Assembly (NCBI RefSeq): GCF_900188025.1
Contig: NZ_FZNO01000009.1
Coordinates: 1-64,000, forward strand
Direction of reading: 5' to 3'
DNA length: 64,000 bases
Origin: Blastococcus mobilis
Lineage (GTDB): Bacteria; Actinomycetota; Actinomycetes; Mycobacteriales; Geodermatophilaceae
In this document: positions 1 to 64,000 of the stretch, piece by piece
How the letters are laid out: every line of letters begins with the position of its first letter
Numbering within the stretch: position 1 is the stretch's first letter
Notes under the pieces: generated by a model
The model's database searches: none
The model's input: only the letters and a program-made list of their open reading frames with translations
What the model was told of the DNA's origin: nothing
Position numbers and translations under genes: made by a program

Positions 1-105
1 CGAGCGACCTCGGGCGAACCGTCACACCCACATGCCAACCTCACGCCCACGCGGGGCAAGAACCCCGACGACGAGCTAAATGATCATGCCTATGAGAGAT
101 CCGGG

Positions 106-1002
106 CTAGCGCCGCCAGGAGACGTCGACGGCGAACCGCCGGAACCCCCTGCTCTCGTAGAGCCGGACGGCGGCGGTGTTGTCCTCCTCGACGTACAGCA
201 GGACCTCCGTCAGGCCACAGCGGCGCAGGTGGGCCAGCCCGAGGTCGGTGAGCGCGCGGCCCAGCGACATGCCCTGGGCATCGGGATCGATGCCGAGCAC
301 ATAGATCTCGCCGACCGGTTCGTCGGCGACGTCACCGGCAGGGTGCACCTTCGTCCAGTGCGAGCCGAGGAGCTCTCCGCCGTGGTCCGGGTCGCCCCGC
401 CAGGCCAGCAGGAAGCCGTCGGGGTCGAACCACGGCTCCTGCTCGCGCAGGCGGAGGTCCTCGGCGGTCCAGCTGCCCTGCTCCGGATGGTGGGCGAAGG
501 CGCGGGCGTTCACGCGCAGCCAGGCGGTCTCGTCCCGGCCGGGCCGGAAGGCCTCCACGTGGGCCCCCTCGGGGAGCGCCGGGTGGGGGTCGGGATCGAC
601 ACCGGCGAGGTCGCGGCGCATCTGCAGCAGCACGCGGGACCGGGTGAACCCGCGGGGCGCGAGCAGCTCCGCCGAACCCGGCAGATCGCCGTGCGCCCAG
701 AGGCTCAGGGATCGGGGGCCGGCCAGCTCGAGCAGCCGGTCCAGCAGGGTGGAGCCGTGTCCGCGCCGCCGGTGCGAGGGGTGCACGACGAGCTCGGCCT
801 CGACGCCGCCGTCCGCACCGACGTCGTAGCGGGCGTACCCGGCGACGTCCTCGCCGTCGCGGACCACGAGGTCGCCCCCACCCGGCGGGCCGCCGTGCTG
901 GAGCCGGAGCTCGGCCTCCTCCGACAGCGGACGGACGCCGTCGGCGGCGGAGGCGGCGCGCAGCAGCGCGAGGACGTCGGCGACGTCGAGATCGGTGCTC
1001 AT
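106..1002 (-). CDS. mshD: Mycothiol synthase MshD (tandem GNAT acetyltransferase)
   Basis: Acetyl-CoA:Cys-GlcN-Ins acetyltransferase, the last step of mycothiol synthesis in the cytosol. The 298-residue protein has two GNAT folds: an N-terminal one (about 1-135, with the acetyl-CoA loop HRRRGHGSTLL) and a C-terminal one (about 150-298, with DPDAQGMSLGRAL). Length and tandem layout match the MshD family. It lies directly downstream of glnR on the same strand, as recalled for Rv0818-Rv0819 of M. tuberculosis. The 7-base gap from glnR is bridged by a 3-codon mini-ORF (TGATG at the glnR stop, ATGA at the mshD start), suggesting translational coupling. Confidence 0.95.
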   Translation of the reverse strand: MSTDLDVADVLALLRAASAADGVRPLSEEAELRLQHGGPPGGGDLVVRDGEDVAGYARYDVGADGGVEAELVVHPSHRRRGHGSTLLDRLLELAGPRSLSLWAHGDLPGSAELLAPRGFTRSRVLLQMRRDLAGVDPDPHPALPEGAHVEAFRPGRDETAWLRVNARAFAHHPEQGSWTAEDLRLREQEPWFDPDGFLLAWRGDPDHGGELLGSHWTKVHPAGDVADEPVGEIYVLGIDPDAQGMSLGRALTDLGLAHLRRCGLTEVLLYVEEDNTAAVRLYESRGFRRFAVDVSWRR

Positions 1003-1009
1003 CCGGCCA

Positions 1010-1741
1010 TCAGACCAGCTCGGCGTCGGCCTCCGCCTGGGCGGCCCTGGCCGTCGCGTCCGCGACCTGCCGGTCGAGCTTGTAGCCGACGTTGCGCACG
1101 GTGCCGATGAGCGCCTCGTGCTCGGTGCCGAGCTTGGCCCGGAGACGACGCACGTGGACGTCCACCGTACGGGTGCCGCCGAAGTAGTCGTAGCCCCAGA
1201 TCTCCTGCAGCAGCTGGGCCCGCGAGAAGACCCGGCCCGGGTGCTGGGCCAGGTACTTCAGGAGCTCGAACTCCTTGTAGGTGAGGTCGAGGGGGCGACC
1301 GCGCAGCTTGGCGGAGTAGCTGTGCTCGTCGATCACCAGCTCGCCGGCCTGCGTGACACCGCGGTCGCCGCCGTCGGCCGGCGCCGCTGCGGCCAGCCGG
1401 CGGGTGGTGGCCCACTTCAGGCGGGCGTCCACCTCCGCCGGCCCGGCGGTGTCCAGGAGGACGTCGTCGATGCCCCAGTCCGCCGACAGTGCCACCAGGC
1501 CCCCCTCGGAGAGGACCGCGACCAGGGCGGCGGCCACGCCGGTGGAGGAGAGCAGCCCGCAGAGCGTGCGCGCCTGGATGAGGTCGTGGCGGGCGTCGAC
1601 GAGGACCACGTCCCCGGAGTCGCCGTCGAGCAGGCTGGACAGTTCAGGGGCCACCACACGGACCTGGTGGCCCAGCAGCCCCAGAGCGGGGAGCACCTCG
1701 GTCGTGGCCTGTCGCGCCGCGGTCATGAGTACGAGTCGCAT
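1010..1741 (-). CDS. glnR: GlnR-type atypical OmpR-family response regulator
   Basis: Orphan response regulator of 243 residues, likely the global nitrogen regulator GlnR. The receiver domain (1-110) keeps a central Asp ([10 protein letters not shown]) but is otherwise diverged, as in phosphorylation-independent GlnR. The C-terminal winged helix (about 135-228) carries [20 protein letters not shown] and [12 protein letters not shown], typical of OmpR-class DNA binding. No histidine kinase is adjacent. The placement next to mshD, as with Rv0818 of M. tuberculosis, favours GlnR over MtrA-like regulators. The start has a good ribosome site (GAGGAGACGAC-ATG). A TATCCT box on the minus strand at 1816-1821 is a possible -10. 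Confidence 0.85.
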
Positions 1742-1984
1742 GTCGTCTCCTCACGGGGCCGTGGGACGACGGCATCGTCCCCGGACCTTCGACGGCACTG
1801 TCGAGGTGAGCGGTCAGGATAACGGACGCGTCGCCTCCACCGGCTGGAACGGCGGGACCGTCGACCGGCTCTCGTATCGATGACGGTGTCGGCTTCGCGG
1901 GCCCCGTCCGGTTCCGGACACGCCGAGAGCGGGCTACCGCTCCGTCGCACGGATCGGACGCCCGGTGTCTGGGACCATCGACCC

Positions 1985-2854
1985 GTGACGTCTCCGGCGA
2001 TGCAGTCCGCGCTGCCGGCGCGGGTGCACCACCTGCAGCCGGCGGGGCTCACCGCGCTGGCCGTGGCCCTGGTGGTCCTGCTGCCCGAGCTCTTCGGCGA
2101 CCTCGGCCGGCTGGGCGCGGTGCTGGTCCTCCAGCTCGGTCTGGTTCTCACCTGGGTGCTGGTCGCCGGCCTCGAGGGGTTCGGCGGGTCGCTGGCCGTG
2201 GGCGCTGCCGCCGCGGTCGCGGCCGATCTCGCGCTGATCCTGCCGGAGCGGCCGGCGCTGGGGGACCTCCTGGTGGTGCTGGGTGTCGGGTTCCTCGCCG
2301 CCGTTCTCCAGCAGATGCTGCGGCGCCCCCGCGAGGACCTCGTCGCCTCCCTCTCCGGGACGGTGCTGCTGCTGTGCGCGGTGAGCGCCCTCGCCGCGCT
2401 CCTGCTGCTCGGCCGGGCCCCGGACGGTCACGGACAGGCGATGGTCGCCCTCCTGGCGGTCGGCGCCGCACTGGTCGTCGGCCACGCGGTCGATCTCGTC
2501 CTCCCGCGTCCCTACCTGGCGACGGGGGTGCCGCGCGGGCTCTTCGGGCTGCTGCTCTCGGTGCTGGCCGGCGCCCTGGTCGCGTTCCTCGGTCGGGACG
2601 CCGGGGGGACCGGCGCGGCCGTGCCCGCACTGGTGGAGGGCGCGGTGCTCGCCGGTGTGACGGCGATGGTGGCCCTGGTGACCAGCTATGTCGTGGTCGA
2701 GGCGACGTCGGCTGGTGGGGAGTGGGCCGACGAGGACGGGCCCGCTGCCCACGGGGATCCGTCGTTGTCCCCCTGGGCGCTGTCGGTGGTCCAGGCCGTC
2801 CTGCCGCTCGCGGCGTGCGCGCCGGTGGCGCTGGCCCTGCGGAGCATCCTGTGA
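1985..2854 (+). CDS. Polytopic membrane protein of unknown function
   Basis: About 289 residues with roughly nine hydrophobic segments spread over the whole length, joined by short loops. It is an integral membrane protein with no motif that I recognise. I chose the GTG at 1985 because the first transmembrane segments follow soon after and a GACCAT box lies 6 bases upstream, fitting a leaderless transcript. An upstream ATG at 1880 would add a low-complexity polar stretch, and an ATG at 2000 is also possible. It overlaps the DUF2993 gene by 4 bases (GTGA), so it belongs to the same operon. Confidence 0.75.
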   Translation: MTSPAMQSALPARVHHLQPAGLTALAVALVVLLPELFGDLGRLGAVLVLQLGLVLTWVLVAGLEGFGGSLAVGAAAAVAADLALILPERPALGDLLVVLGVGFLAAVLQQMLRRPREDLVASLSGTVLLLCAVSALAALLLLGRAPDGHGQAMVALLAVGAALVVGHAVDLVLPRPYLATGVPRGLFGLLLSVLAGALVAFLGRDAGGTGAAVPALVEGAVLAGVTAMVALVTSYVVVEATSAGGEWADEDGPAAHGDPSLSPWALSVVQAVLPLAACAPVALALRSIL

Positions 2855-3543
2855 GGGCACTCGTCGTCGTGGCGGTGCTGCTGCTCGGCCTGACGGTGGT
2901 GCTAGACCGGGTGGCGGTGGGGGTCGCCGAGGACAGGGTCGCGACCGAGCTGCCCGCCGAAGGTGCCCTCCAGGACGCCCCGGAGGTCGACATCGCGGGC
3001 TTCCCGTTCCTCACCCAGGCCGTCGGTGGCAGCTACGACGACGTGCGGATCTCCCTCACCGCCGCCGACCTCGGCCAGCCCGAGGGGACGCGTGCCGACC
3101 TCTTCCTGCAGGGCGTCCACGTGCCGCTGTCCGCGGCGCTGTCCGGCTCCGTGCGCGAGGTGCCCGTCGACCGCATCGACGGGACGGCGACGCTGCCCTA
3201 CCCGCTGCTCGCGGCACAGCTGGGCGCGGACACCGAGGTCGCGCGGGAGGGCGACCGTCTGCGGATCACGCGGACGGTGGAGGTCCTGGGCCGGCAGCTG
3301 CGGCTCACCGCGGTGGGCCGGGTGGAGCTGGAGGGGGGCGAGCTCGTCGTCGACGTCCAGGAGGCGGACGGCGCGGGGGTCAAGGTTCCCGGATTCGTCC
3401 TGGACCGGGCCGTCGACCTGCTGGACCTGCGCTATCCGGTGCCGCCCCTGCCGTTCGGGCTGCAGGTGACCAGCGTGCGGCCGGCGGCGGAGGGCGTCGA
3501 CGTCGAGCTGCAAGCGGTCAACACGGTGCTGACCGCGGAATGA
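2851..3543 (+). CDS. DUF2993 (LmeA-like) exported/periplasmic protein
   Basis: 230 residues starting at a GTG that overlaps the upstream stop. An N-terminal hydrophobic segment (about residues 3-18) acts as signal or anchor. The rest fits the DUF2993 family: the ELPAEG start of the mature domain, DIAGFPFLTQAVGG near residue 50 and repeating beta-rich strands. LmeA, the best-known member in mycobacteria, takes part in lipomannan elongation outside the membrane. Whether that applies here is unknown. Its place between the membrane protein and the thioredoxin matches Rv0817c next to thiX. The stop overlaps the thioredoxin ATG (ATGA). Confidence 0.85.
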   Translation: MRALVVVAVLLLGLTVVLDRVAVGVAEDRVATELPAEGALQDAPEVDIAGFPFLTQAVGGSYDDVRISLTAADLGQPEGTRADLFLQGVHVPLSAALSGSVREVPVDRIDGTATLPYPLLAAQLGADTEVAREGDRLRITRTVEVLGRQLRLTAVGRVELEGGELVVDVQEADGAGVKVPGFVLDRAVDLLDLRYPVPPLPFGLQVTSVRPAAEGVDVELQAVNTVLTAE

Positions 3544-4010
3544 CCCCTCCGGCCGACAGGTTCGAGTCGGGGACGTGTGGGACGGGACCGGCCGTGGTGG
3601 TCGCCCTTCCGGCGGTGGTCGCCGTCGCGGCGTGGTGGCTGCGCGGAAAGGACGGCGCGGACCACGCTCCGGGCACCGAGGAGGACGGCGTGGCGGGAGC
3701 CTTCGAGCGGCTGGGTGTGCGGCCCACGGACGCCGACCTGACCGTCGTGCAGTTCTCCACGGCGTTCTGCGGCCCCTGCCGCGCCACGAAGGCCCGCTTG
3801 CAGCAGCTGCAGACCACCCGCCCGGGGCTGGCCGTCGTGCAGATCGACGCCGAGAGCCATCTCCAGGAGGTCCGGGAACTGGACGTCCGCCGGACGCCGA
3901 CGCTGTTCTACCTCGACCGTGGTGGACGGCTGGTCGGGCGCAGCAGCGGCGCGCCCAGACCGGAGGAACTGACCGCTTGGGTGGACGCCCACGTCGGCGC
4001 GCACTCCTGA
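3540..4010 (+). CDS. thiX: Membrane-anchored thioredoxin (ThiX-like)
   Basis: 156 residues: a short N-terminal stretch, one hydrophobic segment (about 18-34) and a thioredoxin fold from about 65. The redox motif is CGPC at 77-80, preceded by Phe where Trp is usual (AFCGPC). The cis-Pro loop RRTPTLFY is present. Likely tethered to the membrane, with the thioredoxin domain probably outside. It precedes the cysteine leader peptide and the sulfurtransferase gene, the arrangement recalled for Rv0816c and Rv0815c. The start overlaps the DUF2993 stop. The symbol rests on synteny. Confidence 0.85.
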   Translation: MTPPADRFESGTCGTGPAVVVALPAVVAVAAWWLRGKDGADHAPGTEEDGVAGAFERLGVRPTDADLTVVQFSTAFCGPCRATKARLQQLQTTRPGLAVVQIDAESHLQEVRELDVRRTPTLFYLDRGGRLVGRSSGAPRPEELTAWVDAHVGAHS

Positions 4011-4015
4011 TCGGC

Positions 4016-4021
4016 TACTCT
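4016..4021 (+). promoter_or_regulatory. Leaderless-type -10 box (TACTCT)
   Basis: TACTCT ends 6 bases before the GTG of the cysteine leader peptide, the spacing expected when transcription begins on the start codon itself. No clear -35 is visible. It overlaps the region just after the thioredoxin stop, so sulfurtransferase expression can be initiated independently of the upstream operon. Confidence 0.6.
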
Positions 4022-4027
4022 CGCGCC

Positions 4028-4102
4028 GTGGGCATCCTGCTGACCTCGCGCCGCACAGTGGACCTGTGCCGCGTCGGCAGCTGCCTGTGTCCGACTCCCT
4101 GA
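4028..4102 (+). CDS. Cysteine-rich leader peptide (24 aa)
   Basis: A 24-codon ORF starting with GTG reads MGILLTSRRTVDL, then C-R-V-G-S-C-L-C and P-T-P. The TSRR-x-VDLCRV core is the signature of actinobacterial leader peptides found upstream of sulfur-assimilation and sulfurtransferase genes. Three Cys codons fall within eight residues near the end. In mycobacteria, leaderless cysteine-rich ORFs act as cysteine-responsive attenuators: ribosomes stall at Cys codons when cysteine is scarce. A perfect hairpin begins right at the stop codon, and the operon downstream is DUF4395-cysA-sseC. Role inferred from family and layout. Confidence 0.85.
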   Translation: MGILLTSRRTVDLCRVGSCLCPTP

Positions 4103-4121
4103 GGACGAACCCCGTTCGTCC
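4103..4121 (+). promoter_or_regulatory. Attenuator hairpin after the leader peptide
   Basis: GGACGAAC-CCC-GTTCGTCC forms a perfect 8-bp stem with a 3-base loop, starting directly after the leader stop codon (4100-4102). There is no U tract, so it could be a terminator, an RBS-sequestering stem or a pausing element. A ribosome stalled on the Cys codons would cover or shift this hairpin. Confidence 0.65.
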
Positions 4122-4160
4122 AGACGCGCCCTGACCGCCGTCCGGAGAGTCTGCTTCTTC

Positions 4161-4388
4161 ATGAGCTCCGCTGTTCCCCGTGAGGTCGACGTGCGGGGCC
4201 CGCGTTTCGCCGCGTGGGTCACGGCGGTCGTCCTCGCCGTCGCCCTGGTCCTGAACAGCGGCACGCTCGTCGCCGCCCAGGCCGCGGTCTTCGCCCTGGT
4301 GGCGGCCCTGCTCGGCGCCGCCACCGGCATCTGCCTGGGCTGCGAGTCGTACCTGCTCGCCCGGCGGGCCCTGCCGGCCCGCGCCTGA
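4161..4388 (+). CDS. Short DUF4395 membrane protein
   Basis: 75 residues. The N-terminal block VDVRGPRFAAWVTAVVLA and the C-terminal block GAATGICLGCESYLLARR are the two ends of the DUF4395 family, including the conserved CxGC pair. Family members recalled are about 130-150 residues with a hydrophilic middle and more transmembrane segments. Here that centre is missing, leaving two hydrophobic helices. No frameshift is visible, so this looks like an in-frame internal deletion or a naturally short form. It sits between the cysteine leader and the sulfurtransferase, as in other actinobacteria. Only a weak SD (GGAGAG, 11 bases upstream) is present. Confidence 0.75.
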   Translation: MSSAVPREVDVRGPRFAAWVTAVVLAVALVLNSGTLVAAQAAVFALVAALLGAATGICLGCESYLLARRALPARA

Positions 4389-4455
4389 CCGATCCGCACA
4401 CCGCGACCACACACCGACGCACACCACGCACGCACACCGATATCGGAGGAATCCC

Positions 4456-5283
4456 ATGAGCCGCACCGACGTGCTCGTCACCGCCGACTGGGCCCAGGAG
4501 AACCTGGGCAAGCCCGGTCTGGTCTTCGTCGAGGTGGACGAGGACACCAGCGCCTACGACGGCGGGCACCTCGAGGGCGCCGTCAAGCTGGACTGGAAGA
4601 AGGACCTGCAGGACCCGCTGCGCCGCGACTTCGTCGACAAGGCCGGCTTCGAGGCCCTGATGTCCTCCCGCGGGATCAGCAACGACGACACCGTCATCCT
4701 CTACGGCGGCAACAACAACTGGTTCGCCGCCTACGCGTACTGGTACTTCAAGCTCTACGGCCACCGGGACGTCAAGCTGATCGACGGCGGCCGCAAGAAG
4801 TGGGAGCTCGACGGACGCCCGCTGTCGAAGGACGCGGTGGAGCGCCCGGCCACTCAGTACAAGGCCAGCGACCCCGACCTCTCGATCCGTGCGTTCCGCG
4901 ACGAGGTCGTCGCCTCGATCGGCTCCAAGAACATCATCGACGTCCGCTCGCCCGACGAGTTCTCCGGCAAGATCCTGGCCCCGGCGCACCTGCCGCAGGA
5001 GATGGCACAGAAGGGCGGGCACGTCCCGACCGCGAAGAACATCCCGTGGAGCAAGGCGGCCAACGAGGACGGCACGTTCAAGAGCGACGAGGAGCTGGCC
5101 AAGCTCTACGACGAGCAGGGCTACGACGACAGCTTGGCGACCATCGCCTACTGCCGCATCGGGGAGCGCTCCAGCCACACCTGGTTCGTGTTGCGCGAGC
5201 TGCTCGGCAAGCCCGACGTCAAGAACTACGACGGCAGCTGGGTCGAGTACGGCTCGCTCGTCGGCGTCCCGATCGAGAAGTGA
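4456..5283 (+). CDS. cysA: Thiosulfate sulfurtransferase (rhodanese, CysA2 type)
   Basis: 275 residues with two rhodanese domains (about 5-125 inactive, 150-272 active). The active-site loop is CRIGERSS with the catalytic Cys at 233; CRxGER is the thiosulfate-specific form. It transfers sulfane sulfur to cyanide or thiol acceptors and is the mycobacterial CysA2/CysA3 type. A strong SD (GGAGGA) precedes the ATG. It is followed after 6 bases by sseC, its usual partner, and is probably controlled by the cysteine attenuator at 4016-4121. Confidence 0.92.
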   Translation: MSRTDVLVTADWAQENLGKPGLVFVEVDEDTSAYDGGHLEGAVKLDWKKDLQDPLRRDFVDKAGFEALMSSRGISNDDTVILYGGNNNWFAAYAYWYFKLYGHRDVKLIDGGRKKWELDGRPLSKDAVERPATQYKASDPDLSIRAFRDEVVASIGSKNIIDVRSPDEFSGKILAPAHLPQEMAQKGGHVPTAKNIPWSKAANEDGTFKSDEELAKLYDEQGYDDSLATIAYCRIGERSSHTWFVLRELLGKPDVKNYDGSWVEYGSLVGVPIEK

Positions 5284-5289
5284 GCTGAC

Positions 5290-5583
5290 ATGTGCGGAGC
5301 GCCGAAGCAGGACGGTTCCCTCGCGGGGATCGATCTGTCCACGCAGACGGTGATCCAGGGTTCGGTCTGGCACGACGGCGCACCCGTGGCCGGTGCCTAC
5401 GTCCGGCTGCTGGACGAGACCGACGAGTTCACCGCCGAGGTGGTGACCAGTCCGGAAGGTGAGTTCCGGTTCTTCGCCGCCCCGGGTCGGTGGAAGCTGC
5501 GCACCCTCGCCCCGGTGGGCAAGGGCGAGCGTGTCGTCTCCGCCGACGTCGGCCTCAACGAGACTACCGTCGCGATCGACTGA
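5290..5583 (+). CDS. sseC: SseC-like DUF1416 protein
   Basis: 97 residues, DUF1416. It starts MCGAPKQDGSLAGIDLS, then has a beta-sandwich-like body with GSVWHDGAPVAGAYVRLLD and PEGEFRFFAAPGRW. It is the constant neighbour of the CysA-type sulfurtransferase in actinobacteria (Rv0814c next to Rv0815c). Its biochemical role is unproven, with a sulfur-transfer accessory proposed. The stop codon is followed with no gap by repeat R1 copy A. Confidence 0.88.
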   Translation: MCGAPKQDGSLAGIDLSTQTVIQGSVWHDGAPVAGAYVRLLDETDEFTAEVVTSPEGEFRFFAAPGRWKLRTLAPVGKGERVVSADVGLNETTVAID

Positions 5584-5637
5584 GGACCCCGTCCTCCTCA
5601 CCCCTCGCAGGCCCGGGGTGAGCCTCCGGACGGGGCC
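5584..5637 (+). repeat. Hairpin repeat R1, copy A
   Basis: A 54-bp imperfect palindrome: GGACCCCGTCC at the left, GGACGGGGCC at the right (outer stem with one bulged A), and an inner perfect CTCACCCC / GGGGTGAG stem. It starts at the base after the sseC stop. Copies at 15643-15696, 38780-38829 and 46487-46540 also sit just behind a gene. It may serve as terminator or mRNA-end stabiliser between the convergent sseC and cupin genes. Confidence 0.8.
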
Positions 5638-5642
5638 GTGTC

Positions 5643-5670
5643 GCCCGTCCCGGCTTCGGCCGGGACGGGC
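5643..5670. terminator. Perfect UUCG-capped hairpin between convergent genes
   Basis: GCCCGTCCCGGC-TTCG-GCCGGGACGGGC is a perfect 12-bp stem closed by a TTCG tetraloop. It stands between sseC (plus) and the cupin gene (minus), so it can serve as a bidirectional terminator. There is no T run, as is common in high-GC actinobacteria. Confidence 0.75.
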
Positions 5671-5679
5671 GCTGTCGGC

Positions 5680-6048
5680 TCACTCGACGGGCGGGGCGGA
5701 GTCGTCGTCGCCGGGCAGCGGCGGGACCGGGCTCTGCACGATCACCGCCACCATCCCGGCGGAGGAGCCACTGGCGTGCTCCTCGCCGGGCTCCCAGAGC
5801 ACGGCGTCGCCCGGACCCAGCGGGACCGCGTGTCCGTCGGGGCCGGCGGCCCAGCCCTCACCGCTGACCACAGCCAGGAGCTGCCACACGCGGGTGGGGT
5901 GCCGGCCGATCCGCGACCGCGCGGCGAACTCGACCACGTCGACCGCGAACCCCTCGACCGGCTGCGTGACGCGGGCGTGGGGCCGGAGGGTCACGCCGGT
6001 GCTGCTGAACGACGACAAGGTCGTGGACGACAACGCGACGCGGCGCAT
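5680..6048 (-). CDS. Small cupin-domain protein
   Basis: About 122 residues forming one cupin barrel: RIGRHPTRVWQLLAVVSGEGW and LGPGDAVLWEPGEEHASG correspond to cupin motifs 1 and 2, although motif 1 lacks the full HxH metal pair. The substrate is unknown. An ATG at 6066 would add six residues; neither start has a good SD. It converges with sseC. Confidence 0.7.
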   Translation of the reverse strand: MRRVALSSTTLSSFSSTGVTLRPHARVTQPVEGFAVDVVEFAARSRIGRHPTRVWQLLAVVSGEGWAAGPDGHAVPLGPGDAVLWEPGEEHASGSSAGMVAVIVQSPVPPLPGDDDSAPPVE

Positions 6049-6161
6049 CGGCCGACGGTAGGGCATGCGCCCACGTCGGAGGCCGGGTTCCTGCGTCGAA
6101 CAGCAGGGCAGCCGCGCCGAGGGCACCCACTCACAGGACCGGAGCCGACGTCGTCGTGGGA

Positions 6162-6713
6162 TCAGAATCCGATGAGCCCGACGAGGTCCTCCATGGCCCG
6201 GTCGAAGTAGCGGTCGGCATCCTGGACGGAACCGACGAAGTGACCGAACAGCTCGAAGCTGATCGTCCCGTAGAGGGAGCTCCACGCCAGCAGCGCACGG
6301 AGCCGCACCGTCTCGTCGAGCGCCGGGTGCTCCCCGCCGAGGACCTCGACCGCCTCCTGGCTGACGAGTCCGGGATCGCGTTTCCCGGCGGCCGGCCGAA
6401 GGGCGCCGTCGCGTGCGGCGTCCCCGAGGATCCGTCCGAGGACGATGCCGACGCGGGACGCCGCCGGGACGGTGTCCCGCGGCGCCCGGTAGCCGGGCAC
6501 GGGTGAGCCGTAGAGCAAGGCGTACTCGTGCGGATGGGCGGTCGCCCAGGCCCGGACGGCGCGGCACACCGCCAGCCACCGCTCGGCGGGTGGCAACGAG
6601 GGGTCGTCGGCCGCCTCCGCAGCCGCGCCCAGGTCGTCGTAGCCGTCGATGATCAGCCGGGTCAGCAGGTCGTCCCGGCTGGGGAAGCGAGCATCGATCT
6701 CGAACGAGAGCAC
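6162..6713 (-). pseudogene. TetR-family regulator lacking its HTH domain
   Basis: The readable frame begins mid-protein at FPSRDDLLTRLIIDGYDDL, which in TetR regulators is helix 4 onward, immediately after the DNA-recognition helix (normally YRYFPSRDDLL). It then continues through a WHG/TetR_C-type ligand domain (ALLYGSPVPGYRAP, LLAWSSLYGTISFELFGHF) to a normal stop. The HTH (about 45-50 residues) is missing. Upstream sequence runs straight into the divergent epimerase gene, whose ATG is only about 30 bases away. A GTG at 6713 could start a 183-residue protein without DNA binding. Most likely a 5' deletion remnant, though a ligand-binding-only protein cannot be excluded. Confidence 0.7.
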
Positions 6714-6743
6714 CGCTCTCGCTGGGTGGTCGAGGAGCTCGTC

Positions 6744-7688
6744 ATGGCACTGCACGTGATCGTCGGCAAGGGGCCGGTCGGAATGACGACGGCGGAGGAG
6801 CCGGTCGCGCGCGGCCACCGTGTCCGGGTGCTGTCCCGCAGCGGCGGACGCTCCACCGGAACCGTGGAACACCGCCAGGTGGACGCTGCCGACGCCGACG
6901 CGCTGACCGCGGCCGGCCGGGGGGCCGCAGTCCTCTACAACGCCGTCAACCCCGCCTATCACCGCTGGCCCGTCGACTGGCCGCCGGTCGCGGCCGCTCT
7001 GCTCACCGCCGCGGAGCGCACCGGCGCCGTCCTCGTCACGATGTCGAACCTGTACGTGTACGGCCGACCGTCGGGACCGATGACGCCCGACACCCCCCTG
7101 GCGGCCACCGACGTCAAGGGGCGGGTGCGGATCGGCATGTGGACCGATGCCCTGGCGGCGCACGAGGCGGGACGGGTGCGAGTCACCGAGGCCCGCGCCG
7201 CGGACTTCGTCGGACCGCAGGTCCCGGCCGCGCACTCGCACCTGACCAGGCAGCTGCCCGCTCTGCGGAAGGGCCGCCGCGCGTGGGTGATCGGCGACCC
7301 GGACGCCCGTCGCTCCTGGGCGTACCTGCCCGACGTGGCCGCCACCCTCGCGACGCTCGGCACCGACGAACGCGCCCTCGGTCGGGCATGGCACGTGCCC
7401 AGCGCTGCCCCACGTTCGCAGCGGCAGGCCTTGGGCGACCTGGCGGAGGCGATGTCGTCGCCCGCCCACCCGATCCCGCCGGTGCGGGTGAGCAGCGTGC
7501 CGTGGCCCGTCCTGCGCGCGGTCGGGCTCGCCGTGCCGATGATGCGCGAGGTCCTCGACGTCCGACACCAGTTCGACCAGGACTTCGTGATCGACGCGAG
7601 CGCGACCACAGCGACCTTCGGGCTCACCGCTACCCCGTGGGAGCAGACGGTGCGTGCCACGGCGGAGGCAGCGCCGGTGACCGCCTGA
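6744..7688 (+). CDS. NAD-dependent epimerase/dehydratase family protein
   Basis: 314 residues with an extended-SDR Rossmann start (HVIVGKGPVGMTTAE, resembling the usual GxGxxG loop), then VLSRSGG after the second strand, AVLYNAVNPAYHRWPVDWPP, and MSNLYVYG near residue 100. Homologues usually sit divergent to a TetR regulator, as here. The N-terminus is slightly odd (EEPVARGHRV) and lies close to the deletion that removed the TetR HTH, so the native promoter may be lost. Substrate unknown. A GTCGAGGAG stretch just upstream may serve as SD. Confidence 0.75.
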   Translation: MALHVIVGKGPVGMTTAEEPVARGHRVRVLSRSGGRSTGTVEHRQVDAADADALTAAGRGAAVLYNAVNPAYHRWPVDWPPVAAALLTAAERTGAVLVTMSNLYVYGRPSGPMTPDTPLAATDVKGRVRIGMWTDALAAHEAGRVRVTEARAADFVGPQVPAAHSHLTRQLPALRKGRRAWVIGDPDARRSWAYLPDVAATLATLGTDERALGRAWHVPSAAPRSQRQALGDLAEAMSSPAHPIPPVRVSSVPWPVLRAVGLAVPMMREVLDVRHQFDQDFVIDASATTATFGLTATPWEQTVRATAEAAPVTA

Positions 7689-7721
7689 GGCAGGTCGCGT
7701 CGTCGTCATTACCGTGGACGC

Positions 7722-7826
7722 ATGGTTTCTGCCTGGATCCTGGCCACCCTGGCGGCCCTGGCCTCCGCGGGTTGTGCTGTCGGCGCCTACCGGCTCGCGC
7801 GCCGGCCGCGGGGAGCCCGGCGATGA
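7722..7826 (+). CDS. 34-aa single-pass membrane peptide
   Basis: A 34-codon ORF (MVSAWILATLAALASAGCAV then a basic tail ending RRPRGARR) forms one transmembrane helix with a positive C-terminus. A TACCGT box at 7710-7715 ends 6 bases before the ATG, so it is probably the leaderless first gene of the operon. Its stop overlaps the start of the nitrobindin-like gene (ATGA), implying translational coupling. Function unknown. Confidence 0.55.
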   Translation: MVSAWILATLAALASAGCAVGAYRLARRPRGARR

Positions 7827-8356
7827 CGGGGCCGACGGAGCTGCCGGTGCCCGACACCGCCGACGTCCGCATCGGCCCGGAGGTCTCCGAGGAGATCCTG
7901 TCGGTCCTGCCGCTGCTCGGGGAGTGGCACGGCGAGGGCCAGGGCGCCGGCGCCGCCGGTGATCACCGCTTCGGTCAGTGGATCCGGTTCAGCCACGACG
8001 GCCGTGGCTTCCTCGCCTACGAGTCGCGTACCTGGCGGCTCACCGACGACGGCGCCATCGTCGGCCCCGACATCCGGGAGACCGGCTTCTGGCGGCCCCG
8101 TGGTCAGGACGACGTCGAGCTGCTGGTCGCCAGCCCCGAGGGGGTCGTCGAGCTCTACGTCGGCCGCGCCCGGACGACGACGAGCTGGGAGCTGACGACC
8201 GACGTCATGGCCCGGACCCCCGACGCGCCGGACGTCACCCGGGCGGTGCGGCTGTACGGCATCGTCGAGGGCGCGCTGATGTACGCGATCGACCGGGCGG
8301 GCCCGGACGAGGCGCCGCGACCCTGGATGTCGGCCCGGCTCGAGCGGCTGCGGTGA
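7823..8356 (+). CDS. Nitrobindin-like (FABP-fold) protein without the heme histidine
   Basis: 177 residues. The nitrobindin GxWxGxG motif is present (LGEWHGEGQG), followed by a beta-barrel rich in WRL, FWRP and WEL strands. In heme-binding nitrobindins a C-terminal His (as in PHLSA) ligates iron. Here the matching stretch reads RPWMSARLERLR, so Trp or Met replaces it. It therefore belongs with ferric nitrobindin-like proteins that lack the ligand. Heme or peroxynitrite chemistry should not be assumed. Coupled upstream to the 34-aa peptide and downstream to DUF885 (GTGA). Confidence 0.8.
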   Translation: MTGPTELPVPDTADVRIGPEVSEEILSVLPLLGEWHGEGQGAGAAGDHRFGQWIRFSHDGRGFLAYESRTWRLTDDGAIVGPDIRETGFWRPRGQDDVELLVASPEGVVELYVGRARTTTSWELTTDVMARTPDAPDVTRAVRLYGIVEGALMYAIDRAGPDEAPRPWMSARLERLR

Positions 8357-10047
8357 GCAGCAGCACTCCGCGCCAGGTCGCGGACGCCTACGTCGAGGCG
8401 GTCTGCGACCTGGACCCGATCGTGGCGGCCTCGCTGGGCAACCGGCCCGGCGACGACCGGCTGCCCGACTTCGGGCCGACGGGCCTGGAGGCCGAGGCCG
8501 AGCTGGCCCGGACCACGCTGGCCGAGCTGGACCGCGTGCTGGAGGCGGACCCGACGCTGCTGGACCACCCGGTCGAGCGGGGGTGCGCCCGCCTGCTGCG
8601 CGAGCGACTCGGTGCGGAGCTCGCCGTCCACGAGTCAGGCGAGGGTTACCGGTCCCTGTCGAATCTGTTCAGCCCGGTGCACTCGGTCCGCCAGGTCTTC
8701 ATGCTGATGCCCGCGGTGACCGAGGAGGACTGGGCGGTCATCGCCCGGCGGATGGCCCGGGTCCCGGAGGCCTACCGCGGCTACCGGGCCTCCCTGGACG
8801 AGGGCGCTCGGCGGGGTCTGTTCGTCGCGCCGAGGCAGGTGCGCACCGTCGTCGGCCAGCTGGACGAGTGGCTGGCGGGGCCGTACTTCGCGACCTTCGT
8901 CGCGGCCGGTCCCGACACCCTGCGCTCGCAGCTGCACGAGGCCGCTGGCGCCGCGGACGCGGCGGTGGCCGGCATGCGCGACTATCTGCGCGACGAGTAC
9001 GCGCCCCGGGCTGCGGGGACGCCGGACGCCGTGGGTCGGGAGCGCTACGCCGTCGCCGCCCGACGCTGGACGGGCTCGGACCTCGGCGCCGGACAGGGTC
9101 TCGAGGAGGCCTACGCCTGGGGCTGGGCAGAGCACCGGCGGATCCTGGCCGAACAGTGGGCCGAGGCCGAGAAGGTCCTCCCCGGCGCGACGCCGATGGA
9201 GGCCATGCGCTGGCTGAACGAGCACGGCCCCGCGGTGGAGGGCGTGGCGGCGATCCGCGAGCGGCTCCAGGCGATGATGGACGAGGCGATCGAGGCCCTC
9301 GACGGCACGCACTTCGACCTCGCGGAGCCCGTCCGGAAGGTCGAGGCGATGATCGCCCCGCCGGGCAGCGCGGCCGCGCCCTATTACACGCGTCCGGCGC
9401 AGGACTTCTCCCGGCCCGGTCGAACCTGGCTGCCCACGCTGGGCCGCGAGCGTTTCCCGCTGTGGGACCTGATCTCGATCTGGTACCACGAGGGCGTTCC
9501 CGGCCATCACCTGCAGCTGGCGCAGTGGGCCTACGTCTCGGGGGAGCTGTCGACGTACCAGACGTCACTGGGCTCGGTCGGGGCGAACGTCGAGGGCTGG
9601 GCGCTCTACGCCGAGCGCCTGATGGACGAGCTCGGCTACCTGGCCGACCCAGCCGCGCGGCTGGGCTACCTCGACGCCCAGCAGCTGCGGGCGGTCCGGG
9701 TGGTCATCGACATCGGCATGCATCTCGGGCTGCCGATCCCCGAGGACGCCGAGGGGGTGCTCGCCGGCCACCGGGGGAAGCCGTGGACGCCGGAGCTGGC
9801 GCGGGCCTTCCTCGGGGAGAGCTCCGGCGCCGATCCTGCGTTCCTCGACAGCGAGCTGGTGCGCTACCTCGGGCTCCCCGGGCAGGCGATCAGCTACAAG
9901 CTGGGGGAGCGGGCGTGGCTTGCGGGCCGGGCGGCGGCGCAGCGGGCCCGCGGCGCGAACTTCGACCTCAAGGCCTGGCACATGGCCGCGCTGTCGCAGG
10001 GCTCGCTCGGCCTCGACGACCTCGCCGCGGAGCTGGCGCAGCTCTAG
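8353..10047 (+). CDS. DUF885-family putative metallopeptidase
   Basis: 564 residues from a GTG that overlaps the upstream stop. Helical DUF885 protein with HEGVPGHHLQ around residue 380, an HExxxxHH motif suggesting a zinc peptidase site. GWALYAERLMDELGY follows about 40 residues later and supplies the Glu typical of this group. No signal peptide is seen, so probably cytosolic. The annotation is by motif; substrates are unknown. Its TAG stop shares the palindrome CTAG with the stop of the convergent gene. Confidence 0.85.
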   Translation: MSSSTPRQVADAYVEAVCDLDPIVAASLGNRPGDDRLPDFGPTGLEAEAELARTTLAELDRVLEADPTLLDHPVERGCARLLRERLGAELAVHESGEGYRSLSNLFSPVHSVRQVFMLMPAVTEEDWAVIARRMARVPEAYRGYRASLDEGARRGLFVAPRQVRTVVGQLDEWLAGPYFATFVAAGPDTLRSQLHEAAGAADAAVAGMRDYLRDEYAPRAAGTPDAVGRERYAVAARRWTGSDLGAGQGLEEAYAWGWAEHRRILAEQWAEAEKVLPGATPMEAMRWLNEHGPAVEGVAAIRERLQAMMDEAIEALDGTHFDLAEPVRKVEAMIAPPGSAAAPYYTRPAQDFSRPGRTWLPTLGRERFPLWDLISIWYHEGVPGHHLQLAQWAYVSGELSTYQTSLGSVGANVEGWALYAERLMDELGYLADPAARLGYLDAQQLRAVRVVIDIGMHLGLPIPEDAEGVLAGHRGKPWTPELARAFLGESSGADPAFLDSELVRYLGLPGQAISYKLGERAWLAGRAAAQRARGANFDLKAWHMAALSQGSLGLDDLAAELAQL

Positions 10048-10772
10048 CAGCGGGACGGAAGCGGGTTCACCGGGTCGACGGCCACCGGGTCGTCCGGTGC
10101 CGCCGGTACGACCTCCAGGCCCGGCGCCGCCAGCAGCTCGGTGATGCAGGCGGCGCTGCCGCCGACGTAGGTGCTCATGAGGTCGATGTCGGTGACGACG
10201 CACCAGGCCTGGTCGGCCGGCCACCAGAGATTGGCGCTCTGCTCGTGCGGCTCGGGCGCCAGATTGCGGGCGGCGTCGCCCACCGTGCCGTCCACCAGGA
10301 CGACGTCGTGGCCGCCGCGCAGGAGGAGCCGCGGCGGCACGTCGGGCGAGGGGAGGTCGTAACCGAAGCCGTCCCAGCGACCGAAGAGGCACGCTGCGGA
10401 CGTCCCGGTGTGCCCGGCCAGCACGTCGGCCAGGCGGCGGGCGACGGGCACGGCCAGGTGGCCCTCGCTCGGGGCGTCGTCCCAGACGGGGGGCTGGCTG
10501 TCGGAGGACACGAAGTCCCAGCTGCCGGTGACCGATGCCCACTGCATCAGCGGGTGCGCGACGGTGCCGTTGTGGGCGGCGACCTCGGCCCACGGGACCT
10601 CGATGTCGTCGTTCCCGGCATAGCGCACGGCCGGATGGAAGAGACGCGCGTAGGCCTCGAACACGGCTGGGACGAGCGCACCCACGGTGCCCGGCTCGCC
10701 GCGGCGCCGGGCGGAGGAGATCCACACACCCCGGGAGACGTCGGTCCGGACCGGTAGTCCGCCGAGTTCCAC
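10044..10772 (-). CDS. Conserved hypothetical protein
   Basis: 242 residues from a GTG at 10772. Recognisable actinobacterial features are VFEAYARLFHPAV, VPWAEVAAHNGTVAHPLMQW and a C-terminal WWPADQAWCVVTDIDLMSTYVGGS. I do not recognise a fold or function. The start is supported by TACATT exactly 6 bases upstream on the same strand (leaderless). A longer in-frame upstream extension is low complexity and unlikely. The stop is shared as CTAG with DUF885. Confidence 0.7.
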   Translation of the reverse strand: MELGGLPVRTDVSRGVWISSARRRGEPGTVGALVPAVFEAYARLFHPAVRYAGNDDIEVPWAEVAAHNGTVAHPLMQWASVTGSWDFVSSDSQPPVWDDAPSEGHLAVPVARRLADVLAGHTGTSAACLFGRWDGFGYDLPSPDVPPRLLLRGGHDVVLVDGTVGDAARNLAPEPHEQSANLWWPADQAWCVVTDIDLMSTYVGGSAACITELLAAPGLEVVPAAPDDPVAVDPVNPLPSRC

Positions 10773-11091
10773 GGCTGGAATGTACCCAGGGAACGGACAA
10801 CCCCCGGGCTGCTCCGCGGCGCTGTCCTCCGGAGAGGGAGCTGCACGCGGGCCGACTGGACAAATGTCGGCAGCCCGGGGGTCGGGTGACTGTCCGGTTC
10901 TCGCTCGCCGCCGTACGACGGACGGGCGATCATGCCGTCGTTCGGATCTCACTCCGAACGGGCGGCCCATCTGGACGGCGGCTAGCGGACAGCCACCTCA
11001 CGAGTCCTGTAGCTAAGCAAAGTTACGGACCACCTCCTCTCTCGTGTACGACGAAAGTACGTCGGATCCGGAGGGTCGGCAACGAGGATTT
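10773..11091. other. Intergenic region with a perfect hairpin
   Basis: 319 bases downstream of nhaA and upstream of the hypothetical gene (both minus strand). It contains the leaderless -10 of the hypothetical gene near 10773-10784 and a perfect 8-bp hairpin CGTTCGGA-TCTCAC-TCCGAACG at 10939-10960, a plausible nhaA terminator. The part next to nhaA (about 11000-11090) is unusually AT-richer. No ORF with coding character is seen. Confidence 0.5.
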
Positions 11092-12468
11092 TCAGCTCTC
11101 CGCGGACGGCGGCACCGTGCGGCCGGGAGGCGGCGCACCCTTCCAGTCGGGGTCGTGGTCGGCGCGGTCGTCGACGGTGTCCCAGGCGTCGGGGACGCCG
11201 TCCTGGTCGACGTCGCGCTGCTCCTCCTCGTACATCTGCCTGTACCGACGGTTGCGCAGGCGCAGCAGGACGGTGGCCAGCAGCGCAGCGGCGACCGTGC
11301 CGGCCAGGATGCCCACCTTCGCGTGGTCGTAGTTCTCGCTCTCGGCGCCGTAGGCCAGCTCGGTGATCAGCAGCGAGACGGTGAAGCCGATCCCGCCGAG
11401 CAGGGACAGCCCGATGACGTCGGGCCAGCCGAGCTTCTCGTCGAGCTCCGCGCGGGTGAACCGCGAGACCAGCCAGGTGGCACCCGTGATGCCGATCGTC
11501 TTGCCCAGGACCAGGCCCACCATGATGCCGACCGCGATGCTGTCGCCGAGCGAGGCGCCCAGTCCTGACATCCCGCCCACGGCGACGCCGGCGGAGAAGA
11601 AGGCGAACACCGGGACGGCGACGCCGGCCGAGAGCGGGCGGAGACGGTGCTCGAAGTGCTCGGCCAGCCCCGGCCCGGCGTCCGGCCCGCCGGCTGCCTC
11701 GCTGCGCACGACGGGCACCGTGAAGGCGAGCAGCACGCCGGCCACGGTCGCGTGCACCCCCGACTCGTGCATGAGCACCCAGGTGAGGACGGCGAGCGGC
11801 AGCAGCAGCCACCAGGACCTGATCCGCTTCTGGACGAGGACGCCGAAGACCGCCAGCGGCACGAGGGTGAGCGCGAGGGAACCGAGCGAGAGCGATTCGG
11901 TGTAGAAGATCGCGATCACGACGATGGCGAGCAGGTCGTCGACCACGGCAAGGGTGAGCAGGAACGTCCGCAACGCGCTGGGCAGGTGGGTGCTGATCAC
12001 CGCGAGGACGGCGAGGGCGAAGGCGATGTCGGTCGCGGACGGGATCGCCCAGCCGCGCAACGACCCCTCCGGTCCGCCGAGGTTGAACAGCACGAAGATC
12101 AGCGCGGGCACGACCATGCCCCCGACGGCGGCGGCGATCGGCAGTGCCGCGCGGTGCGGTTCCCGGAGGTCGCCGGCGACGAACTCACGCTTCAGTTCCA
12201 GTCCGGCGACGAAGAAGAAGATCGCCAGCAGGCCGTCGGCCGCCCAGGTGCCCAGCGTCAGGTCCAGGTGGAGGGATGCCGGCCCCACGCGTGTGTCGCG
12301 CAGCGTCTCGTAGGCCTCGCCCCAGGGCGAGTTGGCCCAGACCAGGGCGATCGCCGCGCCGGCCAGCAGCAGGGCCCCGCCGACGGTCTCCCTGCGCAGG
12401 ACGGAGGCGATGCGCTGGGCCTCGGGCCACGAACCGCGACCGAAGAGGGTGGGGGACGGGTTGCTCAC
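11092..12468 (-). CDS. nhaA: Na+/H+ antiporter NhaA with a charged C-terminal tail
   Basis: 458 residues. The NhaA fold is clear from [46 protein letters not shown] and the paired transport aspartates in [16 protein letters not shown]. It exchanges Na+ for H+ across the membrane. It is about 70 residues longer than E. coli NhaA. The extra cytosolic tail contains [12 protein letters not shown], a DxDxDGxxDxxD calcium-loop pattern. GTG start at 12468 with GGAG nine bases upstream; ACACTA at 12536-12541 is TAGTGT on the minus strand, a possible -10. Divergent from a Fur-family regulator. Confidence 0.92.
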
Positions 12469-12582
12469 GGGGGCGGCTCCAGTTGCAGGGTCGGGTCGGA
12501 CGTTGCCGACCAGACTTCCCGGCGCACCGGGGACCACACTAACGGCGGGGGCTCCCCGGGGGGACGGGCATAGGCTCGCCGT

Positions 12583-13047
12583 GTGGGACACGGGCACGAG
12601 GGAACGGCGCCGCTCGCGGAACGGCTGCGCGCGCGGGGGCTGCGGCTGACCGCCCCGCGGCAGCGGGTTCTCGCTGCGGTGACCGCCCTGGAGCACGCGA
12701 CGCCGGAGGCGATCGGCGCCCGGCTGCGCGAGGAGGCCGGCCCGGACGGCACCGCTCCCGACACCTCGACGGTCTATCGCAACCTGGAGCTGCTGGAGCG
12801 GCTCGGTCTGGTGTGGCACACCCACCTCGGCAAGGGCGCGCCGGTCTACCACGCCGCTGAGCGCCCCCACCTGCACGTCGTCTGCCAGTCCTGCGGCGAG
12901 ATCGCCTCGGCGCCTCCGGACCTCCTGGACAGCGCCGCGGAACGTCTGGCGGCCGACCTGGGTTTCACCGTGGACGTAGGGCACGTCGCCCTGTCCGGGA
13001 CGTGCCGCGCGTGCCGCGAACTAGCCGGATCGGAGCATCCCTCATGA
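12583..13047 (+). CDS. Fur-family metalloregulator (Fur/Zur-like)
   Basis: 154 residues. N-terminal winged helix ([38 protein letters not shown]), then a dimerisation domain with two structural-zinc CxxC pairs (CQSCGE and CRACRE) and the H-rich sensing region HTHLGKG...HLHVVC. Metal specificity cannot be fixed from sequence. The CxxC pairs and HLHVVC favour a Zur- or Fur-like iron/zinc sensor over PerR. A TAGGCT box ends 6 bases before the GTG, so the transcript is probably leaderless. The stop overlaps the ygfZ ATG. Divergent from nhaA. Confidence 0.88.
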
Positions 13048-14171
13048 CCTCGTCCACCCCCGACCCGACCCGACCCTCGTCACCCCTGCTGTCCCGTCCT
13101 GGCGCGGTCGTCGTCGAGGGCGGTGTGGTCGCTGCCCACTACGGCGACCCGCTGCGCGAGCAGCGGCTGCTGGCCGAGGGAGTCGGTCTGGTCGACCGCA
13201 GCGACCGGGACGTCGTCAGCGTCCCGGGCACCGACCGGCTGACCTGGCTGCACAGCATCACCAGCCAGCACCTGGACCGGCTGACCGACGGTTCCGGCAG
13301 CGAGGCGCTGGTGCTCTCACCGCACGGCCACGTCGAGCACCACCTGGTCCTCGCCGAGATCGGGGGGACCACCTGGGCCGATGTCGAGCCGGGCACGGGG
13401 GCGGCGCTGCACGCGTTCCTGGAGCGAATGCGGTTCATGCTCCGGGTCGAGCCGCAGCGGGTGACCGAACGGTGGGCCGTGCTCAGCCTCGTCGGACCGC
13501 GGGTCGAGGACGTCCTCGCCGCGGCGGAGCTGCCGGTACCGACGCAGGCCTATGAGGTCCGGTCGACGAGCGGCGGCTTCGTACGACGCATGCCCCCGAT
13601 CGGCGACGGCGCCCCCGTGGTCGACCTGGTCGTCCCCCGGGCGGAGCTGGGCGCGGCGGCCGACCGGCTGCTGGACGCGGGAGCCGGCCTGGCCGGCGTC
13701 TCCGCCTACGAGGCGCTCCGGGTGGAGGCCCGGCGTCCCCGGCTCGGCGTGGACACCGACCACCGGACGATCCCCAACGAGCTGCCCTGGTTGCGTACCG
13801 CCGTGCACCTGGACAAGGGCTGCTACCGCGGGCAGGAGACGGTCGCCCGCGTGCACAACCTGGGACGCCCGCCGCGGCGGCTGGTCCTCCTCCACCTGGA
13901 CGGCGTCAGCGAGGTGCTGGCCGAGCCGGGCACCCCGGTGCTCGCCGGCACCCGCGAGGTCGGCCGGGTGGGCAGCGTCGTGCGTCACCACGAGCTGGGG
14001 GTCGTCGCACTGGCCCTGGTGAAGCAGTCGGTGCAGCAGGACGCCGTCCTGACGGTGGCCGGGTCCACGGCCGCGATCGACCCCGACGACGCCCCGGCCG
14101 AGGCCGACGACACCCTGGCCGCGGCCCGCGAGCGAGTCCGCGCCGTGCGGTCTGCCACGATCGGCCGGTGA
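13044..14171 (+). CDS. ygfZ: YgfZ-type folate-binding Fe-S maintenance protein
   Basis: 375 residues related to the GcvT aminomethyltransferase fold. The family signature K-G-C-x-x-G-Q-E occurs as DKGCYRGQETVARVHNLG near residue 255, with the functional Cys. YgfZ/IBA57 proteins help maintain certain Fe-S clusters using tetrahydrofolate. Start ATG overlaps the upstream fur-like stop, and the end overlaps the next gene (GTGA), so fur-ygfZ-BKACE form one operon. Confidence 0.9.
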   Translation: MTSSTPDPTRPSSPLLSRPGAVVVEGGVVAAHYGDPLREQRLLAEGVGLVDRSDRDVVSVPGTDRLTWLHSITSQHLDRLTDGSGSEALVLSPHGHVEHHLVLAEIGGTTWADVEPGTGAALHAFLERMRFMLRVEPQRVTERWAVLSLVGPRVEDVLAAAELPVPTQAYEVRSTSGGFVRRMPPIGDGAPVVDLVVPRAELGAAADRLLDAGAGLAGVSAYEALRVEARRPRLGVDTDHRTIPNELPWLRTAVHLDKGCYRGQETVARVHNLGRPPRRLVLLHLDGVSEVLAEPGTPVLAGTREVGRVGSVVRHHELGVVALALVKQSVQQDAVLTVAGSTAAIDPDDAPAEADDTLAAARERVRAVRSATIGR

Positions 14172-15007
14172 CTCACAGCACGCTCATCACCGTCGCCCCC
14201 ACCGGGGCCGAGTCGGCGAAGGCCGACGTCCCGGCCCTGCCGGTCACGATCGATGAGGTGGTGGCGACGGCGCGGGACTGCGAAGCCGTCGGCGCCTCGG
14301 TGATCCACCTGCACGTGCGGGACGCCGACACACGGCCCACGCTCGACCTCGGCCGGGTGCGCGAGGTCGTCAGCGCGGTGCGCGAGAACACCGACCTGAT
14401 CGTCCAGCTCTCCAGTGGTGGCGCGGTCACCGACCCGTTCGACGCCCGGCTCGCCGTCCTCGACGCCGAGCCCGACGCCGCGTCGCTGACGCTCGGCACG
14501 GTGAACTTCGGCCGGGACGTCTTCTCCAACCCCTGGGACCTGATCGTCGAGCTGCACACGCAGATGCAGCAGCGCGGGATCGTGCCCGAGTACGAGGTGT
14601 TCGACCTCGGGCAGCTGGCCACCCTGACCCGTCTCCTGGACCGGCACGGCCTGCCGCACGGCGGCCGCGTGCACGTCGACCTCGTGATGGGCGTGCCGGG
14701 AGGGATGCCGGGCACGGCGCAGGCGCTGACCGCGTGCCTGCCGTTCCTCCCGCCCGGCGCGACGTTCGCCGCGACGGGGGTGGGGCGGACGTCGCTGCCG
14801 GTGATGCTGGCCGCGCTGTCGGCCGGCGGTCACCTGCGGGTGGGGATGGAGGACACCCTCACCTACGCTCCGGGCGAGCCGGTGCGCGACAACGCCCAGC
14901 TGGTGGCCCGCGCGGCCGGTCTCGCCCGGATCGCCCAGCGCCCGCCGATGAGTACCGACGATGCCCGCAGCTTCCTGGGCATCAAGCCGATGGAGGTCGC
15001 ACTGTGA
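14168..15007 (+). CDS. BKACE-family beta-keto acid cleavage enzyme (DUF849)
   Basis: 279 residues with a TIM-barrel BKACE layout. The metal-binding HLHVRD is near residue 48, VQLSSGG near 82, and the phosphate/ligand loop VDLVMGVPGGMPGTA near 165. Family members condense or cleave beta-keto acids with acetyl-CoA through a Zn site. Which keto acid is used cannot be told. GTG start is coupled to ygfZ. The stop is joined to rsiG by repeat R4. Confidence 0.85.
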   Translation: MTHSTLITVAPTGAESAKADVPALPVTIDEVVATARDCEAVGASVIHLHVRDADTRPTLDLGRVREVVSAVRENTDLIVQLSSGGAVTDPFDARLAVLDAEPDAASLTLGTVNFGRDVFSNPWDLIVELHTQMQQRGIVPEYEVFDLGQLATLTRLLDRHGLPHGGRVHVDLVMGVPGGMPGTAQALTACLPFLPPGATFAATGVGRTSLPVMLAALSAGGHLRVGMEDTLTYAPGEPVRDNAQLVARAAGLARIAQRPPMSTDDARSFLGIKPMEVAL

Positions 15008-15084
15008 GCGAGCTCCCGAGCTCACCGATGAGCACAGCAGCCCGGCGGACGCCGTCGACGAGCGCCAGTGAGGAGAGCAAGTGA
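15004..15084 (+). repeat. Bridging repeat R4, copy 1 (26-codon mini-ORF)
   Basis: An 81-base unit starting at a GTG that overlaps the BKACE stop (GTGA) and ending with a TGA that overlaps the rsiG GTG (GTGA). It encodes a 26-residue peptide beginning MSELPSSPMSTAARR and ending TSASEESK. It aligns without gaps to the equally long unit between rex and hemA (52 of 81 bases identical by my count, including an 11-base identical run CGACGAGCGCC). Function unknown; translational coupling is implied by layout. Confidence 0.7.
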
Positions 15085-15641
15085 GCCCGAAGCCCACCCC
15101 GGCCGGGGGTGCCGCTGTCGACGCGCTCCTGGAGCCGACCTTCCTCGAGGACGCGACGGCCCAGCCGATGGCCGAGGTCCGCCGGCTGCGCCGCGAGGCC
15201 GAGCAGCAGGAGGTCAACCTCTCCTACACGCGGCGACTCCTGCAGGGGCGGCTGGACATCGTCCGGCGCGAGCTGCAGCGGCGTGCCGAGCACGACGGCC
15301 GCTCGCTGGTGGACCTCCTGCCGGAGATCCTGTCGGAGAAGGGGCGCGGCCCGGCGCACGGGCTGGGCCGGCACCAGACCGTGCAGCCGCACGCCCCGGA
15401 GGAGTACGAGTCCTGGGTGAACGGGCTGACCAAGGGCGTGGACATCTCGGCGATCTCCGATCTGACCGACGCCAAGTTGGAGAAGGCGGCCCGCGCTCTC
15501 GCCGAGGCCGAGCGCGACCTGTCCGAGCGCCGTCGCGGCGTGCAGCAGGTCATGGACGGGCTGGCCGCCGAGCTCGGCCGCCGGTACCGGGACGGCGAGG
15601 CGGACGTCGCCGCCCTGCTGGCCGACGAGGGCCGGCACTGA
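15081..15641 (+). CDS. rsiG: RsiG-family anti-sigma factor (c-di-GMP-binding helical protein)
   Basis: 186 residues, largely helical. It carries two exact copies of the c-di-GMP-binding pattern E-x3-S-x2-R-x3-Q-x3-D: EVNLSYTRRLLQGRLD (about residues 43-58) and ERDLSERRRGVQQVMD (about 145-160). In Streptomyces, RsiG binds c-di-GMP through these motifs and sequesters the sporulation sigma factor WhiG. No whiG is in this window. The GTG start has GAGGAGAGCAA upstream, the 3' part of repeat R4. The gene is followed after 1 base by repeat R1 copy B. Confidence 0.85.
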   Translation: MSPKPTPAGGAAVDALLEPTFLEDATAQPMAEVRRLRREAEQQEVNLSYTRRLLQGRLDIVRRELQRRAEHDGRSLVDLLPEILSEKGRGPAHGLGRHQTVQPHAPEEYESWVNGLTKGVDISAISDLTDAKLEKAARALAEAERDLSERRRGVQQVMDGLAAELGRRYRDGEADVAALLADEGRH

Positions 15642-15642
15642 T

Positions 15643-15696
15643 GGCCCCGTCCAGAGGCTCGCTCCGAGCGTGCGAGGAGTGAGGGGGACGGGGTCC
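15643..15696 (-). repeat. Hairpin repeat R1, copy B (inverted orientation)
   Basis: GGCCCCGTCC ... GGACGGGGTCC, the reverse orientation of copy A. It begins one base after the rsiG stop and runs into the start region of the asparaginase gene. A 13-codon frame from the ATG at 15641 (TGATG at the rsiG stop) ends on a TGA overlapping the GTG at 15679, so the repeat itself bridges the two genes translationally. Confidence 0.75.
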
Positions 15697-16662
15697 TTCG
15701 ACTGGCCGGACAACCCGGTGCTGGTCGAGGTCTGGCGGTCGGGCTTCCTCGAGTCGGCGCACCGCGGTTCCTTCGTCGTCCTGGACGCCTCCGGTGCCGT
15801 GGCCTTCGCGGAGGGCGCCGTCGACCGGCCGATCCTGCCGCGGTCGTCGAACAAGCCGGTGCAGGCGACGGCCATGCTGGCGGCCGGTTGGACCCCGCGG
15901 TCCGCGCGAGAACTGGCCATCGCGGCCGGTTCGCACAACGGCGAGGACGGCCACCGGGAACTGGCGGACGCGATGCTGGCGGCCGTCGGGCTCGGTCCGG
16001 ACGACCTGGGCTGCCCGCCCGCGCTGCCGATGCACGATCAGACCCGGGCGGCCTGGGTGGTCGAGGAGCGCAGCGCCGACCGGCTGGCGATGAACTGCTC
16101 GGGCAAGCACGCCGCGATGCTGTCGGCCTGCGTGGCCGCCGGGTGGCCGACCGCCGGCTACCTCGAGCGCGACCATCCGCTCCAGCAGGCGATCGAGGCG
16201 CGACTGGCGGAGGCGGCCGGTGAGCCGGTGACGGCCGTCGTCGTGGACGGGTGCGGTGCGCCGCAGCACGCGCTGTCGGTGACCGGGCTGGCCCGGGGCG
16301 TGCTGTCGCTGGTGCAGGCCGCGGAGGGCACCCGCGAACGAGCGGTCGCGGACGCGATGCGGGCCGAGCCGTGGTTCGTCGCCGGTACCGGCCGGGAGGA
16401 CACCGAGCTGATGCAGAGCCTCCCCGGGCTGCTGGTGAAGGGGGGCGCCGACGGTGTGCACGTCGCGGCGCTGCCCGGTCGCGGTGCGGTCGCGCTGAAG
16501 CTGGACGACGGGGGCGACCGGGGGCGGACCCCGGCGCTGGCGGCGGGCCTGCTGCGGCTCGGGGTGCCGGCGGAGGCGCTCTCGCGGTGGTTGCTGACCC
16601 CGGTGTCGGGGGGTGGCGGCGTCGTGGGGGAGGTCCGCGCCGCGCCGTCCCTGAGCGGCTGA
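15679..16662 (+). CDS. Asparaginase-II family protein
   Basis: About 327 residues of the asparaginase II family (PF06089 type), which differs from classical L-asparaginases. Features: VLVEVWRSGFLESAHRG at the start, SNKPVQATAMLAAGW, AAGSHNGEDGH near 80, MNCSGKHAAMLSAC near 140 and VVVDGCGAPQHALS. Predicted to hydrolyse asparagine or related amides. GTG 15679 is favoured because it overlaps the stop of the mini-ORF in repeat R1 (GTGA). GTG 15670 or GTG 15718 (VLVEV) are alternatives, and the first dozen residues would be repeat-encoded. Confidence 0.82.
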   Translation: MRGTGSFDWPDNPVLVEVWRSGFLESAHRGSFVVLDASGAVAFAEGAVDRPILPRSSNKPVQATAMLAAGWTPRSARELAIAAGSHNGEDGHRELADAMLAAVGLGPDDLGCPPALPMHDQTRAAWVVEERSADRLAMNCSGKHAAMLSACVAAGWPTAGYLERDHPLQQAIEARLAEAAGEPVTAVVVDGCGAPQHALSVTGLARGVLSLVQAAEGTRERAVADAMRAEPWFVAGTGREDTELMQSLPGLLVKGGADGVHVAALPGRGAVALKLDDGGDRGRTPALAAGLLRLGVPAEALSRWLLTPVSGGGGVVGEVRAAPSLSG

Positions 16663-16699
16663 CCAGCTGGTTTTCCTGTGATCGGTCTCACCCCAGCCT

Positions 16700-16742
16700 G
16701 CTAGCACCTCCGCTTGCAAGAGCTAGCACCCCGGCCTAGGGT
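16700..16742 (+). promoter_or_regulatory. Promoter with flanking GCTAGCAC direct repeats
   Basis: TTGCAA (16714-16719), a 17-base spacer and TAGGGT (16737-16742) form a good sigma-70-type promoter. TAGGGT ends 7 bases before the GTG at 16750, so the mRNA is likely leaderless. Two GCTAGCAC repeats (16700-16707 and 16722-16729, 22 bases apart) flank the -35 box, and CTTGCAAG (16713-16720) is a palindrome over it. This is a likely operator, perhaps for autoregulation by the HTH protein. Confidence 0.65.
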
Positions 16743-16749
16743 CGGATGC

Positions 16750-17253
16750 GTGCAGACCCCCGGTGAGTTCGTCCGTGAGCAGGTGACGACGGTTCGCGAG
16801 ACGGTGGACCGGGTCGCCGGCAGCGTGGCGGAGTCCGTCGCCGACGCCCCGAGCGTCGCCTCGGTCAGTTCGCAGGTGGGTGACTTCATCCGTGAGCAGC
16901 GCAGCGCCGCCCGGGTGTCGCTGCGCGAGCTGGCCCGCGCCGCCGGTGTCAGCAACCCGTACCTGTCCCAGGTGGAGCGGGGCCTTCGCAAGCCGTCTGC
17001 GGAGATCCTCGCGTCGATCGCCCGGGGCCTGAAGATCTCGGCCGAGTCCCTCTACGAGCAGGCGGGAATCCTCGACCGGCGTTCCGGGAACCCGGACACC
17101 GTGGCGGCGATCCGGTCGGACGAGGCTCTGTCCGAGCGGCACAAGGCGGTCCTGCTCGAGCTGTACGAGACCTACGTCCGTGAGCACCGGGCCGCAGCCC
17201 AGACCTCTTCCCAGCCCGCAGCAGAGACACGAATCTCCAAGGAGTCGGCATGA
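16750..17253 (+). CDS. Cro/C1-type HTH regulator next to hbhA
   Basis: 167 residues. The N-terminal ~50 residues are amphipathic (EFVREQVTTVRETVDRVAGS). The XRE helix-turn-helix lies at about 42-100 (VSLRELARAAGVSNPYLSQV). The C-terminal tail is helical. It corresponds by position and sequence style to Rv0474, upstream of hbhA. Leaderless start at GTG 16750; the stop overlaps the hbhA ATG (ATGA). It may regulate itself and hbhA through the GCTAGCAC repeats. Confidence 0.82.
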   Translation: MQTPGEFVREQVTTVRETVDRVAGSVAESVADAPSVASVSSQVGDFIREQRSAARVSLRELARAAGVSNPYLSQVERGLRKPSAEILASIARGLKISAESLYEQAGILDRRSGNPDTVAAIRSDEALSERHKAVLLELYETYVREHRAAAQTSSQPAAETRISKESA

Positions 17254-18014
17254 CCGCCACCCAGACCGTGAAGCAGTACGGCGAGTTCGCCGTGACCGCC
17301 GCCAAGCCCGCCGTCCTCGCCGCCATCGGCGCCGGTGACCTGGCCGTCGAGCGCGCCCGGACCGTCGTCGCACAGTTCCGCTCCAAGGCCGAGGCCCTGC
17401 CGGGCGAGGCGCAGGTCCAGACCGACCTCGCCGTCAAGGAGGCCCGGACCCGGGCCACCGAGGCTGCCGGCAACGCGCGCACCGCGGCGCAGCAGCTGGC
17501 CACCGCCGTCCGCCCCGAGATGCTGCGCAGCACCGTCACCAGCCTGGTCGGGGCCGCCCGCACCCAGGCGGTCGCCACGGTCGAGACCCTCGCCGAGCGC
17601 GGTGCCGAGGTCGTCGAGGACCTGCGCCGCCAGCCGGCTCTGCGCCGGGTCGTGCGGCGCGCCGAGGCGGCCGTGGACGCCGTCGAGGACGCCGTCGAGG
17701 ACGTGCTCGAGGAGACGGCCGAGGCCGTCGTCGAGGCCTCCAACGAGGTGACCTCGGTGGCGCAGAAGACCGCCGCCAAGGCGACCAAGGTCGCGGCCCG
17801 GGCCGAGGAGAAGGTCGACGCTGCCGCCGAGGCCGCCAAGGCCACCGCGGAGGACGCCGTCGAGGAGCCGAAGGCCGCCAAGAAGGCTCCGTCTGCCAAG
17901 AAGAGCACCCCGGCTGCGCGCAAGTCGACCGCCAAGGCGACATCGGCTCGCGTGACCCGTGCCCGCACCGCCAAGCCGGCGGACCCGACCGCGGTGCCCG
18001 CCAAGAAGAGCTGA
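17250..18014 (+). CDS. hbhA: HbhA-like helical protein with Lys/Ala-rich tail
   Basis: 254 residues. The N-terminal part (1-190) is long alpha-helical coiled coil (KQYGEFAVTAAKPAVLAAIG, then repeating Glu/Ala heptads). The C-terminal 70 residues are rich in Lys, Ala and Pro with KAAKKAP-like repeats (KKAPSAKKSTPAARKSTAKA). This is the architecture of mycobacterial heparin-binding haemagglutinin, whose basic tail binds glycosaminoglycans. In a soil organism the tail more likely binds other anionic polymers or lipid-droplet/envelope components. Coupled to the HTH regulator and followed by a strong hairpin. Confidence 0.8.
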   Translation: MTATQTVKQYGEFAVTAAKPAVLAAIGAGDLAVERARTVVAQFRSKAEALPGEAQVQTDLAVKEARTRATEAAGNARTAAQQLATAVRPEMLRSTVTSLVGAARTQAVATVETLAERGAEVVEDLRRQPALRRVVRRAEAAVDAVEDAVEDVLEETAEAVVEASNEVTSVAQKTAAKATKVAARAEEKVDAAAEAAKATAEDAVEEPKAAKKAPSAKKSTPAARKSTAKATSARVTRARTAKPADPTAVPAKKS

Positions 18015-18036
18015 CGTCCGGCCGACGTCCAGGACC

Positions 18037-18071
18037 AGGGCCCCGGAGCTGCGACGGCGCTCCGGGGCCCT
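18037..18071 (+). terminator. Strong hairpin after hbhA
   Basis: AGGGCCCCGGAG and CTCCGGGGCCCT form a perfect 12-bp stem around an 11-base loop, 22 bases after the hbhA stop. No T tract, as is usual in this window. A smaller CTCGCTC/GAGCGAG hairpin follows near 18080-18105. Confidence 0.7.
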
Positions 18072-18161
18072 GTCGCGTCCGGCTCGCTCCTGCGGGCGAG
18101 CGAGGCGAGGAAGTGGTCGATTCCCCGGGGATCTGCGGCCTCGGGCGGGTAGGCTCGGCCC

Positions 18162-18449
18162 ATGGCGATGTTCGACGGGCTCGTCCTGCTGGCGCTGTAC
18201 GTGCTGGCGCAGGGGCTCACGGTCTGGGCCTTCGTCGACGCCCTGGTCCGCCCCGCGCCTGGCTTCCTGGCCGCCGGCAAGCTGACCAAGCCGGGCTGGG
18301 CCGCGATCACCGGCCTCGCCGCGTTGATCATCTTCTGGCAGCAGACCCCGATGACGTTGTTCGGCCTACCCGCTGTCATCGCCGCGATCGTGTACCTGGT
18401 CGACGTGCGCCCGGCTGTCCGCGGACTGCAGCGCGGCAACAGTTGGTGA
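18162..18449 (+). CDS. DUF2516 small membrane protein
   Basis: 95 residues with about three transmembrane helices (LVLLALYVLAQGLTVWAFVD, AAITGLAALIIFWQ, LFGLPAVIAAIVYLV). This is the DUF2516 family, the Rv0476 equivalent downstream of hbhA. TAGGCT at 18150-18155 ends 6 bases before the ATG, so it has its own leaderless promoter despite hbhA upstream. Function unknown. Confidence 0.85.
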   Translation: MAMFDGLVLLALYVLAQGLTVWAFVDALVRPAPGFLAAGKLTKPGWAAITGLAALIIFWQQTPMTLFGLPAVIAAIVYLVDVRPAVRGLQRGNSW

Positions 18450-18474
18450 GCTGCCGCTCCTGAACGGCGGGCTC
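18448..18474. terminator. Imperfect hairpin between convergent genes
   Basis: GAGCTGCCG and CGGCGGGCTC can pair around the stop of DUF2516 with one mismatch region. It lies between convergent DUF2516 and PspC genes. Weak evidence. Confidence 0.35.
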
Positions 18475-18479
18475 TGTCC

Positions 18480-18674
18480 TCAGTCGGCTGGGATCAGCAC
18501 CCAGAGCAGCAGGTAGGCGATGAACTGCGGGCCGGGGAGCACGCAGGAGAGCACGAAGGCCAGGCGCAGGCCGTTGCGGGACAGCCCGTAGCGACGGGCG
18601 ATGCCGGCGCAGACCCCGGCGATCACCTTGTTCTGGGAGTCACGGCGGAGACGCTGGTTCGCAGGCACGGTCAT
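18480..18674 (-). CDS. PspC-domain membrane protein (minimal)
   Basis: 64 residues, a single PspC domain: RLRRDSQNKVIAGVCAGIAR, then two hydrophobic segments ending LLLWVLIPAD. PspC proteins relate to envelope stress sensing. This stand-alone minimal form is common in actinobacteria. ACCCTA at 18683-18688 reads TAGGGT on the minus strand, 8 bases before the ATG, so probably leaderless. Back-to-back with the macro-domain gene only 24 bases away. Confidence 0.85.
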   Translation of the reverse strand: MTVPANQRLRRDSQNKVIAGVCAGIARRYGLSRNGLRLAFVLSCVLPGPQFIAYLLLWVLIPAD

Positions 18675-18682
18675 GCGGTCAG

Positions 18683-18692
18683 ACCCTACGGT
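18683..18692. promoter_or_regulatory. Interlocked divergent leaderless -10 boxes
   Basis: TACGGT (18687-18692, plus) precedes the macro-domain ATG by 6 bases. TAGGGT on the minus strand (18683-18688) precedes the PspC ATG by 8 bases. The two boxes share two base pairs, so polymerases could not occupy both promoters at once. Confidence 0.55.
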
Positions 18693-18698
18693 CGGGAC

Positions 18699-19211
18699 AT
18701 GTATCTGCGGGCGGAGCGTGGCGACATCACGCAGGCCGACGTGGACGTGATCGTCAACGCGGCCAACCCCGGGTTGCTCGGCGGCGGCGGGGTGGACGGG
18801 GCCATCCATGCCGCGGGCGGACCGGAGATCCTCGCGGAATGCCGGGCGATCACCGCGCGACTGCCCGGAGGCCGGCTGCCGCGCGGGCAGGCGGTCGCGA
18901 CGACGGCGGGTCGGCTCCCGGCCTGCTGGGTCGTGCACACGGCGGGACCGGTCTGGTCGGCCGACCGCGATCTGTCCGCCGTCCTGCGGTCCTGCTACAC
19001 CGAGAGCCTGCGGGTGGCCGACGGGCTCGGTGCACGCACGGTCGCGTTCCCCGCGATCTCGGCGGGGGTCTACGGCTGGCCGCTGGACGACGCCGCGCGG
19101 CAGGCAGTCGCGGCGGTGCGCGCGGCGCCGGTCGAACACGTGCAGGAGGTGCGGTTCGTGCTGTTCAGCGACGAGGCGCTGACCGCCTTCGAGGCCGCGC
19201 TCGCCGGCTGA
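18699..19211 (+). CDS. Macro-domain ADP-ribose/O-acetyl-ADP-ribose hydrolase
   Basis: 170 residues. Classic MacroD motifs are present: GDITQADVDVIVNAANPGLL with the catalytic Asn, GGGGVDGAIHAAGG and FPAISAGVYGWPLDDAA. Predicted to deacetylate O-acetyl-ADP-ribose or remove ADP-ribose from proteins. Leaderless start as described for 18683-18692. It converges with the spermidine-synthase-like gene with only 3 bases between stops. Confidence 0.9.
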   Translation: MYLRAERGDITQADVDVIVNAANPGLLGGGGVDGAIHAAGGPEILAECRAITARLPGGRLPRGQAVATTAGRLPACWVVHTAGPVWSADRDLSAVLRSCYTESLRVADGLGARTVAFPAISAGVYGWPLDDAARQAVAAVRAAPVEHVQEVRFVLFSDEALTAFEAALAG

Positions 19212-19214
19212 CGC

Positions 19215-20072
19215 TCAGCGACCGAAGACGCCGTCGGGTGGTTCGGGGGAGGGGATCGCGTCGACGTCGTACACCGGCTTGGCTGTCCCGGCGAAGCGCT
19301 CGAGGTCCTCGCCGTGGACCACGCGGGAGGGCATCGGGTCACGGGCGCAGCGTCGGATGAATCCTTCGACGGGGAGTTCGGCATCGGAGCCGACCGCGAC
19401 CAGGTTGCCGAAGCGGCGGCCGCGCAGGACGCCCGGCTCGGCGAGCACGCAGACGTGGCGGAAGACCGAGCGCAGCGTGGCGACCTGGGTGCGGGCGAAC
19501 TTCAGGGGTGCGCCGTCGGCCACGTTGGCCGCGTAGACGCCTCTCGGCCGCAGGGTGCGGTGGACCTCGGTGGCGAATTCTGCGCTGGTGAGGTGCGCGG
19601 GCGTGCGGGCACCCGCGAAGACGTCGCAGATCACGACGTCGGCGCTGTGGGTGTGCAGGGCGGCGAGTCCGACGCGGGCGTCGTCGGGCCGGACGCGAAT
19701 GCGGGCTCCGCGCGGCAGGGGGAGGTGCGTGCGGACGAGGTCGGTGAGCGGCTGGTCGATCTCGACGACGCGCTGACGCGAACCGGGACGGGTGACCGCG
19801 ACGTAGCGGGGGAGGGTGAGGGCACCGCCACCGAGGTGGACGACGTCCAGCGGTGCGTGCGCCTCGGCGGCGAGGTCGAGGACGTGACCCATCCGGCGCA
19901 CGTACTCGAACTCGAGATGCGTGGGGTCGTCGAGGTCGACGTGCGACTGCGGGGTGCCGTTGACCAGGAGCATCCACGAGCCGTCGCGGTCGGCGTCGGC
20001 GAGAAGTTCGGCGGTCCCTCCGGTGACGGCGGTCGGACCCGGCGTCGATCTCACGCGCGCAGCACTCCACAC
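19215..20072 (-). CDS. Spermidine-synthase-like SAM-fold protein
   Basis: 285 residues resembling aminopropyltransferases: an N-terminal beta part (LLVNGTPQSHVDLDDPTHLE), then a Rossmann core with VVHLGGGALTLPRYVAVT, VEIDQPL and DVVICDVFAG. The GGGAL and second-strand acidic residue fit nucleotide or SAM-type binding. The Asp pattern for polyamine substrates is not convincing (DVFAGARTP), so true spermidine synthesis is uncertain. GTG start at 20072. A second SAM-fold gene follows upstream on the same strand. Confidence 0.7.
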   Translation of the reverse strand: MWSAARVRSTPGPTAVTGGTAELLADADRDGSWMLLVNGTPQSHVDLDDPTHLEFEYVRRMGHVLDLAAEAHAPLDVVHLGGGALTLPRYVAVTRPGSRQRVVEIDQPLTDLVRTHLPLPRGARIRVRPDDARVGLAALHTHSADVVICDVFAGARTPAHLTSAEFATEVHRTLRPRGVYAANVADGAPLKFARTQVATLRSVFRHVCVLAEPGVLRGRRFGNLVAVGSDAELPVEGFIRRCARDPMPSRVVHGEDLERFAGTAKPVYDVDAIPSPEPPDGVFGR

Positions 20073-20208
20073 ATGTCGGTCACCCCGTCATCGTGCCCGA
20101 CGCTCCTCGACCGTCGGTCGGAGTGACAAGGTGCTCCGACAGGCACGCCCGCTCGGTTCGGAGACGTCCCCTGTGCACGGCGACCTGGGCTGTGGACGGC
20201 GGAGCCCA

Positions 20209-21072
20209 CTACGTCGGTGCGACCGCCGACCATCGCACCGTGACCTCACCGTGCCGCCATCGCCGCGTCGATCCCACCAGGGGCCAGCCCTCGGCCGCGA
20301 GGGCTTCCACCGCCGCCACCCAGCGCTGGCGCGGACCGAAGGCCGACAGTCCCGCAGCGGCCGCCCATGCCGCGTCGAAGGCGCGGAGGAACGCGTGCAC
20401 CGGCTGGCCCGGCATGTTGCGGTGGATCAGGGCCTTGGGCAGGCGCTCGGCGAGGTCCGACGGGGTGGAGATGTCGGCGACCCGGGTGGCGAGCGTGAGC
20501 GTCAGTGGGCCGTCGGCGTCGAGGGCGACCCAGGCAGACCGCCGTCCCCACTCGTCGCAGGTGCCCTCGACCACCACCCCACCCGGCCCGAGGGCGGCGC
20601 ACATGGTCTCCCAGGCGCGGGCCGCGGACTCCTCGTCGTACTGCCGGAGCACGTTGAACGCCCGCACCAGCACCGGCTGCAGGCCGGCCAGTTCGAAGCC
20701 GCCCACCCGGAAGTCCACACGGGGCGGGTCGCGGTCGGCCTCCACGGCGGCCACGCGGGCGGGGTCGATCTCCAGACCGACCACCTCGAGCCGGTCCACC
20801 TCCGGGCTCAGTCGCTCGACCAGTTCCAGCGTCGTCACGGCGGACGAGCCGTACCCGAGGTCGACGACCAGCGGCCGGGCGGAGTCGCGCAGGCGGGGGA
20901 CCTGGGTGGCCAGTAGCCATTGGTCCACCCGGCGAAGACGGTTGGCGTTCGTCGTCCCGCGGGTGGGAAGGCCGAGCGCCCGGGCCCGTCCGGCGGCCAG
21001 CCGAGGCGCCTTGCGCTGCGGCGCGGAAGACAGGGATGCCCGCCGCTTGTGGTCGCTCCCAGCCTCGCTCAC
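20209..21072 (-). CDS. SAM-dependent methyltransferase-like protein
   Basis: 287 residues. A basic N-terminus (HKRRASLSSAPQRKAPRLAA) is followed by a class I SAM fold: LVVDLGYGSSAVTTLE, VVGLEIDPARVAAVE and GPGGVVVEGTCDEWGR. Target unknown. GTG start; AGAGTA at 21081-21086 reads TACTCT on the minus strand, 8 bases upstream (leaderless type). Divergent from murB with interleaved promoters in a 34-base gap. Confidence 0.75.
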   Translation of the reverse strand: MSEAGSDHKRRASLSSAPQRKAPRLAAGRARALGLPTRGTTNANRLRRVDQWLLATQVPRLRDSARPLVVDLGYGSSAVTTLELVERLSPEVDRLEVVGLEIDPARVAAVEADRDPPRVDFRVGGFELAGLQPVLVRAFNVLRQYDEESAARAWETMCAALGPGGVVVEGTCDEWGRRSAWVALDADGPLTLTLATRVADISTPSDLAERLPKALIHRNMPGQPVHAFLRAFDAAWAAAAGLSAFGPRQRWVAAVEALAAEGWPLVGSTRRWRHGEVTVRWSAVAPT

Positions 21073-21106
21073 CGGTCCGGAGAGTAGTCGCGGTTAGCGT
21101 GGGGCC

Positions 21107-22114
21107 GTGCAGGTTCGACGCGACGTCCGGCTGGCGGACCTCACCACCCTGGCCGTCGGTGGGCCGATCGACCGGCTCGTCGAGGTGCACGACGCCGGGG
21201 AGCTGGTCGCTGCGGTGCGGGATGCCGACGAGTCCGGTCGTCCGTTGCTGGTCCTGGGTGGCGGCTCCAACGTCGTCGCACCCGACGAAGGCTGGCCGGG
21301 GGACGTGGTCCTGGTGCGGTCGCGCGGGATCCAGCGCGCGGGCGGCCGGCTCGTGGTGGCGGCGGGTCACGACTGGGACCAGTTGGTCGCCCACACCGTC
21401 GAGAACGAGCTGGCCGGCGTGGAGGCGTTGTCCGGTATCCCCGGATCGACCGGCGCGACCCCCATCCAGAATGTCGGCGCCTACGGCCAGGAGGTCGCCC
21501 AGACGATCACCGCCGTGCGCGTCTACGACCGCGCCGAGAAGACCGAGGAGAGGCTGAGCCCGGCCCAGTGCGGGTTCGGCTACCGGGACAGCAGGCTGAA
21601 GCGGGAACCCGGGCGCTTCGTCGTCCTGGAGGTGACCTTCGTGCTGGACGAGAACCCGCGCAGCCGTCCGGTGGGGTACGCGGAACTGGCCCGGAAGCTG
21701 GGCGTCGAGATCGGCGACACCGCGCCGCTCGCCGACGTCCGTGCGGCGGTGCTGGAGTTGCGCCGGGGGAAGGGCATGGTCTGGGACCCCGCCGACCCCG
21801 ACAGCCGCAGCGCCGGATCGTTCTTCACCAACCCGATCGTGCCGGCGGCCCGCGCCGTCGATGGCTGCCCGAGCTGGCCGGCCGGCGACGGCCACGTCAA
21901 GCTCAGCGCGGCCTGGCTCGTGCAGCACGCCGGCTTCGGCCGCGGCACGCGGCAGGGCAACGTGGGGACGTCGTCGCGGCACAGCCTCGCGCTGACCACG
22001 GAGCCCGGCGCGACGGCGGACGAGCTCATGGCGTTCGCCGGCCGTGTCATCGAGGAGGTCCGCGAGCAGTTCGGCGTCACGCTCGTCCCCGAGCCCACGG
22101 CGGTACGGCCCTAG
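21107..22114 (+). CDS. murB: UDP-N-acetylenolpyruvoylglucosamine reductase MurB
   Basis: 335 residues. FAD/NADPH enzyme that reduces UDP-GlcNAc-enolpyruvate to UDP-MurNAc in cytosolic peptidoglycan synthesis. Motifs: TLAVGGPIDRLVEV at the FAD domain start, VLGGGSNVVAPDEGW, GIPGSTGATPIQNVGAYGQE and the C-terminal FFTNPIV and HSLALT (Ser/Glu region). TAGCGT at 21095-21100 lies 6 bases before the GTG (leaderless). It ends on a CTAG shared with the convergent SDR gene. Matches Rv0482 in order. Confidence 0.95.
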   Translation: MQVRRDVRLADLTTLAVGGPIDRLVEVHDAGELVAAVRDADESGRPLLVLGGGSNVVAPDEGWPGDVVLVRSRGIQRAGGRLVVAAGHDWDQLVAHTVENELAGVEALSGIPGSTGATPIQNVGAYGQEVAQTITAVRVYDRAEKTEERLSPAQCGFGYRDSRLKREPGRFVVLEVTFVLDENPRSRPVGYAELARKLGVEIGDTAPLADVRAAVLELRRGKGMVWDPADPDSRSAGSFFTNPIVPAARAVDGCPSWPAGDGHVKLSAAWLVQHAGFGRGTRQGNVGTSSRHSLALTTEPGATADELMAFAGRVIEEVREQFGVTLVPEPTAVRP

Positions 22115-22893
22115 CTCTCCCGGGCGACCTTGTGCTGGGCGGCCTGGGCGAGCGGGCGCACGATCATCAGGTCGATGTTCACGTGGTGCGGCCGGGTGAC
22201 CGCCCAGGCGACGCAGTCGGCGACGTCCTCGGCGACCAGCGGCTCCCGCACCCCTCGGTAGACGGCGTCGGCCGCATCCGAGGACCCCAGCCGGTTCGCC
22301 GAGAACTCCTCGGTACGCACCATGCCCGGGGCGATCTCCAGTACCCGCACGGGCTCACCGTTCAGCTCCAGCCGCAGCGTCTCGGCCAGCGTGTGCACCC
22401 CGTGCTTGGCCGCTGTGTAGGACGCCCCGCCCTCGTAGGAGATCAGACCCGCCGTCGAGCTCATGAACACAACGTCCCCGGCGCCCGACGCCCGCAGGGC
22501 CGGCAGCAGCGCCTTGGTCAGCCGTACCGTCCCGAGCACGTTCACCTCGTAGGTCCGGGCCCACGAGTCCAGGTCGGCGTCGGCCACCGGGTTGGCGTCG
22601 AAGGCTCCACCGGCGTTGTTCACGAGCACGTCCACCCGATCGACGGCGCCGGCGAAGGCATCCACGGAGGTCGGATCGGTCACGTCCAGCTGCAGCGCCC
22701 GCCCGCCGATCGAGTCGGCGAGGGACGTCAGCCGGTCGAGTCGGCGGGCCCCGAGGACGACGTCGAAGCCCTCCGCGGCCAGCCGAGCAGCGGTGGCCGC
22801 ACCGATGCCGCTCGAGGCGCCGGAGACGACGGCGGTGCGGCCGGCGCCGGGCATGCGGCGGTCGGGGGAGTGGGGACGATCGGTACCGGGCAT
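22111..22893 (-). CDS. Short-chain dehydrogenase/reductase
   Basis: 260 residues, classical SDR. TAVVSGASSGIGAATA (TGxxxGxG-type with Ser replacing Thr), LVNNAGGAFD, the catalytic Ser in MSSTAG and Tyr/Lys in YTAAKHG. NAD(P)-dependent, substrate unknown. It corresponds by order to Rv0484c, between murB and mshA. The ATG at 22893 is preceded by CAGGAT 7 bases upstream (leaderless-like); ATG 22902 is possible. It is divergent from mshA with only 26 bases between starts. Confidence 0.85.
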   Translation of the reverse strand: MPGTDRPHSPDRRMPGAGRTAVVSGASSGIGAATAARLAAEGFDVVLGARRLDRLTSLADSIGGRALQLDVTDPTSVDAFAGAVDRVDVLVNNAGGAFDANPVADADLDSWARTYEVNVLGTVRLTKALLPALRASGAGDVVFMSSTAGLISYEGGASYTAAKHGVHTLAETLRLELNGEPVRVLEIAPGMVRTEEFSANRLGSSDAADAVYRGVREPLVAEDVADCVAWAVTRPHHVNIDLMIVRPLAQAAQHKVARES

Positions 22894-22919
22894 GAACCCC
22901 ATCCTGACGCTGTTGCAGG

Positions 22920-24317
22920 ATGAACAGTGGACAGGGGCGGTCGGGCCCCGGACCAGAGGACCAGGGAGCGGGGAGGTCACGCGTGCCGGCTCGCCGCTTC
23001 GCGCGTTCCGGCACGCCCCGGCGCGTGGCCACCCTCTCGGTGCACACGAGCCCGCTCGACCAGCCGGGCGCCGGCGACGCCGGAGGCATGAACGTCTACA
23101 TCGTCGAGGCCTCCCGCCGCCTGGCCGACCGCGGCATCGAGGTCGACATCTTCACCCGCGCCACCTCCAGCGACCTCCCGCCAGTGGTCGAGATGAGCCC
23201 TGGCGTGACGGTCCGTCACGTCAGCGCCGGCCCGTTCGAGGGGCTGGGCAAGGAGGAGCTCCCCGCTCAGCTCTGCGCCTTCACCGCCGCCGTCCTGCGT
23301 GAGGAGGCCCAGCACGAGCCGGGCTACTACGACGTCGTCCACTCCCACTACTGGCTCTCGGGCCAGGTGGGCTGGCTGGCGCGTGACCGGTGGAGCGTGC
23401 CGCTGATCCACACGGCGCACACCCTCGCCAAGGTGAAGAACGAGGCGCTCGCCGACGGCGACCGTCCCGAGCCGCGGGCCCGCGTGATCGGCGAGGAACA
23501 GGTCGTCGCCGAGGCCGACCGGCTGATCGCCAACACCGACGAGGAGGCCCGCCAGCTCGTCCGCCTGTACGGCGCCGACCCCGCCCGCACGCTCGTCGTC
23601 CCCCCGGGGGTCGACCTCGACCGCTTCGCCCCCGGCGACCGGCGCGCCGCCCGCCGCGCCCTCGGCATCGCCGACGACGCGATCGTGCTGCTGTTCGTCG
23701 GGCGCATCCAGCCGCTCAAGGCCCCCGACGTCCTGCTGCACGCCGCCGCGCAGCTCCTCGCCGACGAGCCGACCCTGCGCGACCGGCTCGAGGTGCACGT
23801 CGTCGGCGCCCCGAGTGGCTCCGGCCTCGAGGCCCCGCAGCAGCTCGACAAGCTCGCCGCCGATCTCGGCATCGCCGACCGCGTCGTGTTCCACCCGCCG
23901 CAGCCCCCGGAGCGGCTCGCCGACCACTACCGCGCCGCCGACGTCACCGTCGTCCCCAGCCACAACGAGTCGTTCGGGCTGGTGGCGCTCGAAGCGCAGG
24001 CGTGCGGCACGCCGGTCGTCGCGGCCGCCGTCGGCGGCCTGCGCACCGCCGTCCGGGACGGCGTCTCCGGCGTGCTCGTCGACGGCCACGATCCCCGTGA
24101 CTACACCGCCGCGGTGCGCGCCGTCCTCGGCCGCCGGGAGCTGCTCTCCCACGGGGCACGTCGGCACGCCGGGCTCTTCTCCTGGGACCGCACCGCCGAC
24201 GCCCTCGTCGCCGCGTACACGTCCGCGGCGGAGGACATGAACCGCCTGCCGCGGCAGGTGCCGCACCGCCTCCCCAGCCCCCTCCGAGCGCTCCCCGGCG
24301 TGCAGGTGGCCCGGTGA
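22920..24317 (+). CDS. mshA: D-inositol-3-phosphate glycosyltransferase MshA
   Basis: 465 residues, GT-B fold, GT4 family. First committed step of mycothiol synthesis: UDP-GlcNAc plus inositol-3-phosphate. Motifs: [62 protein letters not shown] and [20 protein letters not shown]. The first ~35 residues are poorly conserved, so GTG 22983 could be the true start. Coupled by GTGA to ybjN. Together with mshD at the left end, two of the mycothiol genes are in the window. Confidence 0.93.
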
Positions 24318-24838
24318 CCGACGGGGTGGGCGGGGACCGGAGCATCGCCGAACTGGACGCCGTCATCGAGCAGACGCTGCGCGACAGCGAGCTCGTCCAC
24401 GAGCACCCGGCCCCCGGTCGCTGGCTGGTCGACCTGCCCGGCACCAGGAAGCTCAAGACCGTCTGCGGACTCATCGTCGGCGAGCACGCGCTCCGGGTGG
24501 AAGCCTTCGTCTGCCGCCAGCCCGACGAGAACCGCGAGCAGCTGTGGACCTTCCTGCTGCAGCACAACGCGCGCATGTACGGGGTGTCCTACTCGATCGA
24601 CGGCGTGGGCGACGTCTACCTGACCGGCCGCCTCCCGCATGCCGCCGTCACCCCCGACGAGCTCGACCGGATCCTCGGCGCGGTTCTCAGCTACGCCGAC
24701 GACCACTTCAACGCGATGCTCGAGATCGGCTTCGGCACCTCGATCCGCCGCGAGTGGGACTGGCGGGTCAAGCGCGGGGAGTCGCTGCGAAACCTGGAGG
24801 CGTTCGCGGCTTTCGCCGACCCCGACCGCCGGCCCTGA
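24314..24838 (+). CDS. YbjN-domain protein
   Basis: 174 residues, YbjN family (type III secretion chaperone-like fold): [57 protein letters not shown]. Invariably next to mshA in mycobacteria (Rv0487). Function unknown. GTG start overlaps the mshA stop and the stop overlaps the MFS ATG. Confidence 0.85.
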
Positions 24839-26394
24839 TGCCCGCGGCGGACCGTTCGCCCGGCTACTCCCGGCGGTGGTGGGTGCTGGCCACCATGACC
24901 GTCTGCCTGCTCGTGGTGATCATGGGGAACACGATCCTCAACGTCGCCCTGCCCACGGTGCAGCGTGACCTCGATGCGACCCACGGCGAGCTCCAGTGGG
25001 CCGTCGACGCCTACATCCTCGTGTTCGCCGGCCTGCTGTTCTCCTGGGGCGTGGTCGGCGACCGCATCGGCCGGCGGAAGGTCCTGCTCATCGGCCTCAC
25101 CGTCTTCGCCGTCGGCTCGGTCCTCGCAGCGTTCAGCAGCAGCCCGATCGAGCTGATCGTCTTCCGGGCGGTCATGGGCATCGGCGGGGCGGCCGTCCAG
25201 CCGACGACGCTCGCCGTCATCACCAACGTCTTCCCAGAGCGCGAACGCGGGCGGGCCATCGGCATCTGGGCCGGCACGGCCGGCATCGCCGTCGCGGGCG
25301 GGCCGCTCGCGGGCGGCGCCGTCCTCGAGCACTACTGGTGGGGATCGGTGTTCCTGGTCGGCGTCCCGGTCGCCCTGCTCGGCGTGGTCGGGGTCCTCGC
25401 GTTCGTGCCCGAGTCGAAGGACCCGTCGCCGGGCCGTCTCGACGTCCCCGGCGTCCTGCTGTCGATCGTGGCCCTGGTCGGCCTCGTCTACGGGATCATC
25501 CGCGGCGGCTCGGGCGCCGGCTGGACGGCGCCGGGCGTGCTCGTCCCGCTCGTCGGTGGCCTGGTGCTGCTGGCGCTGTTCGTCTGGCTGCAGCGCCGCT
25601 CGACCCATCCGGCGCTGGACGTGTCGCTCTTCCGCAACCCGGCCTTCTCCGCGGCCGCGGGCGCGCTCGGCCTCAACTTCTTCGCTCTGCTCGGCGCGAC
25701 CTTCTATCTCGTCTACTACCTTCAGGGCGTCCGCGACTACAGCCCGCTGCAGAGCGGTGCGGCCCTGATCCCCGTCGCCCTGGGCATGGCGATCATGGCG
25801 CCGCGCAGCTCGGGGCTCGCCCAGCGCTACGGCGCGAAGGCGGTGTGCGCCACCGGCTTTCTGCTGATCGCGCTGTCGTTCGTGGGCATCCAGTTCCTCG
25901 ACCTCACCTCGCCGGTGTGGCTGCTGGTCCTCGTGCTCTCGGTCCAGGGCCTCGGGATGGGGGCGGTGATGGCCCCGGCCACCGAATCGATCATGTCGGT
26001 GGTACCGCGGGAGAAGGCCGGCGCCGGGGCCGCGGTCAACAACTCCGTCCGCCAGGTCGGCGGCGCCCTGGGCGTAGCCATCCTCGGCTCGGTCCTCGCC
26101 GCCTCCTACTCCACCCACCTCGGCAGCACGGCCGACGCGCTGCCCGCGAGCGCCCGCGCGGAGGCGAGTCAGTCCATCGTCGCCACCCTCGAGGCCGTCC
26201 GGGATGTGCAGGGAGGCGGGGACGACGACGCTGCCCGGGCCGCGGCCGACATCGTGGGGCCGGCGCGCGAGGCGTTCGTGGCGGCCATGCACGTCACCGC
26301 GGTGTTCACCGCGGTCGCCGCCCTGGTCGCGGCCGCGGTCGTCCTCCTGTGGCTCCCGGGCCGGGGACGGGATGTGTCGCCAGCCACGGAGTGA
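24838..26394 (+). CDS. MFS transporter, DHA2 (14-TMS) family
   Basis: 518 residues with about 14 membrane segments. DHA2 motifs: NTILNVALPTVQRDLDA (motif D1), WGVVGDRIGRRKVLL (motif A), GIGGAAVQPTTLAVI, and GPLAGGAVLEHYWWGSVF (motif C). Proton-coupled drug or metabolite exporter. ATG overlaps the ybjN stop (TGATG), so co-transcribed with mshA-ybjN. Confidence 0.88.
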   Translation: MPAADRSPGYSRRWWVLATMTVCLLVVIMGNTILNVALPTVQRDLDATHGELQWAVDAYILVFAGLLFSWGVVGDRIGRRKVLLIGLTVFAVGSVLAAFSSSPIELIVFRAVMGIGGAAVQPTTLAVITNVFPERERGRAIGIWAGTAGIAVAGGPLAGGAVLEHYWWGSVFLVGVPVALLGVVGVLAFVPESKDPSPGRLDVPGVLLSIVALVGLVYGIIRGGSGAGWTAPGVLVPLVGGLVLLALFVWLQRRSTHPALDVSLFRNPAFSAAAGALGLNFFALLGATFYLVYYLQGVRDYSPLQSGAALIPVALGMAIMAPRSSGLAQRYGAKAVCATGFLLIALSFVGIQFLDLTSPVWLLVLVLSVQGLGMGAVMAPATESIMSVVPREKAGAGAAVNNSVRQVGGALGVAILGSVLAASYSTHLGSTADALPASARAEASQSIVATLEAVRDVQGGGDDDAARAAADIVGPAREAFVAAMHVTAVFTAVAALVAAAVVLLWLPGRGRDVSPATE

Positions 26395-26414
26395 CCCCAA
26401 TGTGGAACAGACGG

Positions 26415-26444
26415 TTGACGACACACCGTTGCGCCGCCGACGCT
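26415..26444 (+). promoter_or_regulatory. Putative promoter of the oxoamine-synthase-like gene
   Basis: TTGACG (26415-26420), an 18-base spacer and GACGCT (26439-26444) resemble -35 and -10 boxes. A strong SD, AGGAGGGGAG, lies just before the GTG at 26491, giving a leader of about 40 bases. Confidence 0.5.
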
Positions 26445-26490
26445 GAGCAGTAGAAGCCGGGGCTCCCCGTGCGGTCAGGAGGGGAGTCCC

Positions 26491-27732
26491 GTGCGAGTCG
26501 ACAGCCGCGTCCTCGCCCCCGGACGCCGGGATCCCTTCGCTCCCCTGCTGGCGAACCCCCTCGCTGCACGCCTCCGGCAGCACACGGAGGACGGCGCGGC
26601 GACCCACGCGGTCCCGACCGGTGGGGCGCCGCTGCCGGTGACGCGCTACGCCGACGGGCGCGAGCGCATCAACCTCGGCACCGGTAACTATCTCGGTCTC
26701 GCCGGTGACCCTCGCGTGATCGCGGCGGCGACCGCAGCCCTGGAGCAGTACGGCACCAGCACCGCCGGGAGCCGGGTGCTCAACGGCACGACCGGCCTGC
26801 ACCTCGCCCTCGAGGAGGAACTGGCCGATCACTACGGCACGGAGGCGGCCGTCCTCACCTCCTCCGGCGTGAACGCCAACGTGGCCCTGCTGTCGACCAT
26901 CTGCGGACCCGGCGACGTGCTGCTCGTGGATGGGCACGTCCACGCGAGCCTGCACGCCGCCGCCGCGGCCAGCCGAGGCACCGCCGTCCGCTTCCGCCAC
27001 AACGATCTCGACAGTCTGGGTGCGCGGCTGGAGTCCATCGACCCGCGGGCCGGCGCGGTGGTGGTCGTCGACGGCGTCTACTCCATGACGGGCGAGATCG
27101 CTCCGCTGGCCGACATCACCGACCTCTGCGCCCGGTACGGGGCACGCCTCGTCGTCGACGAGGCCCACGGGCTCGGCGTCCTGGGCAAGGGTGGCCGCGG
27201 TGCCGCCGAGCAACTCGGCGTCCTCCCCCGCGTCGACGCGGTCACCGTGGCGCTGAGCAAGGCGCTGGCCAGCGTCGGCGGCGCCATCATGACCACGCGG
27301 GCGGCCGCCGAGGGCATCCGTGCCTCGGCCATGCCCTACGTCTTCAGCGCCGGCAACGATCCGGCATCCGTGGCGGCCGCGCTCGCCGCCCTGCGCATCC
27401 TGCGCAGCGAGCCCGAGCGGGTGACCCGCCTGCAGGACAACTGCGAGCTGCTGCGCCGGGTCCTCGCCGAGAACGGCGCCGCTCCCATCACCGGCGAAGG
27501 GGCCGTCATCGCGGTCCCCACCGGGCAGGACGAGGTCACCGGGGCGGCCTGGCGGATGGTCTTCGAGGCCGGGGTCTACACCAACGCCGTGGCCTATCCC
27601 GCCGTCCCGCGCGGCCGCGGGGTCCTCCGGCTCACCCTGATGGCCACCCACACCGAGGAACAGCTCCGGCGCGCGGGCGAGATCATCGCCGCGGCCGTCG
27701 ATGCCGCCCGGGCCCAGGTGGCCGCCGCCTGA
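26491..27732 (+). CDS. Alpha-oxoamine synthase-like PLP enzyme
   Basis: 413 residues, fold-type I PLP enzyme of the BioF/KBL/serine-palmitoyltransferase group. Motifs: NLGTGNYLGLAGDPRV, GTSTAGSRVLNGTTGLH, LTSSGVNANVAL, VVDGVYSMTGEIAPL, DEAHGLGVLGKGGRG and the PLP lysine K257 in VALSKALASVGG. These enzymes condense an amino acid with an acyl-CoA thioester. The product is unknown: no bio gene and no dedicated acyl carrier lies nearby. It stands alone between an MFS gene and a small membrane gene. Confidence 0.8.
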   Translation: MRVDSRVLAPGRRDPFAPLLANPLAARLRQHTEDGAATHAVPTGGAPLPVTRYADGRERINLGTGNYLGLAGDPRVIAAATAALEQYGTSTAGSRVLNGTTGLHLALEEELADHYGTEAAVLTSSGVNANVALLSTICGPGDVLLVDGHVHASLHAAAAASRGTAVRFRHNDLDSLGARLESIDPRAGAVVVVDGVYSMTGEIAPLADITDLCARYGARLVVDEAHGLGVLGKGGRGAAEQLGVLPRVDAVTVALSKALASVGGAIMTTRAAAEGIRASAMPYVFSAGNDPASVAAALAALRILRSEPERVTRLQDNCELLRRVLAENGAAPITGEGAVIAVPTGQDEVTGAAWRMVFEAGVYTNAVAYPAVPRGRGVLRLTLMATHTEEQLRRAGEIIAAAVDAARAQVAAA

Positions 27733-27769
27733 GCGGCACGGACCGGTTCCGACGGTTAGCGTGGCGGCG

Positions 27770-28072
27770 ATGGCCGACAGCAGGCCCGCGCCGGAGCGCC
27801 GCGTCCGGGCGCTGATGGGCGTGGTGGCAGCCTCGGCGCTGGCCTATCCGCTGCTCGTCTGCGCCATCCAGCTGTCCTTCGCCCAGCTCGTCGCCGTCGA
27901 CGTCGGCGCCATCGTGCTCTGGCTGACCGCCGGCCTCGTGTGCAGCGTCGGCCTTGTCGCCGCCGTCCGGTGGGGTGCCGCCCGCCGCGTGCGCAGTCCC
28001 TGGCTGCTCCTCGGACTGATGCCGCCGATGCTGTTCGAGCTGTGGCTGATCTGGCCCCAATTCGCGCGCTGA
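27770..28072 (+). CDS. Small membrane protein of unknown function
   Basis: 100 residues with three hydrophobic segments ([50 protein letters not shown]). No family recognised. TAGCGT at 27757-27762 ends 7 bases before the ATG, indicating a leaderless transcript. It lies immediately upstream of gpmA. Confidence 0.65.
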
Positions 28073-28095
28073 GAGCGGTCCGGCAGGATGGTCCC

Positions 28096-28851
28096 GTGAC
28101 GACCCCCGGAACGCTGGTGCTCCTCCGCCACGGCGAGAGCGAGTGGAACAAGGCCAACCTCTTCACCGGCTGGGTGGACGTCCCCCTGTCGGAGAAGGGT
28201 TGCGTCGAGGCCGCCCGAGGCGGGCAGCTGCTGGCCGAGCACGGCCTGCTGCCCGACGTCTTGCACACCTCGCTGCTGAAGCGGGCCATCGCGACCGCCG
28301 AGCTGGCGCTGGCCGAGGCCGACCGGCAGTGGATCCCGGTCAAGCGGTCCTGGCGGCTCAACGAGCGGCACTACGGCGCGCTGCAGGGCAAGGACAAGGC
28401 CGCCACGCTCGCTGAGTACGGCGAGGAGCAGTTCATGATCTGGCGCCGCTCGTACGACACCCCGCCGCCGCCGATCGAGTCCGGCAGCGAGTACTCGCAG
28501 GACGCCGACGCCCGCTACTCCTTCCTGCCGCCCGAGGCGCGCCCGGCGACCGAGTGCCTGAAGGACGTCGTCGTCCGGATGCTGCCCTACTGGTACGACG
28601 CGATCGTCCCGGACCTGCGGCTCGGGCAGACCGTGCTCGTCGCCGCGCACGGCAACAGCCTCCGCGCCCTCGTGAAGCACCTCGACGGCATGGGCGACGA
28701 CGAGGTCGTGGGGCTGAACATCCCGACGGGTGTCCCGCTCCGCTACGACCTCGACGAGGACCTGAGCCCCCTCAAGCCGGGGGGCGAGTACCTCGACCCC
28801 GACGCCGCGGCCGCCGCGATCGAGGCCGTCAAGAACCAGGGCAAGCGCTGA
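28096..28851 (+). CDS. gpmA: 2,3-bisphosphoglycerate-dependent phosphoglycerate mutase
   Basis: 251 residues. Interconverts 3- and 2-phosphoglycerate in glycolysis. The catalytic loop [18 protein letters not shown] has the phospho-His at 12. [13 protein letters not shown] and [14 protein letters not shown] (second His) complete the site. Matches Rv0489 in order (mshA ... gpm1, senX3). GTG start with CAGGAT 6 bases upstream. Confidence 0.95.
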
Positions 28852-28910
28852 CGAGCCGGCCCTGGAGGGGGTCGGCGAGGAGGCGCTGTGGCCGCCCTGC
28901 GGGGCGCGCC

Positions 28911-28943
28911 GACGAGCGGGGGCCCGGAGGGTTCCCCCGAGAA
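28911..28943 (+). repeat. Hairpin repeat R3, copy 1
   Basis: GACGAGCGGGGGCCCGGAGGGTTCCCCC-type element: GGGGGCCC pairs with GGGTTCCCCC (two-base TT bulge) around a GGA loop. Related units lie at 38879-38910, 41246-41280 and 41355-41389. Each is followed within about 110 bases by R2. Confidence 0.65.
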
Positions 28944-28992
28944 GGCAGCGGAAGTGGCTCAGCTCACCGGGGAATCCGCTCCTGGCCGCGGT

Positions 28993-29009
28993 GTCGCCCG
29001 GAGGGTGAC
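28993..29009 (+). repeat. Hairpin repeat R2, copy 1
   Basis: GTCGCCC-GGA-GGGTGAC: 7-bp stem with one G-T pair and a GGA loop, preceded by GGCCGCGGT. Part of a five-copy family in which stems vary but pairing and loop persist. Confidence 0.7.
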
Positions 29010-29025
29010 AAAGAGTTATCGCGGT

Positions 29026-29042
29026 GTCGCCGGGAGGGCGAC
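29026..29042 (+). repeat. Hairpin repeat R2, copy 2
   Basis: GTCGCCG-GGA-GGGCGAC: six Watson-Crick pairs, loop GGA, preceded by TATCGCGGT. It ends 8 bases before the phoU stop on the other strand, between convergent gpmA and phoU. Confidence 0.7.
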
Positions 29043-29050
29043 AGAGTGAC

Positions 29051-29710
29051 TCAGTGCGCGTTCTCGGGAATGTGCCGCTCGCCGGTCACCAGGTAGACGA
29101 CCCGCCGGGCGACGCTGACGGCGTGGTCGGCGAAGCGTTCGTAGTAGCGGCCGAGCAGGGTGATGTCGATGGCGACCTCGATCCCGTGGGGCCAGTCCTC
29201 GGACAGCACCTGACGGAACAGGCCGCGGTGCAGGCGGTCCATCGCGTCGTCGTCGGTCTCGAGTTCCCGGGCCGCGTCGACGTTGCGGGTGGCGATGACC
29301 GTGCCGGCCTTCGTCACCAGCATCTCGGCCACGTGGCCGGCCTCGAGGAAGGCGGGGCGGACCTCCTGGGGGACGGCGGGGTCCGGGAAGCGCATCCGCG
29401 CCACCTTGGCGATGTGCTCGGCGAGGTCGCCCATGCGCTCGAGGTCACTGGCGATCCGGGTGGCCACCACGATCGTGCGGAGATCGGTCGCGACCGGCTG
29501 CTGGCGCGCGAGCAGCGTGAAGCACCGCTGGTCGATGCTCTCCCGGGTGGCGTCGATCTGCTCGTCCCCGGCGATGACCAGGTCGGCCAGGGCGACGTCG
29601 GCGTCCAGGAGGGCGGTGGTGGCGGTGCTCACCTGCGACCCCACCGTGTTCGCCATCTCCACCAGGCATCCCCGGATGTCTTCGAGTTCCTCGAAGTAGC
29701 TCTCCCGCAC
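29051..29710 (-). CDS. phoU: Phosphate signalling protein PhoU
   Basis: 219 residues, two three-helix PhoU repeats with metal-binding acidic motifs (RIASDLERMGDLAEHIAK near residue 85 and LLGRYYERFADHAVSVA near 185). It modulates the phosphate sensor kinase. Divergent from senX3-regX3, the arrangement known for phoU and phoR-phoP in Streptomyces. GTG start with GGGAGG five bases upstream. AGCCTA (TAGGCT on minus) near 29738-29743 is the likely -10, and PHO-box-like repeats lie 60 bases upstream. Confidence 0.93.
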   Translation of the reverse strand: MRESYFEELEDIRGCLVEMANTVGSQVSTATTALLDADVALADLVIAGDEQIDATRESIDQRCFTLLARQQPVATDLRTIVVATRIASDLERMGDLAEHIAKVARMRFPDPAVPQEVRPAFLEAGHVAEMLVTKAGTVIATRNVDAARELETDDDAMDRLHRGLFRQVLSEDWPHGIEVAIDITLLGRYYERFADHAVSVARRVVYLVTGERHIPENAH

Positions 29711-29769
29711 TGTGCCTCCCGTTCGACGTTGGACCGAGCCTAGGACGGGTTCGGTCCGTCCTCATCCTT

Positions 29770-29802
29770 TACGGGTTAACGTGCTGCCACGCGTAGATGA
29801 AC
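29770..29802 (-). promoter_or_regulatory. Candidate PHO box upstream of phoU
   Basis: On the minus strand three 11-base units read GTTCATCTACG, CGTGGCAGCAC, GTTAACCCGTA. Units 1 and 3 match the GTTCACC-like core of actinobacterial PHO boxes (direct 11-bp repeats bound by PhoP/RegX3); the middle unit is degenerate. It sits just upstream of where the -35 of phoU should be. Binding by RegX3 is inference. Confidence 0.5.
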
Positions 29803-29873
29803 ACTGCCCCCTCCGGGCGGCAGATCACCTGCGAACGGGCCGGGGTCGAGCCGATCGGACCTAGCATCGGGGC

Positions 29874-31076
29874 GTGAGTCCACTGGTCGCCCTGGTGGTC
29901 GGCCTCGTCCTGGGTGGGGTCGTGGCCGCCACGGTCATCCTCCGCTTCCCCCGGGACCTCGAGCGTTCCGGCTCCGATGCCGCCGCCGTGGGACCGCCCG
30001 AAGCGGCGTTCGCTCGTCGGCTGCTGGATCTCATGGATCCCGCTGTCGTGCTCGTCGACGTCGACGACGCGGTGCTGCTGGCCAACCCCTCCGCCCGGGC
30101 CCTCGGCATCGTCCGCGGCAGCCGGCTGCTCGTGCCGGAGCTCCTGTCCCTCGTGCAGACCGTCCGCAACGGTGGCAGCCGGCGGGCCGACGTCCGGCTG
30201 CCCGGTGACCTCGCCGGCTCCGGCCCGCGGCTGATGGGGGTGCACGGCGTCCGGCTGCACAGCGGCACGCTGCCCCTTCCCGGACCGGTCGCGCTGGTGC
30301 TCCAGGACGTCACCGAAGCCCGCCGGACCGAGGCGGTGCGCCGTGACTTCGTCGCCAACGTCGGGCACGAGCTGAAGACCCCGGTGGGTGCGCTCACGCT
30401 GCTGGCCGAGGCGATCGAGCAGGCCGCCGACGACCCCGAGGCCGTGCAGCGCTTCGCCGGCCGCATCGCGTGCGAGGCCGACCGGCTCGCCCGGCTGGTG
30501 CGCGAGCTGATCGACCTCTCCCGGCTGCAGGGCGGTGAGCCGCTGCCCGAGCTCGTGCCGGTCCAGGTCGACGACGTGATCGCCGAAGCGGTGGACCGGA
30601 CCCGCACCGCCGCCAAGGCCAAGGGCCTGCAGATCGCCGTCGGCGGTCAGGCCGGTCTCGTCGTCCGCGGGGTGGAGAGCCAGCTGGTCACGGCGGTGAC
30701 CAACCTGCTCGCCAACGCCGTCGCCTACAGCGAGGGGGAGAATCGGATCGCAGTCGCCGCCCGGGCGCGGTCCGGGTTCGCCGAGATCGCCGTGACCGAC
30801 AGTGGCGTCGGTATCCCGCGCAAGGACCGCCAGCGCGTCTTCGAGCGCTTCTACCGGGTGGACCAGTCCCGGGCCAGCAGCACGGGAGGCACCGGACTGG
30901 GGCTGGCGATAGTCAAGCACGTCGCGAGCAACCACGGGGGGACGGTGACCGTGTGGAGCGAGGAAGGGCTCGGCTCGACGTTCACCCTCCGCATCCCGCT
31001 CGTCATCTCTGACACCCAGGGCGACTCCACCACCACGGATGCTGTCGCCCACGATGCTCTGAAGGAAGGCTCATGA
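29874..31076 (+). CDS. senX3: Sensor histidine kinase SenX3 (PhoR)
   Basis: 400 residues. One N-terminal transmembrane helix (about 3-22), a PAS-like domain (about 45-150), a HisKA domain with H165 in FVANVGHELKTPV and an ATPase domain with NLLANAVAYS (N box), DSGVGIP (G1) and GGTGLGLAIVKH (G2). It phosphorylates RegX3 when phosphate is low. Unlike PhoR in many bacteria it has a single membrane pass, as in mycobacteria. TAGCAT at 29862-29867 ends 6 bases before the GTG (leaderless). Overlaps regX3 by 4 bases. Confidence 0.93.
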   Translation: MSPLVALVVGLVLGGVVAATVILRFPRDLERSGSDAAAVGPPEAAFARRLLDLMDPAVVLVDVDDAVLLANPSARALGIVRGSRLLVPELLSLVQTVRNGGSRRADVRLPGDLAGSGPRLMGVHGVRLHSGTLPLPGPVALVLQDVTEARRTEAVRRDFVANVGHELKTPVGALTLLAEAIEQAADDPEAVQRFAGRIACEADRLARLVRELIDLSRLQGGEPLPELVPVQVDDVIAEAVDRTRTAAKAKGLQIAVGGQAGLVVRGVESQLVTAVTNLLANAVAYSEGENRIAVAARARSGFAEIAVTDSGVGIPRKDRQRVFERFYRVDQSRASSTGGTGLGLAIVKHVASNHGGTVTVWSEEGLGSTFTLRIPLVISDTQGDSTTTDAVAHDALKEGS

Positions 31077-31759
31077 CCCGTGTCCTGGTCGTGGAGGACG
31101 AGGAGTCCTTCTCCGACGCGCTGTCCTACATGCTCCGTCGGGAGGGCTACGACGCCGTGGTGGCGGCGACCGGCCCCGCCGCGCTGGCGGAGTTCGACCG
31201 GGCGGGTGCCGACATCGTCCTGCTCGATCTCATGCTGCCGGGGCTGCCGGGGACCGAGGTCTGCCGCGCGCTGCGCAGCCGCAGCAACGTCCCGATCATC
31301 ATGCTGACCGCCAAGGACGCCGAGATCGACAAGGTGGTCGGCCTGGAACTCGGCGCCGACGACTACGTGACCAAGCCGTACTCGGCGCGCGAGCTCGTCG
31401 CCCGGATCCGGGCCGTGCTGCGCCGCCGGGGGGACGCCGCCGAGGCGGCACCCGACGACGGGGTGCTGGAGGCCGGTCCGGTGCGGATGGACGTCGAGCG
31501 GCACGTCGTCGCCGTGGACGGCGAGCAGGTCCCACTCCCGTTGAAGGAGTTCGACCTGCTCGAGTACCTGATGCGCAACGCCGGCCGCGTGCTCACCCGC
31601 GGCCAGCTCATCGACCGGGTCTGGGGCTCGGACTACGTGGGCGACACCAAGACCCTCGACGTCCACGTCAAGCGACTGCGGGCCAAGCTCGAGCCCGACC
31701 CGGCCAACCCCAAGTACCTGCTCACGGTGCGGGGTCTGGGCTACAAGCTGGAGGCGTGA
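31073..31759 (+). CDS. regX3: Response regulator RegX3 (PhoP)
   Basis: 228 residues, OmpR/PhoB family. Receiver with acidic pocket EDE (8-10), phospho-acceptor D52 in DIVLLDLMLPG and K102 region LTAKDAE; winged helix from about 130 with LPLKEFDLLEYLMRNAGRVL and LDVHVKRLRAKLE. Activates phosphate-starvation genes. ATG overlaps the senX3 stop. Confidence 0.95.
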   Translation: MTRVLVVEDEESFSDALSYMLRREGYDAVVAATGPAALAEFDRAGADIVLLDLMLPGLPGTEVCRALRSRSNVPIIMLTAKDAEIDKVVGLELGADDYVTKPYSARELVARIRAVLRRRGDAAEAAPDDGVLEAGPVRMDVERHVVAVDGEQVPLPLKEFDLLEYLMRNAGRVLTRGQLIDRVWGSDYVGDTKTLDVHVKRLRAKLEPDPANPKYLLTVRGLGYKLEA

Positions 31760-31763
31760 CGGC

Positions 31764-31958
31764 TCAGCCGTCGCCCTTGAGCTCGTCGATCTTCTTCGAC
31801 GCCTCGGCCTTCGTGAGGTCCTCCGGGACCTCCTCGTCGGTGGACCGGGTCAGCGTCTCGAGATAGCTCTTCTGGGCTCCGGTGGCGGGTTCGTCGCCGG
31901 TCACCCAGTCGGCCGGGTCCTTCTCCGGGGATGCCGCGTTCGGCTGCGATTCGCTCAT
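31764..31958 (-). CDS. DUF3072 small protein
   Basis: 64 residues, DUF3072 family: PADWVTGDEPATGAQKSYLE, then LTKAEASKKIDELKG. Small acidic soluble protein of unknown role. ATGCTA at 31966-31971 reads TAGCAT on the minus strand, 7 bases before the ATG, and this box also contains the TAG stop of the next upstream gene. Stops 4 bases from convergent regX3. Confidence 0.85.
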   Translation of the reverse strand: MSESQPNAASPEKDPADWVTGDEPATGAQKSYLETLTRSTDEEVPEDLTKAEASKKIDELKGDG

Positions 31959-31968
31959 GTGTTCGATG

Positions 31969-32172
31969 CTAGGCGTGCGCCGGGACGCGCGCCTCCTGAG
32001 CGGCACCGACGGCGGCGGCCCACCGGCGGCCGGTCCGGTAGACGTGGATGCTCCCGCACGCGGGGCACTCCACGTGCAGGGCGATGTGGGTCGGCTTGTT
32101 GGTGACCGATCGGATCCGCCGGTCGGCGACCAGCTCGTCGGTCCGGGTGACGGGGCAGGTGATCAGCAACAT
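31969..32172 (-). CDS. Small protein with a CxxC zinc-ribbon-like knuckle
   Basis: 67 residues: MLLITCPVTRTDELVADRRI then HIALHVECPACGSIHVYRTG. A single CPAC knuckle plus nearby Cys and His suggest a metal-binding protein, but a second CxxC is missing. Homologues with this ALHVECP core occur widely in actinobacteria with no known function. Divergent from the GlxA-type regulator. Confidence 0.6.
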   Translation of the reverse strand: MLLITCPVTRTDELVADRRIRSVTNKPTHIALHVECPACGSIHVYRTGRRWAAAVGAAQEARVPAHA

Positions 32173-32254
32173 GGACAGAAGACTGCGCCCGACCGCTGGC
32201 CGATACGAGTGGCAGAAGTGACCAGCGCCGCAAGATTTCTGCCATGATGTGTGC

Positions 32255-33349
32255 ATGACCGAACCGGTGCGCCCTCTCGTGGTCAGCGTCGTCGTCGCGG
32301 ACGGGCTCGTCGGCAGCTTCGGCCTCGGCGTGAGCGCGGAGGTGTTCGGCTACGACCGGCGGCACATGGGCCTGCCCCGCTTCGATTTCGCCCTCGTCTG
32401 CGAGGCGCCGGGCGTGCTGCGCACCGACACGGGCATCCCCATCACGGTGGAGCACGGGCTGGAGCGGCTGGCCCGCTCCGACATCGTGTCGATCACCGCC
32501 TGGGAGCTGTTCGGCCGGGTGCCCTCACCTGCCCTGCTCGACGCCCTCCGGGAGGCACACGCGCGGGGCGCCACGATCGTCAGCCACTGCACCGGCGCCT
32601 TCGTGCTGGCCGCGGCCGGGCTGCTCGACGGCAAGCGGGTGACCACGCACTGGAAGTACGCCGGCGAACTGGCCGCCCGCTTCCCGACCGTGCAGGTCGA
32701 CCCGTCGGTCCTCTACGTCGACAACGGCCAGGTCATCACCGGCGCCGGGACGGCGGCCGGCGTCGACACCCTCCTCCACCTGGTGCGGCGGGAGTGGGGC
32801 GCCGCCGCGGCCAATGCCCTGGCCCGCGAGATGGTCGTCCCGCCGCACCGCGACGGCGGACAGGCGCAGTACATCGACGCCCCCGTCCCGGCCTTCCACG
32901 ACGATCTGCTCGGCGCCGTGCTCGAGTGGGCCTCGGCCCACCTGGCGGAGGAGATCAGCGTGGAGACGCTGGCCCGCCGGGCACTGATGAGCCCCCGGAG
33001 TTTCGCGCGGCGCTTCAAGGCGACCACCGGGACGACGCCGCACGCCTGGCTGCTCGGCCAACGGCTCGCCGCCGCCGAGGCGCTGCTGGAGGAGACCGAC
33101 GCCCCCGTGGAGGAGATCGCCCGGCTGGTCGGCTTCGGCACCGCCGCCGGGCTGCGCGAGCAGTTCGCACGCCGGCGGGGCGTCTCCCCACGGGCCTACC
33201 GGCAGACGTTCCGGGCGGGCAGCCCCACGAACGGCTCAGCCGCCGGGTCGGCGCCGGTGCAGCTCGACGGGCACCGGCCCGGTCGGGGGGCTGGCCGGGT
33301 GGGGCGCGACGAGCCCCTGGTCGAGGCGGACCTCGGCCAGCCGGCGTAG
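32255..33349 (+). CDS. GlxA-family regulator (DJ-1/PfpI domain + AraC HTH)
   Basis: 364 residues. N-terminal DJ-1/PfpI-like domain (1-190) with [21 protein letters not shown] (elbow Cys) and [14 protein letters not shown]-terminal AraC double HTH (about 215-310) with [20 protein letters not shown] and [20 protein letters not shown]. Ligand unknown. The last ~40 residues after AYRQTFR are low complexity and lie antisense to the next gene's 3' end. ATG 32255 chosen because CATGAT lies 6 bases upstream; GTG 32249 is possible. Confidence 0.87.
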
Positions 33350-34066
33350 CTCCGCGAACGCGGCCTCCCCGAGCAGCTCGGTCAGCTCGGGCGCGTAGGT
33401 GTCGACCAGCGGCTCGGGGGAGACGTGCGCCAGGGGCGCGCCGGTGCACCACCAGTGCAGGTCGGCGCCGCCCGGGCCCCAGCCTCGCCGGTCGAACTCC
33501 CCGATCGTGGAGACCAGCACCCGCGTGCCGTCAGGACGCTCCACGTGTTCCTGCGACCGGCGCACGGGGAGCTGCCAGCACACGTCAGGCTTCGTGGTCA
33601 GCGGGTGCGTGCCGGTCCGCAGGGCCATCCGGTGCAGCGCGCAGCCCGTGCCGCCGGGGAACCCCGGCCGGTTCAGGAACACGCACGCCCCGTCCACGAC
33701 CCGGGTGCGCAGCGACCGCTCCTCACCGTCGTCGAGGGCCGCGTCGTCCGAGGCGGAATCCTCCTCGGTCCAGGCCGCCCGCCCGACCGGAGCCAGCTGC
33801 CAGTCGTCGTCGGTGAGGACGGCGACCGACGCCGTCACCCGCGCCAGGTCGTCCTCGTCGGTGAAGAAGGCGCCGTGGCTGCAGCACCCGTCGTCGGGAC
33901 GGCCCTCCACCACGCCGGCGCATCCCCGCCCGAAGATGCACGTCCAGGCGGAGGTGAGCCAGGTGAGGTCGGCCCGGACGACGTGCTGCGGATCGGCCGG
34001 GTCGGGGAACTCCACCCACTCCCGGGCGAAGTCGAGAGGGACCTCCTCGAGCGGATCGTCCGGCAC
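33236..34066 (-). CDS. Conserved Cys-rich protein, Rv0495c-like
   Basis: 276 residues. Conserved cysteines in [10 protein letters not shown] and [16 protein letters not shown] (about 43-70), then [18 protein letters not shown] near 130 and VCWQLPVRR. The pattern resembles DUF3109/YkgJ-like metal-cluster proteins that chelate Fe-S or zinc. It holds the position of Rv0495c between the regulator and ppx. Function unknown. Its 3' end overlaps the GlxA-type gene by 114 bases tail to tail. Confidence 0.8.
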
Positions 34067-34218
34067 GCCGTGAGCGTAGGCCGTGGCGCCCTGCGCCGAG
34101 GACGGGATGCCGCGCTGCCGGCGCGGCCCGGTCGCGGACGAGGGACGTCGTGCGCTGGATCCGGGAGAGGACGGCAGCCACCTCCGGGCTCATCTGCCCA
34201 GCCCGGCAGACTGAGGCC

Positions 34219-35163
34219 ATGCGACTCGGGGTGCTGGACGTCGGATCGAACACCGTGCACCTGCTGGTGGTGGACGCCCACCGCGGCGCACACCCCACAC
34301 CGATGCACGACGACCGGTCGGTCCTGCGGCTGGCAGAGCACGTCGGCCCCGACGACGTGCTGTCGAAGGCGGGGGAGAAGGCGCTGCTCCGAGCGGTGCA
34401 GGAGGCCTGCGTCCAGGCGGAGAAGCACGGCTGCGACGAATTCCTGGCGATGGTCACGTCCGCGATCCGCGAGGCGTCGAACGGCCTGGAGGTCCTCGAC
34501 CGGATCCGCCGGCGGACCGGTGTCGACCTGCAGGTGCTCACCGGTGAGGAGGAGGCCCGCCTGACCTTCCTCGCCGTCCGCCGGTGGTTCGGCTGGAGCG
34601 CGGGGCGGCTGCTGGTCCTCGACATCGGTGGCGGGTCCCTGGAACTCGCCTGCGGGGTCGACGAGGACCCCGACGTCGCGCTCTCGCTCCCACTGGGCGC
34701 CGGGCGGATGACGCGGCGGTTCCTGCCGGAGGCGCAGGCGGGCGGGCGGCCCGATCTCGCCGGGCTGTCCACGCTCGAGTCGTATGCCACCGACCTGCTC
34801 CAGCCGGCCGCGAAGAAACTGCGTGGAACGGGCAAGCCGGATCTCGTCGCGGCCACCAGCAAGACGTTCCGGACGCTGGCCCGGCTGACCGGTGCCGCCC
34901 CCTACTCGGCCGGTCTGCAGGTCCCCCGGGAGCTGAACGCCGACGGGCTGGGCCAACTCGTCGGCTTCGTGTCCCGGATCGAGTCCGCCGCGCTGGCCGA
35001 GCTGCGAGGTGTCTCACCCGATCGCGCGCACCAGGTTCCGGCCGGCGCCGTGGTGGCAGCCGCAACGATGCGTGCGCTGGACGTACGGTGCGTGAGGATC
35101 TGTCCGTGGGCGCTGCGGGAGGGTGTCATCCTGCGCAGGCTGGACTCGATGGGAGGGTCGTGA
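34219..35163 (+). CDS. ppx: Exopolyphosphatase/GppA family protein
   Basis: 314 residues, ASKHA fold: GVLDVGSNTVHLLVVDAHRG (phosphate 1), LTGEEEARLTF, VLDIGGGSLELACG (phosphate 2). Short single-domain actinobacterial type (Rv0496-like), expected to hydrolyse polyphosphate or (p)ppGpp. Follows the phosphate genes loosely. ATG 34219 is preceded by CAGACT 6 bases upstream; a longer ATG 34150 adds a non-conserved stretch. Stop overlaps the next ATG (TGATG). Confidence 0.88.
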   Translation: MRLGVLDVGSNTVHLLVVDAHRGAHPTPMHDDRSVLRLAEHVGPDDVLSKAGEKALLRAVQEACVQAEKHGCDEFLAMVTSAIREASNGLEVLDRIRRRTGVDLQVLTGEEEARLTFLAVRRWFGWSAGRLLVLDIGGGSLELACGVDEDPDVALSLPLGAGRMTRRFLPEAQAGGRPDLAGLSTLESYATDLLQPAAKKLRGTGKPDLVAATSKTFRTLARLTGAAPYSAGLQVPRELNADGLGQLVGFVSRIESAALAELRGVSPDRAHQVPAGAVVAAATMRALDVRCVRICPWALREGVILRRLDSMGGS

Positions 35164-35975
35164 TGGCCGAGCCGGACTGGAACCCGGACACGGGAGGACG
35201 CTCACTCGCCGAGATCCTGCGCGAGGCCGGCATCGAGTCCGCCAACCGGGCCGCCCGTCGCCGGTCCTGGGACGATCCCGAGGAGACCGGGATCCGCCAG
35301 CGGCGGGCCGCGGCCGCGGCCGCCGACGGCGTCGCCGGCCCGACCGGGTACGGACGACGCCGCGGCGACCAGTCCGGCGCGACGCCCCCGGCCGTGGAGC
35401 GGCGGCAGCATCCCGACCGGCGCCAGCCCCGGATCGCCGCGCCCGACTCGTCGACGGCGGCCATTCCCGGCCTGCGGCCGGATCGCAAACCCGGCGTCCC
35501 CGCCGGCTCGGCGATGCCCAGCGCGCCGGTTCCCCTCCGCGGGCCCCAGGTCTCCGAGCCGGTCGGCCAGCGGGCAGCACAGCGGGCCACCTCCCGCCCG
35601 GCCCGGGAACCGGACCATCCCTCCACCGGGCCGATCCCGGTGGTCCGGCCCGACCAGATCGCCGCCGACCTCGACGACGACGCCACGCCGCGGGAGAGCG
35701 CGCTGGCCTGGCTGCGGTTCGCCGGCGAGCTGGTCATCGCACTGGCCGCAGGCGTCGGCGTCTACTTCGCCGCCACCGTGCTGTGGGAGATCGTCCCGCA
35801 CGTCGCCGTCCTGCTCGCCCCCCTCGCCGTGACCGGGCTGGTCACGGGGGTCGGCGTCTGGCGGCAGCGCCAGGGCCGGGAGCCCGTGGGCCCCCGGCTG
35901 CTGGCGATCCTGGTGTTCGCCGGGACGCTGCTGACGATCGCGCCCGCGGCCGGACTGCTCGCCGCCGGCTCCTGA
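35163..35975 (+). CDS. Membrane protein with long disordered N-terminus (Rv0497-like)
   Basis: 270 residues. The first ~170 are polar, Arg/Pro-rich and probably disordered, with a short conserved start GRSLAEILREAGIES. Three hydrophobic segments follow (ELVIALAAGVGVYFAATVLW, VAVLLAPLAVTGLVTGVGVW, LLAILVFAGTLLTIAPAAGL). Matches Rv0497 in position, downstream of ppx. Function unknown. Confidence 0.8.
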   Translation: MAEPDWNPDTGGRSLAEILREAGIESANRAARRRSWDDPEETGIRQRRAAAAAADGVAGPTGYGRRRGDQSGATPPAVERRQHPDRRQPRIAAPDSSTAAIPGLRPDRKPGVPAGSAMPSAPVPLRGPQVSEPVGQRAAQRATSRPAREPDHPSTGPIPVVRPDQIAADLDDDATPRESALAWLRFAGELVIALAAGVGVYFAATVLWEIVPHVAVLLAPLAVTGLVTGVGVWRQRQGREPVGPRLLAILVFAGTLLTIAPAAGLLAAGS

Positions 35976-35987
35976 CGCGGCGGCGGC

Positions 35988-36551
35988 TCAGCCGCCGGTC
36001 CCCTCCTCCTCCGCGCGCGCGAACTCCTCGAGGATGGCGGCGCTGAACGCGTCGAGGTCGTCGGGGTTGCGGCTGGTGATCAGGTTGCCGTCGACGACGA
36101 CCTCCTCGTCCACCCAGTCGGCGCCGGCGTTCCGGAGGTCGGTCGCCAGCGACGGCCACGACGTCATGCGGCGGCCGTGCACCACCCCGGCCTCGATGAG
36201 CACCCAGGGGGCGTGGCAGATCGCCGCCACCGGCTTGCCGGTTTCGAAGAAGGACGTCACGAAGGCCACGGCATCGGAGTCGGCACGGAGGAAGTCGCCG
36301 TTGATGACGCCGCCGGGCAGGACCAGGGCTCCGTAGCCGTCGGGGTCGGCGGTGCTGACGACGGCGTCGACCTGCTTCTTGTCGCCCTTCTCGATGTGGT
36401 CGTAGGCGGTGATCGTGCCGGTCCGGAGGGAGACCAGCTCCGGCTCGGCGCCGGCCTCCTCGAGCGCCTGCCACGGCCGGTCGAGCTCGACCTGCTCCAC
36501 TCCGTCCGTCGCCAGCACGGCCACTTTCATCCCGCTCAGCTCTCCTGCCAT
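35988..36551 (-). CDS. DJ-1/PfpI family protein (YhbO/PfpI subgroup)
   Basis: 187 residues: MKVAVLATDGVEQVELDRPW at the start, LVLPGGVINGDFLRAD, nucleophile Cys in AAICHAPWVLIEAGVVHGR with the Glu of VEQVE, and SWPSLATDLRNAGADWVDEE. Members act as glyoxalase III, deglycase or stress chaperone; the exact activity is debated. ATG 36551 fits homologous N-termini; ATG 36531 is possible. Convergent with the membrane protein gene. Confidence 0.88.
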   Translation of the reverse strand: MAGELSGMKVAVLATDGVEQVELDRPWQALEEAGAEPELVSLRTGTITAYDHIEKGDKKQVDAVVSTADPDGYGALVLPGGVINGDFLRADSDAVAFVTSFFETGKPVAAICHAPWVLIEAGVVHGRRMTSWPSLATDLRNAGADWVDEEVVVDGNLITSRNPDDLDAFSAAILEEFARAEEEGTGG

Positions 36552-36610
36552 GGGGCGGCGGCTACCCGGGCCCCGGACGGGACACACACCGGCGCACTAC
36601 GGTTTCCGGC

Positions 36611-37318
36611 GTGCCCGTGCGCCCCGGATCCGAGCTGCGCCGCCTGTGGGCGGGACGGCTGTCCGGTCGCGTCCTGGCCCGGCCGCTGCCCGCCGTGGCG
36701 GACGTGGTGCGGGTCGCCGGCGCGCTCGTGGACGACGGTTGCACGGTGGCCCTGGAGCACGTGCCCCGGCCGGGGGAGACCTCCGCTCCCGCGCTGCTCG
36801 AGCTCGTCCGCGAAGTGTCCGCCGCCGGCCTGGCCGCCGCCTGCGAGCTGAGCGTTCCGGTCGACACCGACGGCGCGCGGACGGTGGCCGCCGCGGCCCT
36901 CGACGCCGGGCTCGCGGTCGTCCTGGCCGGACCGGCCGCTGACGTCGACGCCGTCGGCCTGCCCGGCGCCGGCGTCATCGTTCGCGCGGGCGAGCCCGGC
37001 GCCGAGACCCGGTGCCGGGAGCTGGCCGGCGGACACGTCCGCCTGGTCCGGGGGCCGGGGCGCCGCGGCGCCACCGACCTCGCGTTCGTGCGCTGCCTCA
37101 ACGTCCTCATGGCCGCGGAGGGGCGCCCGGGCATCGCGGTGTCCGATCCGCGCCTGATCGCCATCGCCGGGGAGCGGGCGGCCTGGAACGGCCGCACGCC
37201 CGACAGCTGGGAGCTCGTCATGCCCTACGGAGTCCTGATCCACGAGCAGCGGCGGCTGGTCGCCGCCGGAGACACGGTCCGCGTGGCCGTGACCCAGGTG
37301 CCGGGTGGCCGCTCGTGA
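36611..37318 (+). CDS. Degenerate proline dehydrogenase-like protein
   Basis: 235 residues. The layout follows a ProDH TIM barrel but short and eroded: VALEHVPRPGETSAPALLEL (VxxxHLGE-like), VRLVRGPGRRG (RLVKGAY-like), LAFVRCLNVLMAAEGRPGIAVSDPRLIAIA (normally ATHDxxLI) and WELVMPYGVLIHEQRRLVAAGDTVRVAV (normally FEfQMLYGVR...VRVYVP). Catalytic Lys, Tyr and the FAD-site Arg pairs are mostly absent. It is coupled to proC by GTGA, the opposite reaction in proline metabolism. Likely non-catalytic or altered. TACGGT 7 bases before the GTG indicates a leaderless start. Confidence 0.65.
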   Translation: MPVRPGSELRRLWAGRLSGRVLARPLPAVADVVRVAGALVDDGCTVALEHVPRPGETSAPALLELVREVSAAGLAAACELSVPVDTDGARTVAAAALDAGLAVVLAGPAADVDAVGLPGAGVIVRAGEPGAETRCRELAGGHVRLVRGPGRRGATDLAFVRCLNVLMAAEGRPGIAVSDPRLIAIAGERAAWNGRTPDSWELVMPYGVLIHEQRRLVAAGDTVRVAVTQVPGGRS

Positions 37319-38133
37319 CCGCCTCGGGTCGTCGTGGCCTCGCCATCATCGGTGGCGGGAAGATCGGTGAGGCCCTGCTGTCGGGGCTGGTCCGCCGGGG
37401 AGGACCGGACGGCATCCTGGTGTGCGAGCGCAGCCCCGAGCGGGCTGCCCAGTTGGCCGAGCGCTACGGGGTGGGCGCCGTCGACCTCGGTGAGGCCGCC
37501 GTCCGCGCGCGGGTCCTGCTGCTCGCGGTCAAGCCTCAGGACATCGACGTCCTGCTGAGTCGGCTGAGCCAGCACGTGGACACCGGCCACCTCGTCGTCT
37601 CCGTGGCCGCCGGGGTGCCGACGAAGCGGATCGAGGCCGCGCTGCCCGACGGCATCCCGGTCGTCCGGGTCATGCCCAACACCCCGGCTCTGGTGGACGA
37701 GGGCATGAGCGTGCTCTCGGCGGGTGCGCACGCCGGGGACGAGCACCTCGACGAGGCGGAGGCGCTGCTGGCCGCCGTGGGACGGGTGCGCCGGGTGCCG
37801 GAGGACCAGCAGGACGCCGTCACGGCGCTCTCGGGGAGCGGGCCGGCGTACTTCTTCTACCTGGTCGAGGCGATGGTGGACGCCGGCATCCTGCTCGGAC
37901 TGCCGCGGACGCTGGCCGTCGACCTGATCGTGCAGACGGCGCTGGGGTCGGCGGTGATGATGCGCGACTCCGGCGAGCACCCGGTCCAGTTGCGAGAGGC
38001 GGTCACCAGTCCCGGGGGGACGACGATCGCCGCCGTGCGGGAGCTGGAGCGGCACGGTGTTCGGGCGGCGCTGATCGCGGCGATCGAGGCCGCGCACGCC
38101 CGCTCGGTCGAGCTCGGACGCGACAAGGCCTGA
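37315..38133 (+). CDS. proC: Pyrroline-5-carboxylate reductase
   Basis: 272 residues. NADPH Rossmann start LAIIGGGKIGEALLSGLV, VRVMPNTPALVDEGMSVLS, and the C-terminal signature ALSGSGPAYFFYLVEAMVDA with SPGGTTIAAVRELE. Last step of proline synthesis. GTG overlaps the stop of the ProDH-like gene. Matches Rv0500. Confidence 0.95.
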   Translation: MTASGRRGLAIIGGGKIGEALLSGLVRRGGPDGILVCERSPERAAQLAERYGVGAVDLGEAAVRARVLLLAVKPQDIDVLLSRLSQHVDTGHLVVSVAAGVPTKRIEAALPDGIPVVRVMPNTPALVDEGMSVLSAGAHAGDEHLDEAEALLAAVGRVRRVPEDQQDAVTALSGSGPAYFFYLVEAMVDAGILLGLPRTLAVDLIVQTALGSAVMMRDSGEHPVQLREAVTSPGGTTIAAVRELERHGVRAALIAAIEAAHARSVELGRDKA

Positions 38134-38435
38134 GGTTCAGGGGGTCGCTGCGACGGCTCGGGCGGCTGGCGCGCGGCCGGGCACGGTAGTCCACATGTCG
38201 ACCCGACGCCAGCACTCTCCGTCATCGACTCGTGACGGTGTCGCGAAACTCGCCGCACAACAGTTCTCGGGTGTTTCATACGTGTAGTTCTGCCGAGGAC
38301 GGACCGGTCCGCCTGTTCGATTCACCCATCGCACCAGTCACGCCTGTCCCCTTACGCTCTGTGGCAGCGCATGCGTGTTCAGTTGCCGGTGGGGAAGCCG
38401 GCGCCACGACATGAGCTAGGTCCGGAGACGAAGAC
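38134..38435 (+). other. Intergenic region upstream of the HTH gene
   Basis: 302 bases with no credible ORF. It contains TACGCT at 38353-38358, a possible -10 giving a leader of about 70 bases before ATG 38436, and an SD-like GGAG 9 bases before the ATG. An AT-richer stretch near 38260-38300 (GTGTTTCATACGTGTAG) is unusual for this window and may be a regulator site. Nothing else recognised. Confidence 0.4.
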
Positions 38436-38777
38436 ATGACCATGCCCCAGCGCGCTGCCGCCCCCGCGATGTCCCGTCCGGGCGTGCCCGGCCCCCGGCC
38501 CGTCGGCCGCCCCATGGCCGCCACGATGGCCCGCCCCGTTCCGCCTCAGCACCCGGCCGCCATGCCGCTCGGCCGCCCCAGTGTCCCGGCCCCGCGTGCC
38601 GCGGTGACGTTCCTGACCGTCGCCGAGGTCGCCGCGATGATGCGCGTCTCGAAGATGACCGTGTACCGCCTCGTCCACGCCGGCGAGCTCTCCGCCGTCC
38701 GCGTCGGCCGTTCCTTCCGCGTGCCGGAGCGGGCCGTGCAGGACTACCTGCGCGACGCCTACACCGACATCGCGTGA
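38436..38777 (+). CDS. Excisionase-like (MerR-fold) HTH protein, Rv0500A-like
   Basis: 113 residues. The first ~55 are Pro/Ala/Met-rich and disordered; the C-terminal 55 form a winged HTH: FLTVAEVAAMMRVSKMTVYR then GRSFRVPERAVQDYLRDAY. This is the excisionase/BldC-type fold found between proC and the bS22 gene in actinobacteria. It is chromosomal, not phage. The long disordered N-terminus is larger than in Rv0500A. Followed after 2 bases by repeat R1 copy C. Confidence 0.85.
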   Translation: MTMPQRAAAPAMSRPGVPGPRPVGRPMAATMARPVPPQHPAAMPLGRPSVPAPRAAVTFLTVAEVAAMMRVSKMTVYRLVHAGELSAVRVGRSFRVPERAVQDYLRDAYTDIA

Positions 38778-38779
38778 GA

Positions 38780-38829
38780 GGACCCCGTCCTCCTCATCCC
38801 TCGCTCCGGGTGAGCCTCTGGACGGGGCC
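38780..38829 (+). repeat. Hairpin repeat R1, copy C
   Basis: GGACCCCGTCC ... GGACGGGGCC, 50 bases, same orientation as copy A, starting 2 bases after the HTH gene stop. Inner arms CTCATCCC / GGGTGAG. Confidence 0.75.
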
Positions 38830-38878
38830 ACGGCCGGTTCCACCCGACGGGAGCCGGCGCCTGGCCGGGGTGTCGCGC

Positions 38879-38910
38879 CGAGCGGCCCCCGGAGGGTTCC
38901 CGAAGGCGTG
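38879..38910 (+). repeat. Hairpin repeat R3, degenerate copy
   Basis: CGAGCGGCCCCCGGAGGGTTCCCGAAGG: keeps the CCCGGAGGG core and flanks of R3, but one arm is altered. A separate CCCCGC-ATG-GCGGGG hairpin follows at 38921-38935. Confidence 0.45.
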
Positions 38911-38954
38911 ACATGACGCACCCCGCATGGCGGGGCGTGGCACGTGGTCGCGGT

Positions 38955-38971
38955 GCGATCCGGAGGATCGC
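38955..38971 (+). repeat. Hairpin repeat R2, copy 3
   Basis: GCGATCC-GGA-GGATCGC: perfect 7-bp stem, GGA loop, preceded by GTGGTCGCGGT. Stem differs from copies 1 and 2 at several paired positions. Confidence 0.7.
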
Positions 38972-38996
38972 GATGTCGTCGCAACGTGGTCGCGGT

Positions 38997-39013
38997 GTCG
39001 CCCGGAGGGTGAC
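38997..39013 (+). repeat. Hairpin repeat R2, copy 4
   Basis: GTCGCCC-GGA-GGGTGAC, identical to copy 1, preceded by GTGGTCGCGGT. It abuts the candidate promoter of the bS22 gene. Confidence 0.7.
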
Positions 39014-39017
39014 GGTG

Positions 39018-39086
39018 TTACAGCGTCGCGGGGCGGCCGGTACGCTCGGACGCCGGGTGACACCGGGCCCCTGGTCCGGTGTTCAC
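39018..39086 (+). promoter_or_regulatory. Promoter and 5' UTR hairpin of the bS22 gene
   Basis: TTACAG (39018-39023), 17 bases, TACGCT (39041-39046) form a plausible promoter. Transcription would start near 39053, and a 10-bp hairpin with one bulge follows at once: GTGACACCGG (39057-39066) with CCGGTGTTCAC (39076-39086). It may control expression or stability of this short, strongly translated gene. Confidence 0.45.
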
Positions 39087-39127
39087 GTTCGAGCTGATCT
39101 ATTTCGTGACGACGTCGGGAGCACCAC

Positions 39128-39226
39128 GTGGGTTCGGTCATCAAGAAGCGGCGCAAGCGGATGGCGAAGAAGAAGCACCGCAAGCTGCTGAAGAAGACGC
39201 GCGTTCAGCGACGCAACAAGAAGTGA
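39128..39226 (+). CDS. bS22-type small ribosomal protein (AURKAIP1/COX24 domain)
   Basis: A 32-codon GTG-start [23 protein letters not shown] then [12 protein letters not shown]. This ultra-basic peptide is the actinobacterial AURKAIP1/COX24-domain protein, bS22 of the mycobacterial 30S subunit (Rv0500B by position). GGGAGC lies about 6 bases upstream. It is 10 bases before the epimerase gene, so likely co-transcribed. Confidence 0.9.
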
Positions 39227-39236
39227 GCTGACGCAC

Positions 39237-40343
39237 GTGCCGCCAGCGGTCGTTCTCGTCACCGGTGTGAGCCGGTGGCTGGGTGGCGCGCTGGCGGCCG
39301 AGCTGGCGGCCGACCCGTCGATCGGGCGAGTCATCGGTGTGGACACCGTCCCGCCGTCGCAGGAGACGCTGCGCCGTCTCGGGCGCACGGAGTTCGTGCG
39401 GGCCGACATCCGCAACCCGCTGATCGGCAAGGTCATCGCGGCGGCGTCGGTCGACACCGTCGTGCACATGAACATCAGCTCCACCCCGGCGGGATCCGGC
39501 GGGCGGGTGCCGATGAAGGAACTCAACGTCATCGGCACCATGCAGCTGCTCGCCGCGTGTCAGCGGGCACCGTCGGTGCGCCGGTTCGTGCTGAAATCGA
39601 CCAGCGCGGTCTACGGGGCGTCCTCGCGGGATCCCGCGGTGTTCACCGAGGCGATGCAGGCCCGGGCGGTGCCCTCCGGCGGCTTCGCCAAGGACAGTCT
39701 CGACATCGAGGGCTACGTCCGCGCGTTCTCGCGCCGCCGGCCCGACGTCGACGTCGCGGTGCTTCGCTTCACCAACTTCATCGGTCCGCGGATCGACTCC
39801 CTGCTGACCGGCTTCTTCCGCATGCCCGTGGTGCCCACCGCACTGGGGTACGACGCCCGGGTCCAGCTCCTGCACGAGGACGATGCCCGCGCGGTGCTCA
39901 CCCGGGCGACCACCGGGTCGTTCACCGGCACCGTCAACGTCGGTGGCGAGGGCACCCTGCTGTTGTCGCAGGCGATCCGCCGCCTGGGCCGCATCGAGAT
40001 TCCCCTGCCCTCGCCGGCCCTCGGGTCGGTCGGCCGCCTGTCCCGGCGGTTCGGCTTCGTGGACTACTCCCCGGAGCAGATGCGGTTCCTCAACTTCGGC
40101 CGAGTGGTCGACACCACGGTGCTCCGCGAGGAGTTCGGCTACACACCCCGCTACACCGCGGAGGCCGCGCTGGCCGACTACGCCCGCACCGTGCCGCCGG
40201 TGGTCTCGCCGCGGCTGGTGAACTCGGTCACCTCACACCTCCGGTCGGTGGTGGAGCGCGCCGGCGACACCGCGTCCGCGGTCGGTGAGCGGCTGCATCC
40301 GCCGCCGCCGGCTCCTGGACTCCGGGCGGTACGCGATGCCTGA
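39237..40343 (+). CDS. Atypical NAD-dependent epimerase/dehydratase (Rv0501-like)
   Basis: 368 residues, extended SDR: VVLVTGVSRWLGGALAAELA, VIGVDTVPP after the second strand, VVHMNISSTPAG, LKSTSAVYGASSRDPAVFTE. The usual catalytic YxxxK is not apparent: the matching segment reads PSGGFAKDSLDIEGYV, with Lys but no Tyr four residues before it. It resembles Rv0501 (called galE2), with epimerase activity doubtful. The 3' end overlaps plsC by 8 bases. Confidence 0.82.
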   Translation: MPPAVVLVTGVSRWLGGALAAELAADPSIGRVIGVDTVPPSQETLRRLGRTEFVRADIRNPLIGKVIAAASVDTVVHMNISSTPAGSGGRVPMKELNVIGTMQLLAACQRAPSVRRFVLKSTSAVYGASSRDPAVFTEAMQARAVPSGGFAKDSLDIEGYVRAFSRRRPDVDVAVLRFTNFIGPRIDSLLTGFFRMPVVPTALGYDARVQLLHEDDARAVLTRATTGSFTGTVNVGGEGTLLLSQAIRRLGRIEIPLPSPALGSVGRLSRRFGFVDYSPEQMRFLNFGRVVDTTVLREEFGYTPRYTAEAALADYARTVPPVVSPRLVNSVTSHLRSVVERAGDTASAVGERLHPPPPAPGLRAVRDA

Positions 40344-41244
40344 GGCCCGGGTGATCCCGCTCCGTCCCGACGACGACGAGCCCTACGTCCAGGCGGCGTC
40401 GGCAGCGAACTGGGAAGAGCAGCTGGCCGGCGGGCTGGAGTTCCTCCGCCGGCGGATGACCGGCGAGTACGAGACCGACGAGTTCGGCTTCGATCCCGAC
40501 CTCACCGATCATCTGCTCCTGCCGGCGCTGCGCCCGCTGTTCCGGAAGTGGTTCCGGGTCGAGAGCCAGGGGCTGGGGAACGTGCCGACCACCGGTGGGG
40601 CACTGGTGGTCGCCAACCACTCGGGCACCCTCCCGGCCGACGCGCTGATGACGATGGTGGCGCTGCACGACGAGCACCCGGCCCGGCGCCGGCTCCGGCT
40701 CCTCGGTGCCGACCTGGTCTTCGAGCTGCCGTTCATCGGCACGATGTCCCGCAAGATGGGCACCACGCTGGCCTGCAACGAGGACGCCGAGCGGCTGCTC
40801 ACCGCGGGAGAGCTGGTCGGTGTCTTCCCCGAGGGGTTCAAGGGCATCGGCAAGCCGTTCCGCGAGCGGTACACGCTGCAGCGGTTCGGCCGGGGAGGTT
40901 TCGTCACAGCGGCCCTGCGGACCGGCGTCCCGATCATCCCGTGCGCCATCGTCGGTGCCGAGGAGATCTATCCGATGATCGGCAACGCCAAGACGGTGGC
41001 CCGGCTGCTGGGGCTGCCCTACCTGCCGATCACGCCGACGTTCCCGTTGCTGGGCCCGCTCGGCCTGGTGCCGCTGCCGTCGAAGTGGCTCATCGCGTTC
41101 GGGGAGCCGATCGAGACGGCCCAGTTCGGACCCGCCGCGGCGGAGGACCCCATGCTCGTCTTCAACCTGACCGACCAGGTGCGCGAGACGATCCAGCACT
41201 CGATCTACCAGCTGCTCCTGCAGCGCAAGAGCGTCTTCGGCTGA
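40336..41244 (+). CDS. plsC: PlsC-family 1-acylglycerol-3-phosphate acyltransferase
   Basis: 302 residues, PlsC domain from about 75: VVANHSGTLPADALM (acyltransferase block I), RKMGTTLACNEDAERLL, VFPEGFKGIGKPFRERYTLQ (block III) and VPIIPCAIVGAEE (block IV). Acylates lysophosphatidate or a related acceptor at the inner membrane. The N-terminal 70 residues are an extra acidic extension, as in Rv0502. Coupled to the epimerase-like gene. Confidence 0.88.
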   Translation: MPEARVIPLRPDDDEPYVQAASAANWEEQLAGGLEFLRRRMTGEYETDEFGFDPDLTDHLLLPALRPLFRKWFRVESQGLGNVPTTGGALVVANHSGTLPADALMTMVALHDEHPARRRLRLLGADLVFELPFIGTMSRKMGTTLACNEDAERLLTAGELVGVFPEGFKGIGKPFRERYTLQRFGRGGFVTAALRTGVPIIPCAIVGAEEIYPMIGNAKTVARLLGLPYLPITPTFPLLGPLGLVPLPSKWLIAFGEPIETAQFGPAAAEDPMLVFNLTDQVRETIQHSIYQLLLQRKSVFG

Positions 41245-41245
41245 C

Positions 41246-41280
41246 GCGACGAGCGGGGGCCGGAGGCTCCCCGAGGAGTG
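41246..41280 (+). repeat. Hairpin repeat R3, copy 2
   Basis: GCGACGAGCGGGGGCCGGAGG followed by CTCCCCGAGGAGTG; GGGGGCC/GGCTCCCC stem with GGA loop. It starts 1 base after the plsC stop. Confidence 0.7.
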
Positions 41281-41354
41281 TCACGAGCCGCGCAACCCAT
41301 CAGGGGAACGGGACGGACCCGCGGGACCGTACGTGAGCCGCCCCGCGAGGTGCC

Positions 41355-41389
41355 GCGACGAGTGGGGGCCGAAGGCTCCCCGAGGAGTG
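41355..41389 (+). repeat. Hairpin repeat R3, copy 3
   Basis: GCGACGAGTGGGGGCCGAAGG followed by CTCCCCGAGGAGTG; nearly identical to copy 2, loop GAA, same 35-base length, 109 bases downstream of it. Confidence 0.7.
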
Positions 41390-41434
41390 GTAGCAACGGC
41401 TCGGCGCAGCAGGGGCACGGCTCGTGGCCGCGGT

Positions 41435-41451
41435 GTGATCCGGAGGATCAC
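41435..41451 (+). repeat. Hairpin repeat R2, copy 5
   Basis: GTGATCC-GGA-GGATCAC: perfect 7-bp stem with GGA loop, preceded by GTGGCCGCGGT. It overlaps the stop codon of the convergent serB-like gene. Confidence 0.7.
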
Positions 41452-42362
41452 CAGGGAAACTTGTTGCGTCGGCGCAGCGCCACCGCACCGCCGACCAGGC
41501 CGCCGGAGAGAGCTGCCGCGGCGACGGTGGGGACCCCGATCTTCGCCGCCTTCCGGCCCGTCCGGTAGTCGCGGATCGTCCAGCCCCGCGCCCGCGCGAC
41601 CGCGCGGAGCTCGGTGTCGGGGTTGACCGCCACCGCCGTGCCGGTCAGGGACAGCATCGGCAGGTCGTTGGCGGAGTCGCTGTAGGCGGTGCAGCGGCTG
41701 AGATCCAGCCCCTCCCGCTCGGCCAGGGCGAGGACGGCCTCCGCCTTCGCGGGACCGTGCATCAGCTCGCCCACCAACCGGCCGGTGTACCTGCCGTCCA
41801 CGACCTCGGCCACGGTGCCCAGGGCGCCGGTCAGCCGCAGCCGGTGGGCGATGATCGAGGCCAGTTCGACCGGTGTCGCGGTCACCAGCCAGACGCGCTG
41901 CCCGGCGTCGAGGTGCTGCTGGGCCAGCCTGCGGGTGCCGGCCCAGATGCGGTCGGCCATCAGTTCGTCGTAGATCTCCTCGCTGGCCTGCACGATCTCC
42001 TCGACCGGGCGACCGGCGACGAACGCGAGGGCGTTCTCGCGGATGGTGTGCATGTCGTCGGCGCTCTCGTTGCCGGCGATGCGGAACTTGGCCTGCTGCC
42101 AGATGAAGCCGTAGAGGTCCCGGCTGGAGAAGTACTTCCGGGCGGCCAGTCCGCGGGCGAACCAGAACAGCGAGGCGCCCATCATCATCGTGTTGTCGAC
42201 GTCGAAGAACGCCGCGGCCGTCAGGTCCGGCGTGACGGCCGGCGGACCCGCCACCTCGGCGGCCGCCGCGGAGGCGGCCCCGGCCACGTGCGCCCGGGTC
42301 TCTTCATCGGTCACCGTCTGGGCGCGTGCGGACCGGCGGCCCGGCAACGGCACTCGCGGCAC
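41448..42362 (-). CDS. HAD-IB family phosphatase (SerB1-like) with C-terminal membrane segment
   Basis: 304 residues. HAD motifs: [20 protein letters not shown] (DxDxT), [12 protein letters not shown] (motif II), [17 protein letters not shown] and [16 protein letters not shown] (motif III). The N-terminal 45 residues are low-complexity; a hydrophobic segment near 280 ([20 protein letters not shown]) ends the protein. Resembles Rv0505c (serB1) in the same context. Phosphoserine specificity is unproven. GTG start. Confidence 0.87.
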
Positions 42363-42450
42363 GAGCGACCTCCCTGCGATCGATCCGCCACCCTGCTCGA
42401 GGGCCCGATGCCTGGACCCTAGCGGGATCGGTGGGGCCTGCTCCGACGGG

Positions 42451-43626
42451 TCAGCAGTTGCCGACGCCCAGGGGTGGGAGACAGACGCTCACCGAGCCGG
42501 GCGGCAGCTGGATGGTGGGACTCGAGGGCGCCTTCGGCGCCGAGGACGGCAGCGGCGGCAGCAGGCCGTCACCGGGCGTCGTCGGCGTCGGCGTCGGGAC
42601 GACCGGAGTGGGCAGCACACCCGGGCCCCCGCCGGTGCCCGGACCGGTCGTGGTCGGAACCGCCGCGGGCGGAACGGTCGGGAGCGCAGGAGTCGTCACC
42701 TCCGGGGCCGTGCCGCCGCCCGGCTGGCCGGTCCCGGGATCGGTGCCGCCGCCACCCGTCGGCCCCGGCGGGGTCACCTCGGGAGCGGCGCAGGCGGCGG
42801 GCACGGGCCCGAGGTCGTCGCTGCCCTCGACAGCCGGTCCGGCAGGGCAGGCCAGAGCCGCCTCCAGGCCGCCGGTCCGAGCACCGACCTCGGCCAGCAG
42901 CGTCAGGGACCGCTCGACAGCGTCGGCGGCGGCGTCGGGGACCAGCCCCTCGAGCGCGGCCAGCCCGCCGGCCTGCGCGAACGCCCACTCGGCGAGATCT
43001 TCCAGCGGCCGGGCGTCCTCGGTCGCGACCGCGCGTTCGGCCAGCCAGACCGCGCCCTGCTGCGTCTGCCCGTCCATCGTCCGCAGCGTCTCGAGCACCA
43101 GGGCCGGGTCAGGGCCCGTGGCCGAGACGGTCCCCCCGGCAGGGTCCGCGGGGGTCGCGGCCGGCAGGGCGGTCGCGCCGTCCGCGACGAGGGTTTCCAG
43201 CTCGTCGAGCCGGGTGCTGGCGAAATCCAGGAGCGTCCGGCCGCGGGAGTCGCCGGCCAGGGCGAGCTGCGTCTGCTCCGTGCCCCGCTTGAGGTCGTAG
43301 AGGACGTCCCCGGGACCGGCTCCGTCGGCGACGGCCACCAGCGCGGCCAGTGCGGTCACGGTCAGCGCCGCGCCGGTCAGGCCCGCGGTGAACCTCGCCC
43401 GCCGGCGAGCGGGCGGGAGCTCGGGCGCGCGTCCGGCCAGGAGGCGCTGCAGCCCCGAGGCGGGCGCCTGGGCGGGTGTGCGCACGGCGGCCATCGCGAC
43501 GAGGCGGGCGCGGGTGGCGGCGCGGAAGTCGGGGTCGGGCTCGCCGTCGAGGGAGGGAGCGAGCCGGCGCAGCGCCGCGACGGCCATGTCCTCACGGGCA
43601 TGGCCCGGGCGGTCGTACGCGCTCAC
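42451..43626 (-). CDS. rsbN: RsbN-like anti-sigma factor (DUF5667, single-pass)
   Basis: 391 residues. The N-terminal cytosolic region (1-85) contains [18 protein letters not shown]. One transmembrane helix follows (about 86-103, [21 protein letters not shown]). A DUF5667 region with [20 protein letters not shown] lies outside, then a long Pro/Thr/Gly-rich tail ending in a cysteine. In Streptomyces, RsbN is the BldN anti-sigma factor encoded next to bldN. Same pairing here. A 40-codon bridging ORF links the two genes. Confidence 0.85.
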
Positions 43627-43745
43627 CTGTGGCCTCCGGACGTCGATCCTGCGAGGAGGCCATCGCCCGGCCCACCTCGCTGCACCCGATCCAACGACGG
43701 GTCGGGGGATTCGGTTACGCCCCCGACGATCTTCTTCGCGGTCAT
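43623..43745 (-). CDS. 40-aa bridging ORF between bldN and rsbN
   Basis: Starts at an ATG overlapping the bldN stop (ATGA) and ends at a TGA overlapping the rsbN GTG (GTGA). The peptide (MTAKKIVGGVTESPDPSLDR and 20 more Gly-rich residues) resembles nothing known to me. Its existence as a stable protein is doubtful; the double overlap suggests it keeps ribosomes moving from bldN to rsbN, helping fix sigma/anti-sigma stoichiometry. Confidence 0.45.
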   Translation of the reverse strand: MTAKKIVGGVTESPDPSLDRVQRGGPGDGLLAGSTSGGHR

Positions 43746-44470
43746 TGCAGACCTTCCGGCAGGAGGCCGCCGAGGCGGCGCACCGCGCGATGCTGGAGCG
43801 CCTTGATGGCGCCGTCCTTCTTGCCCATGATCTGGGCGGTCTCGGACACCGAGAGACCGTGCAGGAAGCGCAGCACGATGCACTCCTGCTGCTCGCTGCC
43901 GAGCTGTCGGACGCACTCCAGCAGCTGCTGGTTCGTCAGGTGCTGGAGGACCGCGTCCTCGGGGCCGTCGGTGGCCCGGTCGGCGTCGCGCATGTCCGCG
44001 GTGGTGACCTCGAGCCGGTAACGGCTGCTCTTCACGTGATCGCGGATGATGTTGCGGGCGATCGTGACCAGCCAGGCGCCGACGTCCCGGCCCTGGAAGG
44101 ACAGCGAGTCGATCCGGCGGAGGGCCCGCACGAACGTCTCGCTGGTGATGTCCTCGGCGGTCGCCCGGTCGCCGACCCGGTGGTAGGCGTACCGGTGGAC
44201 CATCGTCACGTAGTGGTCGTAGAGCCGGCCGAACGCCTCCGCGTCGCCCTCCTGCGCCTGACGGACCAGCGCCCAGACATCCACGCCGGCGGGGGCCGGG
44301 GCGAGCTCGGCGAGCTCCTCCTCGGCGAGAGGCTCCGCGTCGTCGGGCCGGCTCCCGGGCGAGGGCAGGATCTCCGTGCTGGCCCGCGGATGCGGTGTGG
44401 GGCGCGGCCGCGGCGAGGGTCTCGGGCGCGAGGCGGCCGGCGGCCGCTCGGCGTCCAGCGGATGCGGCAT
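43742..44470 (-). CDS. bldN: ECF sigma factor BldN
   Basis: 242 residues. Sigma2 domain (EGDAEAFGRLYDHYVTMVHR, DITSETFVRALRRIDSLSFQ, GAWLVTIARNIIRDHVKSSR) and sigma4 (QQECIVLRFLHGLSVSETAQ, then KKDGAIKALQHRAVRRL) closely resemble Streptomyces BldN. An N-terminal Pro/Arg-rich extension (~65 residues) may be a pro-sequence as in BldN. ATG 44470 chosen: AGGAGG lies 12 bases upstream and the candidate promoter starts RNA near 44540, downstream of the alternative ATG 44578. Pairing with rsbN and the nearby rex-hem operon matches the recalled SCO3320-SCO3324 order. Confidence 0.88.
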   Translation of the reverse strand: MPHPLDAERPPAASRPRPSPRPRPTPHPRASTEILPSPGSRPDDAEPLAEEELAELAPAPAGVDVWALVRQAQEGDAEAFGRLYDHYVTMVHRYAYHRVGDRATAEDITSETFVRALRRIDSLSFQGRDVGAWLVTIARNIIRDHVKSSRYRLEVTTADMRDADRATDGPEDAVLQHLTNQQLLECVRQLGSEQQECIVLRFLHGLSVSETAQIMGKKDGAIKALQHRAVRRLGGLLPEGLQ

Positions 44471-44546
44471 GCGGGCGATCGACCTCCTCGTCGGCCCGCG
44501 TACCAGGACCGTCTCTCCCCAGCGCGTCCGACGGGGGCGGCGCGCG

Positions 44547-44575
44547 ATGCTGCGGGGCTGGTCCCATAGTGACAA
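44547..44575 (-). promoter_or_regulatory. Candidate bldN promoter
   Basis: On the minus strand TTGTCA (44575-44570), a 17-base spacer and CAGCAT (44552-44547) resemble -35 and -10 boxes, giving a leader of about 70 bases before ATG 44470. Confidence 0.4.
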
Positions 44576-44667
44576 CATCGCTACAGCCCGTCCACGCCAG
44601 CTTGCCCGAACGCACCCATCCGTGCCACCGGCGGCCGGCTCGTCGCAGCAGCTCCAACGGAGGAGAT

Positions 44668-46215
44668 GTGGAAGAGGCAGGCACGTCGCTGGCCGAACTC
44701 GTGCGGACCGCCGCCCGACGCCGACCCGAGGCGCCCGCTGTGGTCGCTGCCGACCGGCGGCTGAGCTGGGCCGAGCTGGACGCCGCCGTCGACCGGTCCG
44801 CAGCCGGGTACACGGCGCACGATCTCGCGCCCGGTGACCGGGTGGCGGTCCAGCTCCCCAACGGACTGGACTGGCTGTGCGCGGCGCTGGGTGCTCTGCG
44901 CGCCGGTCTGGTCGTCGTCCCGGTCAACACCGCCTACACCGATGCCGAGCTGGAGTACGTCCTCTCCGACTCGGGCGCCCGGCTCCTGGTGGCGGCGACC
45001 GACCGGTCCCCGGTCGCCGGGGTGCCGGTCTGCACCGGTCCGCCGGACGCCGACGGTCCGCCGCCCGAGGTGGCGATCGATCCCGAGGCGCCGTCGTTCC
45101 TGGCCTACACCAGTGGGACGACGGGCCGCCCCCGCGGCGCGATCCTGACCGCCGCCGCACTGCGGGCCAACCAGGAGCAGTGCCTGGCCATGACCCCGCC
45201 GCCGGTGCGGGAGGACGACCGGGTGCTGCTGGTCCTGCCGCTCTTCCACGTGTACGGCCTCAACGCAGGGTTCGGGCTCGTGGCCGCCACGGGTGCCTGC
45301 GCGGTGCTGCAGGAGCAGTTCGACCCACGCGCCTCGCTGACGCTCATGGCCGAGGAGCAGGTGACCGCCGTGCCGGGAGCGCCGCCGATGTACCAGGCCT
45401 GGCTGGCCACCGCCGACGCCCTCGGCAACGACGCCGAGCTGCGCCGTGGGTTCGCCGCGATGCGGATGGCCTCCTCCGGCGCCGCTCCGCTGCCCGAGGA
45501 CGTCTGGACGGCCATGCGGGACAGGGCCGCCGTCACCGTCTGGGAGGGCTACGGGCTGACCGAGGCGGCGCCGGTCGTGGCCAGCACGCTGGCCACCGGT
45601 CGGGCCAAGCCCAACTGCATCGGTGGCCCCGTGCCGGGTCTGGAGCTCGAGCTCCGCGACACCGCCATGACGGAGTCCAGTGCGGAAGGGCTGGACCCGG
45701 AGGACCACCTCGAGGGGCCCGGTGAGATCTGGCTGCGTGGTCCGAACCTCTTCGCCGGCTACTGGCCCGACGGCGCGGACGCGCCGGACGCCGACGGGTG
45801 GCTGGGCACCGGCGACCTGGCCTACCGCGACGCCGACGGCGATCTGCACCTCGTCGACCGGCGCAGCGACCTGATCCTGGTCAGCGGTTTCAACGTGTAC
45901 CCGGCGGAGGTGGAGCGGGTCCTCGACACCCATCCGGCCGTCGCGGAGAGCGCCGTCATCGGGGTACCCGACCCGCGTACCGGCGCCGCCGTCCGCGCCG
46001 TCGTCGTCGTCCGGCCCGGTGAGCACCTGACGTTCGAGGACCTCCGGGCGCACGCCGCGGAGTCGCTGGCCCGCTACAAGGTGCCGACGTCGGTGCACTT
46101 CCTGCCGGCCCTGCCACACTCGCTCACGGGCAAGGTCAGTCGGGCCCGCCTGCGGGAGCTCGGCCTGACCGGTCAGGACACGGCCGGGGACGTGGGGGTG
46201 GTCGCCGATGACTGA
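44668..46215 (+). CDS. AMP-forming acyl-CoA synthetase/ligase
   Basis: 515 residues, ANL superfamily. Core motifs: FLAYTSGTTGRPRGAIL (A3), LFHVYGLNAGFG, VWEGYGLTEAAPV (A5), WLGTGDLAYRDADGDLHLVD (A7), SGFNVYPAEVERVL (A8) and LTGKVSRARLREL with the catalytic Lys (A10). The carboxylate substrate is unknown, probably a fatty or aromatic acid. GTG start with GGAGGAG just upstream. Divergent from bldN and overlapping the glutaredoxin gene by 8 bases. Confidence 0.88.
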   Translation: MEEAGTSLAELVRTAARRRPEAPAVVAADRRLSWAELDAAVDRSAAGYTAHDLAPGDRVAVQLPNGLDWLCAALGALRAGLVVVPVNTAYTDAELEYVLSDSGARLLVAATDRSPVAGVPVCTGPPDADGPPPEVAIDPEAPSFLAYTSGTTGRPRGAILTAAALRANQEQCLAMTPPPVREDDRVLLVLPLFHVYGLNAGFGLVAATGACAVLQEQFDPRASLTLMAEEQVTAVPGAPPMYQAWLATADALGNDAELRRGFAAMRMASSGAAPLPEDVWTAMRDRAAVTVWEGYGLTEAAPVVASTLATGRAKPNCIGGPVPGLELELRDTAMTESSAEGLDPEDHLEGPGEIWLRGPNLFAGYWPDGADAPDADGWLGTGDLAYRDADGDLHLVDRRSDLILVSGFNVYPAEVERVLDTHPAVAESAVIGVPDPRTGAAVRAVVVVRPGEHLTFEDLRAHAAESLARYKVPTSVHFLPALPHSLTGKVSRARLRELGLTGQDTAGDVGVVADD

Positions 46216-46459
46216 CGCCGCGCCGCGCCTGCAGCTGCTCACCCGGGCCGGCTGTCACCTGTGCGAGACGGCCGCGGAGACGCTGGCCCGGATCGGCGGC
46301 GAGGCGGGCTTGGTCCCTGAGGTCGTCGACGTCGACGGCGATCCGGAGCTCCGGGCGGAATACGGCGATCGCGTGCCTGTCGTCCTGCTCGACGGGCAGG
46401 AGCACTCGTACTTCACCGTCGACGTCGTCCGGCTCCGGCGGGATCTGGGGATCACCTGA
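46208..46459 (+). CDS. Glutaredoxin-like DUF836 protein
   Basis: 83 residues, thioredoxin fold with redox motif CHLC (16-19, LLTRAGCHLCETAAETL) and cis-Pro loop RVPVVLLDG. Glutaredoxin family, equivalent in position to Rv0508 upstream of hemA. Overlaps the ligase gene by 8 bases. Confidence 0.87.
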   Translation: MTDAAPRLQLLTRAGCHLCETAAETLARIGGEAGLVPEVVDVDGDPELRAEYGDRVPVVLLDGQEHSYFTVDVVRLRRDLGIT

Positions 46460-46486
46460 GACGACCCCCTGCAGGGCCCCGCCGCC

Positions 46487-46540
46487 GGCCCCGTCCCGAG
46501 GCTCGCCCCGAGCGTGCGAGGGGTGAGGAGGACGGGGTCC
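46487..46540 (-). repeat. Hairpin repeat R1, copy D (inverted orientation)
   Basis: GGCCCCGTCC ... GGACGGGGTCC, 54 bases, 27 bases after the glutaredoxin stop, orientation as copy B. The inner CTCGCCCC...GGGGTGAG arms pair. Confidence 0.75.
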
Positions 46541-46666
46541 TTCTCGGTGGGGGGCAGGGGGTCCTTGCACCCCTCGATGGGGGGTCTCCGGGGGGTCGTC
46601 AGGGTGGTCTCCACCACAGCGACACCCGTACGGGCCGGTCAGCGCGCAGCGCGGCGGTCGGCAACT

Positions 46667-46695
46667 TTGTTCCTGCGTTCACAAGCGGCTAACGT
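46667..46695 (+). promoter_or_regulatory. rex promoter with overlapping Rex operator
   Basis: TTGTTC (46667-46672), 17 bases, TAACGT (46690-46695) give a standard promoter. The 18-base stretch TTGTTCCTGCGTTCACAA (46667-46684) overlays the -35 and spacer and resembles the Rex operator TTGTGAAnnnnTTCACAA, with the left half-site imperfect. This fits NADH-responsive autoregulation of rex-hem, as known in Streptomyces. Confidence 0.65.
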
Positions 46696-46800
46696 GGCGG
46701 ACGCGAGCGAGTCGCGCCCGCATCCCGATGTCTTTGGAACGTCGCTGCACTGCGCCCGGCACCCGCCGGGAGGACCGTGCGCGACTGCTGTGGAGAGCCC

Positions 46801-47478
46801 GTGATCCAGCCGCGGCCCCGGACCATCCCGGAGGCCACCGTCGCCCGCCTGGCCGTCTATCTCCGCGTGCTGACCGCTCTGGCCGACGGCGGCCGGAGCA
46901 CCGTCTCCTCCGGTGAGCTGGCCGCGGCGGCCGGCGTCAACCCCGCCGGGCTGCGCAAGGACCTCTCCCACCTCGGCCCCTGTGGCGTCCGCGGCGTCGG
47001 CTACGAGGTCCGCACCCTGAGCGATCGCATCTCGCGGGTCCTGGGCGTCGGTCGATCGCGTGCCTGTGTGCTGGTCGGTATCGGCAACCTGGGCTCCGCG
47101 CTGGCCGACTACGGCGGTTTCGGCTCCCGCGGCTTCGAGTTCGTCGGCCTGTTCGACGCCTCGCCGGCCCGCATCGGGCAGCGGATCGGCGGGCACACGG
47201 TGCGCTCGGTCGAGGAGCTGGAGGACGTCGTCGCGGCGACGCAGGCCTCCATCGGCGTCATCACGACGCCGGCCGAGGTGGCCCAGTCGGTATGTGACCG
47301 GCTGGCCGCGGCCGGGGTGAAGAGCATCCTGAACTTCGCGCCGGTCACCCTTGCCGTGCCCGCGGGCGTCGACGTGCGCAAGGTCGACCTCTCCGTGGAA
47401 CTCCAGGTCCTGGCCTTCCTCGGCCAGCAGCGGCTGGGGCGGGCGGGGCAGCTGGAGCCCGTCGAGGAGCCGGCGTGA
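46801..47478 (+). CDS. rex: Redox-sensing transcriptional repressor Rex
   Basis: 225 residues. N-terminal winged HTH (about 10-75: TIPEATVARLAVYLRVLTAL, GVNPAGLRKDLSHLG), NAD(H)-binding Rossmann domain (ACVLVGIGNLGSALADYGGF) and a C-terminal swapped helix. It represses at low NADH/NAD+. It leads the rex-hemACDB-hemL operon. GTG 46801 has GGAGA six bases upstream; a GTG at 46777 gives a non-conserved extension. Joined to hemA by repeat R4. Confidence 0.93.
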   Translation: MIQPRPRTIPEATVARLAVYLRVLTALADGGRSTVSSGELAAAAGVNPAGLRKDLSHLGPCGVRGVGYEVRTLSDRISRVLGVGRSRACVLVGIGNLGSALADYGGFGSRGFEFVGLFDASPARIGQRIGGHTVRSVEELEDVVAATQASIGVITTPAEVAQSVCDRLAAAGVKSILNFAPVTLAVPAGVDVRKVDLSVELQVLAFLGQQRLGRAGQLEPVEEPA

Positions 47479-47555
47479 ACGAGCGTGCACGTTCCGCCAT
47501 GAGTGCGGCCAGCCTGCGAATGCGGCCGACGAGCGCCCACGAGGAGGACTCATGA
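47475..47555 (+). repeat. Bridging repeat R4, copy 2 (26-codon mini-ORF)
   Basis: 81 bases, GTG overlapping the rex stop (GTGA), TGA overlapping the hemA ATG (ATGA). Peptide begins MNERARSAMSAASLR and ends TSAHEEDS, similar to copy 1 at 15004-15084 in length, frame and positions of Met-Ser, Arg and TSA-x-EE. It also supplies the hemA SD (GAGGAGG). Confidence 0.7.
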
Positions 47556-48901
47556 GCCTCCTCGCGGTGGGTGTCTCCCACCAGACGGCACCCGTGGCGC
47601 TGCTCGAGCAGTTCGCCATGGGCCCCGACGACCGGGTGAAGGCGCTGCACGAACTGGTCGGCAGCGACCACGTGAGCGAGGCCCTCGTGCTCGCGACCTG
47701 CAACCGCATCGAGGTGTTCGCCGAGGTGGACCGCTTCCACGGCGGCGTCACCGACGTCAGCCGGGTGCTGGCCCGCCAGGCCGGTGCCACGGTCGAGGAG
47801 CTCTCCCCGTACGTGACCGTCCACTACGAGGACCAGGCCGTCGCGCACCTGTTCACCGTCGCCTCCGGGCTGGACTCGATGGTGGTCGGCGAGACACAGG
47901 TGCTCGGCCAGCTGCGTGCCGCCTATGCCCTCGCGCGCGAGCAGGGCACCGTCGGGCGTGCCCTGCACCCGGTCGCGCAGCGGGCGTTGCGGGTGGGCAA
48001 GCGGGTGCACACCGAGACCGGCATCGACCGGGCCGGTGCGTCGCTGGTCTCCGTGGCCCTCGACCGGGCCGAGCACGTCATCGGCAGCCTGCGCGACCGT
48101 GCCGTCCTCGTCGTCGGCGCCGGGTCCATGGGGGCCCTGGCGGCCACGACGCTCGCCCGCCGGGATGCCGCGGTCGTGGTCAGCAGCCGGACCGAGGCCT
48201 CCGCCGCCCGGCTGGCCGACAGCGTCGGCGGTCGCGCCGCTGACCTCGCCGACCTGACCATGGAGCTCGCTGCCGCCGACGTCCTGGTCACCTGCACCGG
48301 CGCCACCGGCCTGGTGGTCGGCACGGACGTCGTCGCCGATGCGATGTCGGACCGGGACGGGCGGCCCCTGGTCGTCGTCGACCTCGCCCTGCCCCGGGAC
48401 GTCGACCCGGGCGTCGCCGCGTTGCCGGGCGTGCACGTCGTGGATCTGGCGCTGTTGCAGGGGGAGCGTGCCGCCACGCCGGGCCGGCCCACCGCCGGCC
48501 CCGTTGCCGCCGACGACATCGCCGCCGCCCACGCGCTCGTGGAGACCGAGACCGCGCTGCTGCGTGCGGAGCGGCAGGCCGCCGAGGTCGCGCCGACGGT
48601 GTCGGCCCTGCGCAGCCAGGCCGCCGAGGTGGTCGACGCCGAGCTGCTGCGGCTGTCCACGCGGCTGCCCGACCTGGACGCCCGCGCTCGCGCCGAGATC
48701 GCCCGTACCGTCCGCCGGGTCGTGGACAAGCTGCTGCACGAGCCCACCGTGCGGGTCAAGGCACTGGCCGCGACGTCGGGGGAGACCGATTACGCGGGGG
48801 CTCTCCGGGCGCTGTTCGGCCTCGGGATCGACACCCCGGTGGAGGTCCTGTCCGACGCGGTGACCGTCGACCCCGAGTTGCGGGCGGGGGAGGCATCGTG
48901 A
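47552..48901 (+). CDS. hemA: Glutamyl-tRNA reductase
   Basis: 449 residues. First step of C5-pathway tetrapyrrole synthesis: NADPH reduction of Glu-tRNA to glutamate semialdehyde. Catalytic C50 in [22 protein letters not shown] near 110, NADPH domain [19 protein letters not shown], then a helical dimerisation domain. Coupled to hemC by GTGA. Confidence 0.96.
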
Positions 48902-49854
48902 CCACCTCCACCGTCACGACCACGCTGCGGCTCGGGACCCGGGCCAGCGAGCTGGCCCGCACGCAGTCCCAGACCGTCGCCGACGCCATCACCGCGGCCA
49001 CCGGCGCGGCGGTCGAACTCGTGCCGATCGTGACCCAGGGCGACCGCTCGTCGGCCGCCATCGCGCAGCTGGGCGGCACGGGCGTCTTCGTGGCCGCGCT
49101 CCGCGAGGCGCTCCTGGCCGGTGAGGTGGATCTCGCCGTGCACAGCTACAAGGACCTCCCCACCGCACCCGAGCCGGGGCTGATCATCGCCGCCGTCCCC
49201 GACCGGGAGGACCCCCGCGACGCGCTGGTCGCCCGGGACGGCCTCATCCTCGGCGAACTGCCACCGGGGTCGAAGGTGGGCACCGGTGCGCCCCGCCGGG
49301 TCGCCCAGCTGCGCGCCCTCGGCCTGGGGCTGGACGTCGTCCCGATCCGGGGCAACGTCGACACCCGCCTGGGTCGTGTGGTCGGGTCGGGTGGGGAGGG
49401 CGCAGATCTCGATGCCGTCGTCCTCGCCCGGGCCGGCCTCAGCCGGCTCGGCCGGCTCGGGATGATCACCGAGACCCTCGACCCGCTGCAGGTGCTGCCC
49501 GCCCCTGCCCAGGGGGCCCTCGCCGTGGAGTGCCGGACGAGTGACGCCCGCACCCGGGAGCTGCTCGGGCGGCTGGAGAACTCCGCAGCCCGCGCGTGCG
49601 TGCTGGCCGAACGCAGCACGCTGGCGACGCTCGAGGCGGGGTGCAGCGCCCCGGTCGCCGCCTACGCCGAGGTGGCCGAGGGAGACCACGGTCCCGAGCT
49701 GTTCCTGCGCGCCTCGGTGACCGCCATCGACGGCAGTGACGCCGTCCGTGGCTCGATCACCGGACCGCTGCCGGAGGCCGTCGCCCTCGGGCGGGCCCTG
49801 GCAGCCGAACTCCTCGACCGCGGCGCGGTCGAGCTGATGGCGGTCACCCCATGA
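48898..49854 (+). CDS. hemC: Porphobilinogen deaminase (hydroxymethylbilane synthase)
   Basis: 318 residues. Polymerises four porphobilinogens. Motifs [26 protein letters not shown] (catalytic Asp region), [10 protein letters not shown], and dipyrromethane-cofactor Cys249 in [17 protein letters not shown] start overlaps hemA. Confidence 0.96.
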
Positions 49855-49943
49855 CCGCCGCATTCCCCCAGACCCCCGCACAACAGGCCCTCCGGGCCAT
49901 GACACATGCCCCTTCCGGGGCCAGGATCAGGAGCACGCGATGA
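49851..49943 (+). CDS. 30-aa bridging ORF between hemC and hemD
   Basis: ATG at 49851 overlaps the hemC stop (ATGA) and the TGA at 49941-49943 overlaps the hemD ATG (ATGA). The peptide ([20 protein letters not shown] plus ten residues) is unrelated in sequence to repeat R4. The hemD SD (AGGAG) lies inside it. Probably a translational bridge and not a functional protein. Confidence 0.4.
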
Positions 49944-51487
49944 CGCGCTTCCGCAAGACCGCAGGCCAGGCCGGCCGGGTCGTCTTCGTCGGAGCAGGCC
50001 CGGGTGACCCCGGCATGCTCACCGCACGGGCGACCGCAGCGCTGGCCGAGGCCGCCCTCGTCCTCGTCGACCCGGACGTCGCGCCCGCCGTCCAGGACGC
50101 CGTGCGGGAGATGCACCCCGGTACGGAGCTGAGCCCGGCCGTCGGCGAGCCGGCCGAGGTGGCCAAGACCGCCGTGGCCGCCGCCAAGAACGGCGCGGTC
50201 GTGGTCCGGCTGGTCGCCGGTGACCCCTACAGCGCCGACGCGGTGGTCAAGGAGGTGCTGGCCGTGGGCCGCACCTCGGTGCCCTTCGACGTCGTCCCGG
50301 GTGTGGCAACGGCCACCGCCGTCCCCGCCTACGCCGGCGTCGCGACGGGCGGCACCACGGTGACCGCCGACCTGCGCAGCGGGGTGGACCTGACGGCGCT
50401 GGCCGGTGCGGCGAGCTCCACCGGCGGCACCCTGGTCCTCCAGGGCACCGCCGAGGACCTGCCCGACGCCGCTGCCCGGCTCGTCGAGGGCGGGTTGTCC
50501 GGCAGCACGCCGGTCGTCGTGACCACCGGCGGTTCGGGGACGGCGCAGAAGAGCGTCGTCGCCAAGCTCGTCGCGGTGGCCGAGAAGACCGCCGGCCTGG
50601 ACTCCGTCACCGGCCCCGTCGTGGCCACCGTCGGCAGCGCCGTCGACAAGCGCGCCCGGCTGTCCTGGTGGGAGAGCCGGCCGCTGTTCGGCTGGCGGGT
50701 TCTGGTGCCCCGCACCAAGGACCAGGCCGGCGAGATGAGCGACCGGCTGCGTGCCTACGGCGCCGTGCCGGTCGAGGTCCCGACGATCGCCGTCGAGCCG
50801 CCGCGCAGCCCCGCGCAGATGGACCGCGCGATCAAGGGCCTGGTCACCGGCCGCTACGGCTGGATCGTGTTCACGTCGGTCAACGCGGTGAAGGCCGTCC
50901 GCGAGAAGTTCGTCGAGCTGGGCCTCGACGCCCGTGCGTTCGCCGGCGTGAAGGTCGCCTGCGTCGGTGAGCAGACCGCCGACGCCGTGCGCGCCTTCGG
51001 CATCGTGCCGGAGCTGGTGCCCTCCGGGCAGCAGTCCAGTGAGGGCCTGCTGGCCGACTTCCCGCCCTACGACGACGTGTTCGACCCGATCGACCGGGTG
51101 CTGCTGCCCCGCGCCGACATCGCGACCGAGACGCTCGCCGCCGGGCTCCAGGAGCGCGGCTGGGAGATCGACGACGTCACCGCCTACCGGACCGTCCGGG
51201 CGGCCCCGCCGGCCGCGTCGGTCCGCGAGGCGATCAAGGGCGGCGGCTTCGACGCGGTCTGCTTCACCTCGTCGAGCACGGTGCGCAACCTCGTCGGCAT
51301 CGCGGGCAAGCCGCACGCCAAGACCGTCGTCGCCGTGATCGGCCCGGCCACCGCCGCCAGCGCCCAGGAGTTCGGCCTGCGCGTGGACGTCCAGCCGGAG
51401 ACCGCGGCCGTCGCGCCGCTGGTCGACGCGCTCGCCGAGTACGCCGAGTCCCTGCGCGCCGCTGCGGAGGACGGGGCGGAGAAGTGA
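49940..51487 (+). CDS. hemD: Fused SUMT-like / uroporphyrinogen-III synthase
   Basis: 515 residues. The N-terminal half (1-245) resembles uroporphyrinogen-III methyltransferase (VVFVGAGPGDPGMLTARA, VVRLVAGDPYSADAV, VVPGVATATAVPAYAGV), but the GDPxxxGRG loop is altered, so methylation is uncertain. The C-terminal half (about 250-500) is HemD: RVLVPRTKDQAGEMSDRLRA, VFTSVNAVKAVREKF, VTAYRTVRAAP, FTSSSTVRNLVGIAG. It closes hydroxymethylbilane to uroporphyrinogen III. This fused form is usual in actinobacteria. GTGA to hemB. Confidence 0.93.
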   Translation: MTRFRKTAGQAGRVVFVGAGPGDPGMLTARATAALAEAALVLVDPDVAPAVQDAVREMHPGTELSPAVGEPAEVAKTAVAAAKNGAVVVRLVAGDPYSADAVVKEVLAVGRTSVPFDVVPGVATATAVPAYAGVATGGTTVTADLRSGVDLTALAGAASSTGGTLVLQGTAEDLPDAAARLVEGGLSGSTPVVVTTGGSGTAQKSVVAKLVAVAEKTAGLDSVTGPVVATVGSAVDKRARLSWWESRPLFGWRVLVPRTKDQAGEMSDRLRAYGAVPVEVPTIAVEPPRSPAQMDRAIKGLVTGRYGWIVFTSVNAVKAVREKFVELGLDARAFAGVKVACVGEQTADAVRAFGIVPELVPSGQQSSEGLLADFPPYDDVFDPIDRVLLPRADIATETLAAGLQERGWEIDDVTAYRTVRAAPPAASVREAIKGGGFDAVCFTSSSTVRNLVGIAGKPHAKTVVAVIGPATAASAQEFGLRVDVQPETAAVAPLVDALAEYAESLRAAAEDGAEK

Positions 51488-52461
51488 GCTCCGGCTTCGC
51501 GCGCGGGCGCCGGCTGCGGTCGACGCCCGCGCTGCGGCGGCTGACCGCCCAGACCCGGCTGTCCCCGGCCGACTTCGTGCTGCCGGTCTTCGTCAAGCAG
51601 GGCATCGAGGAGCCGGTCGCGATCGGCTCCATGCCCGGCGTCGTCCAGCACACCCTGGACTCGCTGCGGAAGGCCGGGCAGGAGGCGGCCGAGGCCGGCA
51701 TCGGCGGGATGATGCTGTTCGGCATCCCCGGTGAGAAGGACCCGGTGGGCTCGCAGGCCGACGCCGCCGACGGGATCGTCAACGTCGCGCTGCAGCAGCT
51801 GCGGGCCGATCTCGGGAACGAGCTCGTCCTCATGGCCGACCTCTGCCTGTGCGAGTACACCGACCACGGGCACTGCGGCGTCGTCACGCCCGCCGGGGTC
51901 GTGGACAACGACCCGACCCTGGACCGGTACGCCGCGGTGGCGGTCGCGCAGGCGCAGGCCGGCGCTCACGTCATCGCCCCCAGCGGGATGATGGACGGCC
52001 AGGTCGCGGCGATCCGCCGGGCGCTGGACGGGGCGGCGTACACCGAGACGCCGATCCTGGCCTACGCCGCCAAGTACGCGTCGGGCTTCTACGGCCCGTT
52101 CCGCGAGGCGGCCGAGGGTGCCCCCCGGTTCGGGGACCGCTCGACCTACCAGATGGACCCGCCCAACGCCGACGAGGCGCTGCGCGAGGTCGCCCAGGAC
52201 CTCGCCGAGGGTGCCGACGCCGTCATGGTCAAGCCGGCGCTGCCCTACCTGGACATCGTCGCCCGGGTCGCTGACGCCGTGCACGTGCCGGTCAGCGCCT
52301 ACCAGGTCAGCGGCGAGTACGCGATGGTCGAGGCGGCGGCCGCCAACGGCTGGGTCGACCGCGAGCGGGCGATCCTGGAGACCCTGACCGCCATCCGTCG
52401 TGCGGGTGCCGGGACCGTGCTGACGTACTGGGCGGTCGAGGCCGCACGTCTGCTGCGCTGA
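51484..52461 (+). CDS. hemB: Delta-aminolevulinic acid dehydratase (zinc type)
   Basis: 325 residues. Makes porphobilinogen from two ALA. Active-site lysines near 197 (LAYAAKYASGFYG) and 250 (VMVKPALPYLDI). The metal loop DLCLCEYTDHGHCGV has Cys121, Cys123 and Cys131, marking a zinc-dependent enzyme rather than the Mg-type Asp form. Coupled to hemD and to the next gene (TGATG). Confidence 0.96.
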   Translation: MSSGFARGRRLRSTPALRRLTAQTRLSPADFVLPVFVKQGIEEPVAIGSMPGVVQHTLDSLRKAGQEAAEAGIGGMMLFGIPGEKDPVGSQADAADGIVNVALQQLRADLGNELVLMADLCLCEYTDHGHCGVVTPAGVVDNDPTLDRYAAVAVAQAQAGAHVIAPSGMMDGQVAAIRRALDGAAYTETPILAYAAKYASGFYGPFREAAEGAPRFGDRSTYQMDPPNADEALREVAQDLAEGADAVMVKPALPYLDIVARVADAVHVPVSAYQVSGEYAMVEAAAANGWVDRERAILETLTAIRRAGAGTVLTYWAVEAARLLR

Positions 52462-52967
52462 TGGGTGCGCCGGGTCAGAGCTACGTCGAGCACGGGGGGA
52501 CGTGGCGGCCGTTCTGGATCGTCGCCGTCGCGTTCGCGGTGTTCCTGGCGCTGGACCTGGCACTCCCGGGCGGCGACGTGCCGGCCCTGCTCTGGCTGGT
52601 CGCGATCGTCGTCGTCCTGGGCATCGTGGCCGCCGGCTGCCTGTCCGCTCGACGCGTCTGGACCGTGCGGGTCGACGACGGCGGGCTCTCCGTCGGGCGC
52701 GAGACCGTGCGGTTCGCCGAGATCGACGTCGAGCACCTGCGGTCGGTCGATTCCGGCGTCGATGCCGGCGCCCCGGTGCTCGGCGGGGGCTGGTCGCTGC
52801 CCCGCGGCCGGACCGGCCTGCCGCTGAAGCTCACCGACGGCCGGACCGTGCTGGTTCCCAGCCGTGACCCGGCGGCGTTGTACGAGGCACTGACGGTGCG
52901 TGTGGCCGACACCGCCGCCGACACCCCCGGCAGCGCGTCGGCACCAGAGGGGACACTGGGGTCGTGA
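52461..52967 (+). CDS. DUF3093-like membrane protein
   Basis: 168 residues: [20 protein letters not shown], two transmembrane helices (about 18-36, 41-62), then a soluble domain with [20 protein letters not shown] and [21 protein letters not shown] resembling a PH-like fold. It sits in the hem operon between hemB and hemL, coupled on both sides. Family assignment is tentative. Confidence 0.75.
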
Positions 52968-54295
52968 CCTCGCTGGACAGCTCCGCCTACACCTACGAGG
53001 CCCCGGCGTCGGCCGACCTCTTCGCCCGTGGCCGGACGATCATCCCGGGCGGGGTGAACAGCCCGGTCCGCGCCTTCCGCGCCGTCGGCGGGACGCCCCG
53101 CTTCATGGCCGAGGGGTCGGGGCCCTGGATCACCGACGCCGACGGGCGGCGCTACGTCGACCTGGTCAGCTCGTGGGGGCCGCTGATCCTCGGGCACGCG
53201 CACCCCGCCGTCGTCGAGGCGGTCACCGCCGCCGCCCGGCGCGGGCTCTCCTTCGGCGCCCCCACCGAGGGTGAGCTCGACCTCGCCGAGGAGATCCGCG
53301 ACCGGATGCCCCCGGTGGAGCGCGTGCGGCTGGTGAACTCCGGCACCGAGGCGGTGCTCTCCGCCGTCCGGCTGGCCCGCGGCACCACCGGCCGACCGCT
53401 GATCGTGAAGTTCGCCGGCAACTACCACGGTCACGTCGACTCGCTCCTCGCCTCGGCCGGTTCCGGCGTCGCCACCCTCGGGCTGCCCGACACCCCCGGC
53501 GTCACCACCGGAGCCGCCGCCGACACCGTCGTCCTGCCCTACAACGACGTGGCCGCCCTCGAGGCCGTCTTCGCCGAGCGGGGCAGCGAGATCGCCTGCG
53601 TCATCAGCGAGGCAGCCGCCGGGAACATGGGCGTCGTCCCACCGCTGGACGGGTTCAACACCGAGTTGCGCCGGATCACCGCGGAGCACGGCGCGCTGTT
53701 GATCCTCGACGAGGTCATGACCGGCTTCCGGGTGTCCCGCTCGGGCTGGTACGGGCTGGACCCGGTCGACGCCGACCTGTTCACCTTCGGGAAGGTGATG
53801 GGCGGCGGACTGCCGGCCGCCGCGTTCGGCGGGCGTGCGGACCTGATGGACCAGCTGGCGCCGATCGGGCCGGTCTACCAGGCGGGCACGCTGTCGGGGA
53901 ACCCCGTGGCGGTGGCCGCCGGCCTGACGACGCTGCGCCACTGCACCGACGAGGTCTACGCCCACTGCGACGAGGTGGCCGCCGTCCTCCGCGGCGCCGC
54001 GAGCGCGGCGCTGTTCGCCGCGGGCGTTCCGCACCGGGTGCAGCAGGCCGGCAGCATGTTCTCGGTCTTCTTCGTGTCCGACGAGCGCCAGGTGCGGAAC
54101 TACGACGACGCCCGCACCCAGGACGTCGCCCGCTACACCGCCTTCTTCCACGCCCTGCTGGCCCGCGGGGTCTACCTCCCGCCGTCGGCCTTCGAGGCCT
54201 GGTTCGTCAACGCCGCGCTGTCGGGCGAGGCCCTCGACCGCGTGCTCGAGGCGCTGCCCGCGGCCGCCCGCGCGGCAGCGGAGGTCTCGGCGTGA
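52964..54295 (+). CDS. hemL: Glutamate-1-semialdehyde 2,1-aminomutase
   Basis: 443 residues, class III PLP enzyme forming ALA. Motifs [51 protein letters not shown], and PLP K277 in [21 protein letters not shown] start overlaps the upstream stop; the end overlaps the next GTG. Confidence 0.96.
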
Positions 54296-54927
54296 GTGAT
54301 TCGACCGTCGTCCACCTGCTCCGCCACGGCGAGGTGCACAACCCGGGCAAGGTCCTCTACGGCCGGCTGCCCGGCTTCCGCCTGTCCACCACGGGTGAGG
54401 CGATGGCGCTGGCGGCCGCCGAGTGGTTCCAGGGCAGGGACGTCACGCACCTGGTGTCCAGTCCGCTCGAGCGCGCGCAGCAGACGGCCGCGCCGATCGC
54501 CCGGACGCTGTCGCTGCCGGTCCAGCTCGACGAGCGGCTGATCGAGGCCGGCAACGCGTTCGAAGGGCTGCGGGTCGGGGTCGGCGACGGCGTGCTCCGC
54601 GCCCCCCAGCACTGGTGGAAACTGCGCAACCCGTTCCGGCCGTCCTGGGGCGAGCCCTACGTCGAGATCGCCGCGCGCATGCTCGCCGCCGTCGAGGCCG
54701 CCCGGGACGCCGCCCGGGGGCACGAGGCCGTCCTGGTCAGCCACCAGCTGCCGATCTGGACGGCGCGGCTGCACGTCGAGGGACGCCGCTACGCGCACGA
54801 CCCGCGCCGGCGGCAGTGCGGCCTGGCCAGCGTCACATCGGTGACCTACGACGGCGACCGGCTCCGCGGCGTCTCCTACGCCGAGCCCGCCGGGGCCACC
54901 GATCCCGACGCGGTCCCCGGGGCATGA
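54292..54927 (+). CDS. Histidine phosphatase family protein
   Basis: 211 residues. [20 protein letters not shown] gives the catalytic [19 protein letters not shown] and [11 protein letters not shown] supply the second Arg and His. Resembles Rv0525 between hemL and the cytochrome c thioredoxin. Likely a phosphatase of unknown substrate, not a glycolytic mutase. Coupled both sides. Confidence 0.88.
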
Positions 54928-55496
54928 GGCGGCTCACCGGCGCCGTCCTCGGGCTCCTGCTGCTCGCCGGATGCAGCTCGGGGTCCGAGGCCGTCGACGT
55001 CAACAACGGGGGCGAGTTCCGGTTCGTCGCGGCGACCCCCTCGGGTGAGGTCATCCCGCCCGCCGAGCGGGCGTCCGCGCCGGAGTTCTCCGGCACCCTC
55101 CTGGGGGGCGGTGCCTTCTCGTCCGAGGAGCTGGCGGGGGACGTGGCCGTGCTCAACTTCTGGGGTTCCTGGTGCGGGCCCTGCCGGGTGGAGACTCCGG
55201 AGTTCCAGGAGGTCTACGCCGACGTCCGGGACGACGGCGTGCAGTTCCTCGGGCTGAACGTGAAGGAGACCAGCGAGCAGTTCGCCCTGGCCTTCGTCGA
55301 GCGCTTCGGTATCGAATTCCCCTCGCTCTACGACCCGCGGGGGGAGGTCGCCCTGGCGTTCCGCGACTACCCGGCGACGGCCATCCCGTCGACCATCGTG
55401 CTGGACCGCGACCACCGCGTCGCGGCGGTCTACACCGGCGAGGTGTCGCAGGAGGACCTGCGCCGCGTGCTCGACCGGGTGCTGGGGGAGGTCTGA
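54924..55496 (+). CDS. TlpA/ResA-like lipoprotein thioredoxin
   Basis: 190 residues. Lipoprotein signal with lipobox LLLLAGCSS (Cys near 17). Thioredoxin fold with FWGSWCGPCRVETPEFQ and YPATAIPSTIVLDRD. Extracytoplasmic thiol reductase that prepares apocytochrome c, taking electrons from CcdA. First gene of the resA-ccdA-resB-ccsB set. Confidence 0.92.
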   Translation: MRRLTGAVLGLLLLAGCSSGSEAVDVNNGGEFRFVAATPSGEVIPPAERASAPEFSGTLLGGGAFSSEELAGDVAVLNFWGSWCGPCRVETPEFQEVYADVRDDGVQFLGLNVKETSEQFALAFVERFGIEFPSLYDPRGEVALAFRDYPATAIPSTIVLDRDHRVAAVYTGEVSQEDLRRVLDRVLGEV

Positions 55497-55497
55497 C

Positions 55498-56304
55498 GTG
55501 GGGGAGACCTTCGCCGGCCTGGTCACCGACGGTCCGCTCCTCGTCGCCGCGGCCGTCGCCGCACTGGTCGGCCTGATCAGCTTCGCGTCCCCGTGCGTGC
55601 TGCCGCTCGTGCCCGGTTACCTCTCCTACGTCACCGGGCTGGTCGGCAGCGGTGCTCCCGCGCCCCGCCCCGCGGGCGGCGGTGGCACGGCGACGGCGGT
55701 GCGCAGCGAGGTGGTGCCGCGGGCGCGCATGGTGCTGGGCGCGGGCCTGTTCGTCCTCGGTTTCACCGCCGTCTTCGTGGCGTTCGGAGCGGCGTTCGGG
55801 GGGCTGGGCCGGCTGCTGCTCGAGCACGCCGACGTGCTCAACCGCGTCTTCGGGGTCATCACGATCGTCGTGGGGCTGGGCTTCCTCGGCTGGTTGCCGC
55901 TGCTCCAGCGCACCAAGCGGATCTCCGGGCGTCCGGCGGCCGGGCTGGCCGGTGCGCCGCTGCTCGGCGTCGTCTTCGGGCTCGGCTGGACCCCCTGCCT
56001 GGGCCCGACCCTCTCGGCGGTCTACTCCCTCGCCTTCTCCGAGGCGACGGCGACCCGCGGCGCCATCCTCAGCGTGGCCTACTGCATCGGCCTCGGGGTC
56101 CCGTTCGTGCTCGTCGCGCTCGGCGCCCGCTGGGCGATCGGCGCGACCTCCTTCCTGCGCCGGCACGCGCGTGCGGTCACCCGGTTCGGGGGTGCCGTCC
56201 TGGTGCTCGTCGGGCTGCTCCTGCTCACCGGCGCCTGGACCGAGCTGATGCAGTGGCTGCGCTCCTGGCTGGCCGCCACCGGGTTCGGGGAGTCGGCCCT
56301 GTGA
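55498..56304 (+). CDS. ccdA: CcdA-type cytochrome c biogenesis membrane protein
   Basis: 268 residues with six membrane helices. The reductant-carrying Cys residues are in ISFASPCVLPLVPGYLSY and GLGWTPCLGPTLSAVY. Passes electrons from cytosolic thioredoxin to the lipoprotein thioredoxin. The loop between helices 1 and 2 is enlarged (APRPAGGGGTATAV). GTG start one base after the upstream stop; joined to resB by repeat R4 copy 3. Confidence 0.93.
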   Translation: MGETFAGLVTDGPLLVAAAVAALVGLISFASPCVLPLVPGYLSYVTGLVGSGAPAPRPAGGGGTATAVRSEVVPRARMVLGAGLFVLGFTAVFVAFGAAFGGLGRLLLEHADVLNRVFGVITIVVGLGFLGWLPLLQRTKRISGRPAAGLAGAPLLGVVFGLGWTPCLGPTLSAVYSLAFSEATATRGAILSVAYCIGLGVPFVLVALGARWAIGATSFLRRHARAVTRFGGAVLVLVGLLLLTGAWTELMQWLRSWLAATGFGESAL

Positions 56305-56348
56305 CCGAGCTCGCGAGGTCGCACACGGGCAGCGGGGAGGTGCTGTGA
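56301..56348 (+). repeat. Bridging repeat R4, short copy 3 (15-codon mini-ORF)
   Basis: GTG overlapping the ccdA stop (GTGA) and TGA overlapping the resB GTG (GTGA). The peptide MTELARSHTGSGEVL starts like the other R4 units (M-x-E-x-x-x-S), with a middle section absent. The distance between junctions is 44 bases, against 77 in the full copies. Confidence 0.5.
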
Positions 56349-57970
56349 GCATCGAGGCCCCGCCGCGGTGGTCGGCCGCAGCGCCGCCTCCCGCGCGCCC
56401 GTCCCTCGGACGCCGGTTGGCCGGGCGGCTGCTGCAGTGGTGGCGGCGGCTGACCGCGATGCGCACGGCGATCGTGCTGCTGTTCCTGCTGGCGCTGGCC
56501 GCCGTCCCGGGCTCGCTGCTGCCGCAGCGCTCGCTGTCGCAGAACAACGTCAGGCAGTACTTCAGCGACCACCCGACGCTGGCGCCGGTCCTGGACCGGC
56601 TCTACCTCTTCGACGTCTTCGGCTCGCCCTGGTTCGCCGCGGTCTACCTGCTGCTGTTCGTCTCGCTGATCGGCTGCGTGCTGCCGCGGGCGCTGGAGCA
56701 CTACCGATCCCTGCGGGCGGCCCCACCCCCGGCCCCGCGCAACCTGCTGCGGCTGCCCGACGCCGGCGAGCTGACCACCCCGCTGCCCGGACCGCAGGCC
56801 CTCGACGTGGTCGAGGAGGAGCTGCGGGTCCGCCGATTCCGCGTGGCCCGCCGGGACGGGAGGACCGGCCCCGAGCTCTCCGCAGAGAAGGGCTACCTCA
56901 AGGAGACCGGGAACCTGGTGTTCCACCTCTCGCTGGTGGCGCTCCTGCTCGGCCTGGCCGGAGGGAAGCTCTGGGGCTACGAGGGCAGCATCCTGGTCAC
57001 CGAGGGGCAGGGCTTCTGCAACTCCTTCCAGCAGTACGACACGTACTCGTCGGGAGCCCTCGTCGACAGCGGTGACCTCAGCCCGCTGTGCGTGGACCTC
57101 GACGACTTCCGCGCCGAGTACGAGGAGAACCTGACCGCGGCCTCCTTCACCGCCGACATCCGGTACGGCGCCCCGGGGGAGGAGGGTCGATCCACCACGA
57201 TCGGCGTCAACGAGCCACTGCGGCTCGACGGCGACCGCGTCTACGTGACCGGGCACGGGTTCAGCCCCACGTTCAGCGTCACCCGGCCCGACGGCACCTC
57301 GCTGGACGACGTCTCGGTGCCGTTCCTCCCCTCGGACCAGGCGACGATGGCCAGCCAGGGCGCGCTCAAGGTCCCCGACCTCGGTGCCGACGGTGACGAC
57401 CAGCTCGCCCTCGAGGGCTTCTTCGCACCCACGGGCGTGGTGCAGGGCGGCATCCTCACCTCCGTGGACCCGCGTCCGCTCGCCCCACAGGTGGCCGTCG
57501 TCGCCTACCAGGGCTACCTCGGCCTGGACTCCGGCATCCCGCAGTCGGTGTACTCCCTGGATTCCGCCCAGATCGACCGCGGCCGGCTCACCGAGGTGGG
57601 TTCGGCGAACCTCGCGGTGGGCGAGTCCACGACGCTGCCGGACGGCACGACCATCGCCTTCACCGGCTACCGGGAGTTCGCCGCCCTGCAGTACTCCCAC
57701 GACCCGGGGCAGGTCTGGGTGCTGGGCGCGTCGATCGCGCTCCTCACGGGCCTGCTGGGCATGCTCCTGCTGCGCCGCGAGCGGGTCTTCGCCCGCGTCA
57801 GCACCCGCGACCCGGCAGTCCCCGGCGACGGCGGTAGCGTGCTGACGCTGGCCTCGCTCACGCGGGGCAGCGGTGAGAACGCGCCGCGCTTCGCTGCCCT
57901 GACCGACGACCTGGGCGCCGCGCTGCGCGCCCGTGCCCCCGAACCGGAGGACCACCCGCGTGACTCCTGA
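56345..57970 (+). CDS. resB: ResB/Ccs1 cytochrome c synthase subunit
   Basis: 541 residues. N-terminal membrane helices (AIVLLFLLALAAVPGSLLPQ, FAAVYLLLFVSLIGCVLP, VFHLSLVALLLGLAGG), a large extracytoplasmic domain (about 215-445) and a last helix (VLGASIALLTGLLGMLLLRR). It works with CcsB in system II heme ligation. Overlaps ccsB by 11 bases. Confidence 0.93.
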   Translation: MSIEAPPRWSAAAPPPARPSLGRRLAGRLLQWWRRLTAMRTAIVLLFLLALAAVPGSLLPQRSLSQNNVRQYFSDHPTLAPVLDRLYLFDVFGSPWFAAVYLLLFVSLIGCVLPRALEHYRSLRAAPPPAPRNLLRLPDAGELTTPLPGPQALDVVEEELRVRRFRVARRDGRTGPELSAEKGYLKETGNLVFHLSLVALLLGLAGGKLWGYEGSILVTEGQGFCNSFQQYDTYSSGALVDSGDLSPLCVDLDDFRAEYEENLTAASFTADIRYGAPGEEGRSTTIGVNEPLRLDGDRVYVTGHGFSPTFSVTRPDGTSLDDVSVPFLPSDQATMASQGALKVPDLGADGDDQLALEGFFAPTGVVQGGILTSVDPRPLAPQVAVVAYQGYLGLDSGIPQSVYSLDSAQIDRGRLTEVGSANLAVGESTTLPDGTTIAFTGYREFAALQYSHDPGQVWVLGASIALLTGLLGMLLLRRERVFARVSTRDPAVPGDGGSVLTLASLTRGSGENAPRFAALTDDLGAALRARAPEPEDHPRDS

Positions 57971-58907
57971 CCAGCTGGCCTCCCTGTCGGACACCCTCTT
58001 CTCGATCAGCGTCGCGCTGTACTCGCTGGCCATGGTGGCGTTCAGCGCCCAGCTGGCCTTCGGCCGGCGCACGGTCCGCAGCCCGGAGCTCGTCGGGGCC
58101 GGCGCGGGCGCCCCGATCGCGGCGGCGCCGGCCGAGGACACCCGCGGACGACGCTGGGGCCTGTTCGCGATGGCCCTGACCGGGCTGGGCGCGCTCGCCC
58201 ACGGCGCGGTGCTGCTCACCCGCGGGCTCGCGGCCGACCGGTTGCCATGGGGCAACATGTACGAGTTCTCGACCGCCACGGTGTTCGTCGCCGTCGTCGC
58301 CTATCTGATCTTCGCGGTGCGCACCCCGGGCCTGCGGCACATCGGGCTCTTCGTGCTGGCGCCGGTCATCCTGGCCATGGTGCTGATCGGGCTGTTCCTC
58401 TACGCCGAGGCCGGCCCGCTGGTCGCCGCGCTGCGCTCGTACTGGCTGGCCATCCATGTGAGCACGGCGGTCATCGGCTTCGGCATCTTCTTCGTCAGCG
58501 GGATCGCCAGCGCGCTGTACCTGGTGCAGGTGCGTCACGCCGAGCGCGTCGCCGCGGGCGAGGAACCCGGGGGTCTGCTCTCCCGGCTGCCGGGCGCGAC
58601 CACCCTGGACCGGGTGGCCCACCGCACGGCCGTCTTCGGCTTCCCCATCTGGACGTTCACGGTCATCGCCGGCGCCATCTGGGCCGAGGCCGCCTGGGGC
58701 CGGTTCTGGGGCTGGGACCCGAAGGAGACCTGGGCCTTCATCGCGTGGGTCGTCTACGCCGCGTACCTGCACGCCCGGACCACGGCCGGTTGGCGGGGAC
58801 GGCCCGCGGCCTGGGTCAACGTGGTCGGGCTGATCGTGATGATCTTCAACCTGACGTTCGTGAACATGGTGTCGACCGGCCTGCACAGCTATGCCGGCGT
58901 CGACTGA
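57960..58907 (+). CDS. ccsB: CcsB/CcsA heme-handling cytochrome c synthase subunit
   Basis: 315 residues, about eight helices. Tryptophan-rich WWD-type motif WGRFWGWDPKETWAFIAWVV binds heme; His residues in WLAIHVSTAVIGFG and MVSTGLHSYAG flank it. GTG 57960 overlaps the resB end. Confidence 0.93.
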   Translation: MTPDQLASLSDTLFSISVALYSLAMVAFSAQLAFGRRTVRSPELVGAGAGAPIAAAPAEDTRGRRWGLFAMALTGLGALAHGAVLLTRGLAADRLPWGNMYEFSTATVFVAVVAYLIFAVRTPGLRHIGLFVLAPVILAMVLIGLFLYAEAGPLVAALRSYWLAIHVSTAVIGFGIFFVSGIASALYLVQVRHAERVAAGEEPGGLLSRLPGATTLDRVAHRTAVFGFPIWTFTVIAGAIWAEAAWGRFWGWDPKETWAFIAWVVYAAYLHARTTAGWRGRPAAWVNVVGLIVMIFNLTFVNMVSTGLHSYAGVD

Positions 58908-59028
58908 GCCCGCGGGAGAGCACACGGTGGGAGAGCGCAGGGCCGTCGACGAGAGCGGCCTCGGCTGGCCGGAACCGCCGCCGCCGGAGGGCGGCCGGCA
59001 GGGCTGGCCCGGTGAGGCTGCCCGCTGA
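58891..59028 (+). CDS. Doubtful 45-aa ORF after ccsB
   Basis: ATG inside the ccsB end, frame MPASTEPAGEHTVGERR then Gly/Pro/Glu-rich to GEAAR. No family recognised and no SD. A GTG at 58930 is an alternative start. It may be noise. Confidence 0.25.
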   Translation: MPASTEPAGEHTVGERRAVDESGLGWPEPPPPEGGRQGWPGEAAR

Positions 59029-59029
59029 G

Positions 59030-59251
59030 TCAGGCGGGGGAGCCGTCGTCCCTACGGGTGCGCCGGTCCAGCTCACGCAGGAACTCGGGGTCGTCGTCGG
59101 GAGCCAGCGGCCGGGTGGGCCGCTGCGGACGCGATGACCGGGGCGGGCGCGGCGCGCGTTGACCGCCTCCCGGCCGCCCAGGGGCGGCGGCCGCCCGCAT
59201 GACCAGCACGACCACCGCAACCGCGATCACGAGCATCACCAGGAACACCAC
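59030..59251 (-). CDS. Small single-pass membrane protein
   Basis: 73 residues: one N-terminal helix (VFLVMLVIAVAVVVLVMRA), a Pro/Arg-rich linker and an acidic/basic end DDDPEFLRELDRRTRRDD. The GTG at 59251 has GAGGGGG upstream. The family is unknown but this layout is common beside cytochrome c genes in actinobacteria. One base separates its stop from the doubtful ORF. Confidence 0.6.
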   Translation of the reverse strand: MVFLVMLVIAVAVVVLVMRAAAAPGRPGGGQRAPRPPRSSRPQRPTRPLAPDDDPEFLRELDRRTRRDDGSPA

Positions 59252-59348
59252 GGTCGAACCCCCTCGTCCGCATCCAGCGTACGTCTCCGGTGATACTCGG
59301 TGCCGACCGAGAACGAGCGAGCGGGACGGAGAGCGCGCCATCGACGCC

Positions 59349-59777
59349 GTGGACCGGCAACTGATCGACCTCCTGCGGGCCAACGGCCGCGCCAGCTACG
59401 CCGAGCTCGCCCGGCAGGTCGGCCTCTCCTCGCCCGCCGTGCACGAGCGGGTGGGCAAGCTGGAGGCGGCCGGGGTCATCACCGGCTACCGCGCCGTCGT
59501 CGACCCGCCGTCGGTGGGGCTCGACGTCACCGCGCTCATCGGCGTGATCGAGAGCGACTCGGTCGACGACACCGGCCTCGAGGCGGCCATGCGCGATGTT
59601 CCCGGCATCGAGGACTGCTGGCGGGTCGCCGGCAGCGAGGGATACGTGCTCAAGGTCCGCGTGGCCGACATCCCGGCGCTGGAGGCCACCGTCAACGCGT
59701 TGAACCGGATCAGGGGCGTCGCCCGCACGCGGACGACCGTGGTCCTCTCTACCAAGTGGGAAGGCCGTCATGGCTGA
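59349..59777 (+). CDS. Lrp/AsnC-family regulator
   Basis: 142 residues: AVDRQLIDLLRANGRASYAE with LSSPAVHERVGKLEAAGVI (HTH, 1-50) and the RAM ligand domain (GLDVTALIGVIESDS, VAGSEGYVLKVRVAD). Responds to an amino acid. The start is uncertain: GTG 59349 begins exactly at the conserved VDRQL and has only a distant GGAGAG. The stop overlaps the DUF4229 gene by 8 bases. Confidence 0.85.
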   Translation: MDRQLIDLLRANGRASYAELARQVGLSSPAVHERVGKLEAAGVITGYRAVVDPPSVGLDVTALIGVIESDSVDDTGLEAAMRDVPGIEDCWRVAGSEGYVLKVRVADIPALEATVNALNRIRGVARTRTTVVLSTKWEGRHG

Positions 59778-60081
59778 CAACAGCACCATCCCCGCAAGCC
59801 CGTCCGGGGGACCGGCGACACCGCCGCGGATCCTGCCCTGGCTGCTCATCTACACCGTCGGCCGGCTGGCCATCGCCGCGGCGCTGGTCCTGGTCCTCTG
59901 GCTGGTCGGCCTGGACTTCTGGTCGGGACTGCTCTTCGGCCTGCTGCTGTCGATGCCGGTGTCCTACCTGCTGCTGCGGCCGTCCCGGGAACGGCTCAGC
60001 GAGGGGCTGGCCGCGCGCAGCATCGCCCGCAAGGCGGCCAAGGACGACCTCCGCACGCGGCTCAGCGGCGGCACGGAGTAG
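59770..60081 (+). CDS. DUF4229 small membrane protein
   Basis: 103 residues, two helices (LLIYTVGRLAIAAALVLVLW, SGLLFGLLLSMPVSYLLL) then RERLSEGLAARSIARKAAKD. DUF4229 family, common next to menA. Function unknown. Abuts the menA stop with no spacing. Confidence 0.85.
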   Translation: MADNSTIPASPSGGPATPPRILPWLLIYTVGRLAIAAALVLVLWLVGLDFWSGLLFGLLLSMPVSYLLLRPSRERLSEGLAARSIARKAAKDDLRTRLSGGTE

Positions 60082-60954
60082 TCAGCCGCTCAGCGCCAGC
60101 CCGAGGCCGAGCAGTACGCCGGTGGCGAGGGTGAGCTGGCCGGTGCCCTGCAGCGCGGCGATCAGCGCGGGGCCGTGACCGCCGTTCAGCACGGTGCGGG
60201 CCGGGGGCACGGCCAGCGGGGCGGCGAGCAGCCCGAGCAGGGCCCAGGGCCGGGTGATCCCGACGGCGAGGACGACGGCGAAGGCGACGGCGAACAGGCC
60301 GGTGAAGGTCAGCCGCGTGGTGCGCTCGCCCAGGAGCACCGCGAGGGTGCGCTTTCCGACGATGGCGTCCCCGTGGAGATCGCGCAGGTTGTTCACCACC
60401 AGGATCGCCACGATCAGCAGCCCGATCGGCACCGAGACGGCGAACGCCAGCGCGGGCAGCGTGCCGGTCTGCACGTAGGTCGTGCCGACGACGGCCACCG
60501 GCCCGAAGAAGACGAACACGAACACCTCGCCCAGCGCCCGGTAGCCGTAGGGGAGGGGACCGCCGGTGTAGGTCCAGGCGGCGGCGATGCAGACAGCCCC
60601 CACCGCGACCAGCCACCAGCTCGACAGGGCGGCCAGCGCGAGCCCGGCCACGCCCGCGACCGCGAAGGCCAGGAAGGCGGCGAGGAGCACCTCGCGCGGC
60701 TGCGCGGCCCCGGAACCGACCAGCCGCATCGGTCCCACCCGATCGGCGTCGGCGCCGCGCCTGCCGTCGGAGTAGTCGTTGGCGTAGTTGACCGCGACCT
60801 GCAGGGCGAGCGCGACCACCAGGGCCAGCAGCGCGGTCCCGAGGTCGAAACCGTCCAGGGCGGCGGCCGTGCCCGTGCCGACGAGCACGGGGGCGAGCGC
60901 CGCCGGGAGGGTCCGCGGCCGGGCGCCGGCGATCCACTGGGCGGGGGTGGCCAT
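60082..60954 (-). CDS. menA: 1,4-dihydroxy-2-naphthoate polyprenyltransferase
   Basis: 290 residues, UbiA prenyltransferase. Asp-rich motifs NYANDYSDGRRGADADR and VVNNLRDLHGDAIVGKRTLA bind Mg-diphosphate. About eight membrane helices. Attaches the polyprenyl chain in menaquinone synthesis. ATG overlaps the menE stop (ATGA). Confidence 0.95.
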   Translation of the reverse strand: MATPAQWIAGARPRTLPAALAPVLVGTGTAAALDGFDLGTALLALVVALALQVAVNYANDYSDGRRGADADRVGPMRLVGSGAAQPREVLLAAFLAFAVAGVAGLALAALSSWWLVAVGAVCIAAAWTYTGGPLPYGYRALGEVFVFVFFGPVAVVGTTYVQTGTLPALAFAVSVPIGLLIVAILVVNNLRDLHGDAIVGKRTLAVLLGERTTRLTFTGLFAVAFAVVLAVGITRPWALLGLLAAPLAVPPARTVLNGGHGPALIAALQGTGQLTLATGVLLGLGLALSG

Positions 60955-62069
60955 CAGACCTCCGGGGTCAGCGCCGCGACCGCGCGACGGTCGGGCTTGC
61001 CGGTGTGCAGGAGCGGCAGCCCGTCCAGGACGTGCAGCTGCCGGGGAGCGGCCGGGCCGCCGAGCCGGGCCGTGACCCACTCTCGCAGGGCGGGCAGGTC
61101 CGGCGTGGCACCGGGGACCGGGACGACGGCGGCGACGACCCGCTGGCCCCAGGTGGCGTCGGGGCGCCCGAACACCACCGCGTCGGCGACGGCGGGATGC
61201 TCCCGCAGCGTCGCCTCCACGGCGGCCGGCGCGACGTTCACCCCGCCGGTGATCACCACGTCGTCGAGCCGGCCGGTCACGGTCAGCCGGCCGTCGGCGT
61301 CCAGCGTCCCGGCGTCGCGGGTGCGGAACCAGCCGCCGGCGAAGGCGGCCTCCGTCGCGGCCGGGTCCAGCCGGTAGCCGAGCGCGAGCGTCGGCCCGGA
61401 CAGCTCGACGCCGTCGGTCACCCGCACGCGGACGCCGTCGAGCGGCTGCCCGTCGTACACGCAGCCGCCCGCGGTCTCGGTCATGCCGTAGGTGGTGACG
61501 ACGGAGACGCCCGACGCGCGCGCCCGGTCGAGGAGGGCCGGGTCCGTGGCCGCGCCGCCGACGAGGATCGCGTCGAACGAGCGGAGCCCGTCGGGCTCCT
61601 CGTCGAGGAATCGGCGCAGCTGGGTGGGCACCAGTGAGGTGTACCGCCGCCCGACCGGCATGCGGCGCACCGCAGCGGCCAGGGGCTCGCCCTTCGCGAG
61701 CCGCTCCGGCCGGGTGCCGGCCAGGACGCTGCGACAGAGCACCTGCAGCCCGGCGATCGCCGAGACGGGCAGCGTGAGCAGCCAGGTGCCCGGCCCGCCC
61801 AGGCGCGCGTGCGTGGCGCTCGCGGAGGCCCGTAGCGCCGCCGCGGACAGCAGGACCGCCCGGCCACGGCCGGTCGACCCGGACGTGACGACGACGAGGT
61901 CCGCGCCGACCTCGAGCGGTTCCTCCGGGCGCAGGGCGGATCGCGCGGCCTCGACGACCGCGGGGGGACCGGACGGCAGGACGCCGAGCGGGGTCGTGCC
62001 GTCGAGTGCCGCCCGCACCGCGTCCGGCGAGAGGTCGGGCGCGGGCACGAGGGTGAGGTGCCGGGCCAC
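60954..62069 (-). CDS. menE: o-Succinylbenzoate--CoA ligase
   Basis: 371 residues, shortened ANL ligase as in actinobacterial MenE. VVVTSGSTGRGRAVLLS, VVTTYGMTETAGG, FRTRDAGTLDADGRLTVTGR, DDVVITGGVNVAPAAVEATL and LLHTGKPDRRAV (Lys). Activates OSB with CoA. GTG 62069; AGCCTA at 62078-62083 reads TAGGCT on the minus strand, 8 bases upstream (leaderless type). Confidence 0.93.
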   Translation of the reverse strand: MARHLTLVPAPDLSPDAVRAALDGTTPLGVLPSGPPAVVEAARSALRPEEPLEVGADLVVVTSGSTGRGRAVLLSAAALRASASATHARLGGPGTWLLTLPVSAIAGLQVLCRSVLAGTRPERLAKGEPLAAAVRRMPVGRRYTSLVPTQLRRFLDEEPDGLRSFDAILVGGAATDPALLDRARASGVSVVTTYGMTETAGGCVYDGQPLDGVRVRVTDGVELSGPTLALGYRLDPAATEAAFAGGWFRTRDAGTLDADGRLTVTGRLDDVVITGGVNVAPAAVEATLREHPAVADAVVFGRPDATWGQRVVAAVVPVPGATPDLPALREWVTARLGGPAAPRQLHVLDGLPLLHTGKPDRRAVAALTPEV

Positions 62070-62159
62070 GACGGGCAAGCCTACGGCGGCCCCTGCAGGG
62101 GACCGCCGCGAGCAGGCGAGTGGTCGGGGGCAGGGGGTCCTTCTCCTACGCTGGACCGC

Positions 62160-63119
62160 GTGATCCCTGCCCCCGTCGGCGGCACCGGGCCGGCGCTGGA
62201 GGCGCGGGTCTGGTCGGTGCCTCTCCGCACCCGCTTCCGCGGCATCGACGTACGCGACGGCGTGCTGGTGCGCGGCCCTGCCGGGTGGGGCGAGTTCTCC
62301 CCGTTCTGGGACTACGACGACGCGGAGAGCCGTCGCTGGTGGGCCGCGGCGGTCGAGGCGGCGGTCGAGGGCTGGCCGGCGCCGCTCCGGTCGTCCGTAC
62401 CGGTGAACGTGACCGTCCCTGCGGTCGACGCCGAGCGGGCGCACGCGATCGTCTCGGCGTCCGGGTGCCGGACGGCGAAGGTGAAGGTGGCCGAGCCGGG
62501 CCAGTCGCCGGCCGACGACCTCGCGCGGGTGGAGGCGGTGCGGGACGCGCTGGGCCCGGCAGGTGCCATCCGGGTCGACGCCAATGCCGCGTGGGACGTC
62601 GACACCGCGGTCGCGCGGATCGGCGAGCTGGACCGGGTGGGGCTCGAGTACGTGGAGCAACCCTGCGCGACGCTGGAGCAGCTCGTGGCGCTGCGCCGTC
62701 GGATCGACGTCCGGATCGCCGCCGACGAGGTGGTGCGGCGCTCGGCCGATCCGCTGCGGGTGGACCTGCGGGAGGCGTGCGACGTCGTCGTCCTCAAGGT
62801 GCAGCCGCTGGGCGGGGTGCGGGCGGCGCTGCGCGTCGCCGACGCGCACGGCCTGCCGTGCGTGGTGTCGTCGGCGCTGGAGAGCTCCGTCGGGATCGCC
62901 GCCGGCGTCGCGCTGGCCGCGGCGCTGCCCGAGCTGCCGTTCGCCTGCGGCCTGGCCACCGTCGCGTTGTTCGCCGACGACGTCACCAGCTCACCGCTGC
63001 TGCCGGTCGACGGCGCCCTGCCGGTGGTCCGGCCGGAGCCGGACCGGCTGGCAGAGGCCGCCGCCGACGCGGACACCGACGCCCGCTGGCGCGCCCGGCT
63101 CGACGCGGTGCGGGCATGA
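62160..63119 (+). CDS. menC: o-Succinylbenzoate synthase
   Basis: 319 residues, enolase superfamily. Catalytic lysine motif AKVKV, metal ligands in RVDANAAWDV, EYVEQPC and AADEVV, and VVLKVQPLGG. Dehydrates SHCHC to OSB. TACGCT at 62147-62152 ends 7 bases before GTG 62160 (leaderless). Stop overlaps the menD ATG. Confidence 0.93.
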   Translation: MIPAPVGGTGPALEARVWSVPLRTRFRGIDVRDGVLVRGPAGWGEFSPFWDYDDAESRRWWAAAVEAAVEGWPAPLRSSVPVNVTVPAVDAERAHAIVSASGCRTAKVKVAEPGQSPADDLARVEAVRDALGPAGAIRVDANAAWDVDTAVARIGELDRVGLEYVEQPCATLEQLVALRRRIDVRIAADEVVRRSADPLRVDLREACDVVVLKVQPLGGVRAALRVADAHGLPCVVSSALESSVGIAAGVALAAALPELPFACGLATVALFADDVTSSPLLPVDGALPVVRPEPDRLAEAAADADTDARWRARLDAVRA

Positions 63120-64000
63120 ACCCCGCGACCGCCTTCGCCCGTGTGCTGGTCGACGAGCTGCTGCGCGGCGGCGTGACCCACGCGGTGCTGTCGCCCGGCT
63201 CCCGCTCGGCCCCGGTCGCGCTGGCCCTCGCGGACGCGGAACGGGCGGGCGGGCTGCGGCTGCACGTGCGCATCGACGAGCGGACGGCCGGCTTCCTGGC
63301 CCTCGGCCTGGCCAAGGCATCGGGCCGGCCGGTGCCGGTGCTGACGACGTCCGGCACCGCCGCGGCGCACCTGCACGCGGCCGTGCTGGAGGCCGACGCG
63401 AGCGGGGTGCCCCTCCTGGCGCTCACCGCCGACCGCCCCCCGGAGCTGCGGGCCACCGGGGCGAACCAGACGATCGAGCAGGCCGGCCTCTACGGGGGCG
63501 CGGTGCGCGGGGCGGCCGATGTCGGCGTGCCGGAGGCGGGCCGGGAGCAGGCGCAGAACCGCTACTGGCGCTCGCTGGTCGCCAAGGCGCTGCTGACGGC
63601 TCGCGGCGCGCTCTCGACCGATCCGGGCCCCGTGCACCTGAACCTCGCGCTGCGCGAGCCGCTGCTGCCCGATGGCGAGGAGGTCGAGCTCGACGGCCCG
63701 TGGGCCGGCCGGCCCGACGGCGCCCCGTGGACGGCGGGCCGGCCGACGACGAGCGGCACGTCACGGCCCGCGGACTGGCGGCAGCGAACGCTGGTCGTAC
63801 TCGGCGACGGTCCGTCGTCCTGGGGCCGGAGCGCGGCCGAACTGGCGGCGGTCAACGGCTGGCCGGTGGTCGCCGAGCCGTCCAGCGGCGGCTGGTCAGC
63901 TGGCGGGCTGCGGAGTGGGGCGCTGCTGCTCGGTGTGCAGGACTGGCTGGCGGACCACCGTCCCGATCGCGTGGTCGTCGTCGGCCGGCCGACGTTGTCG
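63116..64000 (+). CDS. menD: SEPHCHC synthase MenD, partial (5' part)
   Basis: Start and 295 codons are present; the gene runs off the window. ThDP-enzyme N-terminal domain: FARVLVDELLRGGVTHAVLS, RIDERTAGFLALGLAK with the catalytic Glu region, VLTTSGTAAAHLHAAV and LTADRPPELRATGANQTI, then the central domain. Adds alpha-ketoglutarate to isochorismate. ATG overlaps the menC stop. Confidence 0.95.
   Translation, partial: MNPATAFARVLVDELLRGGVTHAVLSPGSRSAPVALALADAERAGGLRLHVRIDERTAGFLALGLAKASGRPVPVLTTSGTAAAHLHAAVLEADASGVPLLALTADRPPELRATGANQTIEQAGLYGGAVRGAADVGVPEAGREQAQNRYWRSLVAKALLTARGALSTDPGPVHLNLALREPLLPDGEEVELDGPWAGRPDGAPWTAGRPTTSGTSRPADWRQRTLVVLGDGPSSWGRSAAELAAVNGWPVVAEPSSGGWSAGGLRSGALLLGVQDWLADHRPDRVVVVGRPTLS

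Follow-up and report, generated by a model that had tools for sequence, protein, structure and literature searches.

A decayed proline dehydrogenase gene before proC in Geodermatophilaceae, with a possible translation-initiation element for proC in its 3' part

Introduction

What is the role of a gene that resembles a proline dehydrogenase (ProDH), lacks catalytic positions and stands directly before proC, the gene for pyrroline-5-carboxylate (P5C) reductase? The question is raised by a locus of Blastococcus (family Geodermatophilaceae), which we studied within a window of 64,000 nucleotides, the whole stretch of DNA analysed. An earlier note on this DNA had described the 235-residue product as an inactive ProDH homologue and had proposed that it is a regulatory or scaffolding partner of ProC, for example in P5C channelling or proline sensing.

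Pseudoenzymes are known as a class of proteins that keep the fold of an enzyme, have lost its catalytic residues and evolve under purifying selection. Translational coupling by overlapping stop and start codons and by short leader ORFs is a general mechanism in bacteria. Among the papers searched, none combined "proline dehydrogenase" and "pseudoenzyme", and there was no evident match for a ProDH-proC operon in actinobacteria, for Geodermatophilaceae with ProDH or proC, or for internal initiation, coupling and pseudogenes.

Results and discussion

The eroded gene and its neighbours

The features of the locus are listed in Table 1. The identity of proC is certain (TIGR00112). The TGA of the eroded gene (37316-37318) overlaps the GTG of proC (37315-37317) by 4 nt, as GTGA, and an NTGA overlap at proC is found in all 38 full-length eroded orthologues. 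Further upstream lie a Ppx/GppA phosphatase gene and a membrane protein gene, the latter named from a weak DUF2157 match only, and then the divergent DJ-1/PfpI gene, which has the same position in eroded relatives. Loci with an intact ProDH carry no DJ-1/PfpI gene behind the membrane protein gene; it may have entered the locus before or during erosion. An Rfam scan of 35800-38800 gave no match at the gathering threshold.

Table 1. Features at the proC locus, in window coordinates.
Feature	Position	Strand	Remarks
DJ-1/PfpI-family gene, divergent, next to the eroded gene on its upstream side	35988..36587	-	PF01965, E 1.6e-51
TACGGT, -10-like element (TANNNT)	36598..36603	+	Spacing to the eroded gene's GTG, 7 nt
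Eroded ProDH-derived pseudoenzyme gene	36611..37318	+	GTG start, 235 codons plus stop, 235 aa
Strip of suppressed synonymous variation, codons 191-210	37181..37240	+	Observed/expected synonymous heterozygosity 0.39-0.50
TGGGAG, Shine-Dalgarno-like hexamer, codons W200-E201	37208..37213	+	In-frame TGGGAG-N6-[AG]TG
Proposed leader ORF	37220..37318	+	Internal in-frame ATG (37220-37222), 32 codons; TGA overlaps proC start
proC, pyrroline-5-carboxylate reductase	37315..38133	+	GTG start; TIGR00112, E 1.1e-83; P5CR_dimer, E 4.6e-40

Proline dehydrogenase ancestry

Taken alone, the sequence of the window protein makes a weak case for ProDH ancestry. The NCBIfam model ProDh_Thermus matches it weakly and over residues 172-227 only (E 1.6e-4), and a phmmer search of the PDB gives T. 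thermophilus ProDH at E 0.21. The earlier note had suggested an HMM comparison of the protein with PF01619 and a structural model. The profile half of this proposal failed, as no Pfam-A family, PF01619 included, matches at E <= 1; the structural half held, as the best matches are ProDH and not an unrelated fold. An AlphaFold2 model was built from four sequences and is of mediocre quality (mean pLDDT 65.8, below 50 at residues 185-235). Its top eight Foldseek matches are all ProDH or PutA (E 1.4e-7 to 3.2e-4), with T. thermophilus ProDH the best (E 1.4e-7), and VIA-align also matches it to ProDH/PutA structures, among them D. radiodurans ProDH (4h6r) with Z 15.2 and rmsd 4.1 over 196 residues. 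The window protein is thus modelled as a ProDH beta/alpha barrel.

The locus also exists with an intact enzyme. A ProDH of 309 residues occupies this position before proC in 8 of the 107 family genomes, belonging to three other genera, and in nine loci of the order that come from other families (L020, L024-L028, L030, L171 and L173; this count covers fetched loci only). In related actinobacteria (G020, G023, G025, G048) the order is likewise ppx and/or the membrane protein gene, ProDH, proC and an HTH gene. Residues 152-227 of the eroded protein are up to 64% identical to the intact proC-linked ProDH.

In a ProDH tree that included 16 of the 38 full-length eroded copies, these group as a single clade (SH-aLRT 100) whose branch is long (1.45), and the tree allows either proC-linked or P5C dehydrogenase-linked ProDH as its sister; gene position (synteny) and the local identity make the proC-linked form the probable ancestor. 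ProDH ancestry is firm from the structure and from the alignment with intact same-locus orthologues, and the comparisons show that the eroded gene arose by decay of an intact ProDH, which would originally have preceded proC. Degradative and biosynthetic genes of proline metabolism thus lie side by side in related actinobacteria, and the degradative half has been dismantled in one family.

Loss of catalytic residues

For T. thermophilus ProDH, roles have been assigned to the substrate-binding Lys99, to Arg288 and Arg289 and to the YxxRR of helix 8 (PMC6017737), and for the E. coli enzyme to Lys329, Arg555 and Arg556 (PMC10651016). We compared these positions across the 38 full-length eroded orthologues, with counts based on the five commonest letters of each alignment column only. 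Lys is found at the Lys99 position in none of them and Pro in 31, including the window protein. The helix-8 Tyr and the Gln of W-E-x-Q-M are likewise absent from all 38, and the two helix-8 Arg are kept in 17 and 16. Each of these residues is present in 10/10 aligned intact copies; the ProDH of the intact pair keeps all catalytic motifs, unlike the eroded gene.

The window protein lacks the YxxRR part. By alignment, several positions expected to contact FAD are changed, and most of the cofactor contacts are probably missing. Four residues are kept in 38/38 eroded orthologues: the Arg at what is presumably position 184 of T. thermophilus ProDH (a number that agrees with the alignment), the Asp of THD, the Glu of WE (WEY) and the Arg of VRV. 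Compared with monofunctional ProDH (PF01619; T. thermophilus 2g37/2ekg, D. radiodurans 4h6q), the window protein shares the predicted beta/alpha fold and finds its best structural matches there; it differs in lacking the substrate Lys, the YxxRR helix and a Pfam match, and in being about 75 residues shorter. Judged by its residues, it is a catalytically dead ProDH, and the proline-oxidase job would be gone.

Selection on the residual protein

Selection was measured by maximum likelihood, under a codon model with position-specific base frequencies that was fitted to 17 independent pairs (17 of the 19 nearest pairs, the two with a ProC divergence above 0.17 being dropped). For the eroded gene, omega was 0.298 at residues 1-115, 0.158 at residues 116-190 and 0.125 at residues 211-227, as compared with 0.045 for ProC and 0.119 for DJ-1 (the latter from 11 pairs). 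When neutral evolution of the eroded gene was simulated, the six sets gave 0.84-1.14, and 2dlnL against omega = 1 was 225 for residues 1-115 and 390 for residues 116-190. All gaps were multiples of three in 14 of the 17 close pairs, three of these 14 being gapless; gap lengths that were not multiples of three occurred in three divergent pairs, one of which includes the window gene. GC3 of the full-length copies is 0.86-0.96. The full-length eroded copies are under purifying selection. The product is weakly constrained, dispensable and often lost; the purifying selection on the protein makes it a pseudoenzyme and not simply junk. It resembles pseudoenzymes in its kept fold, its lost catalytic residues and this selection.

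Constraint is lower in short remnants of the gene: compared with their nearest full-length copies they gave an omega of 0.485, where full-length pairs gave 0.173 for those residues, and four of the six remnant pairs had values of 0.59-0.89. A former estimate by NG86, which ignores codon bias, had put dN/dS at 0.72 for residues 1-115 (the other value being 0.37) and suggested a near-neutral N-terminal part; it was superseded by the codon model.

The description given in the earlier note was thus borne out as far as the ORF, the stop-start overlap, the fold and the residue losses are concerned. The translational coupling that it names is its own deduction from the 4-nt overlap. Its inactive homologue is also upheld, as a pseudoenzyme: the Lys and the YxxRR Tyr are missing throughout and the protein is under purifying selection.

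Distribution in the family

The family sample comprised 112 genomes. Five had no ProC match and were left out, which leaves 107 genomes. Upstream of proC, these carry an intact ProDH (8 genomes), a full-length eroded gene of 206-262 codons (38), a short remnant (6) or no gene (53); in two more, G068 and G099, the region is cut by a contig end and they were counted separately. The full-length eroded copies come from four genera (13, 14, 10 and 1 genomes), so that the pair with proC is conserved across genera, as the earlier note had proposed to check. On the ProC tree, where 47 of the 104 inner branches have less than 80% support, the state without a gene requires 11 changes, of which at least 5 are forced by well-supported branches. 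The eroded protein and ProC are not always retained together, and ProC does not need the eroded protein, because it is absent from 53/107 family genomes and reduced to remnants in six more.

A Shine-Dalgarno-like string and start codon in the 3' part

Synonymous variation is near normal over most of the eroded gene and low in one strip. The four adjacent five-codon bins of codons 191-210 have observed/expected ratios of 0.39-0.50, the lowest of all 47 bins, the next lowest being 0.63. A separate calculation with ProC as the yardstick gave a ratio of 0.56 for codons 196-210. Strong synonymous conservation of the whole C-terminus, a former candidate from NG86, was rejected: an amino-acid-matched ProC control traced it mostly to codon composition, except at codons 196-210.

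The strip contains the Shine-Dalgarno-like hexamer TGGGAG and, six nucleotides on, an in-frame ATG. The pattern TGGGAG-N6-[AG]TG is present in frame in 38/38 full-length copies (ATG in 37, GTG in 1) and in 6/6 short remnants, always together with the NTGA overlap. A candidate initiation unit is thus complete on paper, with a Shine-Dalgarno-like site, a start codon and an ORF ending on the proC start. In the genomes with full-length copies, mean predicted pairing with the anti-Shine-Dalgarno sequence is -6.6 kcal/mol at the internal site and -7.2 at the start of proC itself, while random sites average -3.9; RNA accessibility barely differs (0.39 at the internal site, 0.28 at the proC start, 0.29 at random sites). 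The arrangement resembles known translational coupling in its NTGA overlap and in the Shine-Dalgarno-led short ORF directly before proC. It differs in that leader and Shine-Dalgarno sequence apparently derive from codons of what was once an enzyme gene. The TGGGAG form is found in 8/8 intact copies inside the family and in 0/9 outside it, and the string probably arose within Geodermatophilaceae.

At codon 207 (37229-37231), GGA is used in 22 of the 25 copies with glycine and AGA in 6 of the 8 with arginine, which is unusual at such a GC content.

At the other end of the gene, CACTANGGT occurs near the first start in 30 of the 38 full-length orthologues, with a spacing of 6-7 nt in 26 of the 30. 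In M. tuberculosis, the centre of TANNNT boxes lies 7-12 bp upstream of the start site, and many mRNAs are leaderless (PMC3898074). A leaderless mRNA starting at the TACGGT box is, by analogy, the probable transcript of the eroded gene. Deletion of the gene body would then bring the internal initiation site near the mRNA 5' end. A scan for sigma-70-type promoters and terminators found none, the promoter scan being one that is not made for actinobacterial promoters.

The element in genomes without the gene

The 53 gene-less genomes were at first taken for clean deletions. This was dropped after a profile scan and reading of the sequences, which show that the element is kept in part of them. We scanned the region before proC with a weight matrix of codons 196-207, using 149 upstream regions of other genes as controls. 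The element scores above the maximum of all controls in 15/53 genomes; against random sequences that already hold GGGAG and ATG at the right spacing, P is below 0.01 in 13/53 and below 0.05 in 15/53. When the sequences were read by eye, the element was recognised in 19/53 genomes, in two forms, and no trace of it was recognised in the remaining 34.

In the leader form (seven genomes: G011, G024, G066, G072, G077, G093, G101), the ATG opens an ORF of 13-20 codons with an NTGA overlap with proC; G066 has this form without GGGAG. In four of these genomes (G072, G077, G093, G101), reading by eye shows the element's ATG to be the first start met downstream of the promoter-like box, and there the ORF of 17-20 codons ends on the proC start. 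In the in-frame form (twelve genomes: G019, G034, G036, G078, G083, G084, G086, G087, G088, G091, G103, G104), the element's start codon is likely to be the first codon of proC itself. Ten of these twelve genomes form one clade, and G086, G087, G091 and G104 were assigned by kinship and not by score (P 0.10-0.21, G087 not being scored).

In two further loci, L036 (G006) and L111 (G075), proC is apparently leaderless and starts at, or close to, what used to be the first codon of the gene now deleted. This may be a third way for proC to regain a start.

Alternative explanations

The explanation that we prefer, with moderate confidence, is that a decayed ProDH gene encodes a weakly constrained residual protein and holds, in its 3' part, a putative translation-initiation element for proC. 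The codons of the old ProDH motif W-E-x-x-M, which read TGGGAG-N6-ATG, would serve as Shine-Dalgarno-like site and start codon. We infer that ribosomes loading at the internal ATG (37220) would pass on to proC through the short ORF that ends on its start. Once the rest of the gene is deleted, the element would stay behind as a leader of 13-20 codons overlapping proC, or as proC's own start. Three points weigh against giving the element too large a role. The sequence does not require an internal start, because proC's own start is Shine-Dalgarno-like as well (-7.2 vs -6.6); W-E-x-x-M in a GC-rich gene yields a Shine-Dalgarno-like string anyway, which counts against reading it as an element; and the element is dispensable too, because no trace was recognised in 34/53 gene-less genomes. 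In addition, omega at residues 211-227 and 116-190 shows constraint on the protein itself, for which the element does not account.

This constraint is what a protein kept for binding ProC, the second ProDH or a metabolite, and so tuning proline/P5C flux, would account for, with the internal Shine-Dalgarno sequence and ATG incidental. Purifying selection along the whole protein, retention of the Arg184-position Arg, the THD Asp, the WEY Glu and the VRV Arg in 38/38 copies, the stop-start overlap in as many and in-frame indels in most close pairs all agree with such a partner. We nevertheless regard it as doubtful: the gene is missing or reduced in 59/107 family genomes, the substrate Lys and YxxRR Tyr are missing in 38/38 copies, and a binding role leaves unexplained both the synonymous suppression and the survival of the Shine-Dalgarno/ATG piece alone. 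The regulatory or scaffolding role put forward in the earlier note is not supported, as only adjacency and overlap with proC were seen; with the proline-binding residues gone, the old site is unlikely to sense proline, and nothing in the analysis supports P5C channelling. For part of the conserved C-terminal segment, a role in the RNA is the better explanation: it would hold a ribosome-binding site and a start codon, which outlast the gene.

Slow neutral decay would make the gene a functionless vestige seen at various stages, its frame surviving through the rarity of stops in GC-rich DNA and the purging of polar effects on proC. The graded series from intact to absent fits this, as do the NG86 value for residues 1-115 (codon-bias-naive) and the high omega of most short remnants, but full-length copies at 0.30 and 0.16 stand far from the simulated neutral copies and reject omega = 1, and their GC3 also speaks against it; we consider neutral decay improbable. 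It is also improbable, in our estimate, that the strip at codons 191-210 is a DNA operator or a second proC promoter instead of a ribosome-binding site. The strip is conserved at the DNA level and does reach 5' of the Shine-Dalgarno-like string (codons 191-198), but every full-length copy keeps a start codon at position 204, ATG or GTG, the piece sits right at the proC start or in an overlapping leader ORF in reduced loci, and the sigma-70-type scan, with its limits for actinobacteria, gave no promoter.

Under the preferred explanation of a residual protein with an embedded initiation element, the family might preserve each of the steps: intact enzyme, pseudoenzyme with an embedded initiation site, remnant, leader of 13-20 codons, and proC starting on the old methionine codon, the ProDH W-E-x-x-M having been converted to the ribosome-binding site and start of proC. 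We hold the chances for and against this full sequence of events to be about even. It would provide, within one family, a series of intermediates in which a protein-coding gene turns into the 5' leader of its neighbour. The conserved tail of a dying gene may reflect the signals of the next gene and not protein function, which calls for caution when "pseudoenzyme partners" are named from gene neighbourhood.

Other proline dehydrogenase copies

A whole-genome PF01619 search of the source genome gave a sole match, an intact ProDH on contig C35, from which ProDH activity is expected. This gene (G000:C35, L058 4655-7271) lies directly before a gene for a 541-residue dehydrogenase-like protein, with a divergent regulator-like ORF upstream. 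The 541-residue protein, read as P5C dehydrogenase and used as the P5C dehydrogenase query, and the regulator-like ORF were both named by our own reading. The C35-type ProDH has this dehydrogenase behind it in the sampled relatives too. Five genomes (G016, G061, G063, G076, G100), at 96-99% completeness, gave no PF01619 match, and in four of them (G061, G063, G076, G100) proC is preceded by an eroded copy of full length. These four, lacking a PF01619 match, show that some genomes with the eroded gene have no backup ProDH.

In L057 (G051; 3637-6060), an intact ProDH, HTH and galE follow in the usual order, but the stretch between them has no match to proC. The family genomes G010, G085, G099, G103 and G119 (L165-L169) hold additional ProDH paralogues; these are divergent, with 32-40% identity to the C35 copy, and three of them lie beside a dehydrogenase-like gene on the opposite strand.
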